Shown: positions 1 to 64,000 of the stretch, piece by piece
Numbering within the stretch: position 1 is the stretch's first letter
Layout: every line of letters starts with the position of its first letter
Assembly: GCA_002238685.1 (NCBI GenBank)
Contig: MPMV01000012.1
Coordinates: 1-64,000 of the forward strand
Direction of reading: 5' to 3'
DNA from: a bacterium EF100-94H03 bin56
Lineage (GTDB): Bacteria; Pseudomonadota; Alphaproteobacteria; SP197
Length of the DNA: 64,000 nt
Program-made: the position numbers and the translations under genes
The notes under the pieces: model-generated
What the model was told of the DNA's origin: nothing
Database searches by the model: none
Seen by the model: only the letters and a program-made list of their open reading frames with translations

Positions 1-2
1 GG

Positions 3-419
3 CTTCACTACGGGTTCCCGTTCTGCCACGCCGGCACGCTGCCCGATCCCGAATTCGGGGGCGACGGGCGCTGCGGCGATACCGAGCCGCCTGTCCAGGC
101 CCTGGCGGCGCATGTGGCGCCGCTCGGTCTGGCCATCCATTCGGGAACCAATGTGCCGCAAGCCTATCGGGGCGCGGTGTTCATCGCCGAACACGGACCG
201 GGGAACCGGAGCGGAACGATCGGCTACCGGGTATCGGTCGTGCGTCTCGCCGACGACGGCAGGACCGCGCTGGACTATGCGGCATTCGCCCAGGGATGGT
301 ACGGCAACGGGCAGGGGTGGGGACGGCCGGCCGACATCCTGGAGGCATGGGACGGCTCTCTTATGGTCTCCGACGACCGGGCCGGGCGAATCTACCGGAT
401 CCGGTACGTCGGTCCATAG
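3..419 (+). CDS. PQQ-dependent sugar (sorbosone-type) dehydrogenase, C-terminal part
   Basis: The 5' end lies outside the window, so only the last ~138 residues are visible. They read as the closing blades of a glucose/sorbosone dehydrogenase beta-propeller: HYGFPFCHAG near the edge, then AHVAPLGLAIHSG, YRGAVFIAEHG, WGRPADIL and a terminal DGSLMVSDDRAGRIYRIRY. This family oxidises sugars or sugar alcohols in the periplasm using PQQ. The C-terminus looks complete, because the family usually ends shortly after the GxIYRIxY strand. Substrate cannot be told from this part. Confidence 0.85.
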   Translation, partial: LHYGFPFCHAGTLPDPEFGGDGRCGDTEPPVQALAAHVAPLGLAIHSGTNVPQAYRGAVFIAEHGPGNRSGTIGYRVSVVRLADDGRTALDYAAFAQGWYGNGQGWGRPADILEAWDGSLMVSDDRAGRIYRIRYVGP

Positions 420-995
420 GCGGTTGGCGGGGGATGGCAATAGCGGCGCCGCGGTCGAACGCCCGGCTTCCGGCGCGGGAACCGAAGCGTTCCGGAGCTA
501 CCTGACCTTCAGCGCATGCCGCTCTATCGCGTTGTCGCGCAGCGTTTGTTCGAGCAGGCGGAGGGGCTCCAGGCCCTCGGCGGCGCGTCGGGCGACGAAC
601 CCTGTGCGCCAGCAGCGCAGGCCGAAGTCGAGCGGCAGCAGCCTGGGCGCGCCCGCCGGTGTCCCATGATGGCCAGGCGCGGCGCCGAGCGCAGTGCCCA
701 GTTGTGTCCCGGCTCAAGTCCGGGACACGGTTCTGATTGCCGCCTGGTTCGCACGCTATCCGACGCCCCGTCGGCGGCCAGCCATCGCGTGTGCCGAAGC
801 GCTCGAACAGCCCCGGTCCCGAGCGCCGCCCTTGGTCGCAACCGACTTCTGCCGCAGTTGTGGTATCTTGAGTGGATGGAGAAGCGTGCGTTATCGACGG
901 CGCCGTTGTCGCTTCCTGCACATGACTGAAGCATCCGCAACGCGTGTTCCGGTGGCCAGGGGAGCCTCATCACCGCCGCCCAACGCGAATGCCTG
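420..995. other. Gap with no confident gene
   Basis: No open frame here has family-like sequence that I would call a gene. A perfect 9-bp inverted repeat (GTGTCCCGG, 7-nt loop) lies at 704-728. On the minus strand an open frame from about 713 down to a TAG at 498-500 encodes a C-terminus (LLPLDFGLRCWRTGF onward) that faintly recalls the tail of LysR-type regulators. It has no plausible start and is best treated as possible debris. Confidence 0.4.
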
Positions 996-2738
996 ATGGA
1001 CGCGCTGGGCGGTACTTTTTCGCGGATCGTATCGATTGCCCTTCTTGGAGCGGTCACAGGCGCCCTGGCGGCCCTGGCGGCGATTGGTTTTGTCGAGTTG
1101 GTCGCCACCCTGAACGACTGGTTTTTCATCTCGCCTCGCAGCCGCTTCATGGCGGAAAACGCGCAGTGGTTGCTGTTCGCAACCATTGGCGTACCAGCTG
1201 CGGGCGGACTGATCGTCGGCATCATTCACCGGTACAATCCGGACCGACGGTCCCACGGTCCTCCTGACGTAATCCAGGCTGTCCAGAGTCTGGAGCCTCG
1301 AATGTCGCTGCGCTCCGGAGTTCTTTCCGCAGCGGCAAGCGCGGTGTCCCTTGGTGCCGGAGCTTCGGTCGGACAGTACGGCCCGTTGACACACCTCGGC
1401 GCGACCCTGGGTTCCCTTGTAGCCGGACGTGCCCGCAACAGCCGCTGGATGGTGACTGTCGGCGTGGGCTGTGGTGTCGCTGCCGCCATCTCGACCGCAT
1501 TCAATGCCCCGATCGCCGGAATTGTCTTCGCACACGAAGTGATTCTGCGTCACTACTCCCTTCGGGCATTCGCTCCGATCACCGTGGCCGCGACCGTAGG
1601 CTACGTGTTTGCGAACGTGGTGTTCGAGCGTCCACCTCTGTTTCGGGTGGAAACCGTCGACGCAAGTTCCGCTCCGGAGTTCATCGGCTTTGTTGCCATC
1701 GGCGTTTGCGGCGCCTTCGTCGCCGTTCTTTACATGCGGGCGATCCTGTGTTCGACCCGACTTGCCCGAAGGGTGCCCGTGCCGGATTACCTCAAGCCCA
1801 TGCTTGCCGGTGCTGCATTGGGGCTGGCCGCCCTTTGGATCCCCGACATTCTCGGTCTCGGCAAGGAAACGCTGAGGTTCGCGGTCATCGATCACGCGTT
1901 CGGCGCCGGGGAACTGCTCCTGCTTCTCGTCGCGAAGATCCTGGCCACCGCGATGTGCATCGGCTTCGGGTTTGCGGGCGGCGTGTTCAGTCCCGCCCTG
2001 CTCATCGGCATCCTGTTCGGCGCTCTGGCGGGAAGTGGAGCGGAGGTGATTCTCGGCGAGCTCTATTCGGAAGTTGCGATCTACGCGATCTGCGGCATGG
2101 TCGCGGTGACGAGCGCGGTCATCGGGGCGCCGCTGACAACAATCCTGATCGTCTTCGAGTTGACCCGAAACTACGATCTGGCAACGGCAGCGATGGTCAG
2201 CGTTGTCTTCTCGAACCTGGTCTCATATCGAATCTTCGGCCGCTCCCTGTTCGACGTACAACTCCGCATGCGGGGTTTTGACCTCGCCGACGGACGGCAC
2301 AAGGCGATTCTCGACCAACGCCTTCTCAAAGACTACGTGAGCCTTGATTTCACCGCGCTGTCGCCGAACGCGCCGCTCGACGAAGCGAAGCGGCGCCTTC
2401 TCGAGGCGGGCAGGCACGAAGGCTATGTGGTCGATGCGAACGGCATCTATCTCGGCACCGTGACGCTTGGCGAACTTGAAACGAAGCAGACCGGCGACGT
2501 TCGCGGACCGAAACTGACGGCCGGACAACTTGCGAGGCCCGAACCCCTGATTCTCACGGCAAGGACGACGGTCTGGCACGCAATGGAACAGATGGGCGAC
2601 TTCGTGGGCGAGAGCATTCCGGTGCTTGAGGACAGCGGCGATGGCCGCCTGCTGGGCGTCGTGTTCGAGGCAACCGTCGTCAGAGCCTACCTCGATACAA
2701 CGAACAGTATTCGCGAGGAGGAGAATGCGGGAGGATAG
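996..2738 (+). CDS. CLC-family chloride channel/antiporter with two CBS domains
   Basis: This 580-residue membrane protein has the CLC fold: hydrophobic helices through about residue 430, the GxxGP motif at 126-130, and a GGVFSPALLIG segment matching the conserved GxFxP ion-coordination motif. Two CBS domains follow (roughly 440-575) and probably sense nucleotides. The residue that is the gating/proton-coupling glutamate in GREGP of transporter CLCs is tyrosine here (GQYGP, Y128). Absence of the gate glutamate suggests altered or proton-uncoupled transport; this is inference. The ATG at 996 has no clear Shine-Dalgarno. The gene ends 24 bases before the next gene and may be co-transcribed with it. 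Confidence 0.93.
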   Translation: MDALGGTFSRIVSIALLGAVTGALAALAAIGFVELVATLNDWFFISPRSRFMAENAQWLLFATIGVPAAGGLIVGIIHRYNPDRRSHGPPDVIQAVQSLEPRMSLRSGVLSAAASAVSLGAGASVGQYGPLTHLGATLGSLVAGRARNSRWMVTVGVGCGVAAAISTAFNAPIAGIVFAHEVILRHYSLRAFAPITVAATVGYVFANVVFERPPLFRVETVDASSAPEFIGFVAIGVCGAFVAVLYMRAILCSTRLARRVPVPDYLKPMLAGAALGLAALWIPDILGLGKETLRFAVIDHAFGAGELLLLLVAKILATAMCIGFGFAGGVFSPALLIGILFGALAGSGAEVILGELYSEVAIYAICGMVAVTSAVIGAPLTTILIVFELTRNYDLATAAMVSVVFSNLVSYRIFGRSLFDVQLRMRGFDLADGRHKAILDQRLLKDYVSLDFTALSPNAPLDEAKRRLLEAGRHEGYVVDANGIYLGTVTLGELETKQTGDVRGPKLTAGQLARPEPLILTARTTVWHAMEQMGDFVGESIPVLEDSGDGRLLGVVFEATVVRAYLDTTNSIREEENAGG

Positions 2739-2762
2739 AGACTCTCAATCCGGAGAGACATC

Positions 2763-3944
2763 TTGAACGTGCGGCTGACCGTCCGCTGCGTCGCGCTCTC
2801 TATCGCCCTCTTCGGGCCGGCCGGAACGGCGGCCGGTGATGCGTCCGACGAACCGGACCGCACGATCACGGTAGCAACCTGGGGCGGGCCCTACGAACGC
2901 AGCCAGGTCAAGGCCTACTTCGAGCCGTTCACGAAGACGACGGGCATTCGGGTTCGAACCGAACGGTACGACGGCGGGCTCCTTGAACTTCGTCGACAGG
3001 CGAGCGCAGGGGAGATCACGTGGGACGTCGTGGACATGACCATGGCCGACAACCGCGCCGCCTGCCGACAGGGACTTCTGGAACCCATCGATCATGCGAT
3101 GCTGCTCCCCGGACTCGACGGAACCCCGGCCGATCAGGACTTTCTCGATGGCGCGCTGACAGAGTGTGGGGTCTCGCAGATCGTCTATGCCATGGTGGCG
3201 GCGTACAATCGAGACGCCTTTCCCGGAGAGCGTCCGGCACGCATCGCGGACATCTTCGATGTGCAACGGTTCCCCGGAAAGAGGGCGCTCCAGAAGGCCC
3301 CTGCGGCGAACCTCGAATGGGCTCTCATGTCATACGGAGTCCCGCGCGAGGACCTCTACGAATTGTTGAGTACAGAGCGCGGTCTTCGTCTCGCCTTCAG
3401 GAAACTCGACCGCATCCGCGATCACGTGATCTGGTGGACATCGACGGACGAGCCGGTGGATCTGCTCGTGACGGGCAAGGTCGCGATTGCCTCTCAGTAC
3501 AACGGACGCCTGTTCGATGCGGCGGTGATTCACGGCCACCCCATCGAGATCATCTGGGATGCACAACTCTACGAATTCGGGACGTGGGGCGTTGTCAGAG
3601 GCTCGCCAAGGCGCGAGGAGGCGCTGGAGTTCATCCGCTTTGCCACCGGAACAGGTCCCCTGGCGGATCAGGCCGGATACATCTCCTACGGACCGACTCG
3701 CCGTTCTTCGGCGAGGCTGGTATCGACACATGCCGAAATCGGCGTGGACATGCGACCCCATCTCCCGACCAGTTCTGCGAACTTCACAACCGCAATCCCC
3801 AAGGATACCGAGTGGTACGCCAGCCTTCACGACAGGATCAGGGCGCGTTTCGATGAATGGCTCGGACAGTCGGAATCAGGCCACACGGGCCTCGCGACCG
3901 CCGATGCGCTTCCGGAGAGGCAGGACGATCGTTCCGATCAGTAA
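2763..3944 (+). CDS. Periplasmic solute-binding protein, spermidine/putrescine (PotD) type
   Basis: 393 residues with an N-terminal signal peptide (hydrophobic to about residue 25), then TITVATWGGPYERSQ, the usual first strand of group 1 extracellular binding proteins of the PotD/PotF class. Such proteins deliver polyamines or small organic molecules to an ABC importer. No matching permease or ATPase lies nearby, so it is an orphan or works with a distant transporter. The TTG start at 2763 is chosen because a GGAGAG site sits 5 bases upstream; a GTG two codons later is an alternative. Ligand unknown. Confidence 0.85.
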   Translation: MNVRLTVRCVALSIALFGPAGTAAGDASDEPDRTITVATWGGPYERSQVKAYFEPFTKTTGIRVRTERYDGGLLELRRQASAGEITWDVVDMTMADNRAACRQGLLEPIDHAMLLPGLDGTPADQDFLDGALTECGVSQIVYAMVAAYNRDAFPGERPARIADIFDVQRFPGKRALQKAPAANLEWALMSYGVPREDLYELLSTERGLRLAFRKLDRIRDHVIWWTSTDEPVDLLVTGKVAIASQYNGRLFDAAVIHGHPIEIIWDAQLYEFGTWGVVRGSPRREEALEFIRFATGTGPLADQAGYISYGPTRRSSARLVSTHAEIGVDMRPHLPTSSANFTTAIPKDTEWYASLHDRIRARFDEWLGQSESGHTGLATADALPERQDDRSDQ

Positions 3945-3999
3945 GGCGGGCTCGTCCACCGTGGACCGCGGCCGGCCCCCCAGGATCTGACAGGCAAGA

Positions 4000-4038
4000 G
4001 GCCCGCCTGCCTTCCCTGATCGGAAAGACAGGCGGGCC
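4000..4038. terminator. Hairpin between convergent genes
   Basis: GGCCCGCCTG (4000-4009) and CAGGCGGGCC (4029-4038) form a perfect 10-bp stem around a 19-nt loop, just downstream of the converging genes ending at 3944 (plus) and 4046 (minus). The position suits a bidirectional terminator. There is no strong T-run on either side. Confidence 0.6.
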
Positions 4039-4045
4039 ATGACCA

Positions 4046-5632
4046 TCAGGCCTTCGTGAAGAGCTTCCAGAGCATGCGCCCGTCAGGCGTGAGCGCCGGA
4101 ACGATGGTGTTGCGATAGATGGTCGGCTCGAATTCATGGGTAATGAACCGGTAGCAGCCGGATTCTTCCATCATGTCCTGCATGGTCCGGTACATGCCGT
4201 CACGCACGGCAGGATCCATGGTGACGAGCGCCTCGGCATGGAGGGCGCCGAATTCCGGGTTGTTGAACCGCTCCCAGTTCCACACACCCACCTGCTGGGG
4301 CGTGAACCACATGGTGTACCATCCCGGATCGGGCTGGGAGGAGAAACGGGAATAGAGGATCTGGAGTGATTTCCAGTCCTCTCCGGAACTCTCGTCCCCC
4401 ATGGTCCACCAGACACCGGGGTCGTGCACGTTGATCTCGGCATCGATGCCGATGTCGGCGAGGTTGGCCTGGATCACCTGGCAGGCCGCCGTGTAGGCCG
4501 CCTTGTTGAGGGTATCGATCCGGCACGAGAACCCGGATCCGAATCCGGCTTCCTCGAGCTGCTGGCGGGCATATTCGGGATTGCCCTCATAGGGAACGAG
4601 CGGTTCGGGACGGTGCCCGACAAGTCCTGGCGGGACAATGCCGTTGGCAGGCGCCGCCAGCCCGAAATACGCCGCTTCAAGGATCTGGTTGACGTTCACC
4701 GCGTGCTGGATGGCACGCCGCACCCGGATGTCGCCCATCGCCTCGTTGTCGCGGTTGATCCCCATCCAGACGTATTTCAGCGAGGGGTGCTGAACCAGAG
4801 TGGCATCCTCGGGCAAACTCTCCATGAGGGTTGACACCGAGGTGATCGGCACGCGGGTGACATCGAGGTCACCGGCGAGGAAGCCGACTTCAGCGGCCTG
4901 CTCATCGATGATCGGGTAGACCTCTATGGTGGTGAAATCCGGATTGGCATAGGGCCCTGAGTAACCCTGCCGCGCAGACAGCGTGAGCTTCTGGGACGGT
5001 TGCCAGTCCGTGATCTCGTAGGCGCCCGACACCGCCGGCGGTTCTGCCTGGTAGCGCTTGCCGTCAAGCGCCTCTACAGCCGCCTTGCAGACGATCATGC
5101 CGCGTCCCGCGGGCATCGTCGTCGTCCACAAGGGCGCATAGGGCTCCTTGAGCACGATCGTTCCGCTGCGCTCATCGTGGACATCGACACGATCAAGGGC
5201 GCTCCAGTCCTCGGCATAGGGGGACGCCATCCCGGGATCCGCGATCCGTTCGTAGGAGTACTTGACGTCTTCGGCCGTCATGGCGCCAAATCCATTGGTC
5301 CAGCCAATGTCGTCGCGCAGGGTAAAGTTGATGTGGGTGTCATCCACCTGCTCGATCTCGGCTGCAGCTTCCTTGCTCCATCCCCACTGGTCACCCGCAT
5401 TCACTGTGACGAGACCGTGGAGCAAACAGGCGTTCACGTCGGATTCCGGAGCAGACAGGATGTAGCCGGGGTCAAGGACCTGGATGTCCGAGTAGTTCCT
5501 CGTCCTCAGGGTATCGCCCGCTTCCTGGGCCTCTATGGAAGCACCGGTCATCGCCAGCGTGCTCGCGGCCGCACCCGCAGCCGATGCTTCCATGAAGCGG
5601 CGACGGGACAGTTTCAACCGATCATTGGACAT
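4046..5632 (-). CDS. Peptide/nickel-type ABC transporter substrate-binding protein (family 5), Tat-exported
   Basis: 528 residues of the DppA/OppA class (SBP_bac_5). The N-terminus carries a twin-arginine signal, LSRRRFMEASAAGAAAS. Family features follow: RNYSDIQVLDPGY, DDIGWTNG, a YSYERIADP segment and RVRRAIQHAVN around the middle. It would bind an oligopeptide or similar solute in the periplasm for an ABC importer. No permease or ATPase genes adjoin. A relic of an M24 peptidase, a frequent partner of peptide transporters, lies just upstream on the other strand, so the locus may be what remains of a larger cluster. Ligand uncertain. Confidence 0.9.
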   Translation of the reverse strand: MSNDRLKLSRRRFMEASAAGAAASTLAMTGASIEAQEAGDTLRTRNYSDIQVLDPGYILSAPESDVNACLLHGLVTVNAGDQWGWSKEAAAEIEQVDDTHINFTLRDDIGWTNGFGAMTAEDVKYSYERIADPGMASPYAEDWSALDRVDVHDERSGTIVLKEPYAPLWTTTMPAGRGMIVCKAAVEALDGKRYQAEPPAVSGAYEITDWQPSQKLTLSARQGYSGPYANPDFTTIEVYPIIDEQAAEVGFLAGDLDVTRVPITSVSTLMESLPEDATLVQHPSLKYVWMGINRDNEAMGDIRVRRAIQHAVNVNQILEAAYFGLAAPANGIVPPGLVGHRPEPLVPYEGNPEYARQQLEEAGFGSGFSCRIDTLNKAAYTAACQVIQANLADIGIDAEINVHDPGVWWTMGDESSGEDWKSLQILYSRFSSQPDPGWYTMWFTPQQVGVWNWERFNNPEFGALHAEALVTMDPAVRDGMYRTMQDMMEESGCYRFITHEFEPTIYRNTIVPALTPDGRMLWKLFTKA

Positions 5633-5685
5633 GTCTCACTCCCTCTCAATCGTTGGCAGACAGAGTTCCAATGTGATGCAGTCCG

Positions 5686-5838
5686 ACACTGCTTGTCCAG
5701 AGTCGAATCCGTCCCGGCATGGTCATGAGCCTCGAGGTTCCCTACTATGCGAGCAGCCTCGGCGGCTTCAACATCGAGGACGTGATCCTCGTCACACAAA
5801 CGGGTGCGAGAGTTTCAACACCCTGCCCCGCAAGATGA
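5686..5838 (+). pseudogene. Relic of the C-terminus of an M24 (Xaa-Pro peptidase-like) protein
   Basis: Translating from about 5686 gives LLVQSRIRPGMVMSLEVPYY followed by GGFNIEDVILVTQTG, PCPAR and a stop at 5836-5838. The RPGMVxSLEVPYY...GGFNIED(T/V)xLVT pattern is the characteristic end of M24B peptidases (prolidase/aminopeptidase P/creatinase fold). The other ~350 residues are absent: upstream sequence runs into the divergent binding-protein gene starting at 5632. I read this as a gene tail left after a rearrangement. Confidence 0.65.
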
Positions 5839-5851
5839 TCTCTCTTGCGGG
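5827..5851 (+). terminator. Hairpin at the end of the M24 relic
   Basis: CCCGCAAGA (5827-5835) pairs perfectly with TCTTGCGGG (5843-5851) across a 7-nt loop. It overlaps the stop codon of the peptidase relic and probably was its terminator. It now lies 36 bases upstream of the osmC-like start, so it could also shape that leader. There is no T-run. Confidence 0.4.
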
Positions 5852-5886
5852 ATGAGCATTTCGGACGGCATCGGCGGAGGAAGACG

Positions 5887-6408
5887 ATGATCGACGGTGA
5901 GACCCTGCGCGCCATGCAGGCGCCCCTCAAGGAACGCTACCGTGACGATCCCGGTGACGCGGTCGTCACCCTTCGGGCCACGGGCAGTATCGGGCTCGAC
6001 GACGTGACGTGCAGCGTCGAAACCTCGAAGGCCATGATCAGGGCCGGTCTGCATCCCGCCACGGGAGGAGACGGCCTGGCCGCCTGCTCCGGCGACATGC
6101 TCCTCGAGGCCCTGGTGGCCTGTGCCGGGGTCACGCTGAATGCCGTGGCAAGTGCACTGGGCATCGCTCTCAAGGATGGCGCGATTACCGCCGAAGGCGA
6201 TCTCGATTTCCGCGGCACTCTCGGAATCGATCGTGACACGCCTGTGGGATTCAGGGCCATTCGCCTTGGCTTCACCCTCGATACGGATGCCGATGACGAC
6301 ACCCTGGATCGTCTCATGAAGCTGACCGAACGGTACTGCGTCATATTCCAGACACTGACATCGCCGCCAGCCATCGAGGTCTCGCGCACGTCGACACCTG
6401 CTGGATGA
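5887..6408 (+). CDS. OsmC family protein
   Basis: 173 residues with the OsmC/Ohr fold pattern: an N-terminal beta region, the helix GLAACSGDMLLEALVACAGV containing the peroxidatic-type cysteine region, and LGFTLDTDADDDTLDRLMKL towards the end, followed by RYCVIFQTL with the second cysteine. Such proteins reduce organic hydroperoxides or belong to the broader thiol-peroxidase-like group. The start at 5887 is preferred over an in-frame ATG at 5845 because GGAGG sits six bases upstream. It stands alone between divergent and convergent neighbours. Exact substrate unknown. Confidence 0.85.
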   Translation: MIDGETLRAMQAPLKERYRDDPGDAVVTLRATGSIGLDDVTCSVETSKAMIRAGLHPATGGDGLAACSGDMLLEALVACAGVTLNAVASALGIALKDGAITAEGDLDFRGTLGIDRDTPVGFRAIRLGFTLDTDADDDTLDRLMKLTERYCVIFQTLTSPPAIEVSRTSTPAG

Positions 6409-6424
6409 CCGGACCTGCCGGTCA
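6406..6424. terminator. Short hairpin after the OsmC gene
   Basis: TGACCGG (6406-6412, including the stop codon) pairs with CCGGTCA (6418-6424) across a 5-nt loop, between convergent genes. No T-run follows, so this is a weak terminator candidate. Confidence 0.35.
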
Positions 6425-6495
6425 CAGTCACGTTCCCCCGAGCTCCGTTGCTGCATGGACAAGAAAGCTGCCGTCCACCAGCTTCGCCCGGCGCG

Positions 6496-7386
6496 TCAGG
6501 TCGCGAATGATCGGCCGGCAACGCTCTCCTGATCCGCGAAGATCGAGTCGGAGTCGGGGATTCGGGGCAGCGGCGAGCGTACCGGGAGGGCTTCCTGGCG
6601 GGGCTGAAGGGTCGGTTCGCCTCTGAGGATGCGGCCGTCGAACTCGGCGAGATCGAAAGATCCGGCGCTGGCAAGGGGCCAGGCGTCGAGCGCCATGTAG
6701 CACAAGAGCAGCAGACGGCGGTCCCGGCTCAACCGGTTCTCCAGCGAACCGTGCAGCGTGCGCACGTGATGAATCGTGATCGAACCCGCCCTTCCGGGGA
6801 GAGGCACCGCGTCTTCGGGAAGGGTCCTGAGTTCGCCGGCACTGCAGCTCCCCACGAATTGACCCTCGTGGTGGTGATCAAACACCGGCCCCCTGTGGCT
6901 CCCCGGAATCACCATCAACGGTCCGTTCTCCAGGGTGCAGTCGCCGAGATAGAGGCCGACGGCGAGCAGGTCATCGTTCGTATGGGGGTAGAAGGCCCAG
7001 TCCTGGTGCCAGTCGATCGCCGCCTGGCCACCCTTGGTCTTGATGTTCATCTTGGAGTGGTCGAAACGCACGCCCGGACCGACGAGGCATTCGACGATGT
7101 CGAGCAGACGTTCCTTGCGGGCGGCGCTGGCATAGACCTTGTCGAGGGCGACCGGATTCTTGATGCGCCGCACCACCGGGCGTTCCGCCGTGTGATGCGG
7201 CGCCAGGTCGAAGAGGGAATCGCTTGCAGCAATCTCCCGCGAGCGTTCGATGTAGCTGTCCGTCACGCGGTTGAGTTCGGCGACTTCAGTTCCGTCGAAG
7301 ATATCCTCGACAAGAAGATAGCCTTCACGGTGATAGAACCGTACCTGTTCGGGCGTCAGCACGGGCATCCTCCCGCCATATGCCAC
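6496..7386 (-). CDS. Phytanoyl-CoA dioxygenase (PhyH) family protein
   Basis: 296 residues of the PhyH group of Fe(II)/2-oxoglutarate oxygenases. The metal-binding HxD is seen in DWHQDWAFYPH and the distal histidine in VRTLHGSLENR, followed by the arginine that binds 2-oxoglutarate; MVIPGSHRGP is also typical. Members hydroxylate varied small molecules, so the substrate is unknown. The first ATG (7386) is used; the alternative ATG at 7368 has a GGGAGG directly against it, too close to act. It lies 108 bases downstream of the BI-1 gene, with a terminator between, so it has its own promoter. Confidence 0.87.
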   Translation of the reverse strand: MAYGGRMPVLTPEQVRFYHREGYLLVEDIFDGTEVAELNRVTDSYIERSREIAASDSLFDLAPHHTAERPVVRRIKNPVALDKVYASAARKERLLDIVECLVGPGVRFDHSKMNIKTKGGQAAIDWHQDWAFYPHTNDDLLAVGLYLGDCTLENGPLMVIPGSHRGPVFDHHHEGQFVGSCSAGELRTLPEDAVPLPGRAGSITIHHVRTLHGSLENRLSRDRRLLLLCYMALDAWPLASAGSFDLAEFDGRILRGEPTLQPRQEALPVRSPLPRIPDSDSIFADQESVAGRSFAT

Positions 7387-7443
7387 GGCACCTCGGGAAA
7401 CGAACGGTGCCTGCGATCACCGGCAGCCGTCAACACCAATGAA

Positions 7444-7469
7444 AACGGCCCGGCAAAGGCCGGGCCGTT
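7444..7469 (-). terminator. Rho-independent terminator of the BI-1 gene
   Basis: An 11-bp perfect stem (AACGGCCCGGC / GCCGGGCCGTT, 4-nt loop) is followed on the minus strand by TTTTC. It sits 26 bases beyond the BI-1 stop codon. This is the clearest intrinsic terminator in the window. Confidence 0.85.
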
Positions 7470-7494
7470 AGATGTACACCTTAGCTGGCGTGGC

Positions 7495-8265
7495 TCACTC
7501 GCTGCGGGCGACACCGAGCAGCTGGATGAGCATGATGAAGAGGTTGATGAAGTCGAGGTAGAGCCTCAGGGCCCCGTGAATGGCCGACTTCGTCATCACC
7601 GCGCCGCTCATGTGGACGTTGTAGCTCTCCTTGATGCGCTGCGTGTCATAGGCGGTCAGGCCGACAAACACGATGACGCCGATCGCCGAGATGGCGAACT
7701 GCAGCGCCGAACTCTGCAGGAAGATGTTGACCACCATGGCGATGATGACACCGATCAATCCCATGAAGAGGAACGAACCCCATGCCGCAAGGGATCGCTT
7801 CGTGGTGTAGCCGTAGAGGCTCATGGCGCCGAAGGTCACCGCGGTGATGAAGAAAACCCGGGCGATGCTCTCCTGCGTGAAGGCGATGAAAATCGTCGCC
7901 AGCGAGAGTCCCATCAGGGCAGCAAAGATCCAGAAGACGGTCTGGGCAGAGGTTGGGGACATCTTGTGAAGGCGGAAGGAGAACAGGAAGACGAGGCCAA
8001 GAGGCGCCAGCATCACCACCCACTGGAGAGGCGAGCCAAACAGAAGAACCCCCAGCTGGGTGAACCCGACGATGCTCCCCTGTGCGTTGGTGACAACCGA
8101 CAGTTGCGCCGTACCAAACGCGATGATGCCCGTGATGGCAAGCGCCACACCCATGTAGTTGTAGACGCGCAGCATGTAGCTCCGCAGGCCCTCATCGTAG
8201 ACGGCCGTTGTCCGGGTGAACGCAGCAGCGCGGGGTCCTGCGTTGCCGAAAGCCATGTTCTTCAT
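7495..8265 (-). CDS. Bax inhibitor-1 / YccA family membrane protein
   Basis: 256 residues with about seven membrane segments, starting after a polar N-terminus (to ~residue 30) and containing SLYGYTTKRSLAAWGSFLFM and the VFVGLTAYDTQRIKE signature between the last helices. Bacterial BI-1 proteins are pH-sensitive leak or channel-like proteins of the inner membrane; YccA of E. coli modulates the FtsH protease. The C-terminus (LYLDFINLFIMLIQLLG) matches the family end. Single gene with its own terminator. Confidence 0.95.
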   Translation of the reverse strand: MKNMAFGNAGPRAAAFTRTTAVYDEGLRSYMLRVYNYMGVALAITGIIAFGTAQLSVVTNAQGSIVGFTQLGVLLFGSPLQWVVMLAPLGLVFLFSFRLHKMSPTSAQTVFWIFAALMGLSLATIFIAFTQESIARVFFITAVTFGAMSLYGYTTKRSLAAWGSFLFMGLIGVIIAMVVNIFLQSSALQFAISAIGVIVFVGLTAYDTQRIKESYNVHMSGAVMTKSAIHGALRLYLDFINLFIMLIQLLGVARSE

Positions 8266-8371
8266 CCTCTGGTTGTGTCGTTCAAAGGTATGCCGGGCAT
8301 CGTGCCCGGTTTCCCTGTCATTTATGTGTGATCCGGAGGCGGACCGTCAAGACCGATTGCTGCGCCCGCGG

Positions 8372-10864
8372 TCAGGTATTGCGCAGGACCGGGGCCGCCG
8401 GAGCCGAAAGAAGGCTCCATCCTGTGACAACTCCGGCAATCAGTGACACGCCAAGGGCGAGGACAAGCAGGCCGGATGTCGCTGTCCACGGCATGATCCA
8501 GGCAAGATCAAGCGCAAAGGTCACGATCGCCCATGATGCCGCCGTACCCACCGCCAGCGCCGGAAGGGCAACCGCGGTTCCGAGAATCGCGTGTTCGAGG
8601 GTGAAGACGCCCAACACCAGCGGCCTGGTAGCGCCCAGAACCTTGAGAATGACCGCCTCTCCCAGGCGCCGTCTCTGTGCAGCCACGACCGTTTCGGCGA
8701 TGACGATCAGTCCGCTGGCAAAGGCGACGAAGGCGATGCCGCGAACGACCGAATCAACGCTTTCCAGCATGTCGCGAATGTCCTCGACAACATGGCGCAC
8801 ACTGATGATGGAAATGTTGGGAAACATCCGGGCAAGCTCCCGGCGCAACGGATTCTCGGCGTCGACATCGGCATGAAGGGTTGCGATGTGGGTGTGCGGG
8901 GCCGCCTCGAGCAAGCCGGGCGAGAATACAAGGACAAAGTTGAGGCCCGCGGACGTCCAGTCGATGTGCCGCAGGTTGGCGATCCGCGCCGTGATCTCCC
9001 TGCCAAGCACGTTGACGGTCAGTGTATCCCCGACGCCGACGTGGTAACCGGCGGCGAGTTCGGCATCGAAAGACAACAACGGTGGTCCGTTGTGATCTTC
9101 CTCCCACCACTGGCCCGCAACGACGGTGGCGTTCCCCGGCGACCCTTCGTAGGTGACACCGACATCGGAGTTTATGGACCACATGGCACCGTCATCGATG
9201 GTCGCTTCGGCCACCGGCACGCCATTGATGGCGGTCACCCGGCCGCGCATGGCAGGGGAGGATTCGACCGCCGTGACATCGTGACGGGCGGTCACCGTGT
9301 CAATGAAGGGATCGATCTGATCGGACTGGATGTCGACCACGAAGAAGGCCGGAACCTCGCGGGAGGAGGCGACGTCGAGTTCTCTCGAAAGATTGGCTTC
9401 GACACCGGCGATGATCGCGAGAACGGCAAGCCCGGTTCCGAGCGCCACGGATACCGGAACCGTTCCCGCTCCCGGACGATGGAGATTGGCCAGCGCCAGA
9501 CGCAGGGCCACGGGGCGTGGTCTGCCGGCGGATCGCGCCAGACGGGATACTCCCTGGCCGACGAGACGGAAAAGCACAAGAACGGCAAGGATGACGGCAC
9601 AATAGAGGGCGGCAAAGAGACGCTCGTTGCCGGCAACGATGGCAATCGTCACCACGCCGGCAGCCAGGAGAATGACGGTCAGCCGGTCACGCTGTCGCAT
9701 TGTTGTGCCGGGAAGCCCGGAGGCGCGGAACAACATGGCCGGAGAGATCTCCCTCGTGCGAAAGAGCGGTGGCAGCGCAAAGACCAGGGTGATGAGGATG
9801 CCGCAGGCTGCGGCAATGAGGAGCGGTCCTGGATGAATGTCCGGACTGATGGTGACGGGCAGCGACTCACCCGCCAGTCCGGCTGCCAGAACCGGAAGGA
9901 ATGTTCCCGCGACCAGCCCGGCGGCAATGCCGAATCCGGCCATGAGGGCGATCTCGACGAGATAGCTGGTGAGAACCAGCCGCTGCGAGGCGCCCAGGGA
10001 CTTCAGGGTGGCAATGGTCGGCACCTGGCGGGCGAGATAGGTGGTGACGGCACTGGACATGCCGATACCTCCGATCAGGAGGGCCGTCAGTCCGACCAGG
10101 GTGATGAAGAGGGAAAGGCGCTCGAGAAACCGGCGCAGCGACGGATTGGCGTCGTCTGCGCTCCGTATGCGCCAGGTGGCTTGCGGAAAGGTCTGCTGCA
10201 GGTCGGCAATGACCCCGGTCACATCGCCGGAGTCGTCGAGTCTCATGCGCACGAGGTGACGCACGAGACTGCCGGTGCCGGCGATACCCGCAGAATCCAG
10301 TCGGTCGAGCGACACGATGACCCGCGGACCGAGGCGGAAGGGAGCACTGGCCCGATCAGGTTCGTCGACAAGAGCCGCCACGACGGGGACCGTGGCTTCC
10401 CCCAGGGAAAACGACGAACCGACGGCAAGGCCGCTGGACTCCAGAAAATCCCTGTCGACGATGGCTCCCTCCGCAAGAGCGCTGCCGAGCGGGATTGGCG
10501 GATCGATGAGCGCCTCGCCGTAGAGTGGCCAGCTGTCATCGACGGCCCGCAGGTTCACCAGCAGTGGTTCGCCGTCCGGTGGTCGCGCCATGGCGAAAAG
10601 ATCGGCCGCGCGCGACAGCGCGCCACGCGCTTCCAGCCACCGGATCTGCCCTTCGTCCGGCGGCGTGAACGTCGTGCGCAATGCAATGTCGCCGCCCAGG
10701 ATGACACGCCCGTTCTCGCGCAGGCTCTCCACGAGACCGGCGCCGAAACTGCCGACACCCGCTATGGTCGTGACCCCGAGGGCAAGAGCGAAGACGGCCA
10801 GAAGGAACCTCTTCCTGCCGCCCTTCAGATTTCGCCGGGCGATGGTCCAGGCCAGTGTGATCAC
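8372..10864 (-). CDS. ybbP: ABC transporter permease, YbbP type (FtsX-like)
   Basis: 830 residues with an N-terminal membrane anchor, a large periplasmic region, and FtsX/MacB-like permease domains (about 255-390 and 700-820), which is the YbbP architecture of roughly 800 residues. The start overlaps the stop of the ATPase gene by 4 bases (ATGA), so the two are translationally coupled. In E. coli ybbA-ybbP lies divergent from tesA exactly as here. The YbbAP-TesA group is linked to handling of lipid-like or hydrophobic compounds; the exact substrate is not settled. Confidence 0.93.
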   Translation of the reverse strand: MITLAWTIARRNLKGGRKRFLLAVFALALGVTTIAGVGSFGAGLVESLRENGRVILGGDIALRTTFTPPDEGQIRWLEARGALSRAADLFAMARPPDGEPLLVNLRAVDDSWPLYGEALIDPPIPLGSALAEGAIVDRDFLESSGLAVGSSFSLGEATVPVVAALVDEPDRASAPFRLGPRVIVSLDRLDSAGIAGTGSLVRHLVRMRLDDSGDVTGVIADLQQTFPQATWRIRSADDANPSLRRFLERLSLFITLVGLTALLIGGIGMSSAVTTYLARQVPTIATLKSLGASQRLVLTSYLVEIALMAGFGIAAGLVAGTFLPVLAAGLAGESLPVTISPDIHPGPLLIAAACGILITLVFALPPLFRTREISPAMLFRASGLPGTTMRQRDRLTVILLAAGVVTIAIVAGNERLFAALYCAVILAVLVLFRLVGQGVSRLARSAGRPRPVALRLALANLHRPGAGTVPVSVALGTGLAVLAIIAGVEANLSRELDVASSREVPAFFVVDIQSDQIDPFIDTVTARHDVTAVESSPAMRGRVTAINGVPVAEATIDDGAMWSINSDVGVTYEGSPGNATVVAGQWWEEDHNGPPLLSFDAELAAGYHVGVGDTLTVNVLGREITARIANLRHIDWTSAGLNFVLVFSPGLLEAAPHTHIATLHADVDAENPLRRELARMFPNISIISVRHVVEDIRDMLESVDSVVRGIAFVAFASGLIVIAETVVAAQRRRLGEAVILKVLGATRPLVLGVFTLEHAILGTAVALPALAVGTAASWAIVTFALDLAWIMPWTATSGLLVLALGVSLIAGVVTGWSLLSAPAAPVLRNT

Positions 10865-11538
10865 ATCACCTCCCGGCAGGAGCCGTTCTCCATGGCCACG
10901 GTGCGCCGGCAGCGCCGCGCCAAATCGTGGTTGTGGGTGACCAGCATCAACGTGGCGCCTGCTTGTGCAACAACCTCGAACATCAGGTCCGTGACCGCCG
11001 AACCGGTCTCGCTGTCGAGATTGCCTGTCGGCTCGTCAGCCAGAAGCAGTGGCGGACGGTTGACGAGGGCACGGGCAAGGGCCACGCGTTGCTGCTCGCC
11101 TCCCGAGAGTTCCACCGGCAGGTGCCCCGACCTCGTCTCCAGCCCGGTTTCCGCAAGTACACGGCGCGCCTTTCGGTTGGCATCGGCGTCGCCGGCCAGT
11201 TCAAGGGGCAGGGCCACATTCTCGAGTGCCGTCATCGTTGCGATCAGGTGGAAGGACTGGAAGACGATGCCGATCGTCCGTCCGCGGAACTTCGCCAGTT
11301 CATCCTCGTCGAACGACGCAAGATTCCGGCCGGTAATCTCGACTGTCCCGGTTGTTGGCCGTTCCAGTCCTGCTGTCAGTGCCAGGAGGGATGACTTGCC
11401 GGAACCAGACGGACCGATGACGGCCAGATGGCAGCCTTGCTCGACGACGAGGGAGACATCCCGCAGGATGTTGACGGCGCCTGCGGCACCGGTGAGCCTC
11501 AGGTGAAGGCTGCTCAGACGGACAACAGGATCGGGCAT
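10861..11538 (-). CDS. ybbA: ABC transporter ATP-binding protein, YbbA type
   Basis: 225 residues. Walker [13 protein letters not shown]-loop region VFQSFHLIATMTALENV, signature LSGGEQQRVALARA, Walker B LLLADEPTGNLD and the switch histidine in LVTHNHDLA are all intact. This is the LolD/MacB-class ATPase that energises FtsX-like permeases and partners the coupled ybbP. Its ATG lies only 5 bases from the divergent tesA ATG. Confidence 0.96.
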   Translation of the reverse strand: MPDPVVRLSSLHLRLTGAAGAVNILRDVSLVVEQGCHLAVIGPSGSGKSSLLALTAGLERPTTGTVEITGRNLASFDEDELAKFRGRTIGIVFQSFHLIATMTALENVALPLELAGDADANRKARRVLAETGLETRSGHLPVELSGGEQQRVALARALVNRPPLLLADEPTGNLDSETGSAVTDLMFEVVAQAGATLMLVTHNHDLARRCRRTVAMENGSCREVM

Positions 11539-11543
11539 CGCGG

Positions 11544-12176
11544 ATGAGACAGGTTGGCCGCATGGTGGTTCTGGTCGCGGGACTCCTGGCGAGTGTGCCT
11601 GCGGCAGGCGCCGAAATCCACGTACTGGCGCTCGGTGACAGTCTCACGGCGGGCTACGGTCTTCCCGCCGCCGACAGCTTCGTCGCCCGTCTTGGCGCCG
11701 CTCTGGACCTGCCGGAACACGACGTCAGGATCATCGATGCCGGTGTCTCCGGCGACACCACGACCGGTGGGCTGGCACGCCTGGAATGGGCCCTTTCCGG
11801 CGGTGCGGATGCGGCGATCGTGGCCCTTGGCGCCAACGATGCCTTGAGGGGCATTGATCCGGACGTCACCCGGGCCAATCTCGACCGGATCCTCTCCGTT
11901 CTCGGGCAACGGAACATACCGGTGTTGCTTGCCGGCATGGCCGCACCGCGCAATCTCGGCACCGGTTACGTCACTGCATTCGATGCCATCTATCCTGATC
12001 TCGCCGATAGACATGGAGCCATTCTCTACCCGTTCTTCCTCGATGGTGTGGCGATGGTCCCGTCACTCAACCAGGATGACGGCATCCACCCCAACGCCCG
12101 GGGCGTGGAGGTGATTGTCGAGAGAATGGTGCCATATGTACTCCGGCTTCTCGAACGTGCAACCTCCGGACCATGA
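11544..12176 (+). CDS. tesA: Arylesterase / multifunctional acyl-CoA thioesterase I (TesA)
   Basis: 210 residues, exported (hydrophobic leader to about residue 20), of the SGNH/GDSL hydrolase family. The catalytic serine block is LALGDSLTAGYG near residue 30, the Asn block is VALGANDALRG, and the Asp/His block is DDGIHPNARG near the C-terminus. It hydrolyses thioesters and esters in the periplasm. The ATG at 11544 is annotated, but one at 11562 would start directly on the signal peptide and would give more room for a promoter against the divergent ybbA. The stop overlaps the next start by 4 bases. Confidence 0.94.
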   Translation: MRQVGRMVVLVAGLLASVPAAGAEIHVLALGDSLTAGYGLPAADSFVARLGAALDLPEHDVRIIDAGVSGDTTTGGLARLEWALSGGADAAIVALGANDALRGIDPDVTRANLDRILSVLGQRNIPVLLAGMAAPRNLGTGYVTAFDAIYPDLADRHGAILYPFFLDGVAMVPSLNQDDGIHPNARGVEVIVERMVPYVLRLLERATSGP

Positions 12177-12745
12177 CGCCACCCCTCTTCATTGCCGTCA
12201 CCGTGCCGTGCACCATTGCCGCAAGACTGGCGGCACTGGGCGGCGGCATCCCTGGCGGACGCCAGGTGCCGGCCGAGAACATGCACATCACGCTGCGCTA
12301 CCTGGGCGAGATCGAAACCATGCTGGCCGACGAGATCTGCGAGGCCCTTTCCACTGTCAGTCACTCTACATTCACGCTGAAGGTGTCGGGTGTTGGCTTC
12401 TTCGGCAAGCGGCGCGACCCCCGCCTTCTCTATGCCGGAGTCCGCCCGCACGACGAACTGGTGATGCTGCACCACAAGGTGGAGAGTCTGCTACTTCAGC
12501 TGCGTGTCCGCCCGCGCGAACGCAAGTACCACCCTCACATCACCCTTGCCCGTCTCAAGGGTGCCTCGCCCCACCGCATCGGTGACTTTGTGACCGCCAA
12601 CAACCTGCTCGAGTCACCTCCATTCGAGATCCGCTCCTTCGCCCTTCACGAGAGCCACCGGCGCAGCGATGGCTCCCATTACCGCATGGTCCAGGAGTAC
12701 GCACTGGATAATTGTGCGGAGGGCCTCTGCATCGTCGAGTCTTGA
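12173..12745 (+). CDS. thpR: RNA 2',3'-cyclic phosphodiesterase (2H superfamily)
   Basis: 190 residues with the two HxTx motifs that define 2H phosphoesterases: MHITLRYLGE (near residue 40) and HPHITLARL (near 120). The protein opens RNA 2',3'-cyclic phosphates and was first described as a tRNA 2'-5' ligase (LigT). The start overlaps the tesA stop (ATGA), so the two are co-translated, though no functional link is evident. Confidence 0.93.
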   Translation: MTPPLFIAVTVPCTIAARLAALGGGIPGGRQVPAENMHITLRYLGEIETMLADEICEALSTVSHSTFTLKVSGVGFFGKRRDPRLLYAGVRPHDELVMLHHKVESLLLQLRVRPRERKYHPHITLARLKGASPHRIGDFVTANNLLESPPFEIRSFALHESHRRSDGSHYRMVQEYALDNCAEGLCIVES

Positions 12746-12795
12746 CTTTGGAATGCCGCACAGGTGGTCTGCCATGAAACAGCCGGAGGCGCTGC

Positions 12796-13119
12796 ATGGC
12801 CACACATGCCATGGGCGATCCTGGCGACCTGGAGCGCTATCCGCTCACGGAGCCTGACGACACCGCGATTGATCATGCAGCCCTGAGGTTCCGGCGGACG
12901 GGGTCTGTCTCTTTCCCGGATTTCTCAAGCCCGGCGGCATCAACGCCATGGCAGCCGAAGTGGAGGCCCTCCAGGACGAGGCCTTGCGTTGTGATGATCA
13001 CCACAACGCCTACCTGGAGAGCGATGATGCGACCCTGTGCTGCCGCGACCGGCCGGACATGATGAACAGTCCGGTCGCAAGGCTGTGGTTCTGCGGGCGC
13101 CGCGAGCCACCCGATCATG
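12796..13119 (+). pseudogene. Frameshifted N-terminal relic resembling BesD/HalD-type 2OG-Fe(II) halogenases
   Basis: From an ATG preceded by CCGGAGG (6 bases upstream) the reading is LERYPLTEPDDTAIDHAALR, then FRRTG. The continuation CLFPGFLKPGGINAMAAEVE...DDHHNAYLESDD lies in another frame, one base being lost near 12904-12906. The combination of ERYPL, PGFLxPxxxxxMxAE and HNAYL resembles what I recall of the N-terminus of BesD/HalD-type amino-acid halogenases. The family is called from memory. The catalytic half (HxG metal site) is absent and homology fades after about 13065. Confidence 0.5.
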
Positions 13120-13120
13120 A
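13033..13120. repeat. 88-bp imperfect direct repeat, copy 1
   Basis: This copy shares the block CCCTGTGCTGCCGCGA, then CATGATGAACAGTCCGG, then TTCTNCGGGCGNCG and a closing CATGA with 14222-14309. It lies within the tail of the halogenase-like relic. Together the two copies bracket vapBC. Confidence 0.6.
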
Positions 13121-13240
13121 CGTGGTGTTGATCCCCGAACTCCCGCGGATACCAAAGACACGGCGCATGACATGCAACGCGGAAATCAGGAGGCCAGTCT
13201 GTCGAGCGCGGTTCGGGCGCTGCGGCAGACCGAGCGGAAC

Positions 13241-13627
13241 TCAGGGCTCCGACACACTCACGGACAAACCCTTGGCGGACTCAATGAACCGGCGGTCGAA
13301 CGTGCGCATTGTCTCGCAATGGGCGGCTGCACCGAGGTGAAGCGCATCGGCAAAATCCATCCCGTTCTCAGTTCTGGCAAGGGCCTCGGCCAGAAGAACG
13401 GGGCTCTCAACCATAACACCCGGAAGCCCCAGGAAGGCGCGCAAGGCCACCGCAACCTTCTTGCCGGCGAAACCGTAGACACTGCGCAGCACCCACGCGC
13501 TTTCGAGCAGGACGGTCGTGCTCACAAAGATATCCCCCGCACCGATTGCCGCTCTCGCCCTGGCGGCCTGGTCGGGATCGTCTCCGGTCAGGTATCGGAC
13601 AACGACATTGGTATCAACAGCACGCAT
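13241..13627 (-). CDS. vapC: PIN-domain toxin VapC
   Basis: 128 residues. All four acidic residues of the PIN ribonuclease site are visible: D5 in AVDTNVVVRYL, E42 in LLESAW, D91/D94 in MDFADALH and D111 in FDRRF. PIN toxins cleave specific RNAs, often tRNA or rRNA. The ATG at 13627 lies inside the end of vapB (14-base overlap), the standard antitoxin-toxin arrangement. A much longer in-frame upstream extension is rejected because it would run through the whole antitoxin gene. Confidence 0.93.
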   Translation of the reverse strand: MRAVDTNVVVRYLTGDDPDQAARARAAIGAGDIFVSTTVLLESAWVLRSVYGFAGKKVAVALRAFLGLPGVMVESPVLLAEALARTENGMDFADALHLGAAAHCETMRTFDRRFIESAKGLSVSVSEP

Positions 13628-13889
13628 GGCGACGCCGTGCTTCTTCCAGAATACCCGCCTCCATGTCGGCGAGGGGTCTGGGGGAGACATCGCCGGCCAG
13701 ACACCCGAAAACATCCTCAGGTCGGGTCGCCGCAAATGCGGGCTCGGGCTTGAGCAACACACCGTCAGCGGTGCTCTCGACCACCAGTCGGGTTCCGGCA
13801 TGCCAGCGTAGCGCCTGGCGAACCGCCTTGGGCAAAATGACCTGACCCTTCGTCGAGACGGTGGTGGTGAGCTTGTCGAGCGCAGCCAT
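13614..13889 (-). CDS. vapB: AbrB-type antitoxin VapB
   Basis: 91 residues. The N-terminal AbrB/SpoVT swapped-hairpin DNA-binding domain is seen in TTVSTKGQVILPKAVRQALR followed by GTRLVVE (to ~residue 45). The C-terminal tail would wrap the toxin. GAGGA lies eight bases before the ATG. It is expected to repress its own operon together with VapC; a tandem direct repeat 22-41 bases upstream is a candidate operator. Confidence 0.93.
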   Translation of the reverse strand: MAALDKLTTTVSTKGQVILPKAVRQALRWHAGTRLVVESTADGVLLKPEPAFAATRPEDVFGCLAGDVSPRPLADMEAGILEEARRRHACC

Positions 13890-13910
13890 GCTGGATTCCT
13901 CAGGCCAAAG

Positions 13911-13930
13911 CGAAGTAAGTCGAAAGTAAG
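13911..13930 (-). promoter_or_regulatory. Candidate VapB operator: tandem repeat
   Basis: CGAAGTAAG (13911-13919) and CGAAAGTAAG (13921-13930) repeat with a 10-base period, one helical turn, directly upstream of vapB. This is a plausible autoregulatory site for the AbrB-type antitoxin. Inference only. Confidence 0.35.
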
Positions 13931-14334
13931 ATGCGCCACGGGAGGTCTTGAAACAAGAGGGGTGTCCTGGCAAAGGGGCACAACGGCTTCCACGGTGTCG
14001 GTGATGCTCCAGGCACCCCTTGGAGGCGAGTTTGAGCACGTGCCCGGACTTCGAACCGCGGATCACGATGACGACGAGAGCCCTGGCCGCGTTCTTGCCG
14101 GCGAGCGCACCCACGTCACGACGGTCCCCATCACTTCGGGGGGCCCTCATGCTCTTCGGCGGCCGGCACCTGCTCCACAGGGTGTGCCCTGTTTCTGGCA
14201 GCTGGAGGCGGCATATCGCATCCCTGTGCTGCCGCGATCGGGCAGGCATGATGAACAGTCCGGATGGTCAGAATGCTGTTCTACGGGCGGCGGCATGGCG
14301 ATACCATGACCCCGACCAGCAATGCGTGAGCCCG
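13931..14334. other. Gap holding repeat copy 2, no gene seen
   Basis: Between vapB and the aminotransferase there is no convincing coding sequence in any frame. The only structure recognised is the second copy of the 88-bp repeat. The upstream promoter of the aminotransferase must also lie here, but I see no clear -35/-10 pair. Confidence 0.5.
14222..14309. repeat. 88-bp imperfect direct repeat, copy 2
   Basis: Same orientation and length as 13033-13120. Translated in the matching frame both give LCCRDRxxMMNSP, so the repeat may be part of a second halogenase-like relic rather than a mobile repeat. Copy 2 ends 26 bases before the aminotransferase start. Confidence 0.6.
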
Positions 14335-15705
14335 ATGTCCGACATGCCGACCAATTCACCGATCGTTGCCGCCTGGCTGGAGAGAACCAGAGGCTCACGC
14401 GATCTCGCCCGCGAGGCCGGCGGGATCTTTCCCAGTGGCGTGACGCACGATTCCCGGTACCGGGAACCTTACGGACTCTACGTCGATTGCGCTCGGGGGA
14501 GCCGTAAACGGGATGTCGACGGCAACGAGTATGTCGACTTCTTCGGTGGCCACGGCTCGCTCATTCTCGGGCACGGCAACCCGGCTGTCGTCGAGGCGGT
14601 GAGGCAGGGTGTTGGCGAGGGCACCCATTTCGGCGCCGGTCACAGGGCGGAAGTGCGCTGGGGCCGCATGGTTTGCGACCTTGTGCCTTCGGCGGAACGC
14701 GTGCGGTTCGTCTCCTCGGGCACCGAGGCCACCCTGATGTGCCTGCGCCTCGCCCGCGCGTTCACGGGCAGGCGCAGGATCCTTCGCTTCGGCCATCACT
14801 TTCATGGCTGGCACGACCATGTTGCCTCGGCAAGGGTATCGAGCGGCGGTGCCCATGCAGCGGGCGTCGTTCCGGGGATCGAGGAAGATCTCGTCGTTGT
14901 CGAGGCCGGTGACCACGCCGCGCTCCGGGAGGTGTTCCGCACCCATGACGACATCGCCGCGGCCATCATCGAACCGACGGGCGCCACGTTCGGCCGGCTA
15001 CCGGTCGATCCGGATTTCGTCCGGCTTCTGCGTGACGAGACGGAACGTCACGGAGCCCTCCTCATCCTCGATGAGGTCGTGACGGGATTTCGCGTCTCGC
15101 CGGGCGGTGCCCAGAAGACGCTGGGGATCATTCCCGATCTCACGGCCCTGGCGAAGATCCTGGCCGGTGGCCTCCCCGGAGGCGCGGTGGCCGGGCGCCG
15201 GGATGTCATGGAGATGCTCGATTTCGAGGCCACGCGCCGGGATGGCCGCATCAAGGTCGACCACTTCGGCACCTTCAACGCCAACCCTCTTTCGGCCGCC
15301 GCCGGCATCGCCGCCCTGGACCAGATCGCCGATGGCGCCGTCTGCGAACGCGCCAGCGCGACGGCAGCCAAACTCCGCGACGGCATCAACCGCATCGTCA
15401 GCGATGCCGGTGTTGCCTGGGCCGCCTACGGGACCCATTCGTCCTTCCATATCTTCCTCAATCCCCGGCGCCTCGACGTGGTGCCGGGGTCCTTCGACGG
15501 ATCCACCGTTTCACCCGACGACCTGCTATACCTGCCGAAACCGCTCGCCACCCGGTTCGATCTCGCCATGATGCTGGGCGGCGTCACCATGGGGGGAACG
15601 CCCGGCGGCTACGTGTCGGGCGTCATGGAGAGCGCCGATATCGACGTGACGGTGGAAGCGGTCCGTGATGCGATCCGCATGCTGCGCGCCGAGGATGCCC
15701 TGTGA
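14335..15705 (+). CDS. Class III aminotransferase, glutamate-1-semialdehyde aminomutase-like
   Basis: 456 residues of the PLP fold type I, class III group. Seen are YVDFFGGHGSLILGHGNP, the phosphate-binding SSGTEATLMCLRLAR, the cofactor aspartate in LILDEVVTGFR, and the Schiff-base lysine in LTALAKILAGGLPGGAVAGR. It resembles HemL but is not clearly the heme-pathway enzyme; many such homologues act on amino acids or beta-amino acids. The ATG at 14335 fits the family N-terminus; GTGAG a few bases upstream is a weak ribosome site. It is a single gene with no pathway partner beside it. Confidence 0.85.
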   Translation: MSDMPTNSPIVAAWLERTRGSRDLAREAGGIFPSGVTHDSRYREPYGLYVDCARGSRKRDVDGNEYVDFFGGHGSLILGHGNPAVVEAVRQGVGEGTHFGAGHRAEVRWGRMVCDLVPSAERVRFVSSGTEATLMCLRLARAFTGRRRILRFGHHFHGWHDHVASARVSSGGAHAAGVVPGIEEDLVVVEAGDHAALREVFRTHDDIAAAIIEPTGATFGRLPVDPDFVRLLRDETERHGALLILDEVVTGFRVSPGGAQKTLGIIPDLTALAKILAGGLPGGAVAGRRDVMEMLDFEATRRDGRIKVDHFGTFNANPLSAAAGIAALDQIADGAVCERASATAAKLRDGINRIVSDAGVAWAAYGTHSSFHIFLNPRRLDVVPGSFDGSTVSPDDLLYLPKPLATRFDLAMMLGGVTMGGTPGGYVSGVMESADIDVTVEAVRDAIRMLRAEDAL

Positions 15706-15933
15706 TTGCGCCGTGCACCGTCACCCGCTCACCGACTGGCGGTGCGGTCCTGTCCCTTTACCACGCCCGACACAGTGTCCGCCACGATACCCGACCGCTC
15801 CACAGTCGAGCCGGACCGGGGTCACTTGCGGCATGACACGGCGCAATCACGACAAAAGGACCTTGGCGCTCATGCTCAGAACTCTCCTGAATTGTCACGA
15901 CTGGACGTATGGTTACATGTTTCGGCAGGGCCA

Positions 15934-16288
15934 CTACTCCATGTCCCGTGACAGTGCCGTTTCAAGATGAGCAATCAACATCGGCAGTTCTTCCCGTGCC
16001 GTTCTCCAGAGGATGTCGAGGTTGATGTCAAAGTACGCATGAACCCAGCCGATGCCGCATACCGCTGATCTGTTTCCACGGTACATCCGGCAAACACTGA
16101 CGCGTCGTTGCGGCAATCCCGCTTGCCGCTTCACCGATGATCTCGCTGTCCTTCACCAACGAGAGAACCAGCTGACGGTCCGTGTCCAGATCAGCACGCG
16201 CCCGTTGTTGGGTGAAGGACAGTGCTTCGCTGGCAGCCTCCAGCATGTGCTGCAATCGGATCTCGTCATCGTCGTGCATACTGGACAA
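15934..16288 (-). pseudogene. hepT: HepT-type HEPN toxin, interrupted by a one-base frameshift
   Basis: The first frame reads EIRLQHMLEAASEALSFTQQ ... PWKQISGMRHRL and then leaves the family pattern. The neighbouring frame continues VHAYFDINLDILWRTAREEL to a stop at 15934. Together they make a normal ~118-residue HepT (DUF86) with the RNase motif R-x4-6-H followed by the target tyrosine (RHRL|VHAY). One extra base in the C-run at 16044-16046 separates the frames, exactly inside the active site. The toxin is therefore probably dead, unless slippage restores the frame. The antitoxin gene overlaps the start. Confidence 0.85.
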
Positions 16289-16586
16289 CTGCCTTGTCGA
16301 GGACGTCCTGGCGGAGATAGCGGCTCAGATCCTGGGGCGTTCGCAGGTCAATTTTCCGCCCACCGAACAGTGCGGACAATTCAATTTCCAGTCCGGCGAT
16401 GCCGAGCAGGCCAGGGGTTCGTCCCTCCACGAACTCAACCAGCACATCAACATCGCTGTGGGGACCAAAATCCGCTCGCAGAGCCGAACCGAATAGTGCA
16501 AGCCAACGGATATCATGCATCCGGCAGAAAGAAGCGAGTTCCGCCTTCGGGATCGATAAATGTGGATTCATGCCTGGCACTGTCAT
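16266..16586 (-). CDS. mntA: MntA-type nucleotidyltransferase antitoxin
   Basis: 106 residues. The minimal nucleotidyltransferase motif is intact: LFGSALRADFGPHSDVDVLV gives GS-x10-DxD, with a third acidic residue in RKIDLRTP. Such proteins neutralise HepT by AMPylating the tyrosine next to its RNase histidine. The gene overlaps the hepT start by 14-23 bases depending on which ATG hepT uses. An ATG five codons in (16571) is an alternative start. No toxin activity is expected here, since hepT is frameshifted. Confidence 0.92.
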   Translation of the reverse strand: MTVPGMNPHLSIPKAELASFCRMHDIRWLALFGSALRADFGPHSDVDVLVEFVEGRTPGLLGIAGLEIELSALFGGRKIDLRTPQDLSRYLRQDVLDKAVVQYARR

Positions 16587-16792
16587 CTGACCATGTTGAA
16601 TTCGGACGTCATTCTCCTGAACGGGTTCTGTTTCCCGTCGTCTGGAACATCCAGGGCGGACTCCCTGGTGCGAAGGTAAGTCAGGGATACTTTAAACATC
16701 TCCACCCAAGGCATCCACCGGTTCCGGTCGTCAGCATCTTTGTGTGGTCGGAGGTTCCCGCTCATCTGGATGCACACGAAGGACCGGCGTCG

Positions 16793-17188
16793 TCACTCGC
16801 TCTCGAGGCGTTCCATGTCGTCGTCCGACAACCCGAAGTGGTGACCGATCTCGTGAATGATCGTGTTGTGCACGAGGTCCTCGAGGGAATCGTCGCCTTC
16901 GGCCCAGGCGTCGAGGAGCGGACGCCGGTAGAGATAGATGCGGTTGAGATCGTCCATGACATCGTGGCCGGAGGCCTGGTCGAGGGAGATGCCCTGGTAG
17001 AGTCCCAGCAGACCGAACTCGCTTTCGATACCAAGGGAGTCCAGGACATCGGCCTCGGGGAACTCGGTCACGAGAATGGCGATTCCTTCGATGCGGGCCT
17101 TCAGATTTTCGGGAATCATGGCGATCGCATCACTGGCAATCGCCGCAATCTCCTCGGCGTCGGGAGGTGGGCCGAAACGTCGCGTCAT
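16793..17188 (-). CDS. Metallopeptidase family protein (minimal zincin)
   Basis: 131 residues with a zincin HExxH motif near the C-terminus: NTIIHEIGHHFGLSDDDM. The rest (DAIAMIPENLKARIEGIAIL, GLLGLYQGISL, IYLYRRPLLD) follows the small 'metallopeptidase family protein' group that includes TTHA0227. Whether these proteins are active proteases is not established. The start at 17188 is chosen because upstream in-frame codons do not fit the family. It is divergent from phhB, with 82 bases between starts. Confidence 0.88.
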   Translation of the reverse strand: MTRRFGPPPDAEEIAAIASDAIAMIPENLKARIEGIAILVTEFPEADVLDSLGIESEFGLLGLYQGISLDQASGHDVMDDLNRIYLYRRPLLDAWAEGDDSLEDLVHNTIIHEIGHHFGLSDDDMERLESE

Positions 17189-17270
17189 GGGGTTCGGACA
17201 ATAGCCCCTCTTGCCGAAACGGCCAACTCGCCGGACAATCGGTGGAGGACCGAAGAGCAGGGAACGTTCA

Positions 17271-17597
17271 ATGGCCGACACGCTTTCGCAAGCAGCGCTC
17301 GGCGAAGCGCTCGCCTCCCTGCCGGACTGGACCGTGGCCGACGGCGGGGATGCTCTGAAACGGTCCTACCGCTTCAGTGATTTCATGACGGCGTTCGGCT
17401 TCATGGGTCGCATCGCCGTCTACGCCGATGTCGTCGATCACCACCCCGAGTGGTTCAATGTCTACAACCGGGTCGATGTCACCCTGACGAGCCACGATGC
17501 CGGCGGCATCACGCGTCGCGACATCGCGATGGCCCGCTTCATGGACCGTGCGGCCAGAAAGTCGGGAGCGCCCGCCCGCGAGACCGGCGGCAGCTGA
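17271..17597 (+). CDS. phhB: 4a-hydroxytetrahydrobiopterin dehydratase
   Basis: 108 residues, normal length for pterin-4a-carbinolamine dehydratase. The diagnostic [20 protein letters not shown] is complete, with the catalytic histidines. It regenerates tetrahydrobiopterin/dihydropterin after aromatic amino acid hydroxylation. The ATG at 17271 gives the usual N-terminus; upstream in-frame sequence is not family-like. The stop overlaps the next ATG by one base. No phenylalanine hydroxylase is visible in the window. Confidence 0.95.
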
Positions 17598-19549
17598 TGA
17601 ACGAAGTTCTCTGGTCTCCCGGCGAGGAACGCCGGGAGGCAACCTCCCTGAGGCGGTTCCGGCGCCTGGCCGAGCAGGCGATCGGACAGACATTGCCGGA
17701 CTACGAGTCGCTGTGGCGCTGGTCCATCGATGACCGGGCGTCCTTCTGGTCGCTGTTGTGGGATTTCGCCGGCGTCAGGGCGTCCCGGACATGGGAGACG
17801 GTCCTCGATAATGGCGATGCCATGCCCGGGGCCCGCTGGTTCACCGGGGCCCGCCTCAACTATGCCGAGAACCTGCTCAGGAAACACGACGACACCATGG
17901 CCATCGTGTGCCGCGGAGAGGGTGGCCGCCGGCGCACCATGACCTTCCGCGAACTCCATGACGCGGTCGCGGCGTTGAGTGCCTGGCTGGGCGATCAGGG
18001 GGTCCGCCGTGGCGATCGTGTCGCGGGATATCTCCCCAATCTGCCCGAGACGATTGTCGCCAAGCTGGCGACGGCCAGTCTGGGTGCGGTGTGGTCGTCC
18101 TCGTCACCGGATTTCGGAACCAGGGGCGTCCTCGACCGCTTCGGCCAGATCGACCCGAAGGTGCTGATCACCGCCGACGGCTATAGCTATGGCGGCCGCC
18201 ATTTTGACAGCAGGCCCAGGGTGGCGGAGATTCTGGATGCCATGCCGGGCATCGGGCACGTCGTCGTCGTTCCCTGGGTGGATCCAGCCTGCGACACAGG
18301 GGGTCTGCGGGATGCCGTGACCTGGCAGGAGGTGATGGCAACATCCCACGACGACATCGACTTCGAGCAGGTGCCGTTCGATCACCCACTCGCCATCCTC
18401 TATTCTTCTGGCACCACGGGTGCGCCCAAGTGCATCGTCCACGGCCATGGAGGCACCCTTCTCCAGCACCTCAAGGAACATCGGCTGCATTGCGACCTCC
18501 GCGAGGGAGACCGGCTGTTCTACTTCTCGACCTGCGGCTGGATGATGTGGAACTGGCAGGTCAGCGCTCTGGCAACGGGGGCCACCCTGGCGATCTACGA
18601 GGGCCATCCGGCATCGCCGGACGGCAACGTGCTGTGGAACTTCTGCCAGGAAGAGAGGTTCACCGCATTCGGCGCCTCGGCAAAGTACTTCGCGGCCATC
18701 GAGAAGGAGGGAATCCAGCCGGCTCTCAGTCACGATCTCAAGGATCTCCGTCTCGTTCTCTCCACGGGCTCACCCCTGGCGCCAGGGAGTTTCGATTACA
18801 TCTATCGCGAGGTGAAGGAGGATGTTCAGCTGGCGTCCATCTCCGGCGGAACGGACATCATCTCCTGCTTCGTTCTCGGCAATCCCGAGGGCGCCGTGCG
18901 CCGCGGGGAAATCCAGGCGCGCGGGCTCGGCATGGCCGTCGACATCTTCGATGATCGCGGCAACAGCCTGCCCGCCGGCCAGACAGGCGAACTCGTGTGC
19001 ACGCGGCCCTTCCCTTCCATGCCAGTGGGATTCTGGAACGACGACGACGGCAGCCTTTACCACCAGGCTTATTTCGACAGGTTTGACAACGTCTGGCGGC
19101 ACGGTGACTGGGCCGAGATCACGGCTGCCGGCGGCGCCGTCATTCACGGACGTTCCGACACCGTGCTCAATCCCGGCGGCGTGCGCATCGGCACCGCCGA
19201 GATCTACCGCCAGGTGGACATTTTCGAGGAAATCCAGGAGAGCCTCGCCGTCGGCCAGGACGTCGCCGGCGATGTCCGCATCATTCTCTTCGTGGTCATG
19301 CAACCAGGCCATGAACTCGATGACGACCTCGTCTCCAGGATTCGCATGAGGATCCGCACCCACGCGTCTCCCCGCCACACTCCGGCGCGGATCATCGCGG
19401 TGGCCGACATCCCGCGCACCCGCTCCAACAAGATCAGCGAACTCGCCGTGCGTCACGTCATTCACGGCCGGCCGGTGGCCAACACCGAAGCCCTTGCCAA
19501 TCCCGAGTCCCTGAGCCTCTTCAAGAACCTGGAAGCCCTGAAGGACTGA
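17597..19549 (+). CDS. aacS: Acetoacetyl-CoA synthetase
   Basis: 650 residues, the usual AacS length. It has the adenylate-forming signature YSSGTTGAPKCIVHGHGG, the acetoacetyl-CoA-synthetase-type WMMWNWQVSALATGAT block, and a C-terminal domain ending RTRSNKISELAVR that holds the catalytic lysine. It activates acetoacetate to acetoacetyl-CoA in the cytosol, feeding ketone-body or polyhydroxybutyrate carbon back to central metabolism. The ATG overlaps the phhB stop (TGATG), so translation is coupled. Confidence 0.94.
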   Translation: MNEVLWSPGEERREATSLRRFRRLAEQAIGQTLPDYESLWRWSIDDRASFWSLLWDFAGVRASRTWETVLDNGDAMPGARWFTGARLNYAENLLRKHDDTMAIVCRGEGGRRRTMTFRELHDAVAALSAWLGDQGVRRGDRVAGYLPNLPETIVAKLATASLGAVWSSSSPDFGTRGVLDRFGQIDPKVLITADGYSYGGRHFDSRPRVAEILDAMPGIGHVVVVPWVDPACDTGGLRDAVTWQEVMATSHDDIDFEQVPFDHPLAILYSSGTTGAPKCIVHGHGGTLLQHLKEHRLHCDLREGDRLFYFSTCGWMMWNWQVSALATGATLAIYEGHPASPDGNVLWNFCQEERFTAFGASAKYFAAIEKEGIQPALSHDLKDLRLVLSTGSPLAPGSFDYIYREVKEDVQLASISGGTDIISCFVLGNPEGAVRRGEIQARGLGMAVDIFDDRGNSLPAGQTGELVCTRPFPSMPVGFWNDDDGSLYHQAYFDRFDNVWRHGDWAEITAAGGAVIHGRSDTVLNPGGVRIGTAEIYRQVDIFEEIQESLAVGQDVAGDVRIILFVVMQPGHELDDDLVSRIRMRIRTHASPRHTPARIIAVADIPRTRSNKISELAVRHVIHGRPVANTEALANPESLSLFKNLEALKD

Positions 19550-19693
19550 ATTTCGCCACACAATCCCTTATGGGATGTGACAGAGATGAGCGTGCCCCTG
19601 CGGGGCGTGGCAGGGGTGGGCGTGAATTGGCGGGATGATCTGTGCTATGGATTTCGCATGGCGAAGACACCCACAATCACGACACGGGACGGA

Positions 19694-20224
19694 ATGGCTG
19701 TCATGAACCTGAGTTCGCGCATCTTCACAAGCTTTCTGATGGTTCTCGCGGTCCTCATGCCGGGGCCTGAAGCCGTGGCCGAGGAGCCAAAATCGCTGGG
19801 CACCTTCCGGGACTGGTCGGCCTTCGGCTACACCGAAGACGACACGCTGGTCTGCTTCATCGCCAGCCAGCCGACAAAGGCAGAAGGCAACTACACCCAG
19901 CGTGGCGACATCTGGATTCTCGTCACGCATCGTTCTCCGGCGGGAGAACGGGATGTCGTCCAGGTCCGCACGGGTTACAACTACATGGAAAATGCGCCGG
20001 TCACGGTGACGATCGGGAACGAAACCTTCACCCTGTTCGGCGAGGGCGAGAGTGCCTGGGCATTCACCCGCCATGATGACAGGGACCTCGTGACCGCCAT
20101 GAAGGCCGGTGTCAGCATGATCATCGAAGGGCGCTCCTGGCGGGGCACCGTGACCACCGATACCTATTCGCTGCTGGGATTCACGGCCGCCTATGGCACT
20201 ATCAGCCAGACCTGCGCCGAATGA
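19694..20224 (+). CDS. Invasion-associated locus B (IalB) family periplasmic protein
   Basis: 176 residues with a signal peptide ([20 protein letters not shown]) and an IalB-like body: [20 protein letters not shown], a [13 protein letters not shown] strand and a C-terminal [18 protein letters not shown]. Two cysteines flank the domain, as in the family. IalB homologues are widespread periplasmic proteins of alphaproteobacteria; the role outside Bartonella invasion is unclear. The start could be 19694 or the ATG at 19703. Its stop overlaps rlmN by 4 bases. Confidence 0.8.
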
Positions 20225-21324
20225 CGGGTGATCCAGGGAATCTCATCGGACTGGACCGGGATGACCTCGCCGAGATCGTCGCTGGTCTCGGTGAGGCCCC
20301 GTTTCGTGTCAAGCAGCTCTGGCACTGGATCTATTGTCGCGGAGTCACGAATTTCGCGGACATGACCACCCTGTCGGGCGCCCTGCGCGAGAGATTCGCG
20401 GCGTCCTTCAGTCTCGACCGGCCCGAAGTGGTGCGCCACCAGAAGAGCACGGACGGGACCATGAAATGGCTGCTTGGCGTGGACCGGCGTCACCTCGTCG
20501 AGAGCGTGTATATCCCGCAGGACGACAGGGGAGCTTTGTGCATGTCATCCCAGGTCGGCTGTACGCTGACCTGCAGGTTCTGCCACACCGGAACGCAGCG
20601 TCTCGTGCGCAACCTGGAACCCGGAGAGATCGTCGGCCAGTTCATGCTCGCCCGCGATACCCTGGATGAGTGGCCGGCTCCGATGGACGGCAGGCGGCTG
20701 CTCTCCAACATCGTCATGATGGGTATGGGAGAACCGCTCTACAACTTCGACAACGTCAAGACAGCCCTTTCCATCATCATGGATCCGGAGGGCATTGCCC
20801 TGTCGCGCCGGCGCATCACGCTGTCGACCGCAGGCGTGGTGCCGATGATGAAACGATGTGGCGAGGAACTTGGTGTCGATCTTGCCGTCTCCCTGCATGC
20901 GGTCAACGACGATGTCCGCACCCGTCTCGTCCCCCTCAACAGGAAGTACCCGATCGGCGAACTTCTCGATGCCTGCCGCGCCTACCCAGGAGCCGGCAAT
21001 GCGCGGCGCATCACCTTCGAATACGTCATGCTCAAGGACGTCAACGATTCCGATGCCGATGCCCGCGAACTGGTCCGCCTGCTCAAGGGAATCCCGGCCA
21101 AGGTCAACCTCATCCCGTTCAATGCCTGGCCCGGAGCGGCCTTCGAATGTTCCCCGGCCAGACGCATTGCCTCCTTTGCCGGCATCGTCAATGACGGCGG
21201 CTACTCCGCTCCTGTCCGCCGTCCGCGCGGACGGGACATCATGGCCGCCTGCGGGCAACTCAGGTCCGACACGGTCAAGATGGCCCGCAGCGCCATGAAA
21301 TCCGCCCCGCCCCCTGCCTCGTGA
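20221..21324 (+). CDS. rlmN: Dual-specificity 23S rRNA/tRNA adenine-C2 methyltransferase
   Basis: 367 residues. The radical-SAM cluster motif CTLTCRFC is present with QVGC before it, as are [10 protein letters not shown] and [12 protein letters not shown]. The mechanistic cysteine pair is provided by the first cysteine region and by MAACGQLR near the C-terminus. It methylates A2503 of 23S rRNA and A37 of some tRNAs. Its ATG overlaps the IalB-family stop (ATGA); the association ialB-rlmN is common in alphaproteobacteria. Confidence 0.96.
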
Positions 21325-21331
21325 GGAACCG

Positions 21332-22561
21332 ATGGACAAGCGTCACAGCTGGCCCGACCACCACTGGAACTGGCCGATCACCATCAACCACAAGCACGGT
21401 GTGCGCTGTGGCTCGATGATCTGGGTGGGAGGCCAGGTCGATCTCACCCCTGATGGGGTGGTCCGCAATCCGGGGAACATCGAGGCCCAGACCGGCAATG
21501 CGATGGCCTATCTTGCCCGGGTCCTGGAGGACCTCGACTGCGTGCCGGAGGACCTCGTCACCCTTCTCATCTTCTACGTCAACGATGGCTCCCTCGACGA
21601 GGCGGATGTTCTCGCCATGGCGGCGCGCCATCTCCCGGAAGACTGCCGTCTCACCGTCAATGCCGTTCCGGTTCCCTGGCTCGCCTACGAGGGTCTCATG
21701 ATCGAGATCGAGGGCTATGCCATGCGCCGCCAGGACGGGACGCCGACACGCAGGGACATCGCTCCGGGACTGTCCGGCTCTCCCCTCGCCGCACCCTGGG
21801 TGGAGGGGCTGCGGTCGGACAGCATGATCTTCGTGGCGGCACAGTATCCCCTGGACGACGATGGCCACGTCGCGGCAAGAGGCGACATCGTTGCCCAGAC
21901 CCGGCTGGTCATGGAGCGCGCAGGACATGTCCTCGACCACTTCGGCGCCGGATTCGACGACGCGGTCAAGATCAACCGCTGGTATGCCGGCGGCTCCGGC
22001 ATTGCCGATTTCGAGGCAGCCGCCCTTGCCTGCGCGGCACATTTCCATGAACCCGGGCCAGCCGCCACCGGCGTTCCTATCCCGCGCCATGCCGATCTGG
22101 ATGTCCTGATCAAGATTTCCATGGTCGCCATGCTTGGCGAGGATGGCGAGCATCTCGAGCGCACCCATGTGTGGCCTGACAGCCTGTGGGACTGGCACGT
22201 GCATCTTCCCTACAAGCATGGGCTGAAATGCGGGGACATGATCTTCCTTGGAGGCCAGGTTTCCCTCGACCGGAAGGGCGAGGCGGTTCACCCGGACGAT
22301 CTCTCGCGCCAGACACACCAGGCGATGATCCATATCGGCACCATTCTCGAAGCCCTCGGGGCCGGCTATGACGATGTGTGCAAGGTGACGACGGTCTACA
22401 AGGGCGATTGCGGCGCCGAGGCGCTCAACGCCAACCTGCCCATCCGTTCCTCCTACTTCCACGATCTCGGCCCCGCCTCCACCGGCGTGCCGCTTCCGGT
22501 TCTGGCCTATGATTCCATGGTGATCGAGATCGATGTCTTCGCCATGAAGGAGCCGTCATGA
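21332..22561 (+). CDS. Triple-domain RidA/YjgF-like protein
   Basis: 409 residues made of three consecutive RidA-type domains (about 1-140, 145-272, 273-409), each ending in the family strand [11 protein letters not shown], [11 protein letters not shown] or [11 protein letters not shown]. Domains 1 and 3 resemble each other most closely ([18 protein letters not shown] versus [18 protein letters not shown]), pointing to internal duplication. The arginine used by canonical RidA to deaminate 2-aminoacrylate (VARLP region) is not evident in any domain. The function is thus unlikely to be standard RidA. The stop overlaps argG by 4 bases, so it belongs to the argG transcript. Confidence 0.85.
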
Positions 22562-23805
22562 GCGATGTCCGGAAAGTCGTCCTTGCCTACTCCGGAGGGC
22601 TCGACACATCGGTCATCCTGCGTTGGCTCCAGGACACCCTGCAGTGCGAAGTGGTGACGTTCACGGCGGATCTCGGACAGGGCGAGGATCTCGAGCCCGC
22701 ACGCGCCAAGGCGGCAATGATGGGTGTCAACGAGATCTTCATCGAGGATCTGCGCGAGGAGTTTGCGGCGAACTTCGTGTGGCCGATGTTCCGGGCCAAC
22801 GCCCTTTACGAGGGTGTCTACCTCCTCGGCACGGCAATCGCCCGGCCGCTCATCGCCATGCGCCAGATCGCCATCGCCCATGAGACCGGCGCCGATGCGG
22901 TGGCCCATGGCGCAACGGGCAAGGGCAACGATCAGGTCCGCTTCGAGCTCGGCTATCAGGCGCTCGACCCCGATATCAGGGTGATCGCCCCGTGGCGGGA
23001 ATGGGACCTCGGCTCGCGGACGAAACTGATCGCCTATGCCGAGAGCCGGCAGATCCCCATTCCCCGCGACAGCCGGGGCGAGGCCCCCTTCTCCGTCGAC
23101 GCCAACCTGCTCCACATTTCGGCCGAGGGAAAGGTCCTGGAGGATCCGGCATCGGCGCCTCCCGATCACGTCTGGTCACGGACCGTCTCCCCGCAGGAAG
23201 CACCGGATGTTCCGACGGAAGTGGAGATCGGTTTCGAGAGGGGCGATGCCGTGGCCATCGACGGCGAGGACCTGACGCCGGCGAACCTGCTCGCCCGTCT
23301 CAATGAACTCGGCGGCGCCAACGGCATCGGCCGTGTCGACATGGTGGAGAACCGTTTCATCGGGATGAAGAGCCGTGGCGTCTACGAAACACCGGGAGGC
23401 ACCATCCTGATCGCCGCCCACCGGGCCATGGAGTCGGTGACCCTGGACAGGGGCGCGGCCCATCTCAAGGACGAGCTCATGCCGCGCTACGCGGAGCTCA
23501 TCTACAACGGTTTCTGGTTCTCTCCGGAACGCGAGATGCTCCAGGCGCTGATCGATCGCAGCCAGGAACATGTCTCCGGCACAGTACGCCTGACACTCTA
23601 CAAGGGAAACGTCACCGTCACCGGACGCCGTTCACCGCACTCGCTCTACAGTCTGGCTCACGTCACCTTCGAGGAGGATGTCGTCTACAACCAGCGTGAC
23701 GCCGAGGGGTTCATCCGCCTCAATGCCCTGCGCCTTGCCCTGGCCCGCAAGCGCGTATCAACGGTTCCCGCGGTCGGCGCAACTCGGTCAGATCAGAATT
23801 CATGA
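22558..23805 (+). CDS. argG: Argininosuccinate synthase
   Basis: 415 residues. It opens with the ATP-pyrophosphatase P-loop [16 protein letters not shown] and carries the expected [18 protein letters not shown] and [15 protein letters not shown]. It condenses citrulline and aspartate in arginine synthesis. Translationally coupled (ATGA) to the triple RidA-like gene upstream. argB of the same pathway lies at 52-53 kb. Confidence 0.97.
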
Positions 23806-23966
23806 CAGGTATATCAATGGCTTAGAAGTACCACCAATCCGGTACCGTTCGACTCAGGCATCACGCTTCGGTATGTGATGCCCCGGGACGCGAGGCGAAT
23901 GTATGTGCCTTCTGTAACGCTCCTCGAAGATCTCCACCTGTATGTTCGAGGCCGCAAGGGGACGGT

Positions 23967-23990
23967 GGAACGCCCGTCTCCGGGCGTTCC
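23967..23990. terminator. Perfect hairpin downstream of argG
   Basis: GGAACGCCCG and CGGGCGTTCC form a perfect 10-bp stem with a TCTC loop, 160 bases after the argG stop. The stem is terminator-grade but no T-run follows, and the distance from argG is large, so it might instead end a lost gene. Confidence 0.45.
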
Positions 23991-24231
23991 AGGCGAGACA
24001 GCATGGACAATTTGCCGACTGGAGTCTTGATGAGAACATTGTGCCACCCGACGCGACTCTTCTTGACGTCATCGCTTTCCTGAGAGGGCGGGACAGCGGA
24101 TAGGATTGCCGGACACCGGCGCAGGTAGCGATCACCGCTTCCCGCAGGCCTGTTGTCTCGCGTTCCGGTACCGTGCGTGGATACTCCGCGGTCACCGCAC
24201 CAGGCCAGGGTCGGGTGTAGCAAGACACCTC

Positions 24232-24591
24232 TCATGCGGTTGTCAGTGCGGCCTGTGCTGGTTGGTTTTCGTCGATGGCAACGAGGGCGAAGCCTGGTTG
24301 CCTGGCGCGCCGGGCGAGTGACGTCATGACACCGCTGGTGCGGTTGCGTTCGTGAGCCTCCATCCCTCGTTCGACGTACTCCGTGCCCCGGATGACCATC
24401 ATGTCGATCAGGCATGCCAGTACATGGGCCTTCGCATTGACGGCGTCCGGCTTGCCAACCCACCCCTTCTTGCTGTCGCAAGAGGACCAACGGACCACGG
24501 CGGTGGGTGGCTTGTACGGGGATGACGGTGTCAAGGCCCGCGATTGAGGATCGAGGACGGGCCAATCATCGCGAATAGCAGTCGAATGCAA
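24232..24591 (-). pseudogene. Possible transposase C-terminal remnant
   Basis: The open frame of ~119 residues ends with LIDMMVIRGTEYVERGMEAH, then LARRARQPGFALVAID. A YVE-G-EA-E segment followed by a basic helix and GFxLV resembles the extreme C-terminus of some insertion-sequence transposases. I cannot name the IS family and see no terminal inverted repeats, DDE residues or target duplication. The upstream half of the frame is not family-like. Low confidence. Confidence 0.3.
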
Positions 24592-24642
24592 CCTCTCTTG
24601 CTGGCCATTGCCAAGCAGTTGTGTTCGATCCGGCCATCTGCG

Positions 24643-25449
24643 TCAGTCGTCACGGCCCTGTTGTCCGCGGCTCGGAATGAGCAGGCTCGCGGCAAAGGCC
24701 ACGCTTGCGACAAGCACGATGGCCGGTCCTGCCGGAATGTCCCATTCCAGCGAACTGAACAGACCGGAGATGACCGCGATGATCCCGATGACCGCGGACG
24801 CAACGGCCATCTGTTCGGGTGTCGATGACACACGGCGTGCGGCAGCGGCGGGAATGATCACCAGCGCCACGACGAGAAGCATTCCGACGATCTTCATGCC
24901 TACCGCGATCACTCCGGCGAGCATGATCAGAAGCAGGAAGCGCACCCGTTCCACGGGCACCCCTTCCACCGCGGCGAGGTCCCTGTTGACGGTCACAGAG
25001 AGAAGATTGCGCCATTGCCAGAGGAGCGCGGCTATCGAAATGGCGGCGGTCGTGTAGATGAGCCACAGGTCGACGACGCCGACAGAGAGGATGTCTCCGA
25101 AGAGGTAGCCGACAAGATCGACCCGCAGGCGTTCCATGAACGCAATGACGACAAGGCCCGCCGCGAACACCGCGTGAGCCAGGACTCCGAGCAGGGCGTC
25201 GAGAGAAACGAGCCGTTGTCGCTCGAGAAGAATGAGGCATCCCGCGAGTATGAAACACATTGCGAAGACCCCGACGAACGGCTCCAGTTCGAGGAGAAAG
25301 CCGAGAGCGATCCCGAGAAGCACCGCATGCGCAAGCGCCGTGCCGAAGTAGGCCATGCGTCTCCAGATGACGAAGCATCCGACCGGACCCGCCGCGAGCG
25401 CGGCTCCGATTCCGCCCGCGAGCGCACGCAGAACGAAATCCTCCGTCAT
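24643..25449 (-). CDS. znuB: Zinc ABC transporter permease
   Basis: 268 residues, ABC-3 (ZnuB) family, with about eight membrane helices. Typical segments are GPVGCFVIWRRMAYFGTALA near the N-terminus, then GYLFGDIL, LAAVEGVPVERVRFLLLIML and VALVIIPAAAARR. It forms the inner-membrane channel of the zinc importer. The start overlaps the znuC stop by 4 bases. The partner znuA lies 7.6 kb upstream on the same strand, beyond five unusual genes. Confidence 0.95.
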   Translation of the reverse strand: MTEDFVLRALAGGIGAALAAGPVGCFVIWRRMAYFGTALAHAVLLGIALGFLLELEPFVGVFAMCFILAGCLILLERQRLVSLDALLGVLAHAVFAAGLVVIAFMERLRVDLVGYLFGDILSVGVVDLWLIYTTAAISIAALLWQWRNLLSVTVNRDLAAVEGVPVERVRFLLLIMLAGVIAVGMKIVGMLLVVALVIIPAAAARRVSSTPEQMAVASAVIGIIAVISGLFSSLEWDIPAGPAIVLVASVAFAASLLIPSRGQQGRDD

Positions 25450-26249
25450 CCTTGCCCTCCGGACATGTCCGGGCTCTTCGGATCGCCGTCATCGATCGGT
25501 ACCGGCTCGCCACGCTCGTCATGGCGGTGATCGTGCCTGTGCGGGTAGATCGCAATCGCGTTCGCCACATGCGGTCCAAAGAGGGAGACGAACTCCGGGT
25601 GGCGCGTGATCACTTTCGGATGGCCGCTGCAGCACACATGCCGATTGAGGCATACCACGGTGTCCGTTGCGGCCATGACCATGTGCAGATCGTGCGAGAC
25701 GAGCAGCACACCACAGCCGTACCGGTCCCGAATGGTCGCGATCAACTGGTAGAGTTCGGCCTGACTGGTCACATCGACTCCCGCAAGCGGTTCGTCGAGC
25801 ACGAGCAGACCAGGTTCGCGCAACAGCGCGCGCGCGAGAAGCACGCGATGAAGCTCTCCGCCGGAGACTTCGGCCAGAGGATGGTTCAGGATCGTGCCGG
25901 CGCCGACTTCGGCGAGCACTTTCTTGAGCCTGTCGTGTGACGCAGGCGCCCCGAGGGTGAGGAATCTCCGGACCGTCATGGGTAGAATCGGATCGCGGTG
26001 CACATGCTGCGGCGAATATCCGATGCGCAGACCCGGTGTCCGCACGACCGTGCCGAGATCGGGACGGACGATACCGAACAACACGCGAATGAGCGTTGAC
26101 TTGCCCGCACCATTGAGACCGACCAGGGTCACGATTTCCCCGGCATGGACGGCAATGTCAACCTTGTCGAGCACATTTTGCCGCCCGAAACTCACACTCA
26201 CGCCCCGCGCCTCGATCAGCGGTCGTGCCCTGGAGGCGTCACCGGGCAT
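25446..26249 (-). CDS. znuC: Zinc ABC transporter ATP-binding protein
   Basis: 267 residues from the ATG at 26249; an in-frame ATG at 26327 would add 26 residues of atypical sequence. Walker A GLNGAGKSTLI, signature VSGGELHRVLLARAL, Walker B LLVLDEPLAGVD and switch LLVSHDLHMVMA are intact, with the ZnuC-type RIGYSPQHVHRDPILPMTV segment. The C-terminus is histidine-rich (YPHRHDHRHDERG), a metal-binding tail seen in many ZnuC. It energises ZnuB. A ~320-base gap separates it from the preceding gene of the SPFH cluster. Confidence 0.95.
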   Translation of the reverse strand: MPGDASRARPLIEARGVSVSFGRQNVLDKVDIAVHAGEIVTLVGLNGAGKSTLIRVLFGIVRPDLGTVVRTPGLRIGYSPQHVHRDPILPMTVRRFLTLGAPASHDRLKKVLAEVGAGTILNHPLAEVSGGELHRVLLARALLREPGLLVLDEPLAGVDVTSQAELYQLIATIRDRYGCGVLLVSHDLHMVMAATDTVVCLNRHVCCSGHPKVITRHPEFVSLFGPHVANAIAIYPHRHDHRHDERGEPVPIDDGDPKSPDMSGGQG

Positions 26250-26570
26250 CGTTCGTGAGCCTGGAGCAAGGTGGATGTCGCTGGCCGACAGGACCTGTGC
26301 TCGCGACGGGTGTCCGTGAGACCTCACCTGGTGCTTCGTTCATTCCTGGTCCCTCCCCGGGGATGCCGAATCGGAAATTGCCGGACCGGACAAGGGCGGT
26401 GCCGATCGTGCCGTTGACTCTATCGCCGCCGCGGACAGCCAGTCGCCGTCAGGGCACGGCGTCCCGGGCCGAACCCTGTCCCGGGAGTTCCCGTCCGCAT
26501 CCAATGTTGTCACGCGGGCGAAATTCTTCAGGTGCGGCATTCGGCCGAAACGGGAGACCCGGAGAGGTGT

Positions 26571-27059
26571 TCAGAAGAATACGACCAGCAGCGCGACACC
26601 GGCCACCCCGCCCAGGATGAAGGTGGCGGCGCTGACGATACCGGTGAGGGTGCTCCAGTCGGCAAGGCGCCATGTCAAGCCCTCGATGTTGAACATGACC
26701 TGGAAACGGTTGTCGTCGCCGTCGGCGAAACGTTTCAGGGCAGCCTCGGCGCCGTGCGCTTCCTTGATCGAGACCAGTGTGACGAGGATCATGCTCAGCG
26801 CCGATGTCAGCGTGCCCAGACCGAAGACCAGCACCGTCGCAAGCGCGAACCAGTGGAAGGTGCCCTCGTTCTCGCCCGTGGTGGTGCTCATGAAGCCGAT
26901 GACGAGAGCGGCACCGCCGGCATTGCCGAACAGGAGAAGACGGACCGACTCGAGAAGCATCCGGAACATGACGTTGCGGCGCATCGCAACGACCTTGTAT
27001 CCCTCCCGGAGCCACTCTTCGCCGGTCTCTTCCATGGAAAATTCATCGAGTTTCTTCAC
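26571..27059 (-). CDS. Small membrane protein of the SPFH-permease cluster, function unknown
   Basis: 162 residues, not recognised. A basic/acidic cytoplasmic N-terminus (to ~30) is followed by three likely membrane segments, about 38-58, 68-98 and 138-162, the last ending at the C-terminus (GVALLVVFF). Between them lies a polar stretch with AEAALKRFADGDDNRFQVMF. The start overlaps the stop of the binding-protein gene by 4 bases (ATGA), so it is made together with it. It may be a membrane partner of the SPFH proteins or of the binding protein. Confidence 0.75.
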   Translation of the reverse strand: MKKLDEFSMEETGEEWLREGYKVVAMRRNVMFRMLLESVRLLLFGNAGGAALVIGFMSTTTGENEGTFHWFALATVLVFGLGTLTSALSMILVTLVSIKEAHGAEAALKRFADGDDNRFQVMFNIEGLTWRLADWSTLTGIVSAATFILGGVAGVALLVVFF

Positions 27060-28240
27060 TCGGCGGCCTCCCTTTCGGAATTGTAGCTGGAGAGGTCGAT
27101 AATTCGCACGTAGTCCGAGCCGACATTGCTGCCTTCGTCGAAGGCGATCTCCCAGCCGTCGATAAGGACGGGATCCTGCGACAGTGCTGTTGCCAGAAAC
27201 ACCTCCCGGCTCATCTCGTCCGGCATTCGTTTGAGAACCTCGACCACAAAACGACCCAGGATGTAACCCTCCAGGCTCAATGGACTCGCGGCGACCTCCG
27301 CAATCTCCGGCTCAGCGTTCCGGTAAGCGTCGAGGGCGAGATGGAAGCGCCTCACCAGCGCGGTGCTTTCGTTGGCGATGTCCGGAGTGACTCTCGTCAG
27401 GAAGATCCGTTCTTTCGAGTAGTCCAGAGACGCTTCCAGGCGCTCGGTATCCACAAAGGACAGGAGGCCGAAGGCATAGTCGTTGCCAAGGGATCGCGTC
27501 GTGTTGATCACTTCAGCGGCAGGCGCGAGTGTTGTGGCCAGCAGCACGACGTCCAGATCGGCCTTTTCCATGACGAACACGGTCGAGTGAACTGCGTGGG
27601 AGTGCCGCGAATAGGCCGCCTTGGCGAGTATCGAGAAATCGAAGGTACTCAAGGTGTCTTGGTAGCTGGCTACCACGGTGTGACCGAACGAGTCGTCCTG
27701 ATGAATGATACCGAATCGCCGGGCATCCATGTTTTCGACAAAGTGCCCCACCAGGCTCTGTGTTTCCTCGGCGTACCCGGCGCGCAGGTTCACCACGTTC
27801 GGATACCGTCGGGTGTCTCTCAGGAATTCGGCCCCTGTGAGGTGACCGACGAAGGGCATCATGACCTTGCGGAAAACAGGCGCCATGCGCTCGGTCGTCG
27901 GCGTGCCGATTCCACCCAGGACGGCAAACACCTCATCGGTGGTGACGAACCGGTTCGCGTTGGCCGCCGCACGGTCCGGCTCGTAGCCGTCGTCCAGCGC
28001 CAGGAGCACCAGCTTCCTGCCGTTGATGCCACCACCGTCGCGGTTGAATTCGTGGAACGCTGCCAGGATGCCACTGCGGTACTGGGTGCCCGCATACCCG
28101 CAGGAGCCGCTGAAGCAACCGCTCTGGCCGAAGATGATGGAGTTCCCGGTTACGCCCGGTGCCGCTGCCGACGCATCAAACGTGGCCCCCGCCGTCAGCA
28201 CAAGGAAGAGGGCTGCAACACGGCTAGTGGTTGCCGTCAT
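27056..28240 (-). CDS. Periplasmic binding protein type 1 (LivJ-like) in the SPFH-permease cluster
   Basis: 394 residues with a signal peptide (AALFLVLTAGATFDASA) and a type 1 periplasmic-binding fold: SIIFGQSGCFSGSCGYAGTQ, FNRDGGGINGRKLVLLALDD and RFGIIHQDDSFGHTVV are the hallmarks of branched-chain amino-acid/amide sensors. No LIV permease or ATPase is nearby, so it may act as a sensor rather than a transport protein. The two cysteines in the ligand-proximal loop (CFSGSC) are unusual. The ATG at 28240 lies 17 bases inside the upstream SPFH gene; the downstream gene overlaps by 4 bases. Confidence 0.85.
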   Translation of the reverse strand: MTATTSRVAALFLVLTAGATFDASAAAPGVTGNSIIFGQSGCFSGSCGYAGTQYRSGILAAFHEFNRDGGGINGRKLVLLALDDGYEPDRAAANANRFVTTDEVFAVLGGIGTPTTERMAPVFRKVMMPFVGHLTGAEFLRDTRRYPNVVNLRAGYAEETQSLVGHFVENMDARRFGIIHQDDSFGHTVVASYQDTLSTFDFSILAKAAYSRHSHAVHSTVFVMEKADLDVVLLATTLAPAAEVINTTRSLGNDYAFGLLSFVDTERLEASLDYSKERIFLTRVTPDIANESTALVRRFHLALDAYRNAEPEIAEVAASPLSLEGYILGRFVVEVLKRMPDEMSREVFLATALSQDPVLIDGWEIAFDEGSNVGSDYVRIIDLSSYNSEREAAE

Positions 28241-29606
28241 CTTGTTTCTCTTCTGCCGGCGCGTGTTGCCCTTCCGATGATTCGGGCATCGTTGCCGTCG
28301 AAGATTCCCGCCCCTCTTGGACTTCTTCGCTTGTGTCGATGATCGTTTTCTCGACCATCGGCAACTCACTCTGTTCCACCTCCACCGCAACAGGCGTCGG
28401 TGTGACATGGCGATGGGAGAAGATGGAGAGATCGTCGAAGATCAGAGAACGCAGCTCGGCAGTCCCCAGATGATGTCGTTCACTCCTGGGAGAATGGAAG
28501 CGTCCGTCCAGGAGATAATTGTCCGACTGGACCGCCTCGAGTCCGTGTGCCCCTCTCTCGCTCGCCAGGGTAATCGAGGATGCCGTGCCAGGCAGGGTCC
28601 CCACGGGCGCCGCCGCCGCCACGCCGGGTACCTGGCCAACGCCGGGTACGAAACTCTCGATCATGTTGATGTCGATTGTCGAGACGTCGCCCGGATTCAC
28701 CTTTGCCAGCGTCGCATCCCGAAAGACTTCGCGCATTCTCTGCCAGTAGCGGGTTGTCGACACCGAGGAGGGCTCGTTTCGATATGCAGTCAGCAAGTCC
28801 ATGAATGCCTGCGCGCTGCTTGCGGCTTGCAACCGGCGTTCTCTCGCGCTGGCCCTGGCGGCAAGCACCACCGCTTCGGCCTGCCCCCTGCTGCGGGCCA
28901 GGAGCTGTTCTGCCCTCTGGTTGGCCTCGCTTATGGTCTCGATGCTCTCGGCGATCGCATCGCTCACATCGCGGAATGAGGCCACTGTTTCATCGATGGG
29001 CCGCAGACCCACGATATTGATCGCCAGCAGTTCGATACCGATGTCGTTGGCTTCCAGATAGGCCTTGGTTTCGTCGAACAGGCGTTTCTGAATGATATCG
29101 CGATTGTTGGTGAAGATGAGGTCGATGAAATTGTTGCTCATGTTGCCGACCAGGCGTTCCCGCACGATGAGAACAAGCACGGCATGCGGGTCGGCGGTCG
29201 CGTAGAGGTAGTTCTTCAGATTCCCGATCTTGTATTGCAGCGCCACATCCACCTCAAAGAGGTTCGTGTCGCCAGACAGGATCGAAAAATAGACGTTGCC
29301 GTTCTCATCCTGTGTCGCCACGTTCCGCCGGGTCACGCGCGTGACTTTCCGCACAAGGGCCCGTTCCATGATCGGAAACACGTAATGAAGGCCGGGATGA
29401 ACGTCTGCGTTCACCACCTTGCCAAACCGCGTGACGACCGCCTGTTCTTCCTTTTTCACGACGTATATGCCGTCTGTCAGTCCGACGAGCACGGCAAGAA
29501 CCACGAGCGACACGAACAACGGCACCCGGCGTTCACGCACCCAGTCGAAGCTCGAGTGGATGACGCGTGTGCTCCAGGGGAGCGTTTCGGAAGTGGTGTC
29601 AGACAT
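28224..29606 (-). CDS. SPFH-domain membrane protein, HflK-like
   Basis: 460 residues: cytoplasmic N-terminus, one membrane helix at about 29-49, then an SPFH/band-7 domain (YVVKKEEQAVVTRFGKVVNA, HPGLHYVFPIMERALVRKV) and a helical coiled region rich in Ala/Glu/Arg (EANQRAEQLLARSRGQAEAV). The ~130-residue C-terminal tail is low in homology, proline/glycine-rich and ends acidic. HflK/HflC form a membrane cage around the FtsH protease in other bacteria; no ftsH is linked here. It starts 12 bases after the HflC-like gene and overlaps the binding-protein start by 17 bases. Confidence 0.88.
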   Translation of the reverse strand: MSDTTSETLPWSTRVIHSSFDWVRERRVPLFVSLVVLAVLVGLTDGIYVVKKEEQAVVTRFGKVVNADVHPGLHYVFPIMERALVRKVTRVTRRNVATQDENGNVYFSILSGDTNLFEVDVALQYKIGNLKNYLYATADPHAVLVLIVRERLVGNMSNNFIDLIFTNNRDIIQKRLFDETKAYLEANDIGIELLAINIVGLRPIDETVASFRDVSDAIAESIETISEANQRAEQLLARSRGQAEAVVLAARASARERRLQAASSAQAFMDLLTAYRNEPSSVSTTRYWQRMREVFRDATLAKVNPGDVSTIDINMIESFVPGVGQVPGVAAAAPVGTLPGTASSITLASERGAHGLEAVQSDNYLLDGRFHSPRSERHHLGTAELRSLIFDDLSIFSHRHVTPTPVAVEVEQSELPMVEKTIIDTSEEVQEGRESSTATMPESSEGQHAPAEEKQDDGNH

Positions 29607-29618
29607 GAATGCGACCCA

Positions 29619-30515
29619 TTACTCCGGTGCCGGCAACATCCCGTCACCGTCGAGATACCTGAACAACTCGCTGTCGGCGGGGAGTATCAGCGTCGTGTTC
29701 CTGTCGATGATCGCATCGTAGCTGTCGAGCGCCCGAATGAACTTGTAGAAATCCGGGTCTTCACTGTACGCGGCGGCAAGCGTGGTCATTGCTTCGGCTT
29801 CGGCCTCTCCAAGAATGATGGTGGCTTCGGCATGGGCGGTGGCCATGAGTTTCTCGTGCTCATGGATGGCGAATGCCTCGATGCGTATGGCCTGTTCTTC
29901 TCCCTCGCTGCGGTAGCGGGCGGCAATTCGGGCGCGTTCGGAGATCATCCGCTGAATGACGCTGGGTCGGTTTTCCGGCGGCAGGGTGTACTCGACAATG
30001 CCGACCTTCATGACGTCTATGCCATAGTCCCCGGCGATCGGCTTGACCAGATCGAGGATCTCGCCGGAAATCAGTGAGACGTCCTGATGTTCCAGGCCGA
30101 TGCTCACGAACACTTCCCGGGGTTTGTTGCTGACCACGATGCCTGCGCTTGATCGATAGAGATCGCTGAGCCGCTCGACGGCCCTGACCTCGGTTCTGAT
30201 CGATTTCACGTAGCGAATTGGGTCCACGACGCGCCACAACAGGTAGCCGTCGACCAGGACGTTCTTCTGGTCTTCGGTGATGAACTCCTGGCTGAGGTTT
30301 GTGAGCGGATGTATGCGACGGTCCACCTTGTAGACCTTCGAGACCGGCCACGGGAACTTGAAATGCAGGCCCGGTTCCTTCACCGGTGGTGCGATCTTGC
30401 CGAAATGGGTGAGGACGCCTTGCTCCGATTCATCAACGGTGTAGATGCTGTCGTAGACCAGGATGGCGAGCAGCAGGACGACAATGACGCTCACAATTCG
30501 TCTGCCTCTGGTCAT
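29619..30515 (-). CDS. SPFH-domain membrane protein, HflC-like
   Basis: 298 residues. One N-terminal membrane helix (about 8-24), then the SPFH domain: YTVDESEQGVLTHFGKIAPP, EPGLHFKFPWP, VDGYLLWRVVDPIRYVKSI. The helical region reads RARIAARYRSEGEEQAIRIE and carries on to HAEATIILGEAEAEAMT, as in HflC. It lies between the permease-SPFH fusion and the HflK-like gene. The pairing of an HflC- with an HflK-type protein suggests a hetero-oligomeric cage as in HflKC. This is a second, dedicated set if the genome also has canonical hflKC; I cannot see that. Confidence 0.9.
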   Translation of the reverse strand: MTRGRRIVSVIVVLLLAILVYDSIYTVDESEQGVLTHFGKIAPPVKEPGLHFKFPWPVSKVYKVDRRIHPLTNLSQEFITEDQKNVLVDGYLLWRVVDPIRYVKSIRTEVRAVERLSDLYRSSAGIVVSNKPREVFVSIGLEHQDVSLISGEILDLVKPIAGDYGIDVMKVGIVEYTLPPENRPSVIQRMISERARIAARYRSEGEEQAIRIEAFAIHEHEKLMATAHAEATIILGEAEAEAMTTLAAAYSEDPDFYKFIRALDSYDAIIDRNTTLILPADSELFRYLDGDGMLPAPE

Positions 30516-30576
30516 AGCGAGTCTCCTACAATTCCGGTTGCGGACATTCCCCGACGGAAGCGTGGGGGATGCCGTC

Positions 30577-32850
30577 TCAGTGGTGAGGCGCCATTGGCGT
30601 GGCGCCGTTCGATGACTTCCACAAGGCTACCTTGTTCAGTGTTTCTTCGCTCGGGACGATGATCTTGTTCCGGCCGGCAAGGGAGGTTTCCAGCTTCTCT
30701 CGCCAGAGCATGTTGTGAAGGACACCCGGCGTCAGACGAACCACGCCGGCGATCAGGCGAATGGCGTCGCTTTCCGCCCTAGAGGTGATGGTCCTTCGTG
30801 CCGCTTCGCCCTTGGCCTGCTCGAGTTCATAGGCCGCGTTGCCATGCGCCCGGGGAATCAACATGACCAGCAGGCGCTGGGCATTGACGATGATGCGCTC
30901 CCTGTCGTCCTGGGAACTCGAAACCTCCCTGAAGGCGCTCAACGTGGCATCGATGGGCTGTGCGGAAAGCAGGTTCACCTTGACGAGTTCGATGGTGTCG
31001 AGCACTTCGCTATCTCCGCCCAAAGCACGATTCTCGAAGACATTCGCGATGTGGGTTTGCAAGGCCTCACGCTCCACGTTCAGCAGGTCGTCCAGGGTTC
31101 GCCCGGCTACGAACTTGCGGAGCTCCTTGCGCACATTGTCGGCGACGGCCTGTTCAGGGGTCGCGATCATATAGTGATAGGTGTAGGGGTCGCTTACCCG
31201 GTACTGCACGTTCACCGACATGGTCATGAGATTGACATCGCCGGTGAGATACTCGTATCCGTCACCGCTGGTGATGGACTTCACTTCGCTGACCGGCCAC
31301 TTGTCAGCCCTGGCGAAGGGTTGCGGTGCAAGATAATGCAGGCCCGGCGGCAGATCCCGCCACACGACCGCGCCAAAGAGGCGTCCGTAGCCGACCTCGC
31401 CAGGCTGCACGACAGTGAAACCGCTCAACAGGAATGCGGCGACGAGTGTCAGCCAGACGGTGATTCCCGCGGGAGTACGCGGGTTGACGGTCCCTGTGAC
31501 GGGCGCGTTGCGGGTAACACGGGACCACCATGTCTTGAGGGGCGCCGAAAGCGGGCGAAGGTTTGAAAGCAGGTCCTGGTATCCGCTCTTCAACGCTCCT
31601 GCGCGAAATCGCCAGATGATGAGTGCGATGAGTCCGATGGCGCCGCCCCACTGCAAGATCATGATCGCCGGCGAGTCGGACGCCTCCAGGTTCACGGACA
31701 GCGAAAGGCCGAATGCGATCAGAAGGAGATCGATAGCGATGCCCAGCGCTACCGTGACCGCAACCACCGAGCCGACGTACACGGAAGCGAAGCGCACACC
31801 AAACTGGCTTACGATAATGGCAATCGTTCCGGTGTTGGTGGCAGGACCGGTCATCAGGAAGATGAGGGCCGCGCCGGGACTGAATCCCTTGGCGACCAGG
31901 GCCGCTGCGATCGGTGTGCTGGCAGAGGCGCAGATGTAGAGCGGGATACCCACCAACACCATGACGGGATACGATATCCAGCGGGCGTACTCATAGGCCA
32001 TGAGGTCGCTGGGTATTGCCAGGTAGATGACACCACCGAGCGCGACACCGACCAGCAGGGCGAACAGAATGTCGTCGGCGACGTCGACGAAGCCGTAACG
32101 CAGGATGTGTCGACAGACGGTCGCGAACGTGACGCCCCCGAGGTTCCGCTCCGTCGTGGAACTCGGGGGAGGCGTAACCTGGGAAGGCGCGAGGAACTCG
32201 CGGTAGAACTCAGGCTTGATCCATGTCGTGGTGCGGATTTGCCCCACGCTCTCGCCCAGGCGGCGCAGCCAGACCAGGAAGAAGCCCTTGAGTTCGCTCG
32301 CACTCACATAGCAGTCGTCGGCGCCCGGTATGAGTGGTTCGTGGCTGTGGCTGTGATCATGGCTGTGACCGTGACCGTGGCTGTGACCGTGGTGGTCATG
32401 ACTCTCGTCTTCCGCAACTGTTTCGTCCGTGTCGCGATCGCGGATCAACCCGATGCAGAAGATGCCGGCCACCACACCCGTGACGAAGCTGACAACGGGT
32501 CTCACGATTGCAGGGATGAAGCCGAAGAATGCCTGGGTGACCAGAATCGAGTCCACTCCGGTCTCCGGAGCGGTGATCAGGAAGGACATGCACGATGAAC
32601 GGGACGCTCCCTTGCGGCGCATCTCGGCCACGACCGGCACCACTGAACAACTGCAGAGCGGCATCGGCACACCGATGGCCGCGCTGGAAGAAACCGATTT
32701 GAGGCTGTCCGCCTGCAGCCACTTGAGCACGGCCTCGCGCGATATGAACACATGGATCAATCCCGCCAGAAACAGGCCAAGCAGGAGCATCGGCGCCAGA
32801 ACGAGAAACGACGACCACAGGAAATCGAAGAACAGGGTCAACTGATCCAT
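30577..32850 (-). CDS. Fusion: SO_0444/ArsP-type metal permease with C-terminal SPFH (HflK-like) domain
   Basis: 757 residues. The first ~420 form a two-repeat permease with the family motif PLCSCSVVPVVAEMRRKGAS (65-84, with a CSCS signature) and the second-half SASTPIAAALVAKGFSPGAA and FLMTGPATNTG (308-341). Between the halves is a histidine-rich cytoplasmic or periplasmic loop (HDHHGHSHGHGHSHDHSHSH, 151-170), typical of Zn/Cu/Ni handling. A further helix at about 462-482 leads into a full SPFH domain (GFTVVQPGEVGYGRLFG ... PPGLHYLAPQPF) and its helical arm to ~720. SO_0444 relatives are proposed Cu/Zn effluxers. The fusion ties the permease covalently to an SPFH scaffold. It starts 170 bases after znuA. 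Confidence 0.9.
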   Translation of the reverse strand: MDQLTLFFDFLWSSFLVLAPMLLLGLFLAGLIHVFISREAVLKWLQADSLKSVSSSAAIGVPMPLCSCSVVPVVAEMRRKGASRSSCMSFLITAPETGVDSILVTQAFFGFIPAIVRPVVSFVTGVVAGIFCIGLIRDRDTDETVAEDESHDHHGHSHGHGHSHDHSHSHEPLIPGADDCYVSASELKGFFLVWLRRLGESVGQIRTTTWIKPEFYREFLAPSQVTPPPSSTTERNLGGVTFATVCRHILRYGFVDVADDILFALLVGVALGGVIYLAIPSDLMAYEYARWISYPVMVLVGIPLYICASASTPIAAALVAKGFSPGAALIFLMTGPATNTGTIAIIVSQFGVRFASVYVGSVVAVTVALGIAIDLLLIAFGLSLSVNLEASDSPAIMILQWGGAIGLIALIIWRFRAGALKSGYQDLLSNLRPLSAPLKTWWSRVTRNAPVTGTVNPRTPAGITVWLTLVAAFLLSGFTVVQPGEVGYGRLFGAVVWRDLPPGLHYLAPQPFARADKWPVSEVKSITSGDGYEYLTGDVNLMTMSVNVQYRVSDPYTYHYMIATPEQAVADNVRKELRKFVAGRTLDDLLNVEREALQTHIANVFENRALGGDSEVLDTIELVKVNLLSAQPIDATLSAFREVSSSQDDRERIIVNAQRLLVMLIPRAHGNAAYELEQAKGEAARRTITSRAESDAIRLIAGVVRLTPGVLHNMLWREKLETSLAGRNKIIVPSEETLNKVALWKSSNGATPMAPHH

Positions 32851-32880
32851 GACAGTGTGCCGTCCAGCGGCTTCCGATGC

Positions 32881-33039
32881 CTAAACCGTCTCCGAAAGTG
32901 GAGGATAAGTCAACGTCATCCAATGGGCTTCATGTGACTGCGTATCCTCCCTGACGCCGAAATTTCGGGCCATCGCGCAATGGCCGCAGGCGTCGGAGCA
33001 ACCGATGCCCGCCACCGGAATCACGCATCGTCCAGACAT
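32881..33039 (-). CDS. Possible Cys-rich mini-protein between znuA and the permease fusion
   Basis: A 52-codon frame starts with an ATG inside the last codons of znuA (19-base overlap) and ends 30 bases before the permease gene. It encodes a C-x-x-x-C-x-x-C cluster (GIGCSDACGHCAMARNF) and several His residues downstream. Position and metal-ligand content make it suggestive. There is no clear ribosome site and I know no family for it, so it may be chance. Confidence 0.3.
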   Translation of the reverse strand: MSGRCVIPVAGIGCSDACGHCAMARNFGVREDTQSHEAHWMTLTYPPLSETV

Positions 33040-34013
33040 CCGGCGATGGCGTCGCCCAGGGAGCGCATCATCTCGAACCACGCGTCCGGACCGGGTTCGA
33101 AATCGACACCGATCGGGTCGAGCTCCGCAATTCGCACCGTCGTTCCCTCGGTCAGGGTCTGCACAAGATCCGGTGGAAACTGGGGCTCGATGAAGACACA
33201 ACGGATATCGTGTTCGACAAGGGCGGCGCGCAGTTCGACGAGTCGCTTCGTGCCGGGCGGGCGGCCCGGATCGACGGCGACGGCGCCCACACTGTTGAGA
33301 CCGAATGCATGTTCGAAATACTGATAACCGTCGTGGAACACGACGAACGCGCGCTGTTTCACCGGCTCCAGTTGCTCCATGATCGACATTTCCAGCGAGG
33401 CGATGCGCTCCACCATCGCATCGGCGTTGCTGCGATAGATCTCGGCGCGGCCAGGGTCGGAGCGGATGAGCGCGTCGGCTGTGACTTCGACAATGCGGCT
33501 GGCGTTTCCGGGATCGAGCCAGATGTGCATGTCGAACTCGCCGTGTTCGTGGCCGTGATCGTCATGCTCGTCGACGTGTGCTTCCTTGTCTTCGTCGTGC
33601 TCGTCGGGCCACAGTCCGCCCTCGCGAGTGGGCAACAACTCCATCCTTGCCACTTCGTGCAAGGTGATGAGTTCGGCGTCGGCCCCGAGGTTCTCGATGG
33701 CGCGCTCAAGGAACATTTCCATGTTCTCGCCGATCCACACAATGAGATCCGCCGTGTTCAGCGCCTGCGCCTCGGACGGGCGCATCTGGTAGGTATGGGG
33801 TGATGCCGCGCCCGTGACCATCAGCCCGGGTTCACCGGTCTCTCCCATCACGCCGGAGACGAGGGAATGGACCGGCTTGATACTCACGATGACATCCGTG
33901 GCCTGCGCATGAGGCGCGGAAACGAAGGCAAGGGCGCACAGCGCGGCAAGGACCGCAACTTTGCGCACGGCCAGCGACCGCGCGGAACCCAAAAGGCACA
34001 TGAAACCCCGCAT
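33021..34013 (-). CDS. znuA: Periplasmic zinc-binding protein of the zinc ABC importer
   Basis: 330 residues. A signal peptide (VAVLAALCALAFVSAPHAQA) precedes a cluster A-I binding protein with zinc-ligand histidines in KPVHSLVSG (49), SPHTYQMRPS (73) and EFDMHIWLDP (163), and an acidic end-strand ligand region. The charged His/Asp loop at about 137-158 (DEHDDHGHEHGE) is the hallmark of ZnuA rather than manganese proteins. The ATG at 34013 is chosen because CCGGAGA lies 7 bases upstream; longer in-frame starts lack this. It is separated from its znuCB partners by the SPFH-permease cluster. Confidence 0.95.
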   Translation of the reverse strand: MRGFMCLLGSARSLAVRKVAVLAALCALAFVSAPHAQATDVIVSIKPVHSLVSGVMGETGEPGLMVTGAASPHTYQMRPSEAQALNTADLIVWIGENMEMFLERAIENLGADAELITLHEVARMELLPTREGGLWPDEHDEDKEAHVDEHDDHGHEHGEFDMHIWLDPGNASRIVEVTADALIRSDPGRAEIYRSNADAMVERIASLEMSIMEQLEPVKQRAFVVFHDGYQYFEHAFGLNSVGAVAVDPGRPPGTKRLVELRAALVEHDIRCVFIEPQFPPDLVQTLTEGTTVRIAELDPIGVDFEPGPDAWFEMMRSLGDAIAGCLDDA

Positions 34014-34493
34014 GATATGTCTCCGGTTGGAATTGCAGGACGAGAGCCCTGCAGGGTCGTTTTCCGGCAATCCCCTGGCGATGTCTGCCCCTCTGGCTTC
34101 TCCGTACAGGTCAGAAATCACAGGGTCCCGTCGTTTGAGGCCTCCACCTCGGCCACGGTCACCGTCCTCCCCCGCTCGGGAAATCCGAACACCGCACGCC
34201 GGTTGTCGGACTCTTCATCGACGACCGCTCAAGTGTCGCATCCATCGATGCTCTACTCGTGCCTGTCGTTGAGCTCTCTCCGGCCACCGTTGCAACAGGG
34301 TAATATACAGGGGGCATCTTGCAAGACCCCCACGGCCGCCCCTGTCTGCATTGGAACCGGCTGACCTGCGCGACAAGGCACTCCACCGGCGCATGTCCCG
34401 ACAACACTACGAAGCTGGCCGAAAACTCTTCCATTGCCCCGGATCCCCGATCCGTCCGAACGTGTGTAATGCGGAGGACGGAACCAGGCTCTG
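34014..34493. other. Region upstream of znuA, no gene seen
   Basis: 480 bases between the GPP34-like gene and znuA with no family-like coding sequence. A short AT-rich motif GGTAATATACAGG at 34299-34311 stands out in this GC-rich sequence and could belong to a promoter or Zur-type site. It lacks convincing dyad symmetry. Confidence 0.35.
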
Positions 34494-35177
34494 TTATCCG
34501 TTGCCGGAACTCTTGGACGAAATGGCGGAGGACGGACCGTGACTGAACCTTCCGGCGGCGGGCTGGATGGCCAGGTCGAGCGCGGTCAGGAAGGTCCGGC
34601 CGATCAGTTCCAGCTTTCGCACCAGGCCGATGCGTTCGGAAACCCCGGCCAGCTCGTCCGCAGACAGGACATGGCCGATCAGTCCGCAACCGTCTGCCAG
34701 AGTGACGATCACGATGTCCCTCGGGTCGGGAATCGTGTCTGTCAGGAGTACGTCCCGGATCCGCCCGAACAGCCCGCGCTCGACCGCTGCATTCGCGAGC
34801 GTGTAGTGCCGTGCCCCGAATATCCTGAGGAAGCGGTCGTCGCTCACATTCAGGACGCCGTTATCGACCAGCCGTGTCAGTGCGGTTTCGCGAATCGCGT
34901 CGGCATGGTGGGTCGCATGCTCCACCCAGTAGAGCGCGTCATGGGTCTGGTCGGCTTGCGCGATCTCGACGAGTATTGGATCAAGAAGAGGATCGCCGAC
35001 CGGCGCCGCATCGATCAGGAACAGCCGCTCGGCATCGGTGTCGATGCGGTTCTCCAAAGCGAGGTCCATCAGGACCGCCCCACCCAGAGCGTAACGGACC
35101 AGCCATTCCGGGGCCCGCGACAGTGCTCCGTCCTCATCGCGGAGCAGGAGAAGGAACTCCTCGGCAAGTCTCATCAT
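34494..35177 (-). CDS. GPP34 (GOLPH3/Vps74-like) protein
   Basis: 227 residues. It opens MMRLAEEFLLLLRDEDGAL, the typical start of the GPP34 fold, followed by LVRYALGGAVLMDLALENRI and a C-terminal VRKLELIGRTFLTALDLAI helix. In eukaryotes GOLPH3/Vps74 binds phosphatidylinositol-4-phosphate at the Golgi; bacterial relatives are mostly actinobacterial and their role is unknown. The start overlaps the Pit transporter stop by 4 bases (ATGATGA), so the two proteins are co-translated. The extension upstream of 35177 is rejected because it lies within the transporter gene. Confidence 0.82.
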   Translation of the reverse strand: MMRLAEEFLLLLRDEDGALSRAPEWLVRYALGGAVLMDLALENRIDTDAERLFLIDAAPVGDPLLDPILVEIAQADQTHDALYWVEHATHHADAIRETALTRLVDNGVLNVSDDRFLRIFGARHYTLANAAVERGLFGRIRDVLLTDTIPDPRDIVIVTLADGCGLIGHVLSADELAGVSERIGLVRKLELIGRTFLTALDLAIQPAAGRFSHGPSSAISSKSSGNG

Positions 35178-36442
35178 CCGGCCCCCGGAAGGAATATCGC
35201 CGACAAGAGGAAATAGAACATAACCGCGAGCACCGCTCCGACGGGAAGCGTCACCACCCACGATATGAAGATGCTGCGGACCACGCCCAGGTCAAGGGCG
35301 CCCAGCCCTCGCGCGAGGCCCACCCCCAGCACGGCGCCCACCAGCGTCTGGGTGGTCGAAACCGGCAACCCCGTGCCGCTCGCCACGACGACCGTCGACG
35401 CGGCGGCAAACTCGGCGGCAAATCCGCGGCTCGGCGTGAGCTCGGTGATCTTCCGCCCGATGGTCGCCATGACCCGATAACCGAACGTCGCCAGGCCAAC
35501 CACGATTCCGGCCGCACCAACCAGCAGCACCCAGACCGGAACCGCCGACTTGGCGGCGACCCCGCCGGTCGACACCACGGCCACGATCGCGGCGACGGGC
35601 CCGATCGCGTTGGCAACGTCGTTGGAGCCATGCGCAAAGGCCATGCCCGACGCGGTCACGATCATGAGGATGCCGAACACCTTCTCGACGTCATTGAACC
35701 GCGATTGCCCCCCTGTGGGAGCCTCGAGGCTCCGGAAGCGCAATCGGTTGATGACCAGTCGGCAAACGACGGCAACAATGCCGGCCATGAGCACCGAGTA
35801 CAGGATCGCTATCGGCATGCTCAGATCCAGGCCGACATGCTTCAGGCCCTTGACGAAGGTGACGGTGGCGGTCACGAGCACTGCGGCGAAGATGTAGACG
35901 GGCACATACCGTCGGGCCTGGATGGCCGGATCGTCCTTGTTGAAGATCAGCCACTGCACGCTCAGCACCAGGAGAAACGCGATTATTCCGGCGATCACCG
36001 GGGTGACCACCCAACTCGCTGCGATCGTTGCCACGTCCCACCAGTGAACGGCCTCGACGCCGATTGCGACCAGGGCAAACCCGATGATGGCTCCGACGAT
36101 CGAGTGCGTGGTCGATACGGGCCAGCCGAACCTGGAGGCGACCGTCAGCCAGGCGGCAGCCGCCAGAAGCGCAGACAGCATGCCGACGACCAGCAGATCG
36201 GGATCGTGATCGAGAGCCTCGACGTCGATGATGCCCTTGCGGATCGTCGACGTGACCTCTCCGCCGGCAAGAAACGCCCCGAGGAACTCGAACGTCCCGG
36301 CTATCACGATGGCACCGCCGACCGTGATCGCGCCTGAGCCGACGGACGTTCCCATCGAGTTTGCCACGTCGTTGGCGCCGATCGCCCAGGCCATGTAGAG
36401 ACCGGCGACGATTGCCGCAACCAGAATGATTGTCAGGCTCAT
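35174..36442 (-). CDS. pit: Inorganic phosphate transporter, Pit family
   Basis: 422 residues with ~10 membrane helices and the two inverted-repeat PHO-4 signatures: AIGANDVANSMGTSVGSGAI (near residue 20) and AHGSNDVANAIGPVAAIVAV in the second half, plus WPVSTTHSIVGAIIG and LPVSTTQTLVGAVLG. It is a proton-coupled carrier of metal-phosphate complexes; E. coli PitA is known to bring in zinc as well as phosphate. The ATG at 36442 gives the normal N-terminus. Coupled to the GPP34-like gene and placed upstream of the zinc cluster on the same strand. Confidence 0.93.
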   Translation of the reverse strand: MSLTIILVAAIVAGLYMAWAIGANDVANSMGTSVGSGAITVGGAIVIAGTFEFLGAFLAGGEVTSTIRKGIIDVEALDHDPDLLVVGMLSALLAAAAWLTVASRFGWPVSTTHSIVGAIIGFALVAIGVEAVHWWDVATIAASWVVTPVIAGIIAFLLVLSVQWLIFNKDDPAIQARRYVPVYIFAAVLVTATVTFVKGLKHVGLDLSMPIAILYSVLMAGIVAVVCRLVINRLRFRSLEAPTGGQSRFNDVEKVFGILMIVTASGMAFAHGSNDVANAIGPVAAIVAVVSTGGVAAKSAVPVWVLLVGAAGIVVGLATFGYRVMATIGRKITELTPSRGFAAEFAAASTVVVASGTGLPVSTTQTLVGAVLGVGLARGLGALDLGVVRSIFISWVVTLPVGAVLAVMFYFLLSAIFLPGAG

Positions 36443-37032
36443 GTCCAAGGAGAACGACTCCCGGGGTCTGTGCCGCTCTGCATGGGCGTTCCAACGCAAG
36501 TACAACCCGAGTTCGACGTACACGCGTACACGACGGGGAAAAAGCATATCACACGGGTGGCGGGCGTGGTAACCAACTGCCGAAGGGCGTCCCGATCGTG
36601 CCTCCTGACCACTCGAACCGCCGGACGATGAACGCCACTATGCAACCTGCGTCCGGCTTGGGCGGCAGCACCGGTACCGCTTGCGGTTGCCTCGGTCACA
36701 CTGGCGGAAAGCACAAGGCGTGTGCCTTCGAATCTCCGTTCGCACCGGTTCCGGCGTTCATCATGCTCAATGAGGTTTCGGGTATGGCGATGATTCCGGG
36801 CAACTCCGTCGTGCTGATGTCCATCCGAACGATGAGAAGACTGTCGAGTCGTAAGCGGCGGCTTGGCGCACTGATCGAGGCCGTGCCCCGTCATGGGGAT
36901 CCGGAGGTGGTCATCGCCCGACCGGAAACTGTGGTCGAGGGCCTCGCGCGGGCCATCGACGACATGCGGGCCGGCCCGTACAAGGCCCAGGCCTGCGAAC
37001 GCTGAACGGCATCCTGCGAGTTCGGCCCTGTC
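36443..37032. other. Gap with one doubtful reading frame
   Basis: No recognised gene. A plus-strand frame from an ATG at 36628 to 37005 (125 codons) has a hydrophobic middle (FIMLNEVSGMAMIPGNSVVL) followed by a basic and then acidic helix, but no ribosome site or family. It might be a small unannotated gene. Confidence 0.25.
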
Positions 37033-37512
37033 TCAGCAGAGCGTGCCGTCCTTGCGCGTGAAGCGCCACTTGCCGTCCGCGCCCATCGCAGCCTGAATGT
37101 CGTCTTGTGGATAGCGGCCCTCGTCGCCTTCCGGGCGGTCGCCGATTTCGAGGATCACAAGGTCCCGGTCGCCGCGGTTGAGGATGTGGTGAGCCCCGCC
37201 CCGGGCCGGGAAGCCGGCACACATGCCGGGCGAGAGCCGTGTCTCGCCGGAAGGTGTTGCCAGCACCGCCTCACCCTCCAGCACATGGATCAGCTCGTCC
37301 TGTTGGCTGTGTGTGTGCATCAGCGCGGACTCGCCGCCCGGCGCGATCGTCGTCAGGTTCACGCCCAGATTTTTCAGGCCGAGGAAATCTCCCAGCATCC
37401 GCTTCTCCCGCCGCGTCATACGGCTGGCAAACGGCTCCGGGTAGTTCGACGGTTTCGTCCGGGGCGGTACGTCTACAGCCGCAATTGCCACCGGCGCCTT
37501 GTTGTTGGTCAA
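37033..37512 (-). CDS. Cupin domain-containing protein
   Basis: 159 residues with one double-stranded beta-helix domain. The first cupin motif is seen in HTHSQQDELIHVLEGEAVL (metal-binding His/His/Glu pattern) and the second in GMCAGFPARGGAHHILNRGD with a further His. The N-terminus (SNYPEPFASRMTRREKRMLG) is typical of small stand-alone cupins related to sugar or signalling proteins. Substrate unknown. Single gene with uncertain flanks on both sides. Confidence 0.88.
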   Translation of the reverse strand: MTNNKAPVAIAAVDVPPRTKPSNYPEPFASRMTRREKRMLGDFLGLKNLGVNLTTIAPGGESALMHTHSQQDELIHVLEGEAVLATPSGETRLSPGMCAGFPARGGAHHILNRGDRDLVILEIGDRPEGDEGRYPQDDIQAAMGADGKWRFTRKDGTLC

Positions 37513-37994
37513 CGTTCATCTCCTTGTTACTCGATGGCGGACTGCGAGCCTTTCAATCCGGGGACAGATGACACGAACCACACGACCGACACCAATGTTG
37601 GTGAGGGCTGGCGAGCGCACAAAGTCGAAGAGGGTCGGATCCAGACCGGCGAAGACCTCTCTCCCGTTCGGGATGACGGAACCATTGACCTGGACCTGCA
37701 TTGCAAGGCTGCCTTCGGAAACCACACTCAAGGTTGTCGCACGGTGCGGTGCCGCGTTTTCCTTGCCATGGCAGGTGATCCATGACCTGAGCGATCACGA
37801 GCTTCGACCTACGTGGGCTTCCCCTGGTGGGTCCAATTGGCCAAGGGTGCTCCTGACGTCAGGTCAGGTTCAAGTCGACGACTCACAGGATGGAATTATT
37901 CGGCCTGTGTACAACAACTTACACAATACAAGGCCAACAACGTTGGGACACTGGTAGCAAGTCCCAAGAAAGCGACCCTGTGCGCCACGGGCTT
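37513..37994. other. Gap with no recognisable gene
   Basis: About 480 bases between the cupin gene and folD. Short open frames occur on both strands but none resembles a family, and the AT-richer stretch around 37900-37960 is unlike the coding neighbours. I see no RNA gene or repeat in it. Confidence 0.5.
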
Positions 37995-38888
37995 TCAGGC
38001 TTCGGGCACCGCCACCTGGTTCTGCCGGCACGCTGCGTGAAGCGTGTTGACCAGAAGGCAGGCAATGGTCATCGGTCCGACACCACCGGGGACCGGCGTG
38101 ATGGCGCCGGCCACCTTCACCCCTTCGGCGAAGCAGACATCGCCGACGAGCCGTGTCTTACCGTCATCGCGGGCCATGCGATTGACACCGACATCGATGA
38201 CCGTGGCGCCCGGCCTGATCCAGTCACCGCGCACCATCTCGGGACGGCCAACAGCAGCCACCACGATGTCGGCCCGGCGCACCACATCCGCAAGATCGCG
38301 GGTGCGCGAGTGGGCAATCGTGACCGTGCAGTGATCCTGGAGAAGCAGTTGCGCCATGGGCTTGCCGACGATGTTCGAGCGACCGACGATCACCGCATTG
38401 GCGCCTTTCAGGCCGTCAGTTCCGAGATGTTCGCGCAACAGGATTTGGCAGCCCAGCGGCGTGCATGGGACCATCGCCTCCTGGCCTGACGACAGGCGGC
38501 CGGTGTTGATGGCATGGAAGCCGTCAACATCCTTGAGAGGATCGATGGCATCGATGACGTGGTGTTCGTCGATCTGGTCGGGCAACGGCAGCTGGACCAG
38601 GATTCCGTTGACCTCATCCGAGGCATTGAGTTCGGCGACCCTGGCAAGCACCTCGTCAGCTGTCGAAGATGCCGGCATGCGGAACTCGAAACTCTCCATG
38701 CCCGCTTCCCGGGTCGCTTTCCCCTTGCTCCGGACATAGACCTGGCTGGCCGCGTCCTCGCCAACGAGGACAACGGCAAGTCCGGGCTTCACCCCGGTGG
38801 TGGTCGTGAGCCGTGCCACCCGAGCCGCGACATCCTGGCGCACCTTCAGGGCGATTGCCTTGCCGTCAATGATCGTTGCCTCACCCAT
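37995..38888 (-). CDS. folD: Bifunctional methylenetetrahydrofolate dehydrogenase/cyclohydrolase
   Basis: 297 residues. Active-site segment [19 protein letters not shown] with the catalytic Tyr and Lys, QLPLPDQID, the NADP-binding [15 protein letters not shown], and the closing [16 protein letters not shown] are all present. It interconverts methylene-, methenyl- and formyl-tetrahydrofolate. The ATG at 38888 begins with [10 protein letters not shown], the family N-terminus; an in-frame ATG at 38930 is less likely. Confidence 0.97.
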
Positions 38889-39215
38889 GGTCAGCGCTCC
38901 GTCGCCTCTGTCTTCCACAAGGGCACCCATAATGAACCGCCCGCCGCGCCGTCAAGGAAGGATCAACCGCGGGTGGTCACCACGCGCGAGGACGCAAGAC
39001 CAGCATGTACACCCTGATCGATGAGGCCCGCCAGCCCGTGGCCTTCACCCTCACGATCGGTCAGCCCCACGATCTTGTCGGGGTCGGGGCGCTCCTCGTG
39101 AAGGTCCCCGCAGCGAGGCGGCCGATCGCTGACAGGGTCTGCGATGCCCGCAAGTCTTGCGGCTGGCTTGCCAGATGCGGTTGAAAACGTGGGCCAGGAC
39201 GATGGATGTACACCG
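38889..39215. other. Gap with nothing recognised
   Basis: About 330 bases between the folD start and the DUF2059-like fragment. No coding sequence, repeat or RNA gene is apparent. Confidence 0.5.
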
Positions 39216-39473
39216 CTACTTCAGAAGTTCCATCTCGACGCGAGTCGAGATCCGCTCGTTCAGCTCCTGGATCATGGATCCCGCATTGGCATGAACGAAG
39301 TGTGTGAACTCTCCGGTTTTCAGCATCGCGCGTGCACCGGCATCCGAATCGAGGAAGTCCTTGAGAGCCTGAAGTTCATCCATCTCGAAGGTCTGTGTCG
39401 CAGCAGTGATCATGAGCGTTTCCATCTTCGGACGGATCTGTTCCATCTCCTCCCAGCTGACCTCGAGGAGCAA
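39216..39473 (-). pseudogene. DUF2059-like C-terminal fragment
   Basis: An 85-codon frame starting with TTG reads EVSWEEMEQIRPKMETLMIT, then FEMDELQALKDFLDSDAGARA. The E-L-xAL-xxFxxSxxG pattern is that of the second half of DUF2059 proteins, which are normally ~170 residues with a signal peptide. The N-terminal half is missing: an in-frame stop lies about 30 bases upstream. It is either a truncated relic or a short cytosolic variant starting at the ATG near 39446. Confidence 0.4.
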
Positions 39474-39524
39474 ACGGTCCCCTCGCGACGCCCTTGACGT
39501 CGCTTACATGGATCCGCCGCCGTT

Positions 39525-39824
39525 CTAGCGAATCGAGATCGCCATCTCGGCCAGCAAGCGGCGCGCGAAGCCGATCAGGACGAGGGCGATCAGCGGCGAG
39601 ACATCGATACCGCCAAGATTACCGAACAGGCGGCGCAGGATCTGCCGTATGGGAGCCAGGACCGGCTCGGTGACTTGCCACAGGAAGCGACCGATCTGGC
39701 CGACGAACGGCTGGCGTGTGTTGATGACGTTGAATGAAGCCAGCCAGCTCAGGATGACGTGCAGGATGAGAATCCAGAAGTAGATGCTGAGAAGGGAATC
39801 AGCCAACCAGAAGATGGACTGCAT
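39525..39824 (-). CDS. yggT: YggT family membrane protein
   Basis: 99 residues with two YGGT-type membrane segments: DSLLSIYFWILILHVILSW and the C-terminal VSPLIALVLIGFARRLLAEM, joined by the conserved NTRQPFVGQIGRFLWQVTEP ... PIRQILRRLFG. The family is linked to cell shape, division or osmotic tolerance. It starts 19 bases after the oxidoreductase stop and may share its transcript. Confidence 0.93.
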   Translation of the reverse strand: MQSIFWLADSLLSIYFWILILHVILSWLASFNVINTRQPFVGQIGRFLWQVTEPVLAPIRQILRRLFGNLGGIDVSPLIALVLIGFARRLLAEMAISIR

Positions 39825-39843
39825 GGAACCTGCCTCTCCCTTG

Positions 39844-41271
39844 TCAACCGAAGCGGGCGAGAAAGCCCGCCAGGCGCTTCATGCCCTTGCCGAACACCCG
39901 CGGCGTATAGAAGGAACCCGCTGCCCGCTTGCTGATCTCGCCCAGCGTCGGATAGGGCGCGATCATCCCCGCCACGGCGCCGATCTTCAAGCCCGACCCG
40001 ATCGCCAGGACCCAGGGCGCGATCAATTCCCCGGCATGAGCGGCAACAATGGTCGCTCCCAGGATCCGGCCACGTGGTGTGGTCACGACCTTGATGAGTC
40101 CCCTGGTCCTGCGCTCGGCAATGGCGCGGTCGTTCTCGGCACAGGAAAACCTGAGAACGGTGACGGTCCCGTGCCGCTTGCGTGCCGCCTCTTCCGTCAG
40201 ACCGACATGGGCCAGTTCCGGGTCCGTGTAGGTCACCCACGGGAATGCGTCGAGATTTACCTTCGCCGGAAAGCGCAACAGGGCATTCCTGATGACGATG
40301 CCTGCGTGATAGCTGGCCAGATGCGTGAACTGGAACCCGCCCGCGCAGTCGCCGATGGCAAAGACCCGCCGGTTGGTGGTGCGCAATCGGCGGTCCACCC
40401 GAATGCCGCTCCGGTCATGCGCGATACCGGCCGTATCAAGGCCCAGATCGGCGATGTCGGGGCGGCGTCCGGCAGCCACCAGGAGATGGGTTCCCTCGAA
40501 GACAAGGGCCTGGTCGTTCCTGTCGCATGAAACGGAGATACTGCCTGCCTCTCCCGACACCTCCCGGATGGCGACATGCTCGATGATCTCGATGCCGTCG
40601 TCCGCCATGCTCGCCTTCACGACAGCGGTGAGCTCGGGATCGTCATGGGGCAGCAGGGGGCCCATGTCGAGGACCGTCACGCGGCTGCCCAGGCGGCGAT
40701 GGGCCTGGGCCATCTCGGAACCGATCGGACCACCGCCGATGACAATCAGGTGCTCCGGCAGCACCCGATTGTCGAACAGTGTCTCGTTGGTGAACGAGGG
40801 CACGGAATCAAGACCGGGGATGGGAGGAACCACCGCCCTTGATCCCGTGGCGATGACGAAACGGCGTGCGTGGATCGTCCGTCCTGCCACCTCCACGGAT
40901 TTCGGTGAGACAAACCGGGCGTGGCCGGTGATGACATCAACACCGAAACTCTGGTAGCGCTCCACGGAATCGTTGGGCTCGATGGTGGCAATGATGTCGC
41001 GCACGTGCCGGTTGACCGCCGCAAAGTCGATCTCCGGCTCATGGGGCGTGATCCCGAAGCACCCGGTGTGGCGCATCGCGTGGGCGGCCTTGCCTGCCGC
41101 AAGCAGGGCCTTGGACGGCACACAGCCGGTGTTGAGGCAGTCACCGCCCATCCGCAAGCCCTCGATGAGCACCACCCTGCGGCCCATGTGGGATGCCGCG
41201 TAGGCGGTGACGAGCCCTCCCGAACCGGCCCCGATGACACAGATGTCGACGCTGTCGCTGGCCGTCGTCAT
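39844..41271 (-). CDS. FAD-dependent pyridine nucleotide-disulfide oxidoreductase (MerA/Lpd-like)
   Basis: 475 residues. FAD site GAGSGGLVTAYAASHMG, redox-active disulfide GGDCLNTGCVPSKALL, NAD(P) site VIGGGPIGSEMAQ and the VFAIGDCAGGFQFTH signature are intact. The C-terminal catalytic motif that is HPTxxE in lipoamide dehydrogenase and glutathione reductase reads YPTLGE, so the usual active-site histidine is tyrosine. This places it in the mercuric-reductase-like branch commonly paired with TVP38 proteins. It starts 9 bases after the TVP38 gene. Substrate unknown. Confidence 0.9.
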   Translation of the reverse strand: MTTASDSVDICVIGAGSGGLVTAYAASHMGRRVVLIEGLRMGGDCLNTGCVPSKALLAAGKAAHAMRHTGCFGITPHEPEIDFAAVNRHVRDIIATIEPNDSVERYQSFGVDVITGHARFVSPKSVEVAGRTIHARRFVIATGSRAVVPPIPGLDSVPSFTNETLFDNRVLPEHLIVIGGGPIGSEMAQAHRRLGSRVTVLDMGPLLPHDDPELTAVVKASMADDGIEIIEHVAIREVSGEAGSISVSCDRNDQALVFEGTHLLVAAGRRPDIADLGLDTAGIAHDRSGIRVDRRLRTTNRRVFAIGDCAGGFQFTHLASYHAGIVIRNALLRFPAKVNLDAFPWVTYTDPELAHVGLTEEAARKRHGTVTVLRFSCAENDRAIAERRTRGLIKVVTTPRGRILGATIVAAHAGELIAPWVLAIGSGLKIGAVAGMIAPYPTLGEISKRAAGSFYTPRVFGKGMKRLAGFLARFG

Positions 41272-41280
41272 CCGGAAATC

Positions 41281-41997
41281 CTACCGCCGGGCCCTGATTT
41301 TCCGGACCACCACGGGCACCAGGGCGATCACGGCCAGGCCGGCCAGGCCGACGACGATCTCGGTCGACACGGCGTTCTCCAGGGAGAACTCGGCCCCTGT
41401 CTCGAACACCTCGCCCAGTCCGTCGCCAATCACGTTGTAGACCGCGGTGCCGGGAATGATGCCGATGAAGGTCGTCAGCATGTACATGCCGGTTCTCACA
41501 CCGAGAAAGGCCGGCAGGAGATTGACCACCCAGAACGGAAAGACGGGCAGCAGTCTGAGAAAGAGAAGGTAGTTGAACTCGCCGTCGCGAAATCCCTCCT
41601 CCATGCGGCCGGCGAACGGTTTGACGCGCTCCCACAGAGCCTCGCCGACCGATGTGCGGGCGACGAGAAAGACCGCCGTCGCGCCTGCCGTCGCGCCGAC
41701 AACGGTCAGGACGGTCCCGAGGAGCCAGCCGAAGAGAAAGCCGCCGAGCAGGGTGACAAGGGAGGCGGCGGGAAACGAGATGCCGGTCAGGAAAGCGTAG
41801 GCAAGGACATAGACCACCACCGCCAGCACCAGGTTGCCCTCCACGAAGGCGCTCAGCTCGGCGTGATGCGCTTGCAGGGTCTCGAAATTGACCTGCCTGT
41901 GAACTCCGCTGGCGAACAGGGCAATCAGCAGCGCGGCCACCACCAGAACCGGGAGCAGTCGCCTGAGCCGCCTTACAGTCGTAGATTGCTGAACCAT
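41281..41997 (-). CDS. TVP38/TMEM64 family inner-membrane protein
   Basis: 238 residues from the ATG at 41997; a GTG at 42021 is an alternative. It has an N-terminal helix (LLPVLVVAALLIALFASG) and a VTT/DedA-type core with FPAASLVTLLGGFLFGWLLG, then VNLLPAFLGVRTGMYMLTTF and IPGTAVYNVIGDGLG. DedA-superfamily proteins move lipids or ions; the eukaryotic relatives are scramblases. The gene forms an operon with the downstream FAD oxidoreductase, a recurrent bacterial pair of unknown function. Confidence 0.92.
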   Translation of the reverse strand: MVQQSTTVRRLRRLLPVLVVAALLIALFASGVHRQVNFETLQAHHAELSAFVEGNLVLAVVVYVLAYAFLTGISFPAASLVTLLGGFLFGWLLGTVLTVVGATAGATAVFLVARTSVGEALWERVKPFAGRMEEGFRDGEFNYLLFLRLLPVFPFWVVNLLPAFLGVRTGMYMLTTFIGIIPGTAVYNVIGDGLGEVFETGAEFSLENAVSTEIVVGLAGLAVIALVPVVVRKIRARR

Positions 41998-42068
41998 CAC
42001 ACGCCACCCCGCCTCGGCCACCTGTCATGACACACTAGCGGCATGGCATCTGGGAGGAAATGTCATCA

Positions 42069-42097
42069 TTGACTTCGACCGACCCCTCACCTAATAC
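42069..42097 (+). promoter_or_regulatory. Near-consensus sigma-70 promoter for rpmH-rnpA-yidD-yidC
   Basis: TTGACT (42069-42074) and TAATAC (42092-42097) are separated by exactly 17 bases. Transcription would start near 42104, giving an rpmH leader of roughly 48 bases. This is the best promoter match I see in the window and fits a ribosomal-protein gene. Confidence 0.7.
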
Positions 42098-42151
42098 AGC
42101 AGCGCCGCTCGCACCCCGTCCGGTGCGCGGTCGATGCCTGGAGTACCGACG

Positions 42152-42286
42152 GTGAAACGCACATTCCAGCCCAGCCGCATTGTACGGAAACGACGTCATG
42201 GCTTTCGTGCGCGCATGAAGTCCGTTGGCGGACGTGCCGTGCTGGCGCGTCGGCGTGCGAAAGGCCGCAAGCGCCTGTCAGCCTGA
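42152..42286 (+). CDS. rpmH: 50S ribosomal protein L34
   Basis: 44 residues, starting with [23 protein letters not shown], then the usual [20 protein letters not shown]. Complete and typical. It lies immediately upstream of rnpA, the near-universal bacterial order. Confidence 0.97.
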
Positions 42287-42290
42287 CTTC

Positions 42291-42641
42291 ATGTCTGTCG
42301 ATGTCGTGCGCCTCAAACGGAGAAGCGACTATCTTCGCGTGGCGGCAACGCGACTGAAGGCGGTCACTCCGGGAATCATCGTCCAGGCAGCGCCAAGGGA
42401 AGACGACGCAATCGGTGTCGGAATTACGGCGAGCCGCCGGGTCGGCAATGCCGTCCGGCGCAACCGGGCGCGGCGCCGGCTGAAGGCCCTCGCCCCGCCG
42501 GTTCTCTCCCGGTCCGGCCGCAGGGCGACCGACTATGTCCTGATCGCCCGCCCTGAAACCGTCCATCGTCCCTTCGCCCGGCTCGTCGGCGACCTCGAAA
42601 AGGCGCTCACCCGCCTTGGGAATGCCGCGCCACGGTCATGA
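42291..42641 (+). CDS. rnpA: Ribonuclease P protein component
   Basis: 116 residues. The RNP motif [16 protein letters not shown] and the upstream [11 protein letters not shown] segment are clear. It binds the catalytic RNase P RNA for 5' maturation of tRNAs. Starts 4 bases after rpmH and overlaps yidD by 4 bases. Confidence 0.96.
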
Positions 42642-42877
42642 GAAGCGCCGCCTCATCCGTGCTTCAGGCCTTCATCCTGATCTACCGGTATGGCATATCG
42701 CCCTGGACACCGGCGTCGTGCCGCTATCTGCCGACCTGTTCTGCCTATGCCAGTGAAGCGGTCCGCCGCCACGGTCCACTGAGGGGCACCTGGCTGGCGC
42801 TCCGCCGTATCGCACGGTGCCACCCCTTTGCCGGAAGCGGCTACGATCCGGTTCCAGAGAAAGCGATCGAGCGATGA
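42638..42877 (+). CDS. yidD: Membrane protein insertion efficiency factor YidD
   Basis: 79 residues with the family core [20 protein letters not shown] and [19 protein letters not shown], then [14 protein letters not shown]. It is a small membrane-associated protein that assists YidC-dependent insertion. ATGA overlaps at both ends couple it to rnpA and yidC. Confidence 0.96.
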
Positions 42878-44622
42878 TGCCCCAGGAACAGAGGAACGTG
42901 TGGCTTGCCACGGCAATCATTCTCCTGATGTTCATTGCCTGGCAGTTCTTCTACGAACTCCCGAGAATCGAGCGGGAACAGGAGTCTCTCGCGCGCCAGC
43001 AGGAACTCTCGGCCACGCAGGACGATTCCACCCTGCCCCAGGTCTCCACGTCCTCGATCGGCGGGGAGGAATCCGTTGTCAGGGAGTTCACCCGGGCGGA
43101 AGCTCTGGCGGAGTCGCCCCGCATTACCATCCGGACGCCGAGTCTGAGCGGCTCCATCGCCCTTGTTGGCGGACGCATCGACGATCTCACGCTCCTCGAC
43201 TACCGCATGGAGGTCGGACCGGACTCGCCGGACGTCATCCTGCTGTCACCGGTGGGAGGACCATCCTCCTACTTCACCGAGTTCGGCTGGCTCGACGGGG
43301 GCTCCGGCGCGACCCTGCCGGATTCGACCTCCACGTGGCAGGCCGGTAACGTCGCGCTGACACCTGAAACACCCGTCACGCTTTCCTGGAACAATGGTGA
43401 GGGCCTGGTCTTCGAACGGACCTTCGCGATCGACGAGCATTCCATGTTCACGGTGACCCAGAGTGTCACCAACCAGGGTGGGGGAACCGTCTCCCTTCTG
43501 CCCTACGGCCGGATCAAGCGGTACGGGACACCACCGACGCTGGGATTCTACATCCTGCACGAGGGGCTGATCGGAGTCCTCAACGAGACCCTTGAGGAAA
43601 TCGACTACGACGATCTGTCGGACCCTGACGATCCCGAGGAAATCTCGTTCGACAGCCCGAACGGATGGCTCGGCATCACCGACAAGTACTGGCTTGTGGC
43701 GTTGATACCCGACCAGAGCGATCCGTTCCGTGGCCGCTTCCTCCATCACCTCCAGGGAGGAACAACGGACACCTACCAGGCGGACTTCTACCGCAGCCCG
43801 CTCACCGTGGCTCCGGGCATGACGGTCACCGCCGAGGATCGCCTGTTCGCAGGCGCCAAGGTCGTGACCGAACTCGACAACTATGCCGAAGCCTTCAACA
43901 TCCCGCTCTTCGACCGGGCGGTGGATTTTGGCTGGTTCTACTTCCTCACGAAGCCCATTTTCTTTGTCCTGCTGTGGCTCAAGGATTCGATCGGAAACTT
44001 CGGTCTCGCCATCCTGGCGCTCACCGTCATCATCAAGATCATCTTCTTCCCCCTGGCCAACAAGTCCTACCGGTCGATGAGCAAGATGCGCAAGCTGGCG
44101 CCGAAGATGAAGGAGCTGCGCGAGCGTTTCGGTGACAACAAGCAGAAGATGCAGCAGGAGCTGATGGCCCTCTACCGCCAGGAGAAGGTCAACCCGGCTT
44201 CGGGCTGTCTACCGATCCTGGTGCAGATTCCGGTCTTCTTTGCTCTCTACAAGGTGCTGTTCGTCACCATCGAGATGCGGCACGCACCGTTCTACGGCTG
44301 GATCGAGGATCTCTCCGAACCCGATCCGACGGTGATCTGGAATCTCTTCGGACTGCTTCCCTTCGATCCCGGTGTCTTCCTGCCACCCTTCCTGATGATC
44401 GGCGCCTGGCCGTTCCTGATGTCCTCGACCATGTGGCTGCAGCAGAGGATCAGTCCGCAGCCACCGGACCCCACCCAGGCAAAGATCTTCATGTTCCTGC
44501 CTCTCATCTTCCTCTTCATCTTCGCTACCTTCCCGGCGGGGCTGGTGATCTACTGGACGTGGAACAATCTGCTCTCCATCGCCCAGCAGTGGTTCATCAT
44601 GAAACGGGAGGGCGTAGACTAG
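42874..44622 (+). CDS. yidC: Membrane protein insertase YidC
   Basis: 582 residues of the Gram-negative long form: N-terminal anchor ([20 protein letters not shown]), a large periplasmic beta-domain (about 60-340), and the conserved five-helix core from about 370. The groove helix reads [17 protein letters not shown], followed by the coiled [39 protein letters not shown] and the C-terminal [20 protein letters not shown] lysine occupies the groove position that is often arginine. Start chosen for its ATGA overlap with yidD. Confidence 0.97.
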
Positions 44623-44649
44623 GCCCCATTGCCGTCATCTGGAGATATG

Positions 44650-46059
44650 ATGTCGGAGGATCTCGTCTACATGAGCGCGGCGGCTCTGGTCTCGGGCTAC
44701 CGCGGCAAACGCTTCACTCCCCTGGACGTTCTCGACGCCACGCTCAGCCGTATCGAGGCGATCGAGCCTCTCCTCAATGCCTGGCAGCTGGTGGACGCCC
44801 GGGCCGCCCGGCGCGACGCCCGGACCTCCGCAAGGCGATGGGCTGCGGGAGAGCCGGCGGGGGTCCTCGACGGCGTCCCGGTTGCCATCAAGGACGTCAC
44901 CGAAACCCGGGGCTGGCCGACACTCAATGGCTCGCTCGCCATTTCTCCCGAAGGGCCGTGGCCCGATGATGCGATCGTGGTGGAACGCCTGCGGGCTCAC
45001 GGGGCCATCATCGTCGGCAAGACGACGACGCCCGAGTTTGCCTGGAAGGGAACCACGGATAGCAGGCTTCACGGCATCACTCGCAACCCCTGGAATCCTG
45101 ACTGGACGCCATGCGGCTCAAGCGGCGGCTCGGCGGCTGCCGTGGCTTCCGGCATGGTCGCCATCGCCACGGGGACCGATTCCGGAGGCTCCATCCGTGG
45201 ACCAGCCAGTTTTTGCGGCGTGGTCGGGTTCAAGCCGAGTTTTGGCAGGGTTCCCGTATGGCCGGCGAGCCCGATGATGACCCTTGAGCATGTAGGCCCG
45301 ATCACCCGCACGGTGCACGATGCGGCCCTTGCGCTCACGGTGATGGCGGGTCACGACCCGCGCGACGGCTATGCGCTGACCGGTCCGGCGCCCGATGTCC
45401 TCTCGGGACTCGAACGCGGTGTCAGGGGCTTGCGTATCGCCTGGTCGGCGGATCTCGGCTTCGCCACCGTCGATCCCGTGGTCAGGCGCATTGCCGGTCG
45501 CGCCGCCCGAGAGGTGTTCACCGCGCTCGGAGCCCGGGTCACCCGTATCAGACCCGATATCGGCGATCCTTCACGGATGGCCGATGTCCTTTCCGATTCC
45601 CTTGCCGCCGCCGTGGCACGACGCCTCGCCCCCCGGACACCGGACGAACCCGTTCTCCTTGCCGCGGCGAAGCGCGGTAACCGCCTGAGCGCCCTCGACC
45701 TCCTCGAGGCCGAGGCCGCCCGCCGCGATCTCACCTGGCGTCTCGAGGCGCTCATGAGCCGCCACGATCTTCTCGTCCTGCCCACCCTGGGGACAACACC
45801 CTTTTCCGCCGAGCGCTCGGCGCCCGAGGGGTGGAAGCGGTCGCAACGCCAGAGCGGGGCCGGATGGATGGCGACCACGTTTCCCTTCGACCTCACCGGG
45901 CAGCCCGCCATCTCCCTTCCCTGCGGCTTCACGAAAGGCGGTGCCCCGGTGGGCTTGCAGATCGTCGGACCTCGAGGTGGGGATGCCCTTGTGCTGCGTG
46001 CCGCAAGGGCATTCGAAGAGGCCTGTCCCTTAACTGCCCGGCGACCGCCCACAGGGTAA
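44650..46059 (+). CDS. Amidase signature family enzyme
   Basis: 469 residues. The Ser-cisSer-Lys triad of the amidase signature family is complete: catalytic lysine in PVAIKDVTETRG, GSSGGSAAAVASGM with the cis-serine, and GTDSGGSIRGPASFCGVVG with the nucleophile. Such enzymes hydrolyse amides or form the GatA subunit; the lack of gatB/C neighbours and a divergent C-terminus argue for a catabolic amidase. The ATG at 44650 has GGAG five bases upstream; alternatives are 44647 and a TTG at 44629. Confidence 0.9.
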   Translation: MSEDLVYMSAAALVSGYRGKRFTPLDVLDATLSRIEAIEPLLNAWQLVDARAARRDARTSARRWAAGEPAGVLDGVPVAIKDVTETRGWPTLNGSLAISPEGPWPDDAIVVERLRAHGAIIVGKTTTPEFAWKGTTDSRLHGITRNPWNPDWTPCGSSGGSAAAVASGMVAIATGTDSGGSIRGPASFCGVVGFKPSFGRVPVWPASPMMTLEHVGPITRTVHDAALALTVMAGHDPRDGYALTGPAPDVLSGLERGVRGLRIAWSADLGFATVDPVVRRIAGRAAREVFTALGARVTRIRPDIGDPSRMADVLSDSLAAAVARRLAPRTPDEPVLLAAAKRGNRLSALDLLEAEAARRDLTWRLEALMSRHDLLVLPTLGTTPFSAERSAPEGWKRSQRQSGAGWMATTFPFDLTGQPAISLPCGFTKGGAPVGLQIVGPRGGDALVLRAARAFEEACPLTARRPPTG

Positions 46060-46095
46060 TGCCGCATCGGCCACCTCCGGGATGGCTGCGCCCCT

Positions 46096-46620
46096 TTACA
46101 TGCCTTCGATCACGCCGCATGCAATGCGCCCTCCGGCTCCGCCGATGGGCTGTGTCGTGTGATCATCCGGACTGTCGTGGATGATGACAGCCGAACCGTC
46201 CGCGTCGAGCAGTGCGGGCAGGTCGCCACCTTTCAGCGACACCCGTGTGGTGAAGAACTCGGCGCGGGCCGAGCCGTCCGCCGCAGCATGGAGATTGGGC
46301 AGATCGCCACTGTCACCGCCTCCGGGATTGAGCAGACCGTGCGGAACACCGTTAGGATTGACATGGCCTCCGGAAGCCTTGAAGTCGGGAGAACAGGATC
46401 CGACGGCATGCAGATGGATGCCGTGACCGCCAGGCGGCAACTCCGTGACATCGACCGAAATCAGTACGCCGGCAGGCGCCTGCCGGAACGTCACGGAGCC
46501 GATGTCCGTTCCTTCGGCATTGGTGATTCCGGCCACAGCCATGTCGGCCGCCGACGCACCGGAAACCGAGACAAGCAGGACAAGAGCGCCGATCGTGCGG
46601 TAAAGCAGTCGGGTGTTCAT
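46096..46620 (-). CDS. sodC: Periplasmic Cu,Zn superoxide dismutase
   Basis: 174 residues with a signal peptide (ALVLLVSVSGASAA). Copper and zinc ligands appear in order: GGHGIHLHAVGSCSPDFKAS, GGHVNPNG, HGLLNPGGGDSGDLPNLH and VIIHDSPDDH, and the disulfide cysteine partner in GGRIACGVI. It removes superoxide in the periplasm. The gene converges on the amidase and stands alone; it needs the same metals handled by the 25-34 kb cluster. Confidence 0.95.
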   Translation of the reverse strand: MNTRLLYRTIGALVLLVSVSGASAADMAVAGITNAEGTDIGSVTFRQAPAGVLISVDVTELPPGGHGIHLHAVGSCSPDFKASGGHVNPNGVPHGLLNPGGGDSGDLPNLHAAADGSARAEFFTTRVSLKGGDLPALLDADGSAVIIHDSPDDHTTQPIGGAGGRIACGVIEGM

Positions 46621-46856
46621 GACCCCATTCTCCCGAGTTTGACACTTCCATTCGAATATACCCCGTCAAGGGAAGCCCGGCAGCGTTCGATTCATCCGAC
46701 GTCTTCGAGTTCGGCATCGCCGGGAACCTGCCGGATGGAGTCCATGCTGTGGAAATGATGCGAAGACCTGTTGCGATGGACGCCAGCGGGGCCCGGGAAT
46801 AGTGTCGAGACTGGCACCGGGGCCTTGAACGTTGGCGCGGTCGGGATTGACGTCGC

Positions 46857-48002
46857 ATGAACCTTGAACCGAGTGCGGAACAGACGGCCATGTTCGACAT
46901 GGCCCGCGCATTCGCACGTGACCGTCTGGCACCCGTGGCCCGGGATCTCGAGGAGGCCGGGACCATACCGCGATCCCTGCTTCGCGAAGCCGGAGAACTC
47001 GGCCTGGGAGGTCTGTTTGTCGCCGGAGAATTCGGGGGTGCGGGGCTTTCCCGGCTTGACGGCACTTTCGTGTTCGAGGCCCTGGCCGCCGGATGTCCCT
47101 CGATCGCGGCCTACGTCTCCATCCACAACATGTGTGCGGCCATGATCGACCGGTTCGGCTCACCTGACCAGTGCGCACGATGGCTTCCCGGACTCGTGAC
47201 CCTGGATCTCGTCGCCGCCTATTGCCTGACCGAACCCGGCAGCGGTTCCGATGCCGCCGCCCTCGTCACAAGCGCCCGCGCTGACGGCGATTGTCTTGTG
47301 CTCAACGGCACCAAGAGCTTCATCTCCGGCGCCGGACTTGCCGACCTCTACCTCGTCATGGCACGCACCGGCAATGCGGGTGCGCGAGGCATCTCCTGCA
47401 TCGTCGTCGAGGCCGGCACCCCCGGCCTTGGTTTCGGTGCGCCGGAAGAGAAGATGGGATGGCGGGCACAGCCCACGGCCGACGTGATCATGGACGACTG
47501 CCGCGTCGAGGCCGGCAACCTCGTGGGCGAGGCCGGCGCCGGTTTCCGCCAGGCGATGGCGGGTCTCGACGGTGGCCGTCTCAACATCGCTGCCGTCTCC
47601 CTTGGCGCGGCCCAGGAAGCCCTTGACCGCACCATCGCCTACATGAGCGGGCGCCGCGCCTTCGGCGCCACCCTCGATCAGTTCCAGGCCCTGCAGTTCA
47701 GGCTGGCCGACATGGCGACGGAACTCGAGGCATCGCGCAGCCTGCTGCGTCAGGCCGCGTGGAAGCTCGATCATGGCGCCAGCGATGCCACGGTGCAGTG
47801 CGCCATGGCCAAGCGATTCGTCACCGACACCGCGTTCCGCGTGGCCAACGACGCCCTGCAGCTCCACGGAGGCTACGGCTATCTCGCGGATTACGGAATC
47901 GAGAAGACCGTGCGCGATCTCAGGGTGCACCAGATACTCGAGGGAACCAACGAGATCATGCGCCTCATCATCAGCCGTGCACTGACCGGTCCGCGTGCGT
48001 GA
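46857..48002 (+). CDS. Acyl-CoA dehydrogenase, probably isobutyryl-CoA dehydrogenase
   Basis: 381 residues of the flavoprotein acyl-CoA dehydrogenase family: AYCLTEPGSGSDAAALVTSA, GLDGGRLNIAAVSLGAAQEA, QLHGGYGYLADYGIEKTVRD, and the catalytic-glutamate region ILEGTNEIMRLIISRAL. The following genes encode 3-hydroxyisobutyryl-CoA hydrolase and 3-hydroxyisobutyrate dehydrogenase, so its substrate is most likely isobutyryl-CoA from valine. The stop overlaps the next start (GTGA). Confidence 0.92.
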   Translation: MNLEPSAEQTAMFDMARAFARDRLAPVARDLEEAGTIPRSLLREAGELGLGGLFVAGEFGGAGLSRLDGTFVFEALAAGCPSIAAYVSIHNMCAAMIDRFGSPDQCARWLPGLVTLDLVAAYCLTEPGSGSDAAALVTSARADGDCLVLNGTKSFISGAGLADLYLVMARTGNAGARGISCIVVEAGTPGLGFGAPEEKMGWRAQPTADVIMDDCRVEAGNLVGEAGAGFRQAMAGLDGGRLNIAAVSLGAAQEALDRTIAYMSGRRAFGATLDQFQALQFRLADMATELEASRSLLRQAAWKLDHGASDATVQCAMAKRFVTDTAFRVANDALQLHGGYGYLADYGIEKTVRDLRVHQILEGTNEIMRLIISRALTGPRA

Positions 48003-49048
48003 CAGGGGATCTCCGGACATGGCGTGAGAGAGGCCTCGGCCGCCTCGTGCTTGACCGCCCCTGGGCTCTCAATGCCCTCACCCACGCCATGATCGGGGAG
48101 CTCCTCGAGGTGCTCGTCGCATGGAGAGATGACGACGGCGTGACCGGCGTCGTCATCGAGGGAAGCGGTGACAAGGCGTTCTCGGCGGGCGGCGACATTC
48201 AGGGCCTGTGGCAACACGGCAAGCGCGGGGATCACGCTTTCGGACGCGCTTTCTGGCGCGACGAATACCGCCTCGACCGGGTGGTCGCTCGCTATCCCAA
48301 GCCCTTTGTCGCACTCATGGACGGCATCGTGATGGGCGGCGGCGTGGGCGTGTCCGCCCACGGATCGCATCGCATCGTGACCGAGCGGTCCGTCGTCGCC
48401 ATGCCGGAGGTGTCCATCGGATTCCTCCCCGATGTCGGTGGCACCTGGATCCTGTCACGCGCACCGGGGAGACTGGGCGAGTATCTCGCGATGACGGCCA
48501 CGCGCCTGGGTCCGGCGGATGCCATCGATGCCGGTTTTGCCGATCGCTTCATGCCCTCCGGCGCACTCCGGGAGACGGTGAGACGCCTGGAGACACATGG
48601 GACCAGCGCCGTCGACTGTCTCGCCCGCACACCGCCCGCAGGTGTCCTCGGCCCGAACCTCGACGAGATCAACGAGACGTTCTCCGAGCCCGATGGTCCG
48701 GCCATCGTCGCCCGGCTGGAGAGGTCTTCCTCCCCATGGGCACGCGAGGCTGTCGGCGCCATCCGGCGTCATTCGCCGCTGTCGGTCACCTGTGCACTCG
48801 AGGCCGTGCGCGCGGCACGCCGCCTGGCAGATCTTGAAAGCTGCCTTGCCATGGAGTTCCGCTTCGCCTGGCGAGCCACGCAGCAGACCGACTTCCTCGA
48901 GGGCATCCGTGCTGCGATCATCGACAGGGACCGCCGTCCGCGCTGGCGGCATGCCCGTCTCGAGGAGGTCTCGCCCGCCGAGGTCGCCGCCCTGTTCGCG
49001 CACCTCGGAGACGAGGAACTTGATTTGGAAGGAGATGCGACAAGATGA
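47999..49048 (+). CDS. 3-hydroxyisobutyryl-CoA hydrolase (crotonase fold)
   Basis: 349 residues, the normal length of HIBCH and ~90 longer than plain enoyl-CoA hydratases. Motifs: FSAGGDIQGLW, the oxyanion hole LMDGIVMGGGVGVSAHGSHR, and PEVSIGFLPDVGGTWILSR. The C-terminal extension (FRFAWRATQQTDFLEGIRA, then RPRWRHARLEEV) is diagnostic. It cleaves 3-hydroxyisobutyryl-CoA in valine degradation. It starts with GTG overlapping the dehydrogenase stop and overlaps mmsB by 4 bases. Confidence 0.93.
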   Translation: MTGDLRTWRERGLGRLVLDRPWALNALTHAMIGELLEVLVAWRDDDGVTGVVIEGSGDKAFSAGGDIQGLWQHGKRGDHAFGRAFWRDEYRLDRVVARYPKPFVALMDGIVMGGGVGVSAHGSHRIVTERSVVAMPEVSIGFLPDVGGTWILSRAPGRLGEYLAMTATRLGPADAIDAGFADRFMPSGALRETVRRLETHGTSAVDCLARTPPAGVLGPNLDEINETFSEPDGPAIVARLERSSSPWAREAVGAIRRHSPLSVTCALEAVRAARRLADLESCLAMEFRFAWRATQQTDFLEGIRAAIIDRDRRPRWRHARLEEVSPAEVAALFAHLGDEELDLEGDATR

Positions 49049-49932
49049 CGTCGATCGGATTCATCGGCCTCGGCAACATGGGCGCGCCCATGGCAGGCAA
49101 TCTGGAGGCAGCAGGGCTTGATGTCACCGGCCACGACGTGGCGGAGAGAGCCCGCACCGCGGCCCGTGCGAAAGGACTCGACATCGCCGACAGCGCGACC
49201 GAGGCGACTGCAGACCGCGATATCGTCATCACCATGCTGCCGGACGGCGCCGCCCTCCTCGAGGTCTACCGCACGATCGTGGCCGAAGTGCGTGCGGGCA
49301 CGATCCTGATGGACTGTTCGACGGTCGACATCGATTCGGCACGACAGGCCCATGACCTGGCGGCGGAACGGAACCTGCCGTCGGTCGATGCGCCGGTCTC
49401 CGGAGGCATCGCCGGCGCCGAGGCGGGAACGCTCACCTTCATGGCCGGCGGGGATCCAGCCGCCTGCGAGGCCGTGCGTCCACTGCTCGACATCATGGGC
49501 CGTACGATCGTCCGGTGCGGTGGCCCGGGATGCGGCCAGGCGGTCAAGATATGCAACAACATGATCCTCGGAATCTCGATGATCGGCGTATGCGAGGCAC
49601 TCACCCTCGCACGCAAACTCGAACTCGAGCCCGAGCGCGTGTTCGACGTCGTTTCGACCTCGTCGGGATCGTGCTGGTCGATGAACAGCTATTGTCCCCT
49701 TCCGGGCGTCGGGCCCGAAAGTCCGGCCGATCACGGCTATGCGCCGGGATTTGCCGCCGCCCTCATGTTCAAGGACCTGGGACTGAGCCAGCAGGCGGCG
49801 GCTTCGGTGGATGTCGCCACCCCGATGGGAGCGATGGCCGCATCCGTCTATGAGGCCATGGTGGCGTCGGGCAGCGGCCACCTCGACTTTTCGGCCGTCA
49901 TCCGGCATGTCCGGTCGCTGGCCAGGGAGTGA
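49045..49932 (+). CDS. mmsB: 3-hydroxyisobutyrate dehydrogenase
   Basis: 295 residues: N-terminal Rossmann GFIGLGNMGAPMAGNLEAAG, substrate-site VDAPVSGGIAGAEAGTLTFM and catalytic-lysine GCGQAVKICNNMILGISM, plus SSGSCWSMNSYCPLPG typical of HIBADH. NAD-dependent oxidation to methylmalonate semialdehyde. The next pathway enzyme, methylmalonate-semialdehyde dehydrogenase (mmsA), is not in the window. Confidence 0.95.
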   Translation: MTSIGFIGLGNMGAPMAGNLEAAGLDVTGHDVAERARTAARAKGLDIADSATEATADRDIVITMLPDGAALLEVYRTIVAEVRAGTILMDCSTVDIDSARQAHDLAAERNLPSVDAPVSGGIAGAEAGTLTFMAGGDPAACEAVRPLLDIMGRTIVRCGGPGCGQAVKICNNMILGISMIGVCEALTLARKLELEPERVFDVVSTSSGSCWSMNSYCPLPGVGPESPADHGYAPGFAAALMFKDLGLSQQAAASVDVATPMGAMAASVYEAMVASGSGHLDFSAVIRHVRSLARE

Positions 49933-49938
49933 TCGAGC

Positions 49939-50709
49939 ATGCCGGAGTACGTCATCGTCGAACGCGACCGCAACGTCCTGCTCGTCCGTCTCAACCGGCC
50001 TCAGGCACTCAATGCCCTCGACACCGCCCTCGCCAGGGACGTCGTCGCCGTCCTCGCAGAGGCCGATCGCGACCCCGGCATCGGCGCCATGGTCATCACC
50101 GGCTCCGAAAAGGCCTTTGCTGCCGGCGCCGACATCAGGGAAATGGCTGACAAGGACTTCGCAGCCGTCTTCGGCGACGACCTCTTCGCCGAGTGGGACC
50201 GCCTCGGCTCCCTGCGGACCCCCACCATTGCCGCTGTCGCCGGCTATGCCCTGGGCGGCGGATGCGAACTCGCGATGATGTGCGATATCATCATCGCCGC
50301 CGACAGCGCCCGGTTCGGCCAACCGGAATTGAGGCTCGGCGTCATTCCCGGCATGGGCGGCACGCAGCGCCTTGCCCGCGCGGTCGGCAAGGCAAAGGCC
50401 GTCGATCTCATCCTGACCGGGCGCATGATGGACGCCGAGGAAGCCGAACGGTCGGGGCTGGTGGCGCGTGTCGTGCCCGCCGACCGGCTGATCGACGAGG
50501 CTCTCGGGGTGGCGCATGCCATTGCCGGACACGGCCGCCTCGCCACGCGCATGGCCAAGGAGGCGATCAACCGCGCCTTCGAGACCTCGCTCGCCGAGGG
50601 TCTCGCCTTCGAGAAGCGCGCCTTCCAGTCCCTCTTCGCCACCGATGACCAGAGCGAAGGCATGGCCGCCTTCATCGAAAAACGCCAGCCGGACTTCACG
50701 AATTCCTGA
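49939..50709 (+). CDS. Enoyl-CoA hydratase
   Basis: 256 residues, crotonase fold. [15 protein letters not shown], oxyanion-hole [20 protein letters not shown] and the catalytic glutamate region [20 protein letters not shown] (both glutamates of active hydratases present). It is the last gene of the valine-type operon, 6 bases after mmsB, and would hydrate methacrylyl-CoA or crotonyl-type substrates. It ends 3 bases before the converging dapD stop. Confidence 0.95.
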
Positions 50710-50712
50710 TGG

Positions 50713-51543
50713 TCAGTCTCTCAGGAGTTCGTTGATCGACGTCTTGGCGCGCGTCCTTTCATCGACTTGCTTGATGATGACGGCACAGTAGAGCGAGGGG
50801 CCTCCCGGAACCTTCGGCGGCAGGGACCCCGGCACCACCACCGAACCGGCAGGCACGCGTCCGGTGATGACATCCCCCGTTTCGCGATGAACGATCCGGG
50901 TTGAGGCGCCGATGAAGACACCCATGGAGAGCACCGAACCCTTCTCGACGATGACTCCTTCGACAACCTCGCTGCGGGCGCCGATGAAACAGTCGTCCTC
51001 GATGATCACGGGCGCGGCCTGCAACGGTTCGAGGACGCCACCGAGACCCGCACCTCCGGAAATGTGACAGTTGCGGCCCACCTGGGCACAGCTGCCGACG
51101 GTGGCCCACGTGTCCACCATCGTCCCCTCGCCGACGAAGGCGCCGACGTTGACAAAGCTCGGCATCAGCACGACGCCGGGAGCGACAAAAGCGCCGTGAC
51201 GGACGATGGCGTGGGGGACCGCACGGAATCCGGCGGAGGCGAACCTCGCCTCGTCCCACCCCTCGAACTTGTTGTCGACCTTGTCGTACCAGTTGGCACA
51301 TTTGCCCGGCGCACCGGGGATGGTCCTCGTCTCGGTCAGCCTGAAGGAGAGCAGAACTGCCTTCTTCAGCCACTCGTTGATGATCCAGCCGTCGGCGCCC
51401 GGCTCGGCAATGCGGCATGTGCCGGAATCCAGCAACTCCATGGCCTTGAAGACGGCGTCCCTCACCTCTCCGGTGGTCGCCGTGTTGATCGTCGCCCGGT
51501 CCTCCCAGGCCTCCTCGATTGCGGTCTGAATGTCATGCGCCAT
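50713..51543 (-). CDS. dapD: Tetrahydrodipicolinate N-succinyltransferase
   Basis: 276 residues. N-terminal helical domain, then a left-handed beta-helix with hexapeptide repeats ([59 protein letters not shown]). It makes N-succinyl-2-amino-6-oxopimelate for lysine/diaminopimelate. The ATG at 51543 has a GGGGGG ribosome site. It overlaps the nucleotidase gene by 11 bases. Confidence 0.96.
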
Positions 51544-52225
51544 CGGGAACCCCCCTTGCGGCTGGTGTCGGCGGGACGAGGGCTGCAAGCCAGCCGGTGA
51601 GATCCTCTGTCAGATGGTCGACGTAGTCGTCAACAGTGTCTGTTCGATCCCCGACCAGGACCGTCGTCATGCCGAGATCCTTGGCCGGCTTGAGATTGCG
51701 GGCGATGTCCTCGAAGTAGATCGCCCGCCGGGGATCAACCGCGTGGCGGTCGATGAAGGTCCGGTAGACAACGGGATCGGGCTTCGGGATGTAGCCCGAT
51801 GCGACGATGTCGAACACGGCCTCGAAACAACCGGCGATTCCCAGGCGTTCGATGGCGCGCCGGGCATGGGGCACGTCACCGTTTGTGAAGATCAGCTTGC
51901 GCCCGGGCAAGCCTGCGAGTGTCCGGGCAAGGTCCGGATTTTCCGGTATTGGCGACCAGTCGATGTCATGAACGAAGGCGAGGTACTCGGCCGGATCGCA
52001 GTCGTGGATCTCCATCAGGCCGTTCAGCGTGGTGCCGTGTTCCACGAAGTACTTCTTCTGGAGCACTCGCGCGCGATCGCGTTCCAACCCGAGAAACTCC
52101 GCGACGAAGAGAGTCATGCGTTCACTGACCTGGTCAAAGAGGCCGAACCGGGGGGAATAGAGCGTGTTGTCCAGATCGAAGATCCAGGTGTCCACGTTCC
52201 CGACAATGCGTTCGGCGGCGGTCAC
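51533..52225 (-). CDS. HAD-family pyrimidine 5'-nucleotidase
   Basis: 230 residues. HAD motif I is [12 protein letters not shown], motif [15 protein letters not shown], motif III the lysine of YIPKPDP, motif [21 protein letters not shown]. The DLDNTLY form and helical cap match the SDT1-like pyrimidine nucleotidase group. It sits between argB and dapD (4- and 11-base overlaps), a gene order conserved in alphaproteobacteria although it is unrelated to either pathway. Confidence 0.92.
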
Positions 52226-53142
52226 GCGTTGATCTTCGTGCCGGTGCCGTTTTCCGTGAACAGCTCGAGCAGCAGGACGTGGGGAATGCGGCCGTCAAGG
52301 ATGTAGGCGGCGCCGACGTCGTTCTCCAGGGCCTTCAGACAGGTCTCGAGCTTCGGAATCATGCCGCCGGTGATCGCTCCGGTGCTGAACAGCTCCCTGG
52401 CTTCCAGGCGCGACATTTCGGAGATGAGCGTGCCCTGGCTGTCGAACACCCCTGGAACATCGGTGAGCAGCAACAGCTTCGGCGCCTTCAGCACCTCGGC
52501 GATGGCACCGGCCGCGGTGTCGGCGTTGATGTTGTAGGTATCGCCGTTGTCGGCAATGCCGACGGGAGCGATGACGGGTATGGCCTGGGTGTGGTCCAGC
52601 ATCGTCAGGATGTCGGCATTGACCTTCTCGGGCTCGCCGACGAACCCGAGGTCGACCACCCTCTCGATGTTCGAATCGGGATCACGGACCGTGCGTTCAA
52701 CCTTGCGGGCCTGCAGAAGACGCCCGTCCTTGCCTGAAATGCCGATCGCAAGACCTCCCTCGGCATTGATCGACGACACGATCTTCTTGTTGATGGAACC
52801 GGCAAGGACCATCTCCACCACGTCCATGGATCGCTTGTCCGTGATTCGCAGTCCGTCGACGAATGTCGACTCGATCGCCAGGTCGTCGAGCATGGAACCG
52901 ATCTGCGGCCCTCCGCCGTGAACGATGACCGGGTGGATTCCCACCTGCTTGATGAGGACGACATCACGGGCAAAGTCCCGCGCCAGCTTGTCGTTCCCCA
53001 TGGCATGGCCACCATACTTGATGACGAAGGTGCACCCGGAAAACTGGCGCAGATAGGGCAGCGCTTCCGCCAGGGTCTCGGCGGTCCTCAACCAGTGCTT
53101 GGTGACAGGGATGTTCTTTTCGGCAGTGCCGCGCCTGATCAT
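52222..53142 (-). CDS. argB: Acetylglutamate kinase
   Basis: 306 residues of the amino acid kinase family: [45 protein letters not shown] and [16 protein letters not shown], including the arginine-feedback N-terminal helix ([17 protein letters not shown]). It phosphorylates N-acetylglutamate in arginine synthesis and is likely inhibited by arginine. First gene of the argB-nucleotidase-dapD operon. Confidence 0.97.
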
Positions 53143-53242
53143 GGAGGGCCGCCTTCAATCACCCGAATCCGGCAAGGGACGGCCCGAGGATAGTCCGGTT
53201 GTTCCGGCAGGTGCAAACCGCTGGCCCGTCCTGGTATCCGGC

Positions 53243-54040
53243 CTATGCCTCGGAGTGCAGGATCTGGCTCAGGAAGAGCTTGGTGCGATCGCTCTTGGGA
53301 TTCCTGAAAAACTCCGTCGGCGGCGCCTGTTCGACGATCTGCCCCTCGTCCATGAAGATGACCCGGTTGGCGACCTGGCGGGCGAACCCCATCTCGTGGG
53401 TGACACAGAGCATCGTCATGCCGCTTTCCGCGAGATCCACCATGACCTCGAGAACCTCCTTGATCATCTCCGGATCGAGCGCCGAGGTCGGTTCATCAAA
53501 CAGCATGACGCGCGGCTCCATGCACAGCGACCGGGCGATGGCCACCCGCTGCTGCTGGCCACCGGACAACTGGCCCGGGAACTTGGAGGCCTGTTCGGGA
53601 ATCTTGACCCTTTCGAGATAGCGCATGGCGGTTTCCTCGGCGTCGGCCCTGGGCATGCGCCGCACCCAGATCGGAGCCAGGGTGCAGTTCTCCAGCACGG
53701 TGAGGTGCGGGAACAGGTTGAAGTGCTGGAACACCATACCCACCTCGCGGCGCACCTGATCCATCTTCTTGATGTTGTCGGTCAGTTCGATGCCGTCGAC
53801 CTCGACCTTGCCGCGCTGGTGTTTCTCGAGCCGGTTGATGCAGCGGATCATGGTCGACTTGCCTGATCCCGAAGGGCCGCAGATCACGATTCTCTCGCCG
53901 CGGTACACGGTAAGGTTGATGTCCTTGAGCACGTGGAAGTCGCCGAACCACTTGTTCATCGACGTGATGTCGATCACCACCTCGTCGCTGATCGTGCCGG
54001 TGACGGCTTCCTGGGAAGTGGGGACGTCCTGATCAGTCAT
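53243..54040 (-). CDS. aapP: General L-amino acid ABC transporter ATP-binding protein
   Basis: 265 residues. Walker [31 protein letters not shown], Walker [15 protein letters not shown] and [14 protein letters not shown] are complete, with the polar-amino-acid-transporter segment [17 protein letters not shown]. The ATG at 54040 is 10 bases after aapM. Last gene of aapJQMP. Confidence 0.96.
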
Positions 54041-54050
54041 GGCATTCGTC

Positions 54051-55157
54051 CTAGTGACCGGTGTGCAGCCTGCGCTCGAGCCATGCGGAATAGCGCGACA
54101 TGCCGAAGCAGCACAGGAAGAAGAAGATGGCAACGAAGACGTAAACCTCCGTCGACAGGCCCTGCCACGTGGTGTCGGAGAGCGTCGCCTTGCCGATGCC
54201 GAGGGGATCGAGGAGGCCGATGATGATGACGAGGGTCGTGTCCTTGTAGAGCGCGATGAAGGAGTTGACGATTCCGGGGATCGAGATCTTCAGCGCCTGG
54301 GGCAGGATGACGAGTCTCATGGTCTTCCAGTAGGGAAGACCCAGGGACTTCGCGGCCTCGTACTGCCCCGCCGGCATGGCCTGAAGCCCGCCGCGGATGA
54401 CCTCGGCAAGATAGGCCGCCGAGAACAGGGTGACCATGATGAGAACGCGCACCAGCAGGTTGAAGCTGGTGCCGGGCGGCATGAAGTAGTTGAGCAGGGT
54501 CGAGGCGACGAAGAGCAGCGTAATGAGCGGCACGCCGCGTATGAACTCGATGAAGGCGACACACAGCACCCTGATGATGAAGAGATCGGACTGCCGGCCG
54601 AGCGCCAGCAGGATGCCGAGCGGCAGGGAAGCGGAAATCCCGGTGATGCCGATGACGATCGTGAGCAGGAATCCGCCGAATCGCGCGGTTTCCACTTCCG
54701 GCAGGCCGAAACCGCCGATCAGCAGGATGTAGGCGACCACGGGATAGGCGATGGAGAACCCGACGAGGTGACGCCGCCACGGGATCCCGTCGAACAGCAC
54801 GGGCGCCAGGGCCACGAACAGCAGGACAAAGGCAAGATTCGCTCTCCAGCGTTCGCTCACCGGGTAGTCGCCGTAGACGAACTGGTCGAATCGCGTCACC
54901 ACCACCGCCCAGCAGGCGCCATCACCGGTATCCCAGCATTCGGCACGCGAGGTGGCGTACCACACCGCATCGAAAATGGCCCAGTCAAGGAATGGCGGGA
55001 CGATCAGCCACAGAACGTAGATCACCACGAAGGTCAGCACGACGTTGGAGGGCGACGAGAAGAGATTGTCCTTGAGCCAGCGGGCAATTCCCACCGACAT
55101 CACCGGCGGTGGCAGGGTCTGCGCCTTCTCATGAACGATATGGCCCCGGCCTTCCAT
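54051..55157 (-). CDS. aapM: General L-amino acid ABC transporter permease AapM
   Basis: 368 residues, HisM-type permease with the EAA loop ([20 protein letters not shown]) and the long periplasmic insert carrying [13 protein letters not shown] that distinguishes AapM. About eight membrane helices. Starts 4 bases after aapQ. Confidence 0.95.
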
Positions 55158-55161
55158 GACG

Positions 55162-56358
55162 TCAGCGCTCCACCAGGCGAATGCGTTTGTTGTACCAGTT
55201 CATGAACGCCGAAATCATCAGCGAGATCAGCAGGTATATGGTGAGCAGGATGGACATGCATTCCAGCGCCCGGCCGGTCTGGTTCAGCGATATGCGGCCG
55301 ATGGTGGCTGTCAGGTCCATGTAGCCAACGGCGATCGCCAGGGAAGAGTTCTTGGTCAGGTTGAGGTACTGGCTGATCAGGGGCGGAACGATCACCCGCA
55401 AGGCCTGCGGGATGACGACGAGGCGCATCGTCCAGCCAGGCTTGATGCCAAGGGAGAAGGCGGCTTCGGTCTGCCCGTGACTCACCGCCACGATGCCGCC
55501 GCGCACGATCTCGGCAATGAACGCCGCCGTGTAGATCGACAGGGCGAACCACAGTGCGAAGAACTCGGGCTTGAGGGCAATGCCGCCCTTGTAGTTGAAG
55601 CCCTTGAGAGCGGGCCAGTCGAGATGAGCCGGCGATCCGGCGGCGAAGTAGGCGACGACGGGAACGGCGATGATGGCCGCCAGGGACATCGACAGGACGG
55701 GATAGATCTTGCCGGTCCGCTCCTGGACGCGTCTCGCGTGGCGGGCAAACAGGTAGACGCCGACGAGGGTGGCGACAAGACTGGCCGGTATCACCCAGGC
55801 GAAATCCTCGAAGACCGGACGCGGCAGGTAGAAGCCCCGGTTGGAGAGGAAGAGCCCGGAGATGGGCTCGATGGCCTCCTTGGGGTGCGGCAGGACATGG
55901 AGGACGATGCCGTACCACAGGAGGATATGGAGAAGCACCGGCACGTTGCGCGTGAACTCGACGTAGGCGGTCATCAGCCTGGAGACGAGCCAGTTGTTCG
56001 ACAGGCGCAGGACGCCGACCATGAACCCGAGGAGCGTGGCGAAGATGATGCCGGTCACGGCGACCAGCACCGTGTTCAGGAATCCGACCAGCGCGGCGCG
56101 CGCGTGGGTCGAGCGCGAGGAGTACTCGACCAATCGCTGGTTGATGTCGTAGCTGGCGGGCTGTTCGAGGAAACCGTATCCGGTCTCCACACCGAGATTC
56201 TCGAGGTTCTGGACCGTGTTGTTGACGATCCAGGCCAGAGTCAAGAACAGGACAAGGAGGGCGACAATCTGGATAACGAGGGACCGGGACCGTTCGTTGG
56301 TCCATATGTCGGACAGGCGAAAGTCCCTGCCCGGTTCAACATCCGGATGGACTGTCAC
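55162..56358 (-). CDS. aapQ: General L-amino acid ABC transporter permease AapQ
   Basis: 398 residues with FLEQPASYDINQRLVEYSSR, a characteristic AapQ segment, and the EAA loop GGIVAVSHGQTEAAFSLGIK. It pairs with AapM to form the channel. A strong hairpin separates it from aapJ and would lower its expression relative to the binding protein. Confidence 0.95.
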   Translation of the reverse strand: MTVHPDVEPGRDFRLSDIWTNERSRSLVIQIVALLVLFLTLAWIVNNTVQNLENLGVETGYGFLEQPASYDINQRLVEYSSRSTHARAALVGFLNTVLVAVTGIIFATLLGFMVGVLRLSNNWLVSRLMTAYVEFTRNVPVLLHILLWYGIVLHVLPHPKEAIEPISGLFLSNRGFYLPRPVFEDFAWVIPASLVATLVGVYLFARHARRVQERTGKIYPVLSMSLAAIIAVPVVAYFAAGSPAHLDWPALKGFNYKGGIALKPEFFALWFALSIYTAAFIAEIVRGGIVAVSHGQTEAAFSLGIKPGWTMRLVVIPQALRVIVPPLISQYLNLTKNSSLAIAVGYMDLTATIGRISLNQTGRALECMSILLTIYLLISLMISAFMNWYNKRIRLVER

Positions 56359-56403
56359 TGGAAGTCCGGTTCCGGGAGATCAGCGATGATGTCAGGAACC
56401 ACA

Positions 56404-56435
56404 ACCGGCACCCGTTGCAGTCAACGGGTGCCGGT
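56404..56435 (-). terminator. Perfect 14-bp hairpin between aapJ and aapQ
   Basis: ACCGGCACCCGTTG and CAACGGGTGCCGGT enclose a 4-nt loop, 26 bases after the aapJ stop. No long T-run follows, so partial termination or 3'-end stabilisation of the aapJ message is more likely than a full stop. This is a usual device for making binding protein in excess. Confidence 0.7.
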
Positions 56436-56461
56436 CGCGATTTCCCAAAGATCAGCTCAGA

Positions 56462-57478
56462 TCAACGGAACGGCGGGGCGTAGAGGATGCCACCGTCGAG
56501 GTAGGAAGCATTGACGCCACGCGAAAGGCCGATCGCCGTGTCGGGACCGATGTTGCGATCAAAGATCTCGGCGTAGTTGCCAACGGCGTTGATGACGTTG
56601 ACGACCCAGTTCTGGTCGAGCCCAAGCATTGCGCCGAACTCGCCTTCCGTACCGAGCATGCGATTGATCTCGGGGTTGTTGGTGCCTTCGGCGAGTTCAT
56701 TCACGTTGCCGGAATCGATGCCGTACTCCTCGGCGAGGATCAGGACATTGAGAGTCCAGCGGGCGATGTCGCCCCACTCGTCGTCACCGTGCCTTACCAG
56801 CGGGCCAAGCGGCTCCTTCGAGATGATCTCGGGCAGGACCACGTGGTCATCGGGATTCTCGAGGGAAGCACGGGTCGCGGCAAGACCGGAACGGTCCGTC
56901 GTGTAGACGTCGCAACGCCCTGCCAGGTAGTTCTGACGCGCTTCCTCGTTGTTCTCGATGGGAACCGGCTCGTAGTTCATGCCGTTCGCCCGGAAGAAGT
57001 CCGCGAGGTTGAGTTCGGTGGTCGTGCCGGTCTGGATGCAGACCGAGGCACCCTCGAGATCATGCGCACTCTCGACGCCAAGCGCCTTGTTCACGATGAA
57101 TCCCTGGCCGTCATAGTAGTTGACGCCAACGAAGGTGAGCTTGAGGTCGTTGTCGCGGCTGTAGGTCCAGGTCGTATTGCGCGACAGGACGTCGATCTCG
57201 CCCGCCTTGAGGGCCTCGAAGCGTGTGGCGCCGGTGAGGTTCGTGTACTTCAGCGCGCCGGCGTCACCAAATACCGCCGCGGCCACTGCCCTGCAGTAAT
57301 CGACATCGAAACCCTGCCATTCGCCGGCTTCATCCTTGTATGCGAAGCCCGGCAGACCGGTGTTGATGCCACACTGCACATGACCCTTCGCCCGGACATC
57401 ATCGAGTGTCGCGGCCCCGGCGACCGACGTGACGGCTGCCAGCGCTCCGGCTGCGATCAGTAAGATCAGTTTTCTCAT
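56462..57478 (-). CDS. aapJ: General L-amino acid-binding periplasmic protein AapJ
   Basis: 338 residues. Signal peptide LILLIAAGALAAVTSVAGAA, then VQCGINTGLPGFAYKDEAGE and GFDVDYCRAVAAAVFGD, the typical start of AapJ/BztA. The C-terminus (YLDGGILYAPPFR) also matches. It binds a broad range of L-amino acids for AapQMP. First gene of the operon; ~140 bases of upstream DNA before engB presumably hold its promoter. Confidence 0.95.
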   Translation of the reverse strand: MRKLILLIAAGALAAVTSVAGAATLDDVRAKGHVQCGINTGLPGFAYKDEAGEWQGFDVDYCRAVAAAVFGDAGALKYTNLTGATRFEALKAGEIDVLSRNTTWTYSRDNDLKLTFVGVNYYDGQGFIVNKALGVESAHDLEGASVCIQTGTTTELNLADFFRANGMNYEPVPIENNEEARQNYLAGRCDVYTTDRSGLAATRASLENPDDHVVLPEIISKEPLGPLVRHGDDEWGDIARWTLNVLILAEEYGIDSGNVNELAEGTNNPEINRMLGTEGEFGAMLGLDQNWVVNVINAVGNYAEIFDRNIGPDTAIGLSRGVNASYLDGGILYAPPFR

Positions 57479-57622
57479 GTGTCTTGGTCCCTTTCAGTTT
57501 GCTTCGTTGGTCAGGAGAGTGCCTCTGACAACGCAATCCCCATCCTCCCCCAACCGGAGGCCGACTGTCAATCGCACGGCACCTCCTTGCGACGGCAGGA
57601 GGGGTGAACCGGATGCCTTTGC

Positions 57623-58240
57623 TCAAGAGACAATGGCGGCGACGGCAGAGCGCAGATCATCGATGCCCCGGCCCTTGCGGGCGCTGGTGATCAGGATGCC
57701 CGGAACCGCGGCAGGCCGACGCTGGAGTTCTTCTGCGACCTCGGCAACCACGCCATCGAGACCGGCTCCCTTCACCTTGTCGGACTTGGTGAGCACGGCC
57801 TGCCAGGAAACACCGGCGGTATCGAGACTGTCGAACGTTGCGCGGTCCCTGTCGGTGATCCCGCGGCGCACATCAAGCAGCAGGCAGACGCGCCGCAGCA
57901 CCGGGCGAAGGGCAAGGTAGTCGTCCACGGCCCGTGTCCATCCTGCGATGTCCGCCTTGCCGGCGGCGGCATAGCCGTATCCGGGCAGATCGACGAGATT
58001 CATGCGCCCGTCCAGGCTGAAGACATTGATCGAGCGCGTCCTGCCTGGCGTCCTCGAGGTTCGCGCCAGGCTTCGCCGCCCCGTCAGCGCATTGATGAGT
58101 GACGACTTGCCGCAGTTCGAACGCCCTGCGAAGGCGACCTCGGGAACCCCAGGGTCGGGCAGTCCCTCGAGCGACGTCGCCGCGACAACGAACGTGCAGG
58201 GCCGCGCAAAGAGCCTGCGCCCGGCGTCGTTCCTCGCCAT
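57623..58240 (-). CDS. engB: Ribosome biogenesis GTP-binding protein EngB/YsxC
   Basis: 205 residues. G1 AFAGRSNCGKSSLIN, G3 LVDLPGYGYAAAGK and G4 VLTKSDKVKG are intact, with the SRTPGRTRSINVF switch I. It assists 50S subunit assembly. The ATG at 58240 has AGGAGG eight bases upstream; the longer start at 58264 would overlap truA. Confidence 0.96.
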   Translation of the reverse strand: MARNDAGRRLFARPCTFVVAATSLEGLPDPGVPEVAFAGRSNCGKSSLINALTGRRSLARTSRTPGRTRSINVFSLDGRMNLVDLPGYGYAAAGKADIAGWTRAVDDYLALRPVLRRVCLLLDVRRGITDRDRATFDSLDTAGVSWQAVLTKSDKVKGAGLDGVVAEVAEELQRRPAAVPGILITSARKGRGIDDLRSAVAAIVS

Positions 58241-58241
58241 C

Positions 58242-59009
58242 TCAGGCTCCTCCTGCCTCGTCAACCATCCGCGGGTAGCGGACGGCGGCGAGGTAGAGTC
58301 CGTGGGCCGGAGCGATCATGCCGCAGGCCTGGCGGTCCCTTTGCTCGAGGGCATGCCTGAGGTCGCCGGCCGTCCACCGGCCCTCCCCGACATGGACGAG
58401 GGATCCCACCATGCTGCGGACCTGGCGATGGAGGAATGAACGGGCGCGGGCGCTGATCTCGATGGTGTCAGCGGCGCCCGCGACGGTGACTTCATCGAGC
58501 GTCCTGACGGGCGAGGACGCCTGGCAGCCGGCATCCCTGAAGGTGGTGAAATCGTGTCTGCCGACAAGGCCCTGCGCCGCCATGTGCATGGCCACGGGAT
58601 CGAGGGATCTCGGCACATGCCAGGCCCGGTTGAGATCGATCGTCAACGGCGCCCGCCGGCACACGATCCGGTAGCGGTAGAGACGCTCGACGGCATCGAA
58701 CCGGGCATGAAAATCCGCCCCGGCCCTCGCCGCCTCGAGGATGGCAATCGCCTGGGGGCGCAGATGCTGGTTGACCGCGTTTCTCACGGTGGCCGGCGGC
58801 CAGTCCCGATCCAGGTCGACGTGAGCGACCTGCTGCAGGGCATGGACACCGGTATCCGTCCTTCCCGCCGCCACCAGGGTCACGTCGTCCTGGCAGAAGG
58901 CCCGGAACGCCTCCTCGAGCGCCTGCTGGATGGAAGGCTGGTCACGCTGCCTTTGCCATCCCGCATAACCGGTGCCGTCGTACTCCAGCGTGAGACGATA
59001 GCGCGGCAT
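58242..59009 (-). CDS. truA: tRNA pseudouridine(38-40) synthase
   Basis: 255 residues. Catalytic aspartate in AAGRTDTGVHALQQVAHVD; N-terminus YRLTLEYDGTGYAGWQRQ and C-terminal FLHRQVRSMVGSLVHVG are diagnostic. The ATG at 59009 lies 2 bases after the fmt stop, so fmt-truA-engB form one operon. Confidence 0.96.
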   Translation of the reverse strand: MPRYRLTLEYDGTGYAGWQRQRDQPSIQQALEEAFRAFCQDDVTLVAAGRTDTGVHALQQVAHVDLDRDWPPATVRNAVNQHLRPQAIAILEAARAGADFHARFDAVERLYRYRIVCRRAPLTIDLNRAWHVPRSLDPVAMHMAAQGLVGRHDFTTFRDAGCQASSPVRTLDEVTVAGAADTIEISARARSFLHRQVRSMVGSLVHVGEGRWTAGDLRHALEQRDRQACGMIAPAHGLYLAAVRYPRMVDEAGGA

Positions 59010-59011
59010 GG

Positions 59012-59935
59012 TCAGGCAAGGCGCGCGGGGGGCTCGAGGCGCTGGCCACGCAGCCAGGCGGCGCCATCGGTGGTCGGTCGCCCCGCCGCGCGGACCTTCA
59101 CAAGACGCAAGGCACCCCTGCCGCATGCCACGACGGCACTGCGATCCAGCAGCGTTCCCGGCGCAGCCTCGCCCGCGACCGCCTCGGCTTCGAGAATTTT
59201 CACCTGCGCCGAGTCCGGTCCGAAGTGAACCCCGGGGCGCGGATTGAGGCCTCGCACCATGCGATCGATTTCATCGGCACTGCGTCGCCAGTCGACGCGT
59301 CCGTCTGCCCGCGTGAGCTTCCGTGCATAGGTGGCGTCCCGGTCGTTCTGGGGTTCCACCCGGGCCAGATGATCCCCGAGCCGTCCGAGAAGTCCCGGAA
59401 GGACATCGGCGGCGAGGCCGGCAAGGCAGGATTCCAGGCTGTCCGTGGTGGCGCGGCGATGTACGGGCAGTCGATGGCGGCAGAGAATGGCGCCGGTATC
59501 GAGACCTTCGTCCATGCGGAAGACCGTCAGGCCGGTCTCACGGTCGCCATGGAGGATGGTGTGGGCTACCGGGGTGGCGCCCCGCCAGCGCGGCAGAAGC
59601 GATGGGTGAAGATTGATGCAGCCAAGTCGCGGCGCATCGAGAATGGGCCGCGGAAGGATCAGCCCATAGGCGGCGACGACCGCCACGTCGGCATCGAGGG
59701 CCCGGAACGCGGTTGAGGCCGCGCCGTCCCGCAGCGAGACCGGTGTCCGCACGTCGAGGCCAAGGGCCTCGGCCCGCTCGGCGACGACGGAGGCGCGCAG
59801 GCGCTTGCCGCGGCCGGCCGGCCTCGGCGGTTGCGTGTAGACGGCCACGATGTCGTGGCCGGCGCGATGGAGGGCCTCCAGCGCCGGCAGGGCGAAGGGC
59901 GCCGTTGCCATGAACGCGAGCCTGAGGGTGGTCAC
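59012..59935 (-). CDS. fmt: Methionyl-tRNA formyltransferase
   Basis: 307 residues. LRLAFMATAPFALPALEAL at the start, the formyl-THF site INLHPSLLPRWRGATPVAH and FRMDEGLDTGAILC are present. It starts with GTG at 59935 overlapping the def stop (GTGA), which couples the formylating and deformylating enzymes. Confidence 0.96.
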   Translation of the reverse strand: MTTLRLAFMATAPFALPALEALHRAGHDIVAVYTQPPRPAGRGKRLRASVVAERAEALGLDVRTPVSLRDGAASTAFRALDADVAVVAAYGLILPRPILDAPRLGCINLHPSLLPRWRGATPVAHTILHGDRETGLTVFRMDEGLDTGAILCRHRLPVHRRATTDSLESCLAGLAADVLPGLLGRLGDHLARVEPQNDRDATYARKLTRADGRVDWRRSADEIDRMVRGLNPRPGVHFGPDSAQVKILEAEAVAGEAAPGTLLDRSAVVACGRGALRLVKVRAAGRPTTDGAAWLRGQRLEPPARLA

Positions 59936-60456
59936 GCGATGTCGCGCAGCCGCGCCTTCTTCCACTTGATCATCTTGCGCAGGATCAGCCGGCGGCGCAG
60001 GGCAGAGAGGTGATCGACGAAGAGAATGCCGTCGAGGTGGTCGATCTCGTGCTGCAGGCAACGTGCCAGAAGGCCATCGGCGTGAAGCTCCCGGCCGGCG
60101 CCGTTCTCGTCGAGGTAGGTGATGTCAACCGATGCCGGACGCTCCACCAGGGCGAAGAGTTCCGGAAACGAAAGACAGCCTTCGTCAAACTCGACCCGTT
60201 CCTGCGACGATCCGGTGACGGCCGGGTTGACGAGTTTCAGCGGCTGCAAAGCCCCGTCGCTGCGCGCCACGTCGACAACGATGATGCGCCGGGGGATGCC
60301 GACCTGGATCGCCGAGAGACCGAGGCCCTTTTCGGCGTACATGGTCTCCAGAAGATCATCGGCGAGACGGCGCACGTCGTCGTCGACGCATCCCACGGCC
60401 TCGGAGACCACCTGAAGACGTGGATCAGGAGCGTGAATGACCGTCATGACCGTCAT
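59932..60456 (-). CDS. def: Peptide deformylase
   Basis: 174 residues with the three metal/active-site motifs: GLGLSAIQVGIPRR, EGCLSFPE (Cys ligand) and LLARCLQHEIDHLDGILFVD (HExxH). The canonical first motif is GxGLAAxQ; here the first Ala is Ser, a common variation. Start at 60456 (MTVMTVIHAPD) or the internal ATG at 60447; a GGGGAG lies 14 bases upstream of the first. Confidence 0.95.
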   Translation of the reverse strand: MTVMTVIHAPDPRLQVVSEAVGCVDDDVRRLADDLLETMYAEKGLGLSAIQVGIPRRIIVVDVARSDGALQPLKLVNPAVTGSSQERVEFDEGCLSFPELFALVERPASVDITYLDENGAGRELHADGLLARCLQHEIDHLDGILFVDHLSALRRRLILRKMIKWKKARLRDIA

Positions 60457-60536
60457 TGCACAGGCTGCTCCCCTCGTCACATGTCGGTGCGGCGACAGAC
60501 TAGATTCATGGTCCGGAACGATCAAGTTGAGGCAGG

Positions 60537-61145
60537 TCAGCCCGGCTCGAGCGTGCGGCGGGCCTGCATGGCGGTGCCCAGCGTGCCGTCGTCGAGAAAA
60601 TTGAGTTCGCCGCCAACCGGAACGCCGAGTGACAGCCGGGAGACCGTGACACCGCACGAGGCGAGCATGTCGACGAGATAGTGGGCCGTGGTCTGCCCGG
60701 GAACCGTGGCGCCGGTAGCGAGAACCACTTCCCTGACGTCCGGCGACCGGGAACGGGTCACGAGATCGGCGATGCGCAGATCCTCGGGCCCGACGCCATC
60801 GAGAGCCGACAGGGTGCCGCCCAGGACATGGTAGTGGCCGGCGAAGGCTGCCGAGCGTTCCATGGCCCACAGGTCATCGACGTTCTCGACGACGCAGATG
60901 ATCGAAGAATCACGCCTGTCATCGGAACAGATGGCGCAGGGATCGCCGGTGTCGAGATTCCCGCAGCGGCCGCATGTCGTGATGGTCGCGGCCGTCCGCT
61001 CGAGCGCCTGGACGAGATTGGCCAGCACCGTCTCGCGGTGCTTGAGAAGGTGGAGGACAAGGCGGCGCGCCGAGCGCGGCCCGAGCCCCGGCAGGCGTGC
61101 CAGCAGGGTCGCCAGACGGTCGATCTCGGGGCTGGCATGAACCAT
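60537..61145 (-). CDS. recR: Recombination mediator RecR
   Basis: 202 residues: helix-hairpin-helix [15 protein letters not shown], four-cysteine zinc finger [16 protein letters not shown], and the Toprim domain from [14 protein letters not shown] through [18 protein letters not shown]. It loads RecA with RecFO at gaps. Standard position downstream of dnaX-ybaB. Confidence 0.96.
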
Positions 61146-61183
61146 CTCTCAGGGACCCGGAAACGAGGGTCTTCGACAGTCCA

Positions 61184-61504
61184 TCAGAAGGGCAGTTTCA
61201 GTCCCGGGGGCAACTGGAGTTCGCCGGCAACGCCGGCCGTTCGTTCCCGGACCGTCTCCTCGGCCTTGCTGTGTGCATCATTGATGGCCGCAACGATCAG
61301 GTCCTCAAGCATGCCCCTGTCGTCGGCGGTGACGAGGGAAGGGTCGATCGACAGGTTGTTGAGCCGGTGCTGACAGGTCATCGAAGCCTTGACCATACCG
61401 CCGCCGGAAACCCCCTCGACCTCGATCCGTGCGAGATCCTCCTGGAGGCTCTCCATGCGCGACTGCACTTCCTGGACCTTTTCCATCATCTTCAGAATGT
61501 TCAT
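61184..61504 (-). CDS. ybaB: YbaB/EbfC family nucleoid-associated protein
   Basis: 106 residues. It begins with the coiled helix MMEKVQEVQSRMESLQEDLA, then EVEGVSGGGMVKASMTCQHR and LIVAAINDAHSKAEETV. A small DNA-binding dimer. Its ATG overlaps the dnaX stop by 4 bases. Confidence 0.96.
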   Translation of the reverse strand: MNILKMMEKVQEVQSRMESLQEDLARIEVEGVSGGGMVKASMTCQHRLNNLSIDPSLVTADDRGMLEDLIVAAINDAHSKAEETVRERTAGVAGELQLPPGLKLPF

Positions 61505-63123
61505 GGGTTGCCGTTCCTTGCGTGCGGTTTGTCGCCATCCCGGACATCGACGATCTCGGCTCCGGGAAAGGCCTCGAGTATGCGTGACAGATCAGGTTCC
61601 CTGGCAGTCTCTTCCAGCAGGGCCTTCTTTTCCTGCTCTTCCGACAGTGCAATCGTGGGCGCGCCGTCACGTGTCGACGGTGTCACCTGCCAGGCCATGC
61701 CGGTCCAGGCGCCGAGCAGCCTGGCAAGGTTCGAAGGAAGCTCGCGGGGCGCATCCTTGCCGAGCCTGATCTCGATGTTGCCGACAGCAAAGGAGACGAG
61801 ATGGACACTGTGGCGCAGGTGGGAATGGAGGATGGCCTCGCGGCGGCGCTCCACGAGATCGAGCACCGCCTCGAAACTCTGTGGCACCTCGCTGCCGGCG
61901 TCCCCGGTCACCGCGGGCGCCCGGCTTTCTGAACCCTTTGCAGGCGCGGGTGGCGTTGACTCCTGGAGCGCCTTCAGCGCCTGTTCGGGAGTCGGCAATG
62001 TTGCGCTGAAGGCCAGCCGGACCAGGGTCATCTCCACGGCCTGCAGGCTGTCAGGCGCAACACGCGCCTCGCCGATACCCTTGAGGAGAATCTGCCAGGC
62101 CCGCGTGAGGTGCGGCACGCCAAGGGTTTCGGCCATCTCCGCCCCTTGCGTCCGCTCGAACTCGGGCGCCGCCTGCCTGGCAGCATCGGGGGTGACCTTG
62201 CAACGCGTCAGCCAGTGCGTGAGCTCGAGCAGGTCCTCGAGAACGACGACCGGATCCACTCCAGATGCATACTGCTCCGCCAGGCCCTCGAGCGCATCGG
62301 CGATCCGGCCGGCCATGACATGCCGATAAAGTGCGAATGTCCTGCCCCTGTCGGCGAGTCCGAGCATGGCGCGCACATCGTCCTCAGTCACCGTTCCCCG
62401 GCCCTGGGCGATGGCCTGATCGAGGATGGAGAAGCCGTCACGCACCGAACCATCGGCGGCGCGGGCGATCAGGGCCAGTGCCTCATCGGTCGCTGATGCC
62501 TGTTCCCTGGAGGCGATGTCGCCGAAGTAACGGGCAAGTTCCCCGGCGTCGATCCGGCGCAGGTCGAACCGCTGGCAACGCGACAGGATGGTCGCCGGAA
62601 TCTTGCGCAGCTCGGTCGTCGCGAAGACGAACTTCAAATGCTCCGGCGGCTCCTCCAGGGTCTTCAGAAGCGCGTTGAACGCCGGTCCGGACAGCATGTG
62701 GACCTCGTCCATGACGTAGACCTTGTAGCGGCCGAGGGAAGGCCGGTAGCGCGCCGCATCAAGCAGGCTGCGCATGTTGTCGATTCCCGTGTGACTCGCG
62801 GCATCGACCTCGAGGACATCGATATGGCGGTCGGCGGCAATGGCAACGCAGTGTTCGCAGACGCCGCAGGGCTCGGCCGTCACACCCCCTGTGCCATTCT
62901 CGCCGACACAATTGAGCATGCGTGCCAGAACTCGCGCCGTGGTCGTCTTGCCAACCCCGCGAATGCCGGTCAGCAGGAAGGCCTGGGCGATCCTCCCGGT
63001 CTCCACAGCATGGGTCAGCGTGCGCACGAGGACATCCTGGCCGCGCAGTTCACCAAGGGTCTGCGGCCGGTACTTTCGGGCCAGGACACGGTACTGCGGG
63101 TTGTCTTGATCAGGAGGTGCCAT
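61501..63123 (-). CDS. dnaX: DNA polymerase III subunit gamma/tau
   Basis: 540 residues. YRVLARKYRPQTLGELRGQD at the start, Walker A FLLTGIRGVGKTTTAR, the zinc-binding cysteines C-x-x-C in CGVCEHC, Walker B VYVMDEVHMLS and sensor VFATTELRKIPATILSRCQR. The clamp-loader core (to ~365) is followed by a tau tail (CTRC after 430). I saw no A-AAA-AAG-type slippery run, so a gamma form by frameshifting is not evident. Start at 63123 fits the family. Confidence 0.96.
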   Translation of the reverse strand: MAPPDQDNPQYRVLARKYRPQTLGELRGQDVLVRTLTHAVETGRIAQAFLLTGIRGVGKTTTARVLARMLNCVGENGTGGVTAEPCGVCEHCVAIAADRHIDVLEVDAASHTGIDNMRSLLDAARYRPSLGRYKVYVMDEVHMLSGPAFNALLKTLEEPPEHLKFVFATTELRKIPATILSRCQRFDLRRIDAGELARYFGDIASREQASATDEALALIARAADGSVRDGFSILDQAIAQGRGTVTEDDVRAMLGLADRGRTFALYRHVMAGRIADALEGLAEQYASGVDPVVVLEDLLELTHWLTRCKVTPDAARQAAPEFERTQGAEMAETLGVPHLTRAWQILLKGIGEARVAPDSLQAVEMTLVRLAFSATLPTPEQALKALQESTPPAPAKGSESRAPAVTGDAGSEVPQSFEAVLDLVERRREAILHSHLRHSVHLVSFAVGNIEIRLGKDAPRELPSNLARLLGAWTGMAWQVTPSTRDGAPTIALSEEQEKKALLEETAREPDLSRILEAFPGAEIVDVRDGDKPHARNGNP

Positions 63124-63180
63124 CGCGGTCCCGGATGAAAGGGGCGGGGGTTCGCGCAACTGTTGATGTAGCGGATGAAT

Positions 63181-63272
63181 GGAAGGCCGGCCTGACCCGG
63201 TTGAACACGCTACGGCTGCTTCCTTTCGGACCTGACCGGGTTCACGAGCCAATTCCGTCCATTCCGGCCCCC
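63181..63272 (-). ncRNA. ffs: Small signal recognition particle RNA (4.5S type)
   Basis: The minus strand carries the invariant domain IV: ACCCGGTCAGGTCCGAAAGG then AAGCAGCC, with a GAAA tetraloop (GGAA in E. coli) and the AAGCAGC asymmetric loop that binds Ffh. The ends GGGGGCCGG and CCGGCCTTCC pair to close a single hairpin of ~92 nt. Position directly upstream of dnaX is usual in alphaproteobacteria. A possible promoter (TTGCGT, 18 bases, TAGTGT) lies just upstream on the minus strand. Ends are approximate. Confidence 0.92.
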
Positions 63273-63350
63273 GTCGCCAACACTAGCCGCCACAACCGAC
63301 GGCACGCAAGCCTGATTGCACGACAACGGGCCTCGTGCGAACGTCGTTGC

Positions 63351-64000
63351 ATGGTTGACGTTTCCCACTACAGCGGCGATCTGATCGATCGCGCCAGCGA
63401 GTTGCGCCGGGATGATCAGTGGATTGCCGCCAGGCTGCGCGATCCCGCAACCCGACTCGTTCCCGTTCACCAGGGGCGCAACCTGCTGCGTGACAGGAGT
63501 GCGGCCTTTCTGGCGCCCGGCGATGTCGATGGATTCCCCGATGACCCCCTGATGGAGCCGATCTTTCTCGGAATCGACGAGGTGGGTCCGCTGTTTGCCG
63601 TCGACATGTCGCATCTCGATGAACGGGTTGTCGCCGGGCCGGGAGAGGACTGCGTCCTCGAGGAACTCTATGGCATCGCAACACAGCTGTTCCGCCGCGA
63701 CGCCTCGCTTCTCTCCCATGCCGCCTGGCTCGTGAGATGGCGGCACCACCACCGCTATTGCGGTGTCTGCGGCCATGTCACCGGATCACGGGAGGCCGGT
63801 CACGTGCGTGTCTGTACCAACGACGCGTGCAGGACCCTCGCCTTTCCGAGGACCGATCCGGCCGTCATCATGGTGACCGAATTCGCCGACCGGTGCCTGC
63901 TGGCCCGTCAGAAGAACTGGCCGGGTGGCCTTCACTCCTGCCTGGCAGGGTTTGTCGAACCCGGTGAATCGGCGGAAGAGGCCGTGGTGCGCGAAGTTCG
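63351..64000 (+). CDS. nudC: NADH pyrophosphatase (RNA decapping) NudC, 5' part
   Basis: The first 216 residues are visible and the gene runs off the window end. After an N-terminal domain come the zinc-ribbon cysteines (YCGVCG ... VCTNDACRTLAFPRTDPAVI) and the beginning of the Nudix box (GFVEPGESAEEAVVREV). It hydrolyses NADH and removes NAD caps from RNA. It is divergent from ffs/dnaX. The ATG at 63351 fits the family N-terminus, though the ribosome site is weak. Confidence 0.93.
   Translation, partial: MVDVSHYSGDLIDRASELRRDDQWIAARLRDPATRLVPVHQGRNLLRDRSAAFLAPGDVDGFPDDPLMEPIFLGIDEVGPLFAVDMSHLDERVVAGPGEDCVLEELYGIATQLFRRDASLLSHAAWLVRWRHHHRYCGVCGHVTGSREAGHVRVCTNDACRTLAFPRTDPAVIMVTEFADRCLLARQKNWPGGLHSCLAGFVEPGESAEEAVVREV

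Follow-up and report, generated by a model that had tools for sequence, protein, structure and literature searches.

Why would a metal permease fused to an SPFH domain, together with four further genes, be found between the genes of a zinc importer? This question is raised by the window, that is, the whole stretch of 64,000 nucleotides from the alphaproteobacterial contig MPMV01000012.1 that was analysed. Five minus-strand genes (32850–26571) sit there between znuA and znuCB. A sequence-only reading of this DNA had proposed that they form a single unit, that they take part in a zinc-homeostasis system which might couple import, export, and membrane proteolysis or scaffolding, and that no described system of such composition was known. 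On recheck, all of its coordinates, strands, and spacings proved exact.

Gene content of the locus and properties of its proteins

The run of genes, in the order in which they are read, is as follows:

33021..34013, minus strand: znuA, zinc ABC substrate-binding protein, first gene of the run (Pfam ZnuA 7e-66; NCBIfam PRK09545 248.7 bits, cut-off 268)
30577..32850, minus strand: gene 1, SO_0444 Cu/Zn permease::HflK-type SPFH fusion (NF033936 320.7 bits, cut-off 300; Band_7 3.6e-10; HflK chain match 5e-22)
29619..30515, minus strand: gene 2, HflC-type SPFH protein (TIGR01932 178.3 bits, cut-off 134.4; PDB HflC 8e-42; tree)
28224..29606, minus strand: gene 3, HflK-type SPFH protein (Band_7 2e-14; best match HflK, 127.4 bits, cut-off 159.4)
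27056..28240, minus strand: gene 4, LivJ-like periplasmic binding protein (Peripla_BP_6 1e-41; signal-like N-terminus)
26571..27059, minus strand: gene 5, small membrane protein of 162 aa (without a family in Pfam, NCBIfam, or PDB)
25446..26327, minus strand: znuC, zinc ABC ATP-binding protein (NCBIfam PRK09544 307.6 bits, cut-off 306)
24643..25449, minus strand: znuB, zinc ABC permease (Pfam ABC-3 1e-67; PRK09543 277 bits, cut-off 284)

A gap of 170 bp separates the end of znuA (33021) from the start of the fusion gene (32850), which is followed by gaps of 61 and 12 bp and then by overlaps of 17 and 4 bases. The start codon of znuC is uncertain and lies at or below position 26327, at least 243 bp past the small membrane gene, and znuC may have its own promoter.

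The fusion protein is laid out as a permease (approximately residues 1–420), an extra transmembrane segment, and an HflK-type SPFH domain (approximately residues 465–745). An Arg/Lys-rich segment (approximately residues 414–460) precedes the extra transmembrane segment and suggests that the SPFH domain is periplasmic, as it is in HflK. Against the HflK family TIGR01933 the fusion scored 111.5 bits, below the cut-off of 159.4. The AlphaFold model of the fusion was not usable (pLDDT 33); therefore, the cage and the topology discussed here rest on homology.

The permease had been assigned from its sequence to a family with a proposed role in Cu/Zn efflux, and this assignment holds: the permease half passes the NF033936 equivalog cut-off in the window as well as in L047, L048, and L059 (320–322 bits). 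By Pfam, the same permease falls into the ArsP_1 family. The permease motifs PLCSCS, PLYICASASTPIAAAL, and GPATNTGT are kept across all fusion homologues compared, with no variation in PLCSCS, CASASTPIAAAL, and GPATNTGT among 13 sequences. The His-rich loop noticed earlier is also real, spanning approximately residues 150–170 of the fusion, with six loop histidines invariant in 13 homologues. Mutant data show that SO_0444 is needed for growth in zinc or copper excess (PMC3219624).

A second, divergent SO_0444::HflK fusion was found in G325 (L060:3785-5872, minus strand; 373.6 and 158.6 bits). A 121-aa N-terminal fragment resembling HflC comes before it, and no LivJ-like or small membrane genes were seen on this short contig. 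The pair hints that an HflK-type fusion and a C-type partner are the core of the system.

A quick maximum-likelihood tree of SPFH proteins, which has long branches, grouped gene 2 with HflC, and the fusion (gene 1) and gene 3 with HflK. Genes 1 and 3 were sisters (support 87), and the SPFH proteins of the cluster formed long-branch groups apart from canonical HflK and HflC. Gene 2 was recovered on a separate branch of this quick tree, not as an orthologue of the canonical hflC of its lineage. The genome of the window also keeps canonical hflKC on another contig. With one C-type and two K-type paralogues, the cluster thus encodes, by homology, its own complete K-plus-C set. The E. coli assembly around FtsH has 24 subunits, in which HflK and HflC alternate (PMC12048511). 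Gene 3 also carries a C-terminal extension (residues 354–400) in which H354, H371, H378, H379, H398, and H400 are invariant; these histidines are candidate metal ligands.

Likewise, the LivJ-like protein displays invariant C42, C47, H63, H213, H215, and H218. The residues aligned to these positions in 4kv7, its closest solved structure, are not Cys or His, and we regard those of the LivJ-like protein as candidate metal ligands. No cognate ABC transporter genes for this protein are found among the five cluster genes. Meanwhile, the small membrane protein has three predicted long helices (AlphaFold pLDDT 63, low confidence) and, when searched alone, was confined to cluster-bearing genomes (4 of 385).

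Conservation of the cluster and its linkage to zinc-uptake genes

The five genes were found in identical order in 16 loci from 15 genomes or bins, which is more than expected by chance and gives good support to the claim that they form one unit. Full-length fusions came from the window, two more genomes of its genus, three further genomes in an even sample of 385 from the class, and ten more GTDB contigs; the GTDB contig search gave 12 loci, two of which were the two genus members already counted. Most of the 16 loci belong to metagenome bins. One locus is an exception to the intact set (L052), as its gene 3 is interrupted and its gene 5 matched only partly. No full-length fusion was detected outside Alphaproteobacteria in a 398-genome sample of the phylum, which besides the window yielded only matches to the permease half, nor was the fusion found in plasmids. 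The cluster is rare. One metagenome bin (jk18x22bins.41) contained two different copies of the cluster (L050 and L056), which may be separate loci or may come from a mixed bin.

The sequence-only reading had named linkage to zinc genes in other genomes as a check on the zinc role. This linkage was found throughout: znuA and/or znuBC lie within 10 kb of the cluster in all 16 loci, in six arrangements:

znuA, the five genes, and znuCB collinear: window, L038, L039
znuCB divergent from znuA and the five genes: L047
the five genes convergent with znuBCA: L048–L051, L053, L055, L056; in L058 with znuBC only
the five genes, then znuA reversed and znuCB forward: L052
znuA divergent from the five genes: L054, L057
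znuC, znuB, znuA, and the five genes collinear: L059

Because the linkage outlasts repeated rearrangement, these arrangements suggest that the cluster is functionally tied to the zinc genes, beyond mere descent. Other neighbours of the window locus recur as well: a GPP34-domain gene (34494–35261, minus strand) and a PHO4-family phosphate permease (35174–36547, minus strand) are found beside znuA or beside the fusion gene in most of the loci.

Zur-type sites and the direction of control

A Zur weight matrix was built only from 11 published sites of Caulobacter (PMC4176598, Table 1) and Paracoccus (PMC5387054, Table 7). It was scanned over each locus (10–23 kb), and significance was assessed against 500 dinucleotide shuffles. 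Outside the window genus, 12 loci have a fusion promoter region of their own, and in 11 of these (L048–L058) the best Zur-type site of the locus lies at most 400 bp upstream of the fusion gene, with a score reached by no more than 5 of the 500 shuffles. Several of them have two sites, 24–30 bp apart. Sites were also present upstream of znuA in the same loci, except L058, in which no znuA was seen. In L047, the sites of the fusion gene are weak (79/500 shuffles) and that of znuA is strong (2/500). By eye, the upstream regions of the fusion genes fall into only about six unrelated groups, so the 11 loci are not fully independent.

The scan returned no Zur-type sites in L059. The window displayed no Zur-type palindromes, with best scores of 4.2 upstream of the fusion gene (23/500 shuffles) and 2.3 upstream of znuA (68/500), and none of the three cluster-bearing genomes of its genus has a Zur-type site at znuA or the fusion gene. 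Among these three genomes, zur was not found in G000 and G010, the window genome being one of the two; G011 does have zur, and a site precedes that gene. A single near-palindrome in G000 (contig C11) was rejected as a Zur site, as it precedes an integrase-like gene. Another member of the genus, which lacks the cluster (G009), encodes four Zur-like paralogues on contigs C365, C394, C144, and C83. The proposed zinc role is thus well supported in the family, through the linkage in 16 of 16 loci and the Zur-type sites, but these sites are gone in the window genus, so that the zinc link there is one of operon position only. For the same reason, the Zur control that we infer from these sites would apply to the cluster family and not to the window.

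Most carriers encode a third Fur-family protein, and the three examined had their best match to Zur (PRK11639, 104–108 bits, under the cut-off of 167); G761 has two Fur-family matches only. Near-exact Zur palindromes are rare genome-wide, occurring in at most five places per genome and in none at all in 5 of 11 genomes. Those of G368 include one at the promoter of its fusion gene, and G368, G291, and G762 each have one before an aztAB-like zinc ABC operon. Formamidase-like and LysR-like loci of the same three genomes (L135, L140, L142; L136–L138) have near-exact Zur-type palindromes as well.

Where the sites lie bears on whether Zur would repress or activate. In several loci, the znuA site overlaps a predicted −10 element, and such overlap is the repressor geometry reported for Caulobacter. 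At the fusion gene, the site is centred 136–238 bp before the start codon (338 bp in two loci), and in L052, L054, and L057 a promoter-like pair, TTGAC(A/C)-N18-CATAGT, follows approximately 120–140 bp downstream of it. In Caulobacter, a site upstream of the −35 element accompanies activation of an efflux operon, and dual roles of Zur are reported in Pseudomonas and Streptomyces. By analogy, the distant site of the fusion gene would fit an activated exporter, and a repressed upstream promoter would fit as well. The predicted promoters were considered as an arbiter of repression versus activation and proved ambiguous.

Explanations for the cluster and comparison with known systems

The zinc link of the cluster is strong. 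Given that the cluster stays beside zinc-uptake genes through rearrangements and usually carries Zur-type sites, it very probably adds a new element to the zinc balance of bacteria. On balance, we consider it probable that the five genes encode a dedicated zinc-homeostasis membrane complex, an HflK/HflC-like assembly with a built-in Zn/Cu permease that would balance ZnuABC through zinc efflux and periplasmic buffering. The HflC-type and the two HflK-type proteins would come together as a ring or cage resembling that of HflK and HflC, on the periplasmic side of the inner membrane. The SO_0444 permease forms the N-terminal part of one HflK-type subunit, so the Zn2+ (possibly Cu) that it moves would enter or leave the space enclosed by the cage. 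Metal there would be bound or sensed, close to ZnuA, by the LivJ-like protein with its Cys and His residues and by the His-containing tail of the other HflK-type subunit. Most likely, the net effect would be controlled efflux of zinc, with periplasmic buffering, set against its uptake by ZnuABC. We infer the direction of export, the cage, and the role of the LivJ-like protein; the mutant data on SO_0444 lend support, by analogy, to efflux by the permease of the cluster. More tentatively, an SPFH cage that encloses its own metal permease could possibly form a periplasmic compartment that, regulated by Zur, stores zinc or routes it between an exporter and ZnuABC.

Most of the carriers checked also keep other zinc exporters, of the CDF or P-type families, an observation that neither bears out nor excludes the efflux reading. 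We rejected the idea that the cluster is a substitute for other exporters (missing CDF or ZntA), as the pattern was mixed.

A different role, in low-zinc salvage, would have the cluster repressed by Zur like znuA. During zinc starvation, the permease-SPFH complex would then either import zinc, as such or in a complex captured by the LivJ-like protein, or recycle zinc of the envelope. Several observations agree with it: znuA and the fusion gene share a type of site upstream, a near-exact site outside the locus precedes an uptake operon, a binding protein belongs to the unit, and znuA is co-oriented with the cluster in the window genus. However, the characterised SO_0444 protects against excess of zinc and copper (PMC3219624), the unit has no ATPase, and the site of the fusion gene is far upstream, unlike the znuA site of most loci. 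We judge salvage to be rather unlikely.

Control of proteolysis is a less probable role still. The three SPFH proteins would here be a specialised form of HflKC that, upon zinc change, directs FtsH to ZnuB or other transporters for degradation, with the permease serving as a metal-sensing anchor. HflK and HflC are indeed partners of FtsH (PMC12048511), and genes 1–3 are of the K and C types. Yet the unit lacks a protease gene, the genome retains canonical hflKC, and the SPFH genes of the cluster are long-branch paralogues. The invariant motifs of the permease would be needless for a mere anchor, and counterparts of the FtsH-contact arginine (HflK Arg191) are mapped without certainty in the cluster proteins, since its numbering is ambiguous relative to the chain used. 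It is highly improbable that the genes are near znu merely by descent and that the permease, an ArsP_1 member by Pfam, has no part in zinc handling and transports something else, for example an organometal, given that the linkage outlasts six rearrangements, that Zur-type sites recur in unrelated upstream sequences, and that NF033936 is matched above its equivalog cut-off.

The complex that we favour, a zinc-efflux and buffering assembly, shares parts with several known systems. As in SO_0444, its permease half passes the equivalog cut-off for NF033936 and keeps the key motifs, but it is fused to an HflK-type SPFH domain and has a long His-rich loop; SO_0444 of Shewanella adjoins a ZntR-like regulator and has no znu or Zur setting. 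No SPFH genes were found within approximately 1.5 kb of the stand-alone SO_0444-like genes checked. The likeness to HflK-HflC lies in the one C-type and two K-type proteins, which are encoded together and align with the solved chains into their C-terminal regions. Unlike HflK-HflC, the cluster has a permease on one K subunit and a His-containing C-terminal extension on the other, and it adds a binding protein, a membrane protein, and linkage to zinc genes. The czr Zur regulon of Caulobacter (PMC4176598) has the same kind of operator, and in the cluster family, too, a single regulator would govern genes for zinc uptake and for a presumed exporter; its pumps are of the RND and P-type families, without an SPFH component (PMC4176598).

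The prokaryotic SPFH subfamilies surveyed previously (PMC2636767) resemble the cluster in that their SPFH genes have conserved operon partners; permease, transporter, zinc, and metal are unmentioned in the main text of that survey. The earlier impression that no system of this composition has been described agrees with the mainly open-access journal papers searched: none of them combines SPFH proteins with SO_0444 or with znu/Zur. What would be new is an SPFH complex with a transporter as a built-in client.

The role of most bacterial SPFH proteins is an open question, and in this cluster one of them is covalently linked to a metal transporter. This covalent link and the regulator-type sites, which name the likely metal, make the idea that SPFH assemblies organise or enclose transporters directly testable. 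If the proposed role is true, the cluster would be a new component of Zur-controlled zinc homeostasis, and it would offer a possible function for a family of small membrane proteins and for an orphan binding protein.
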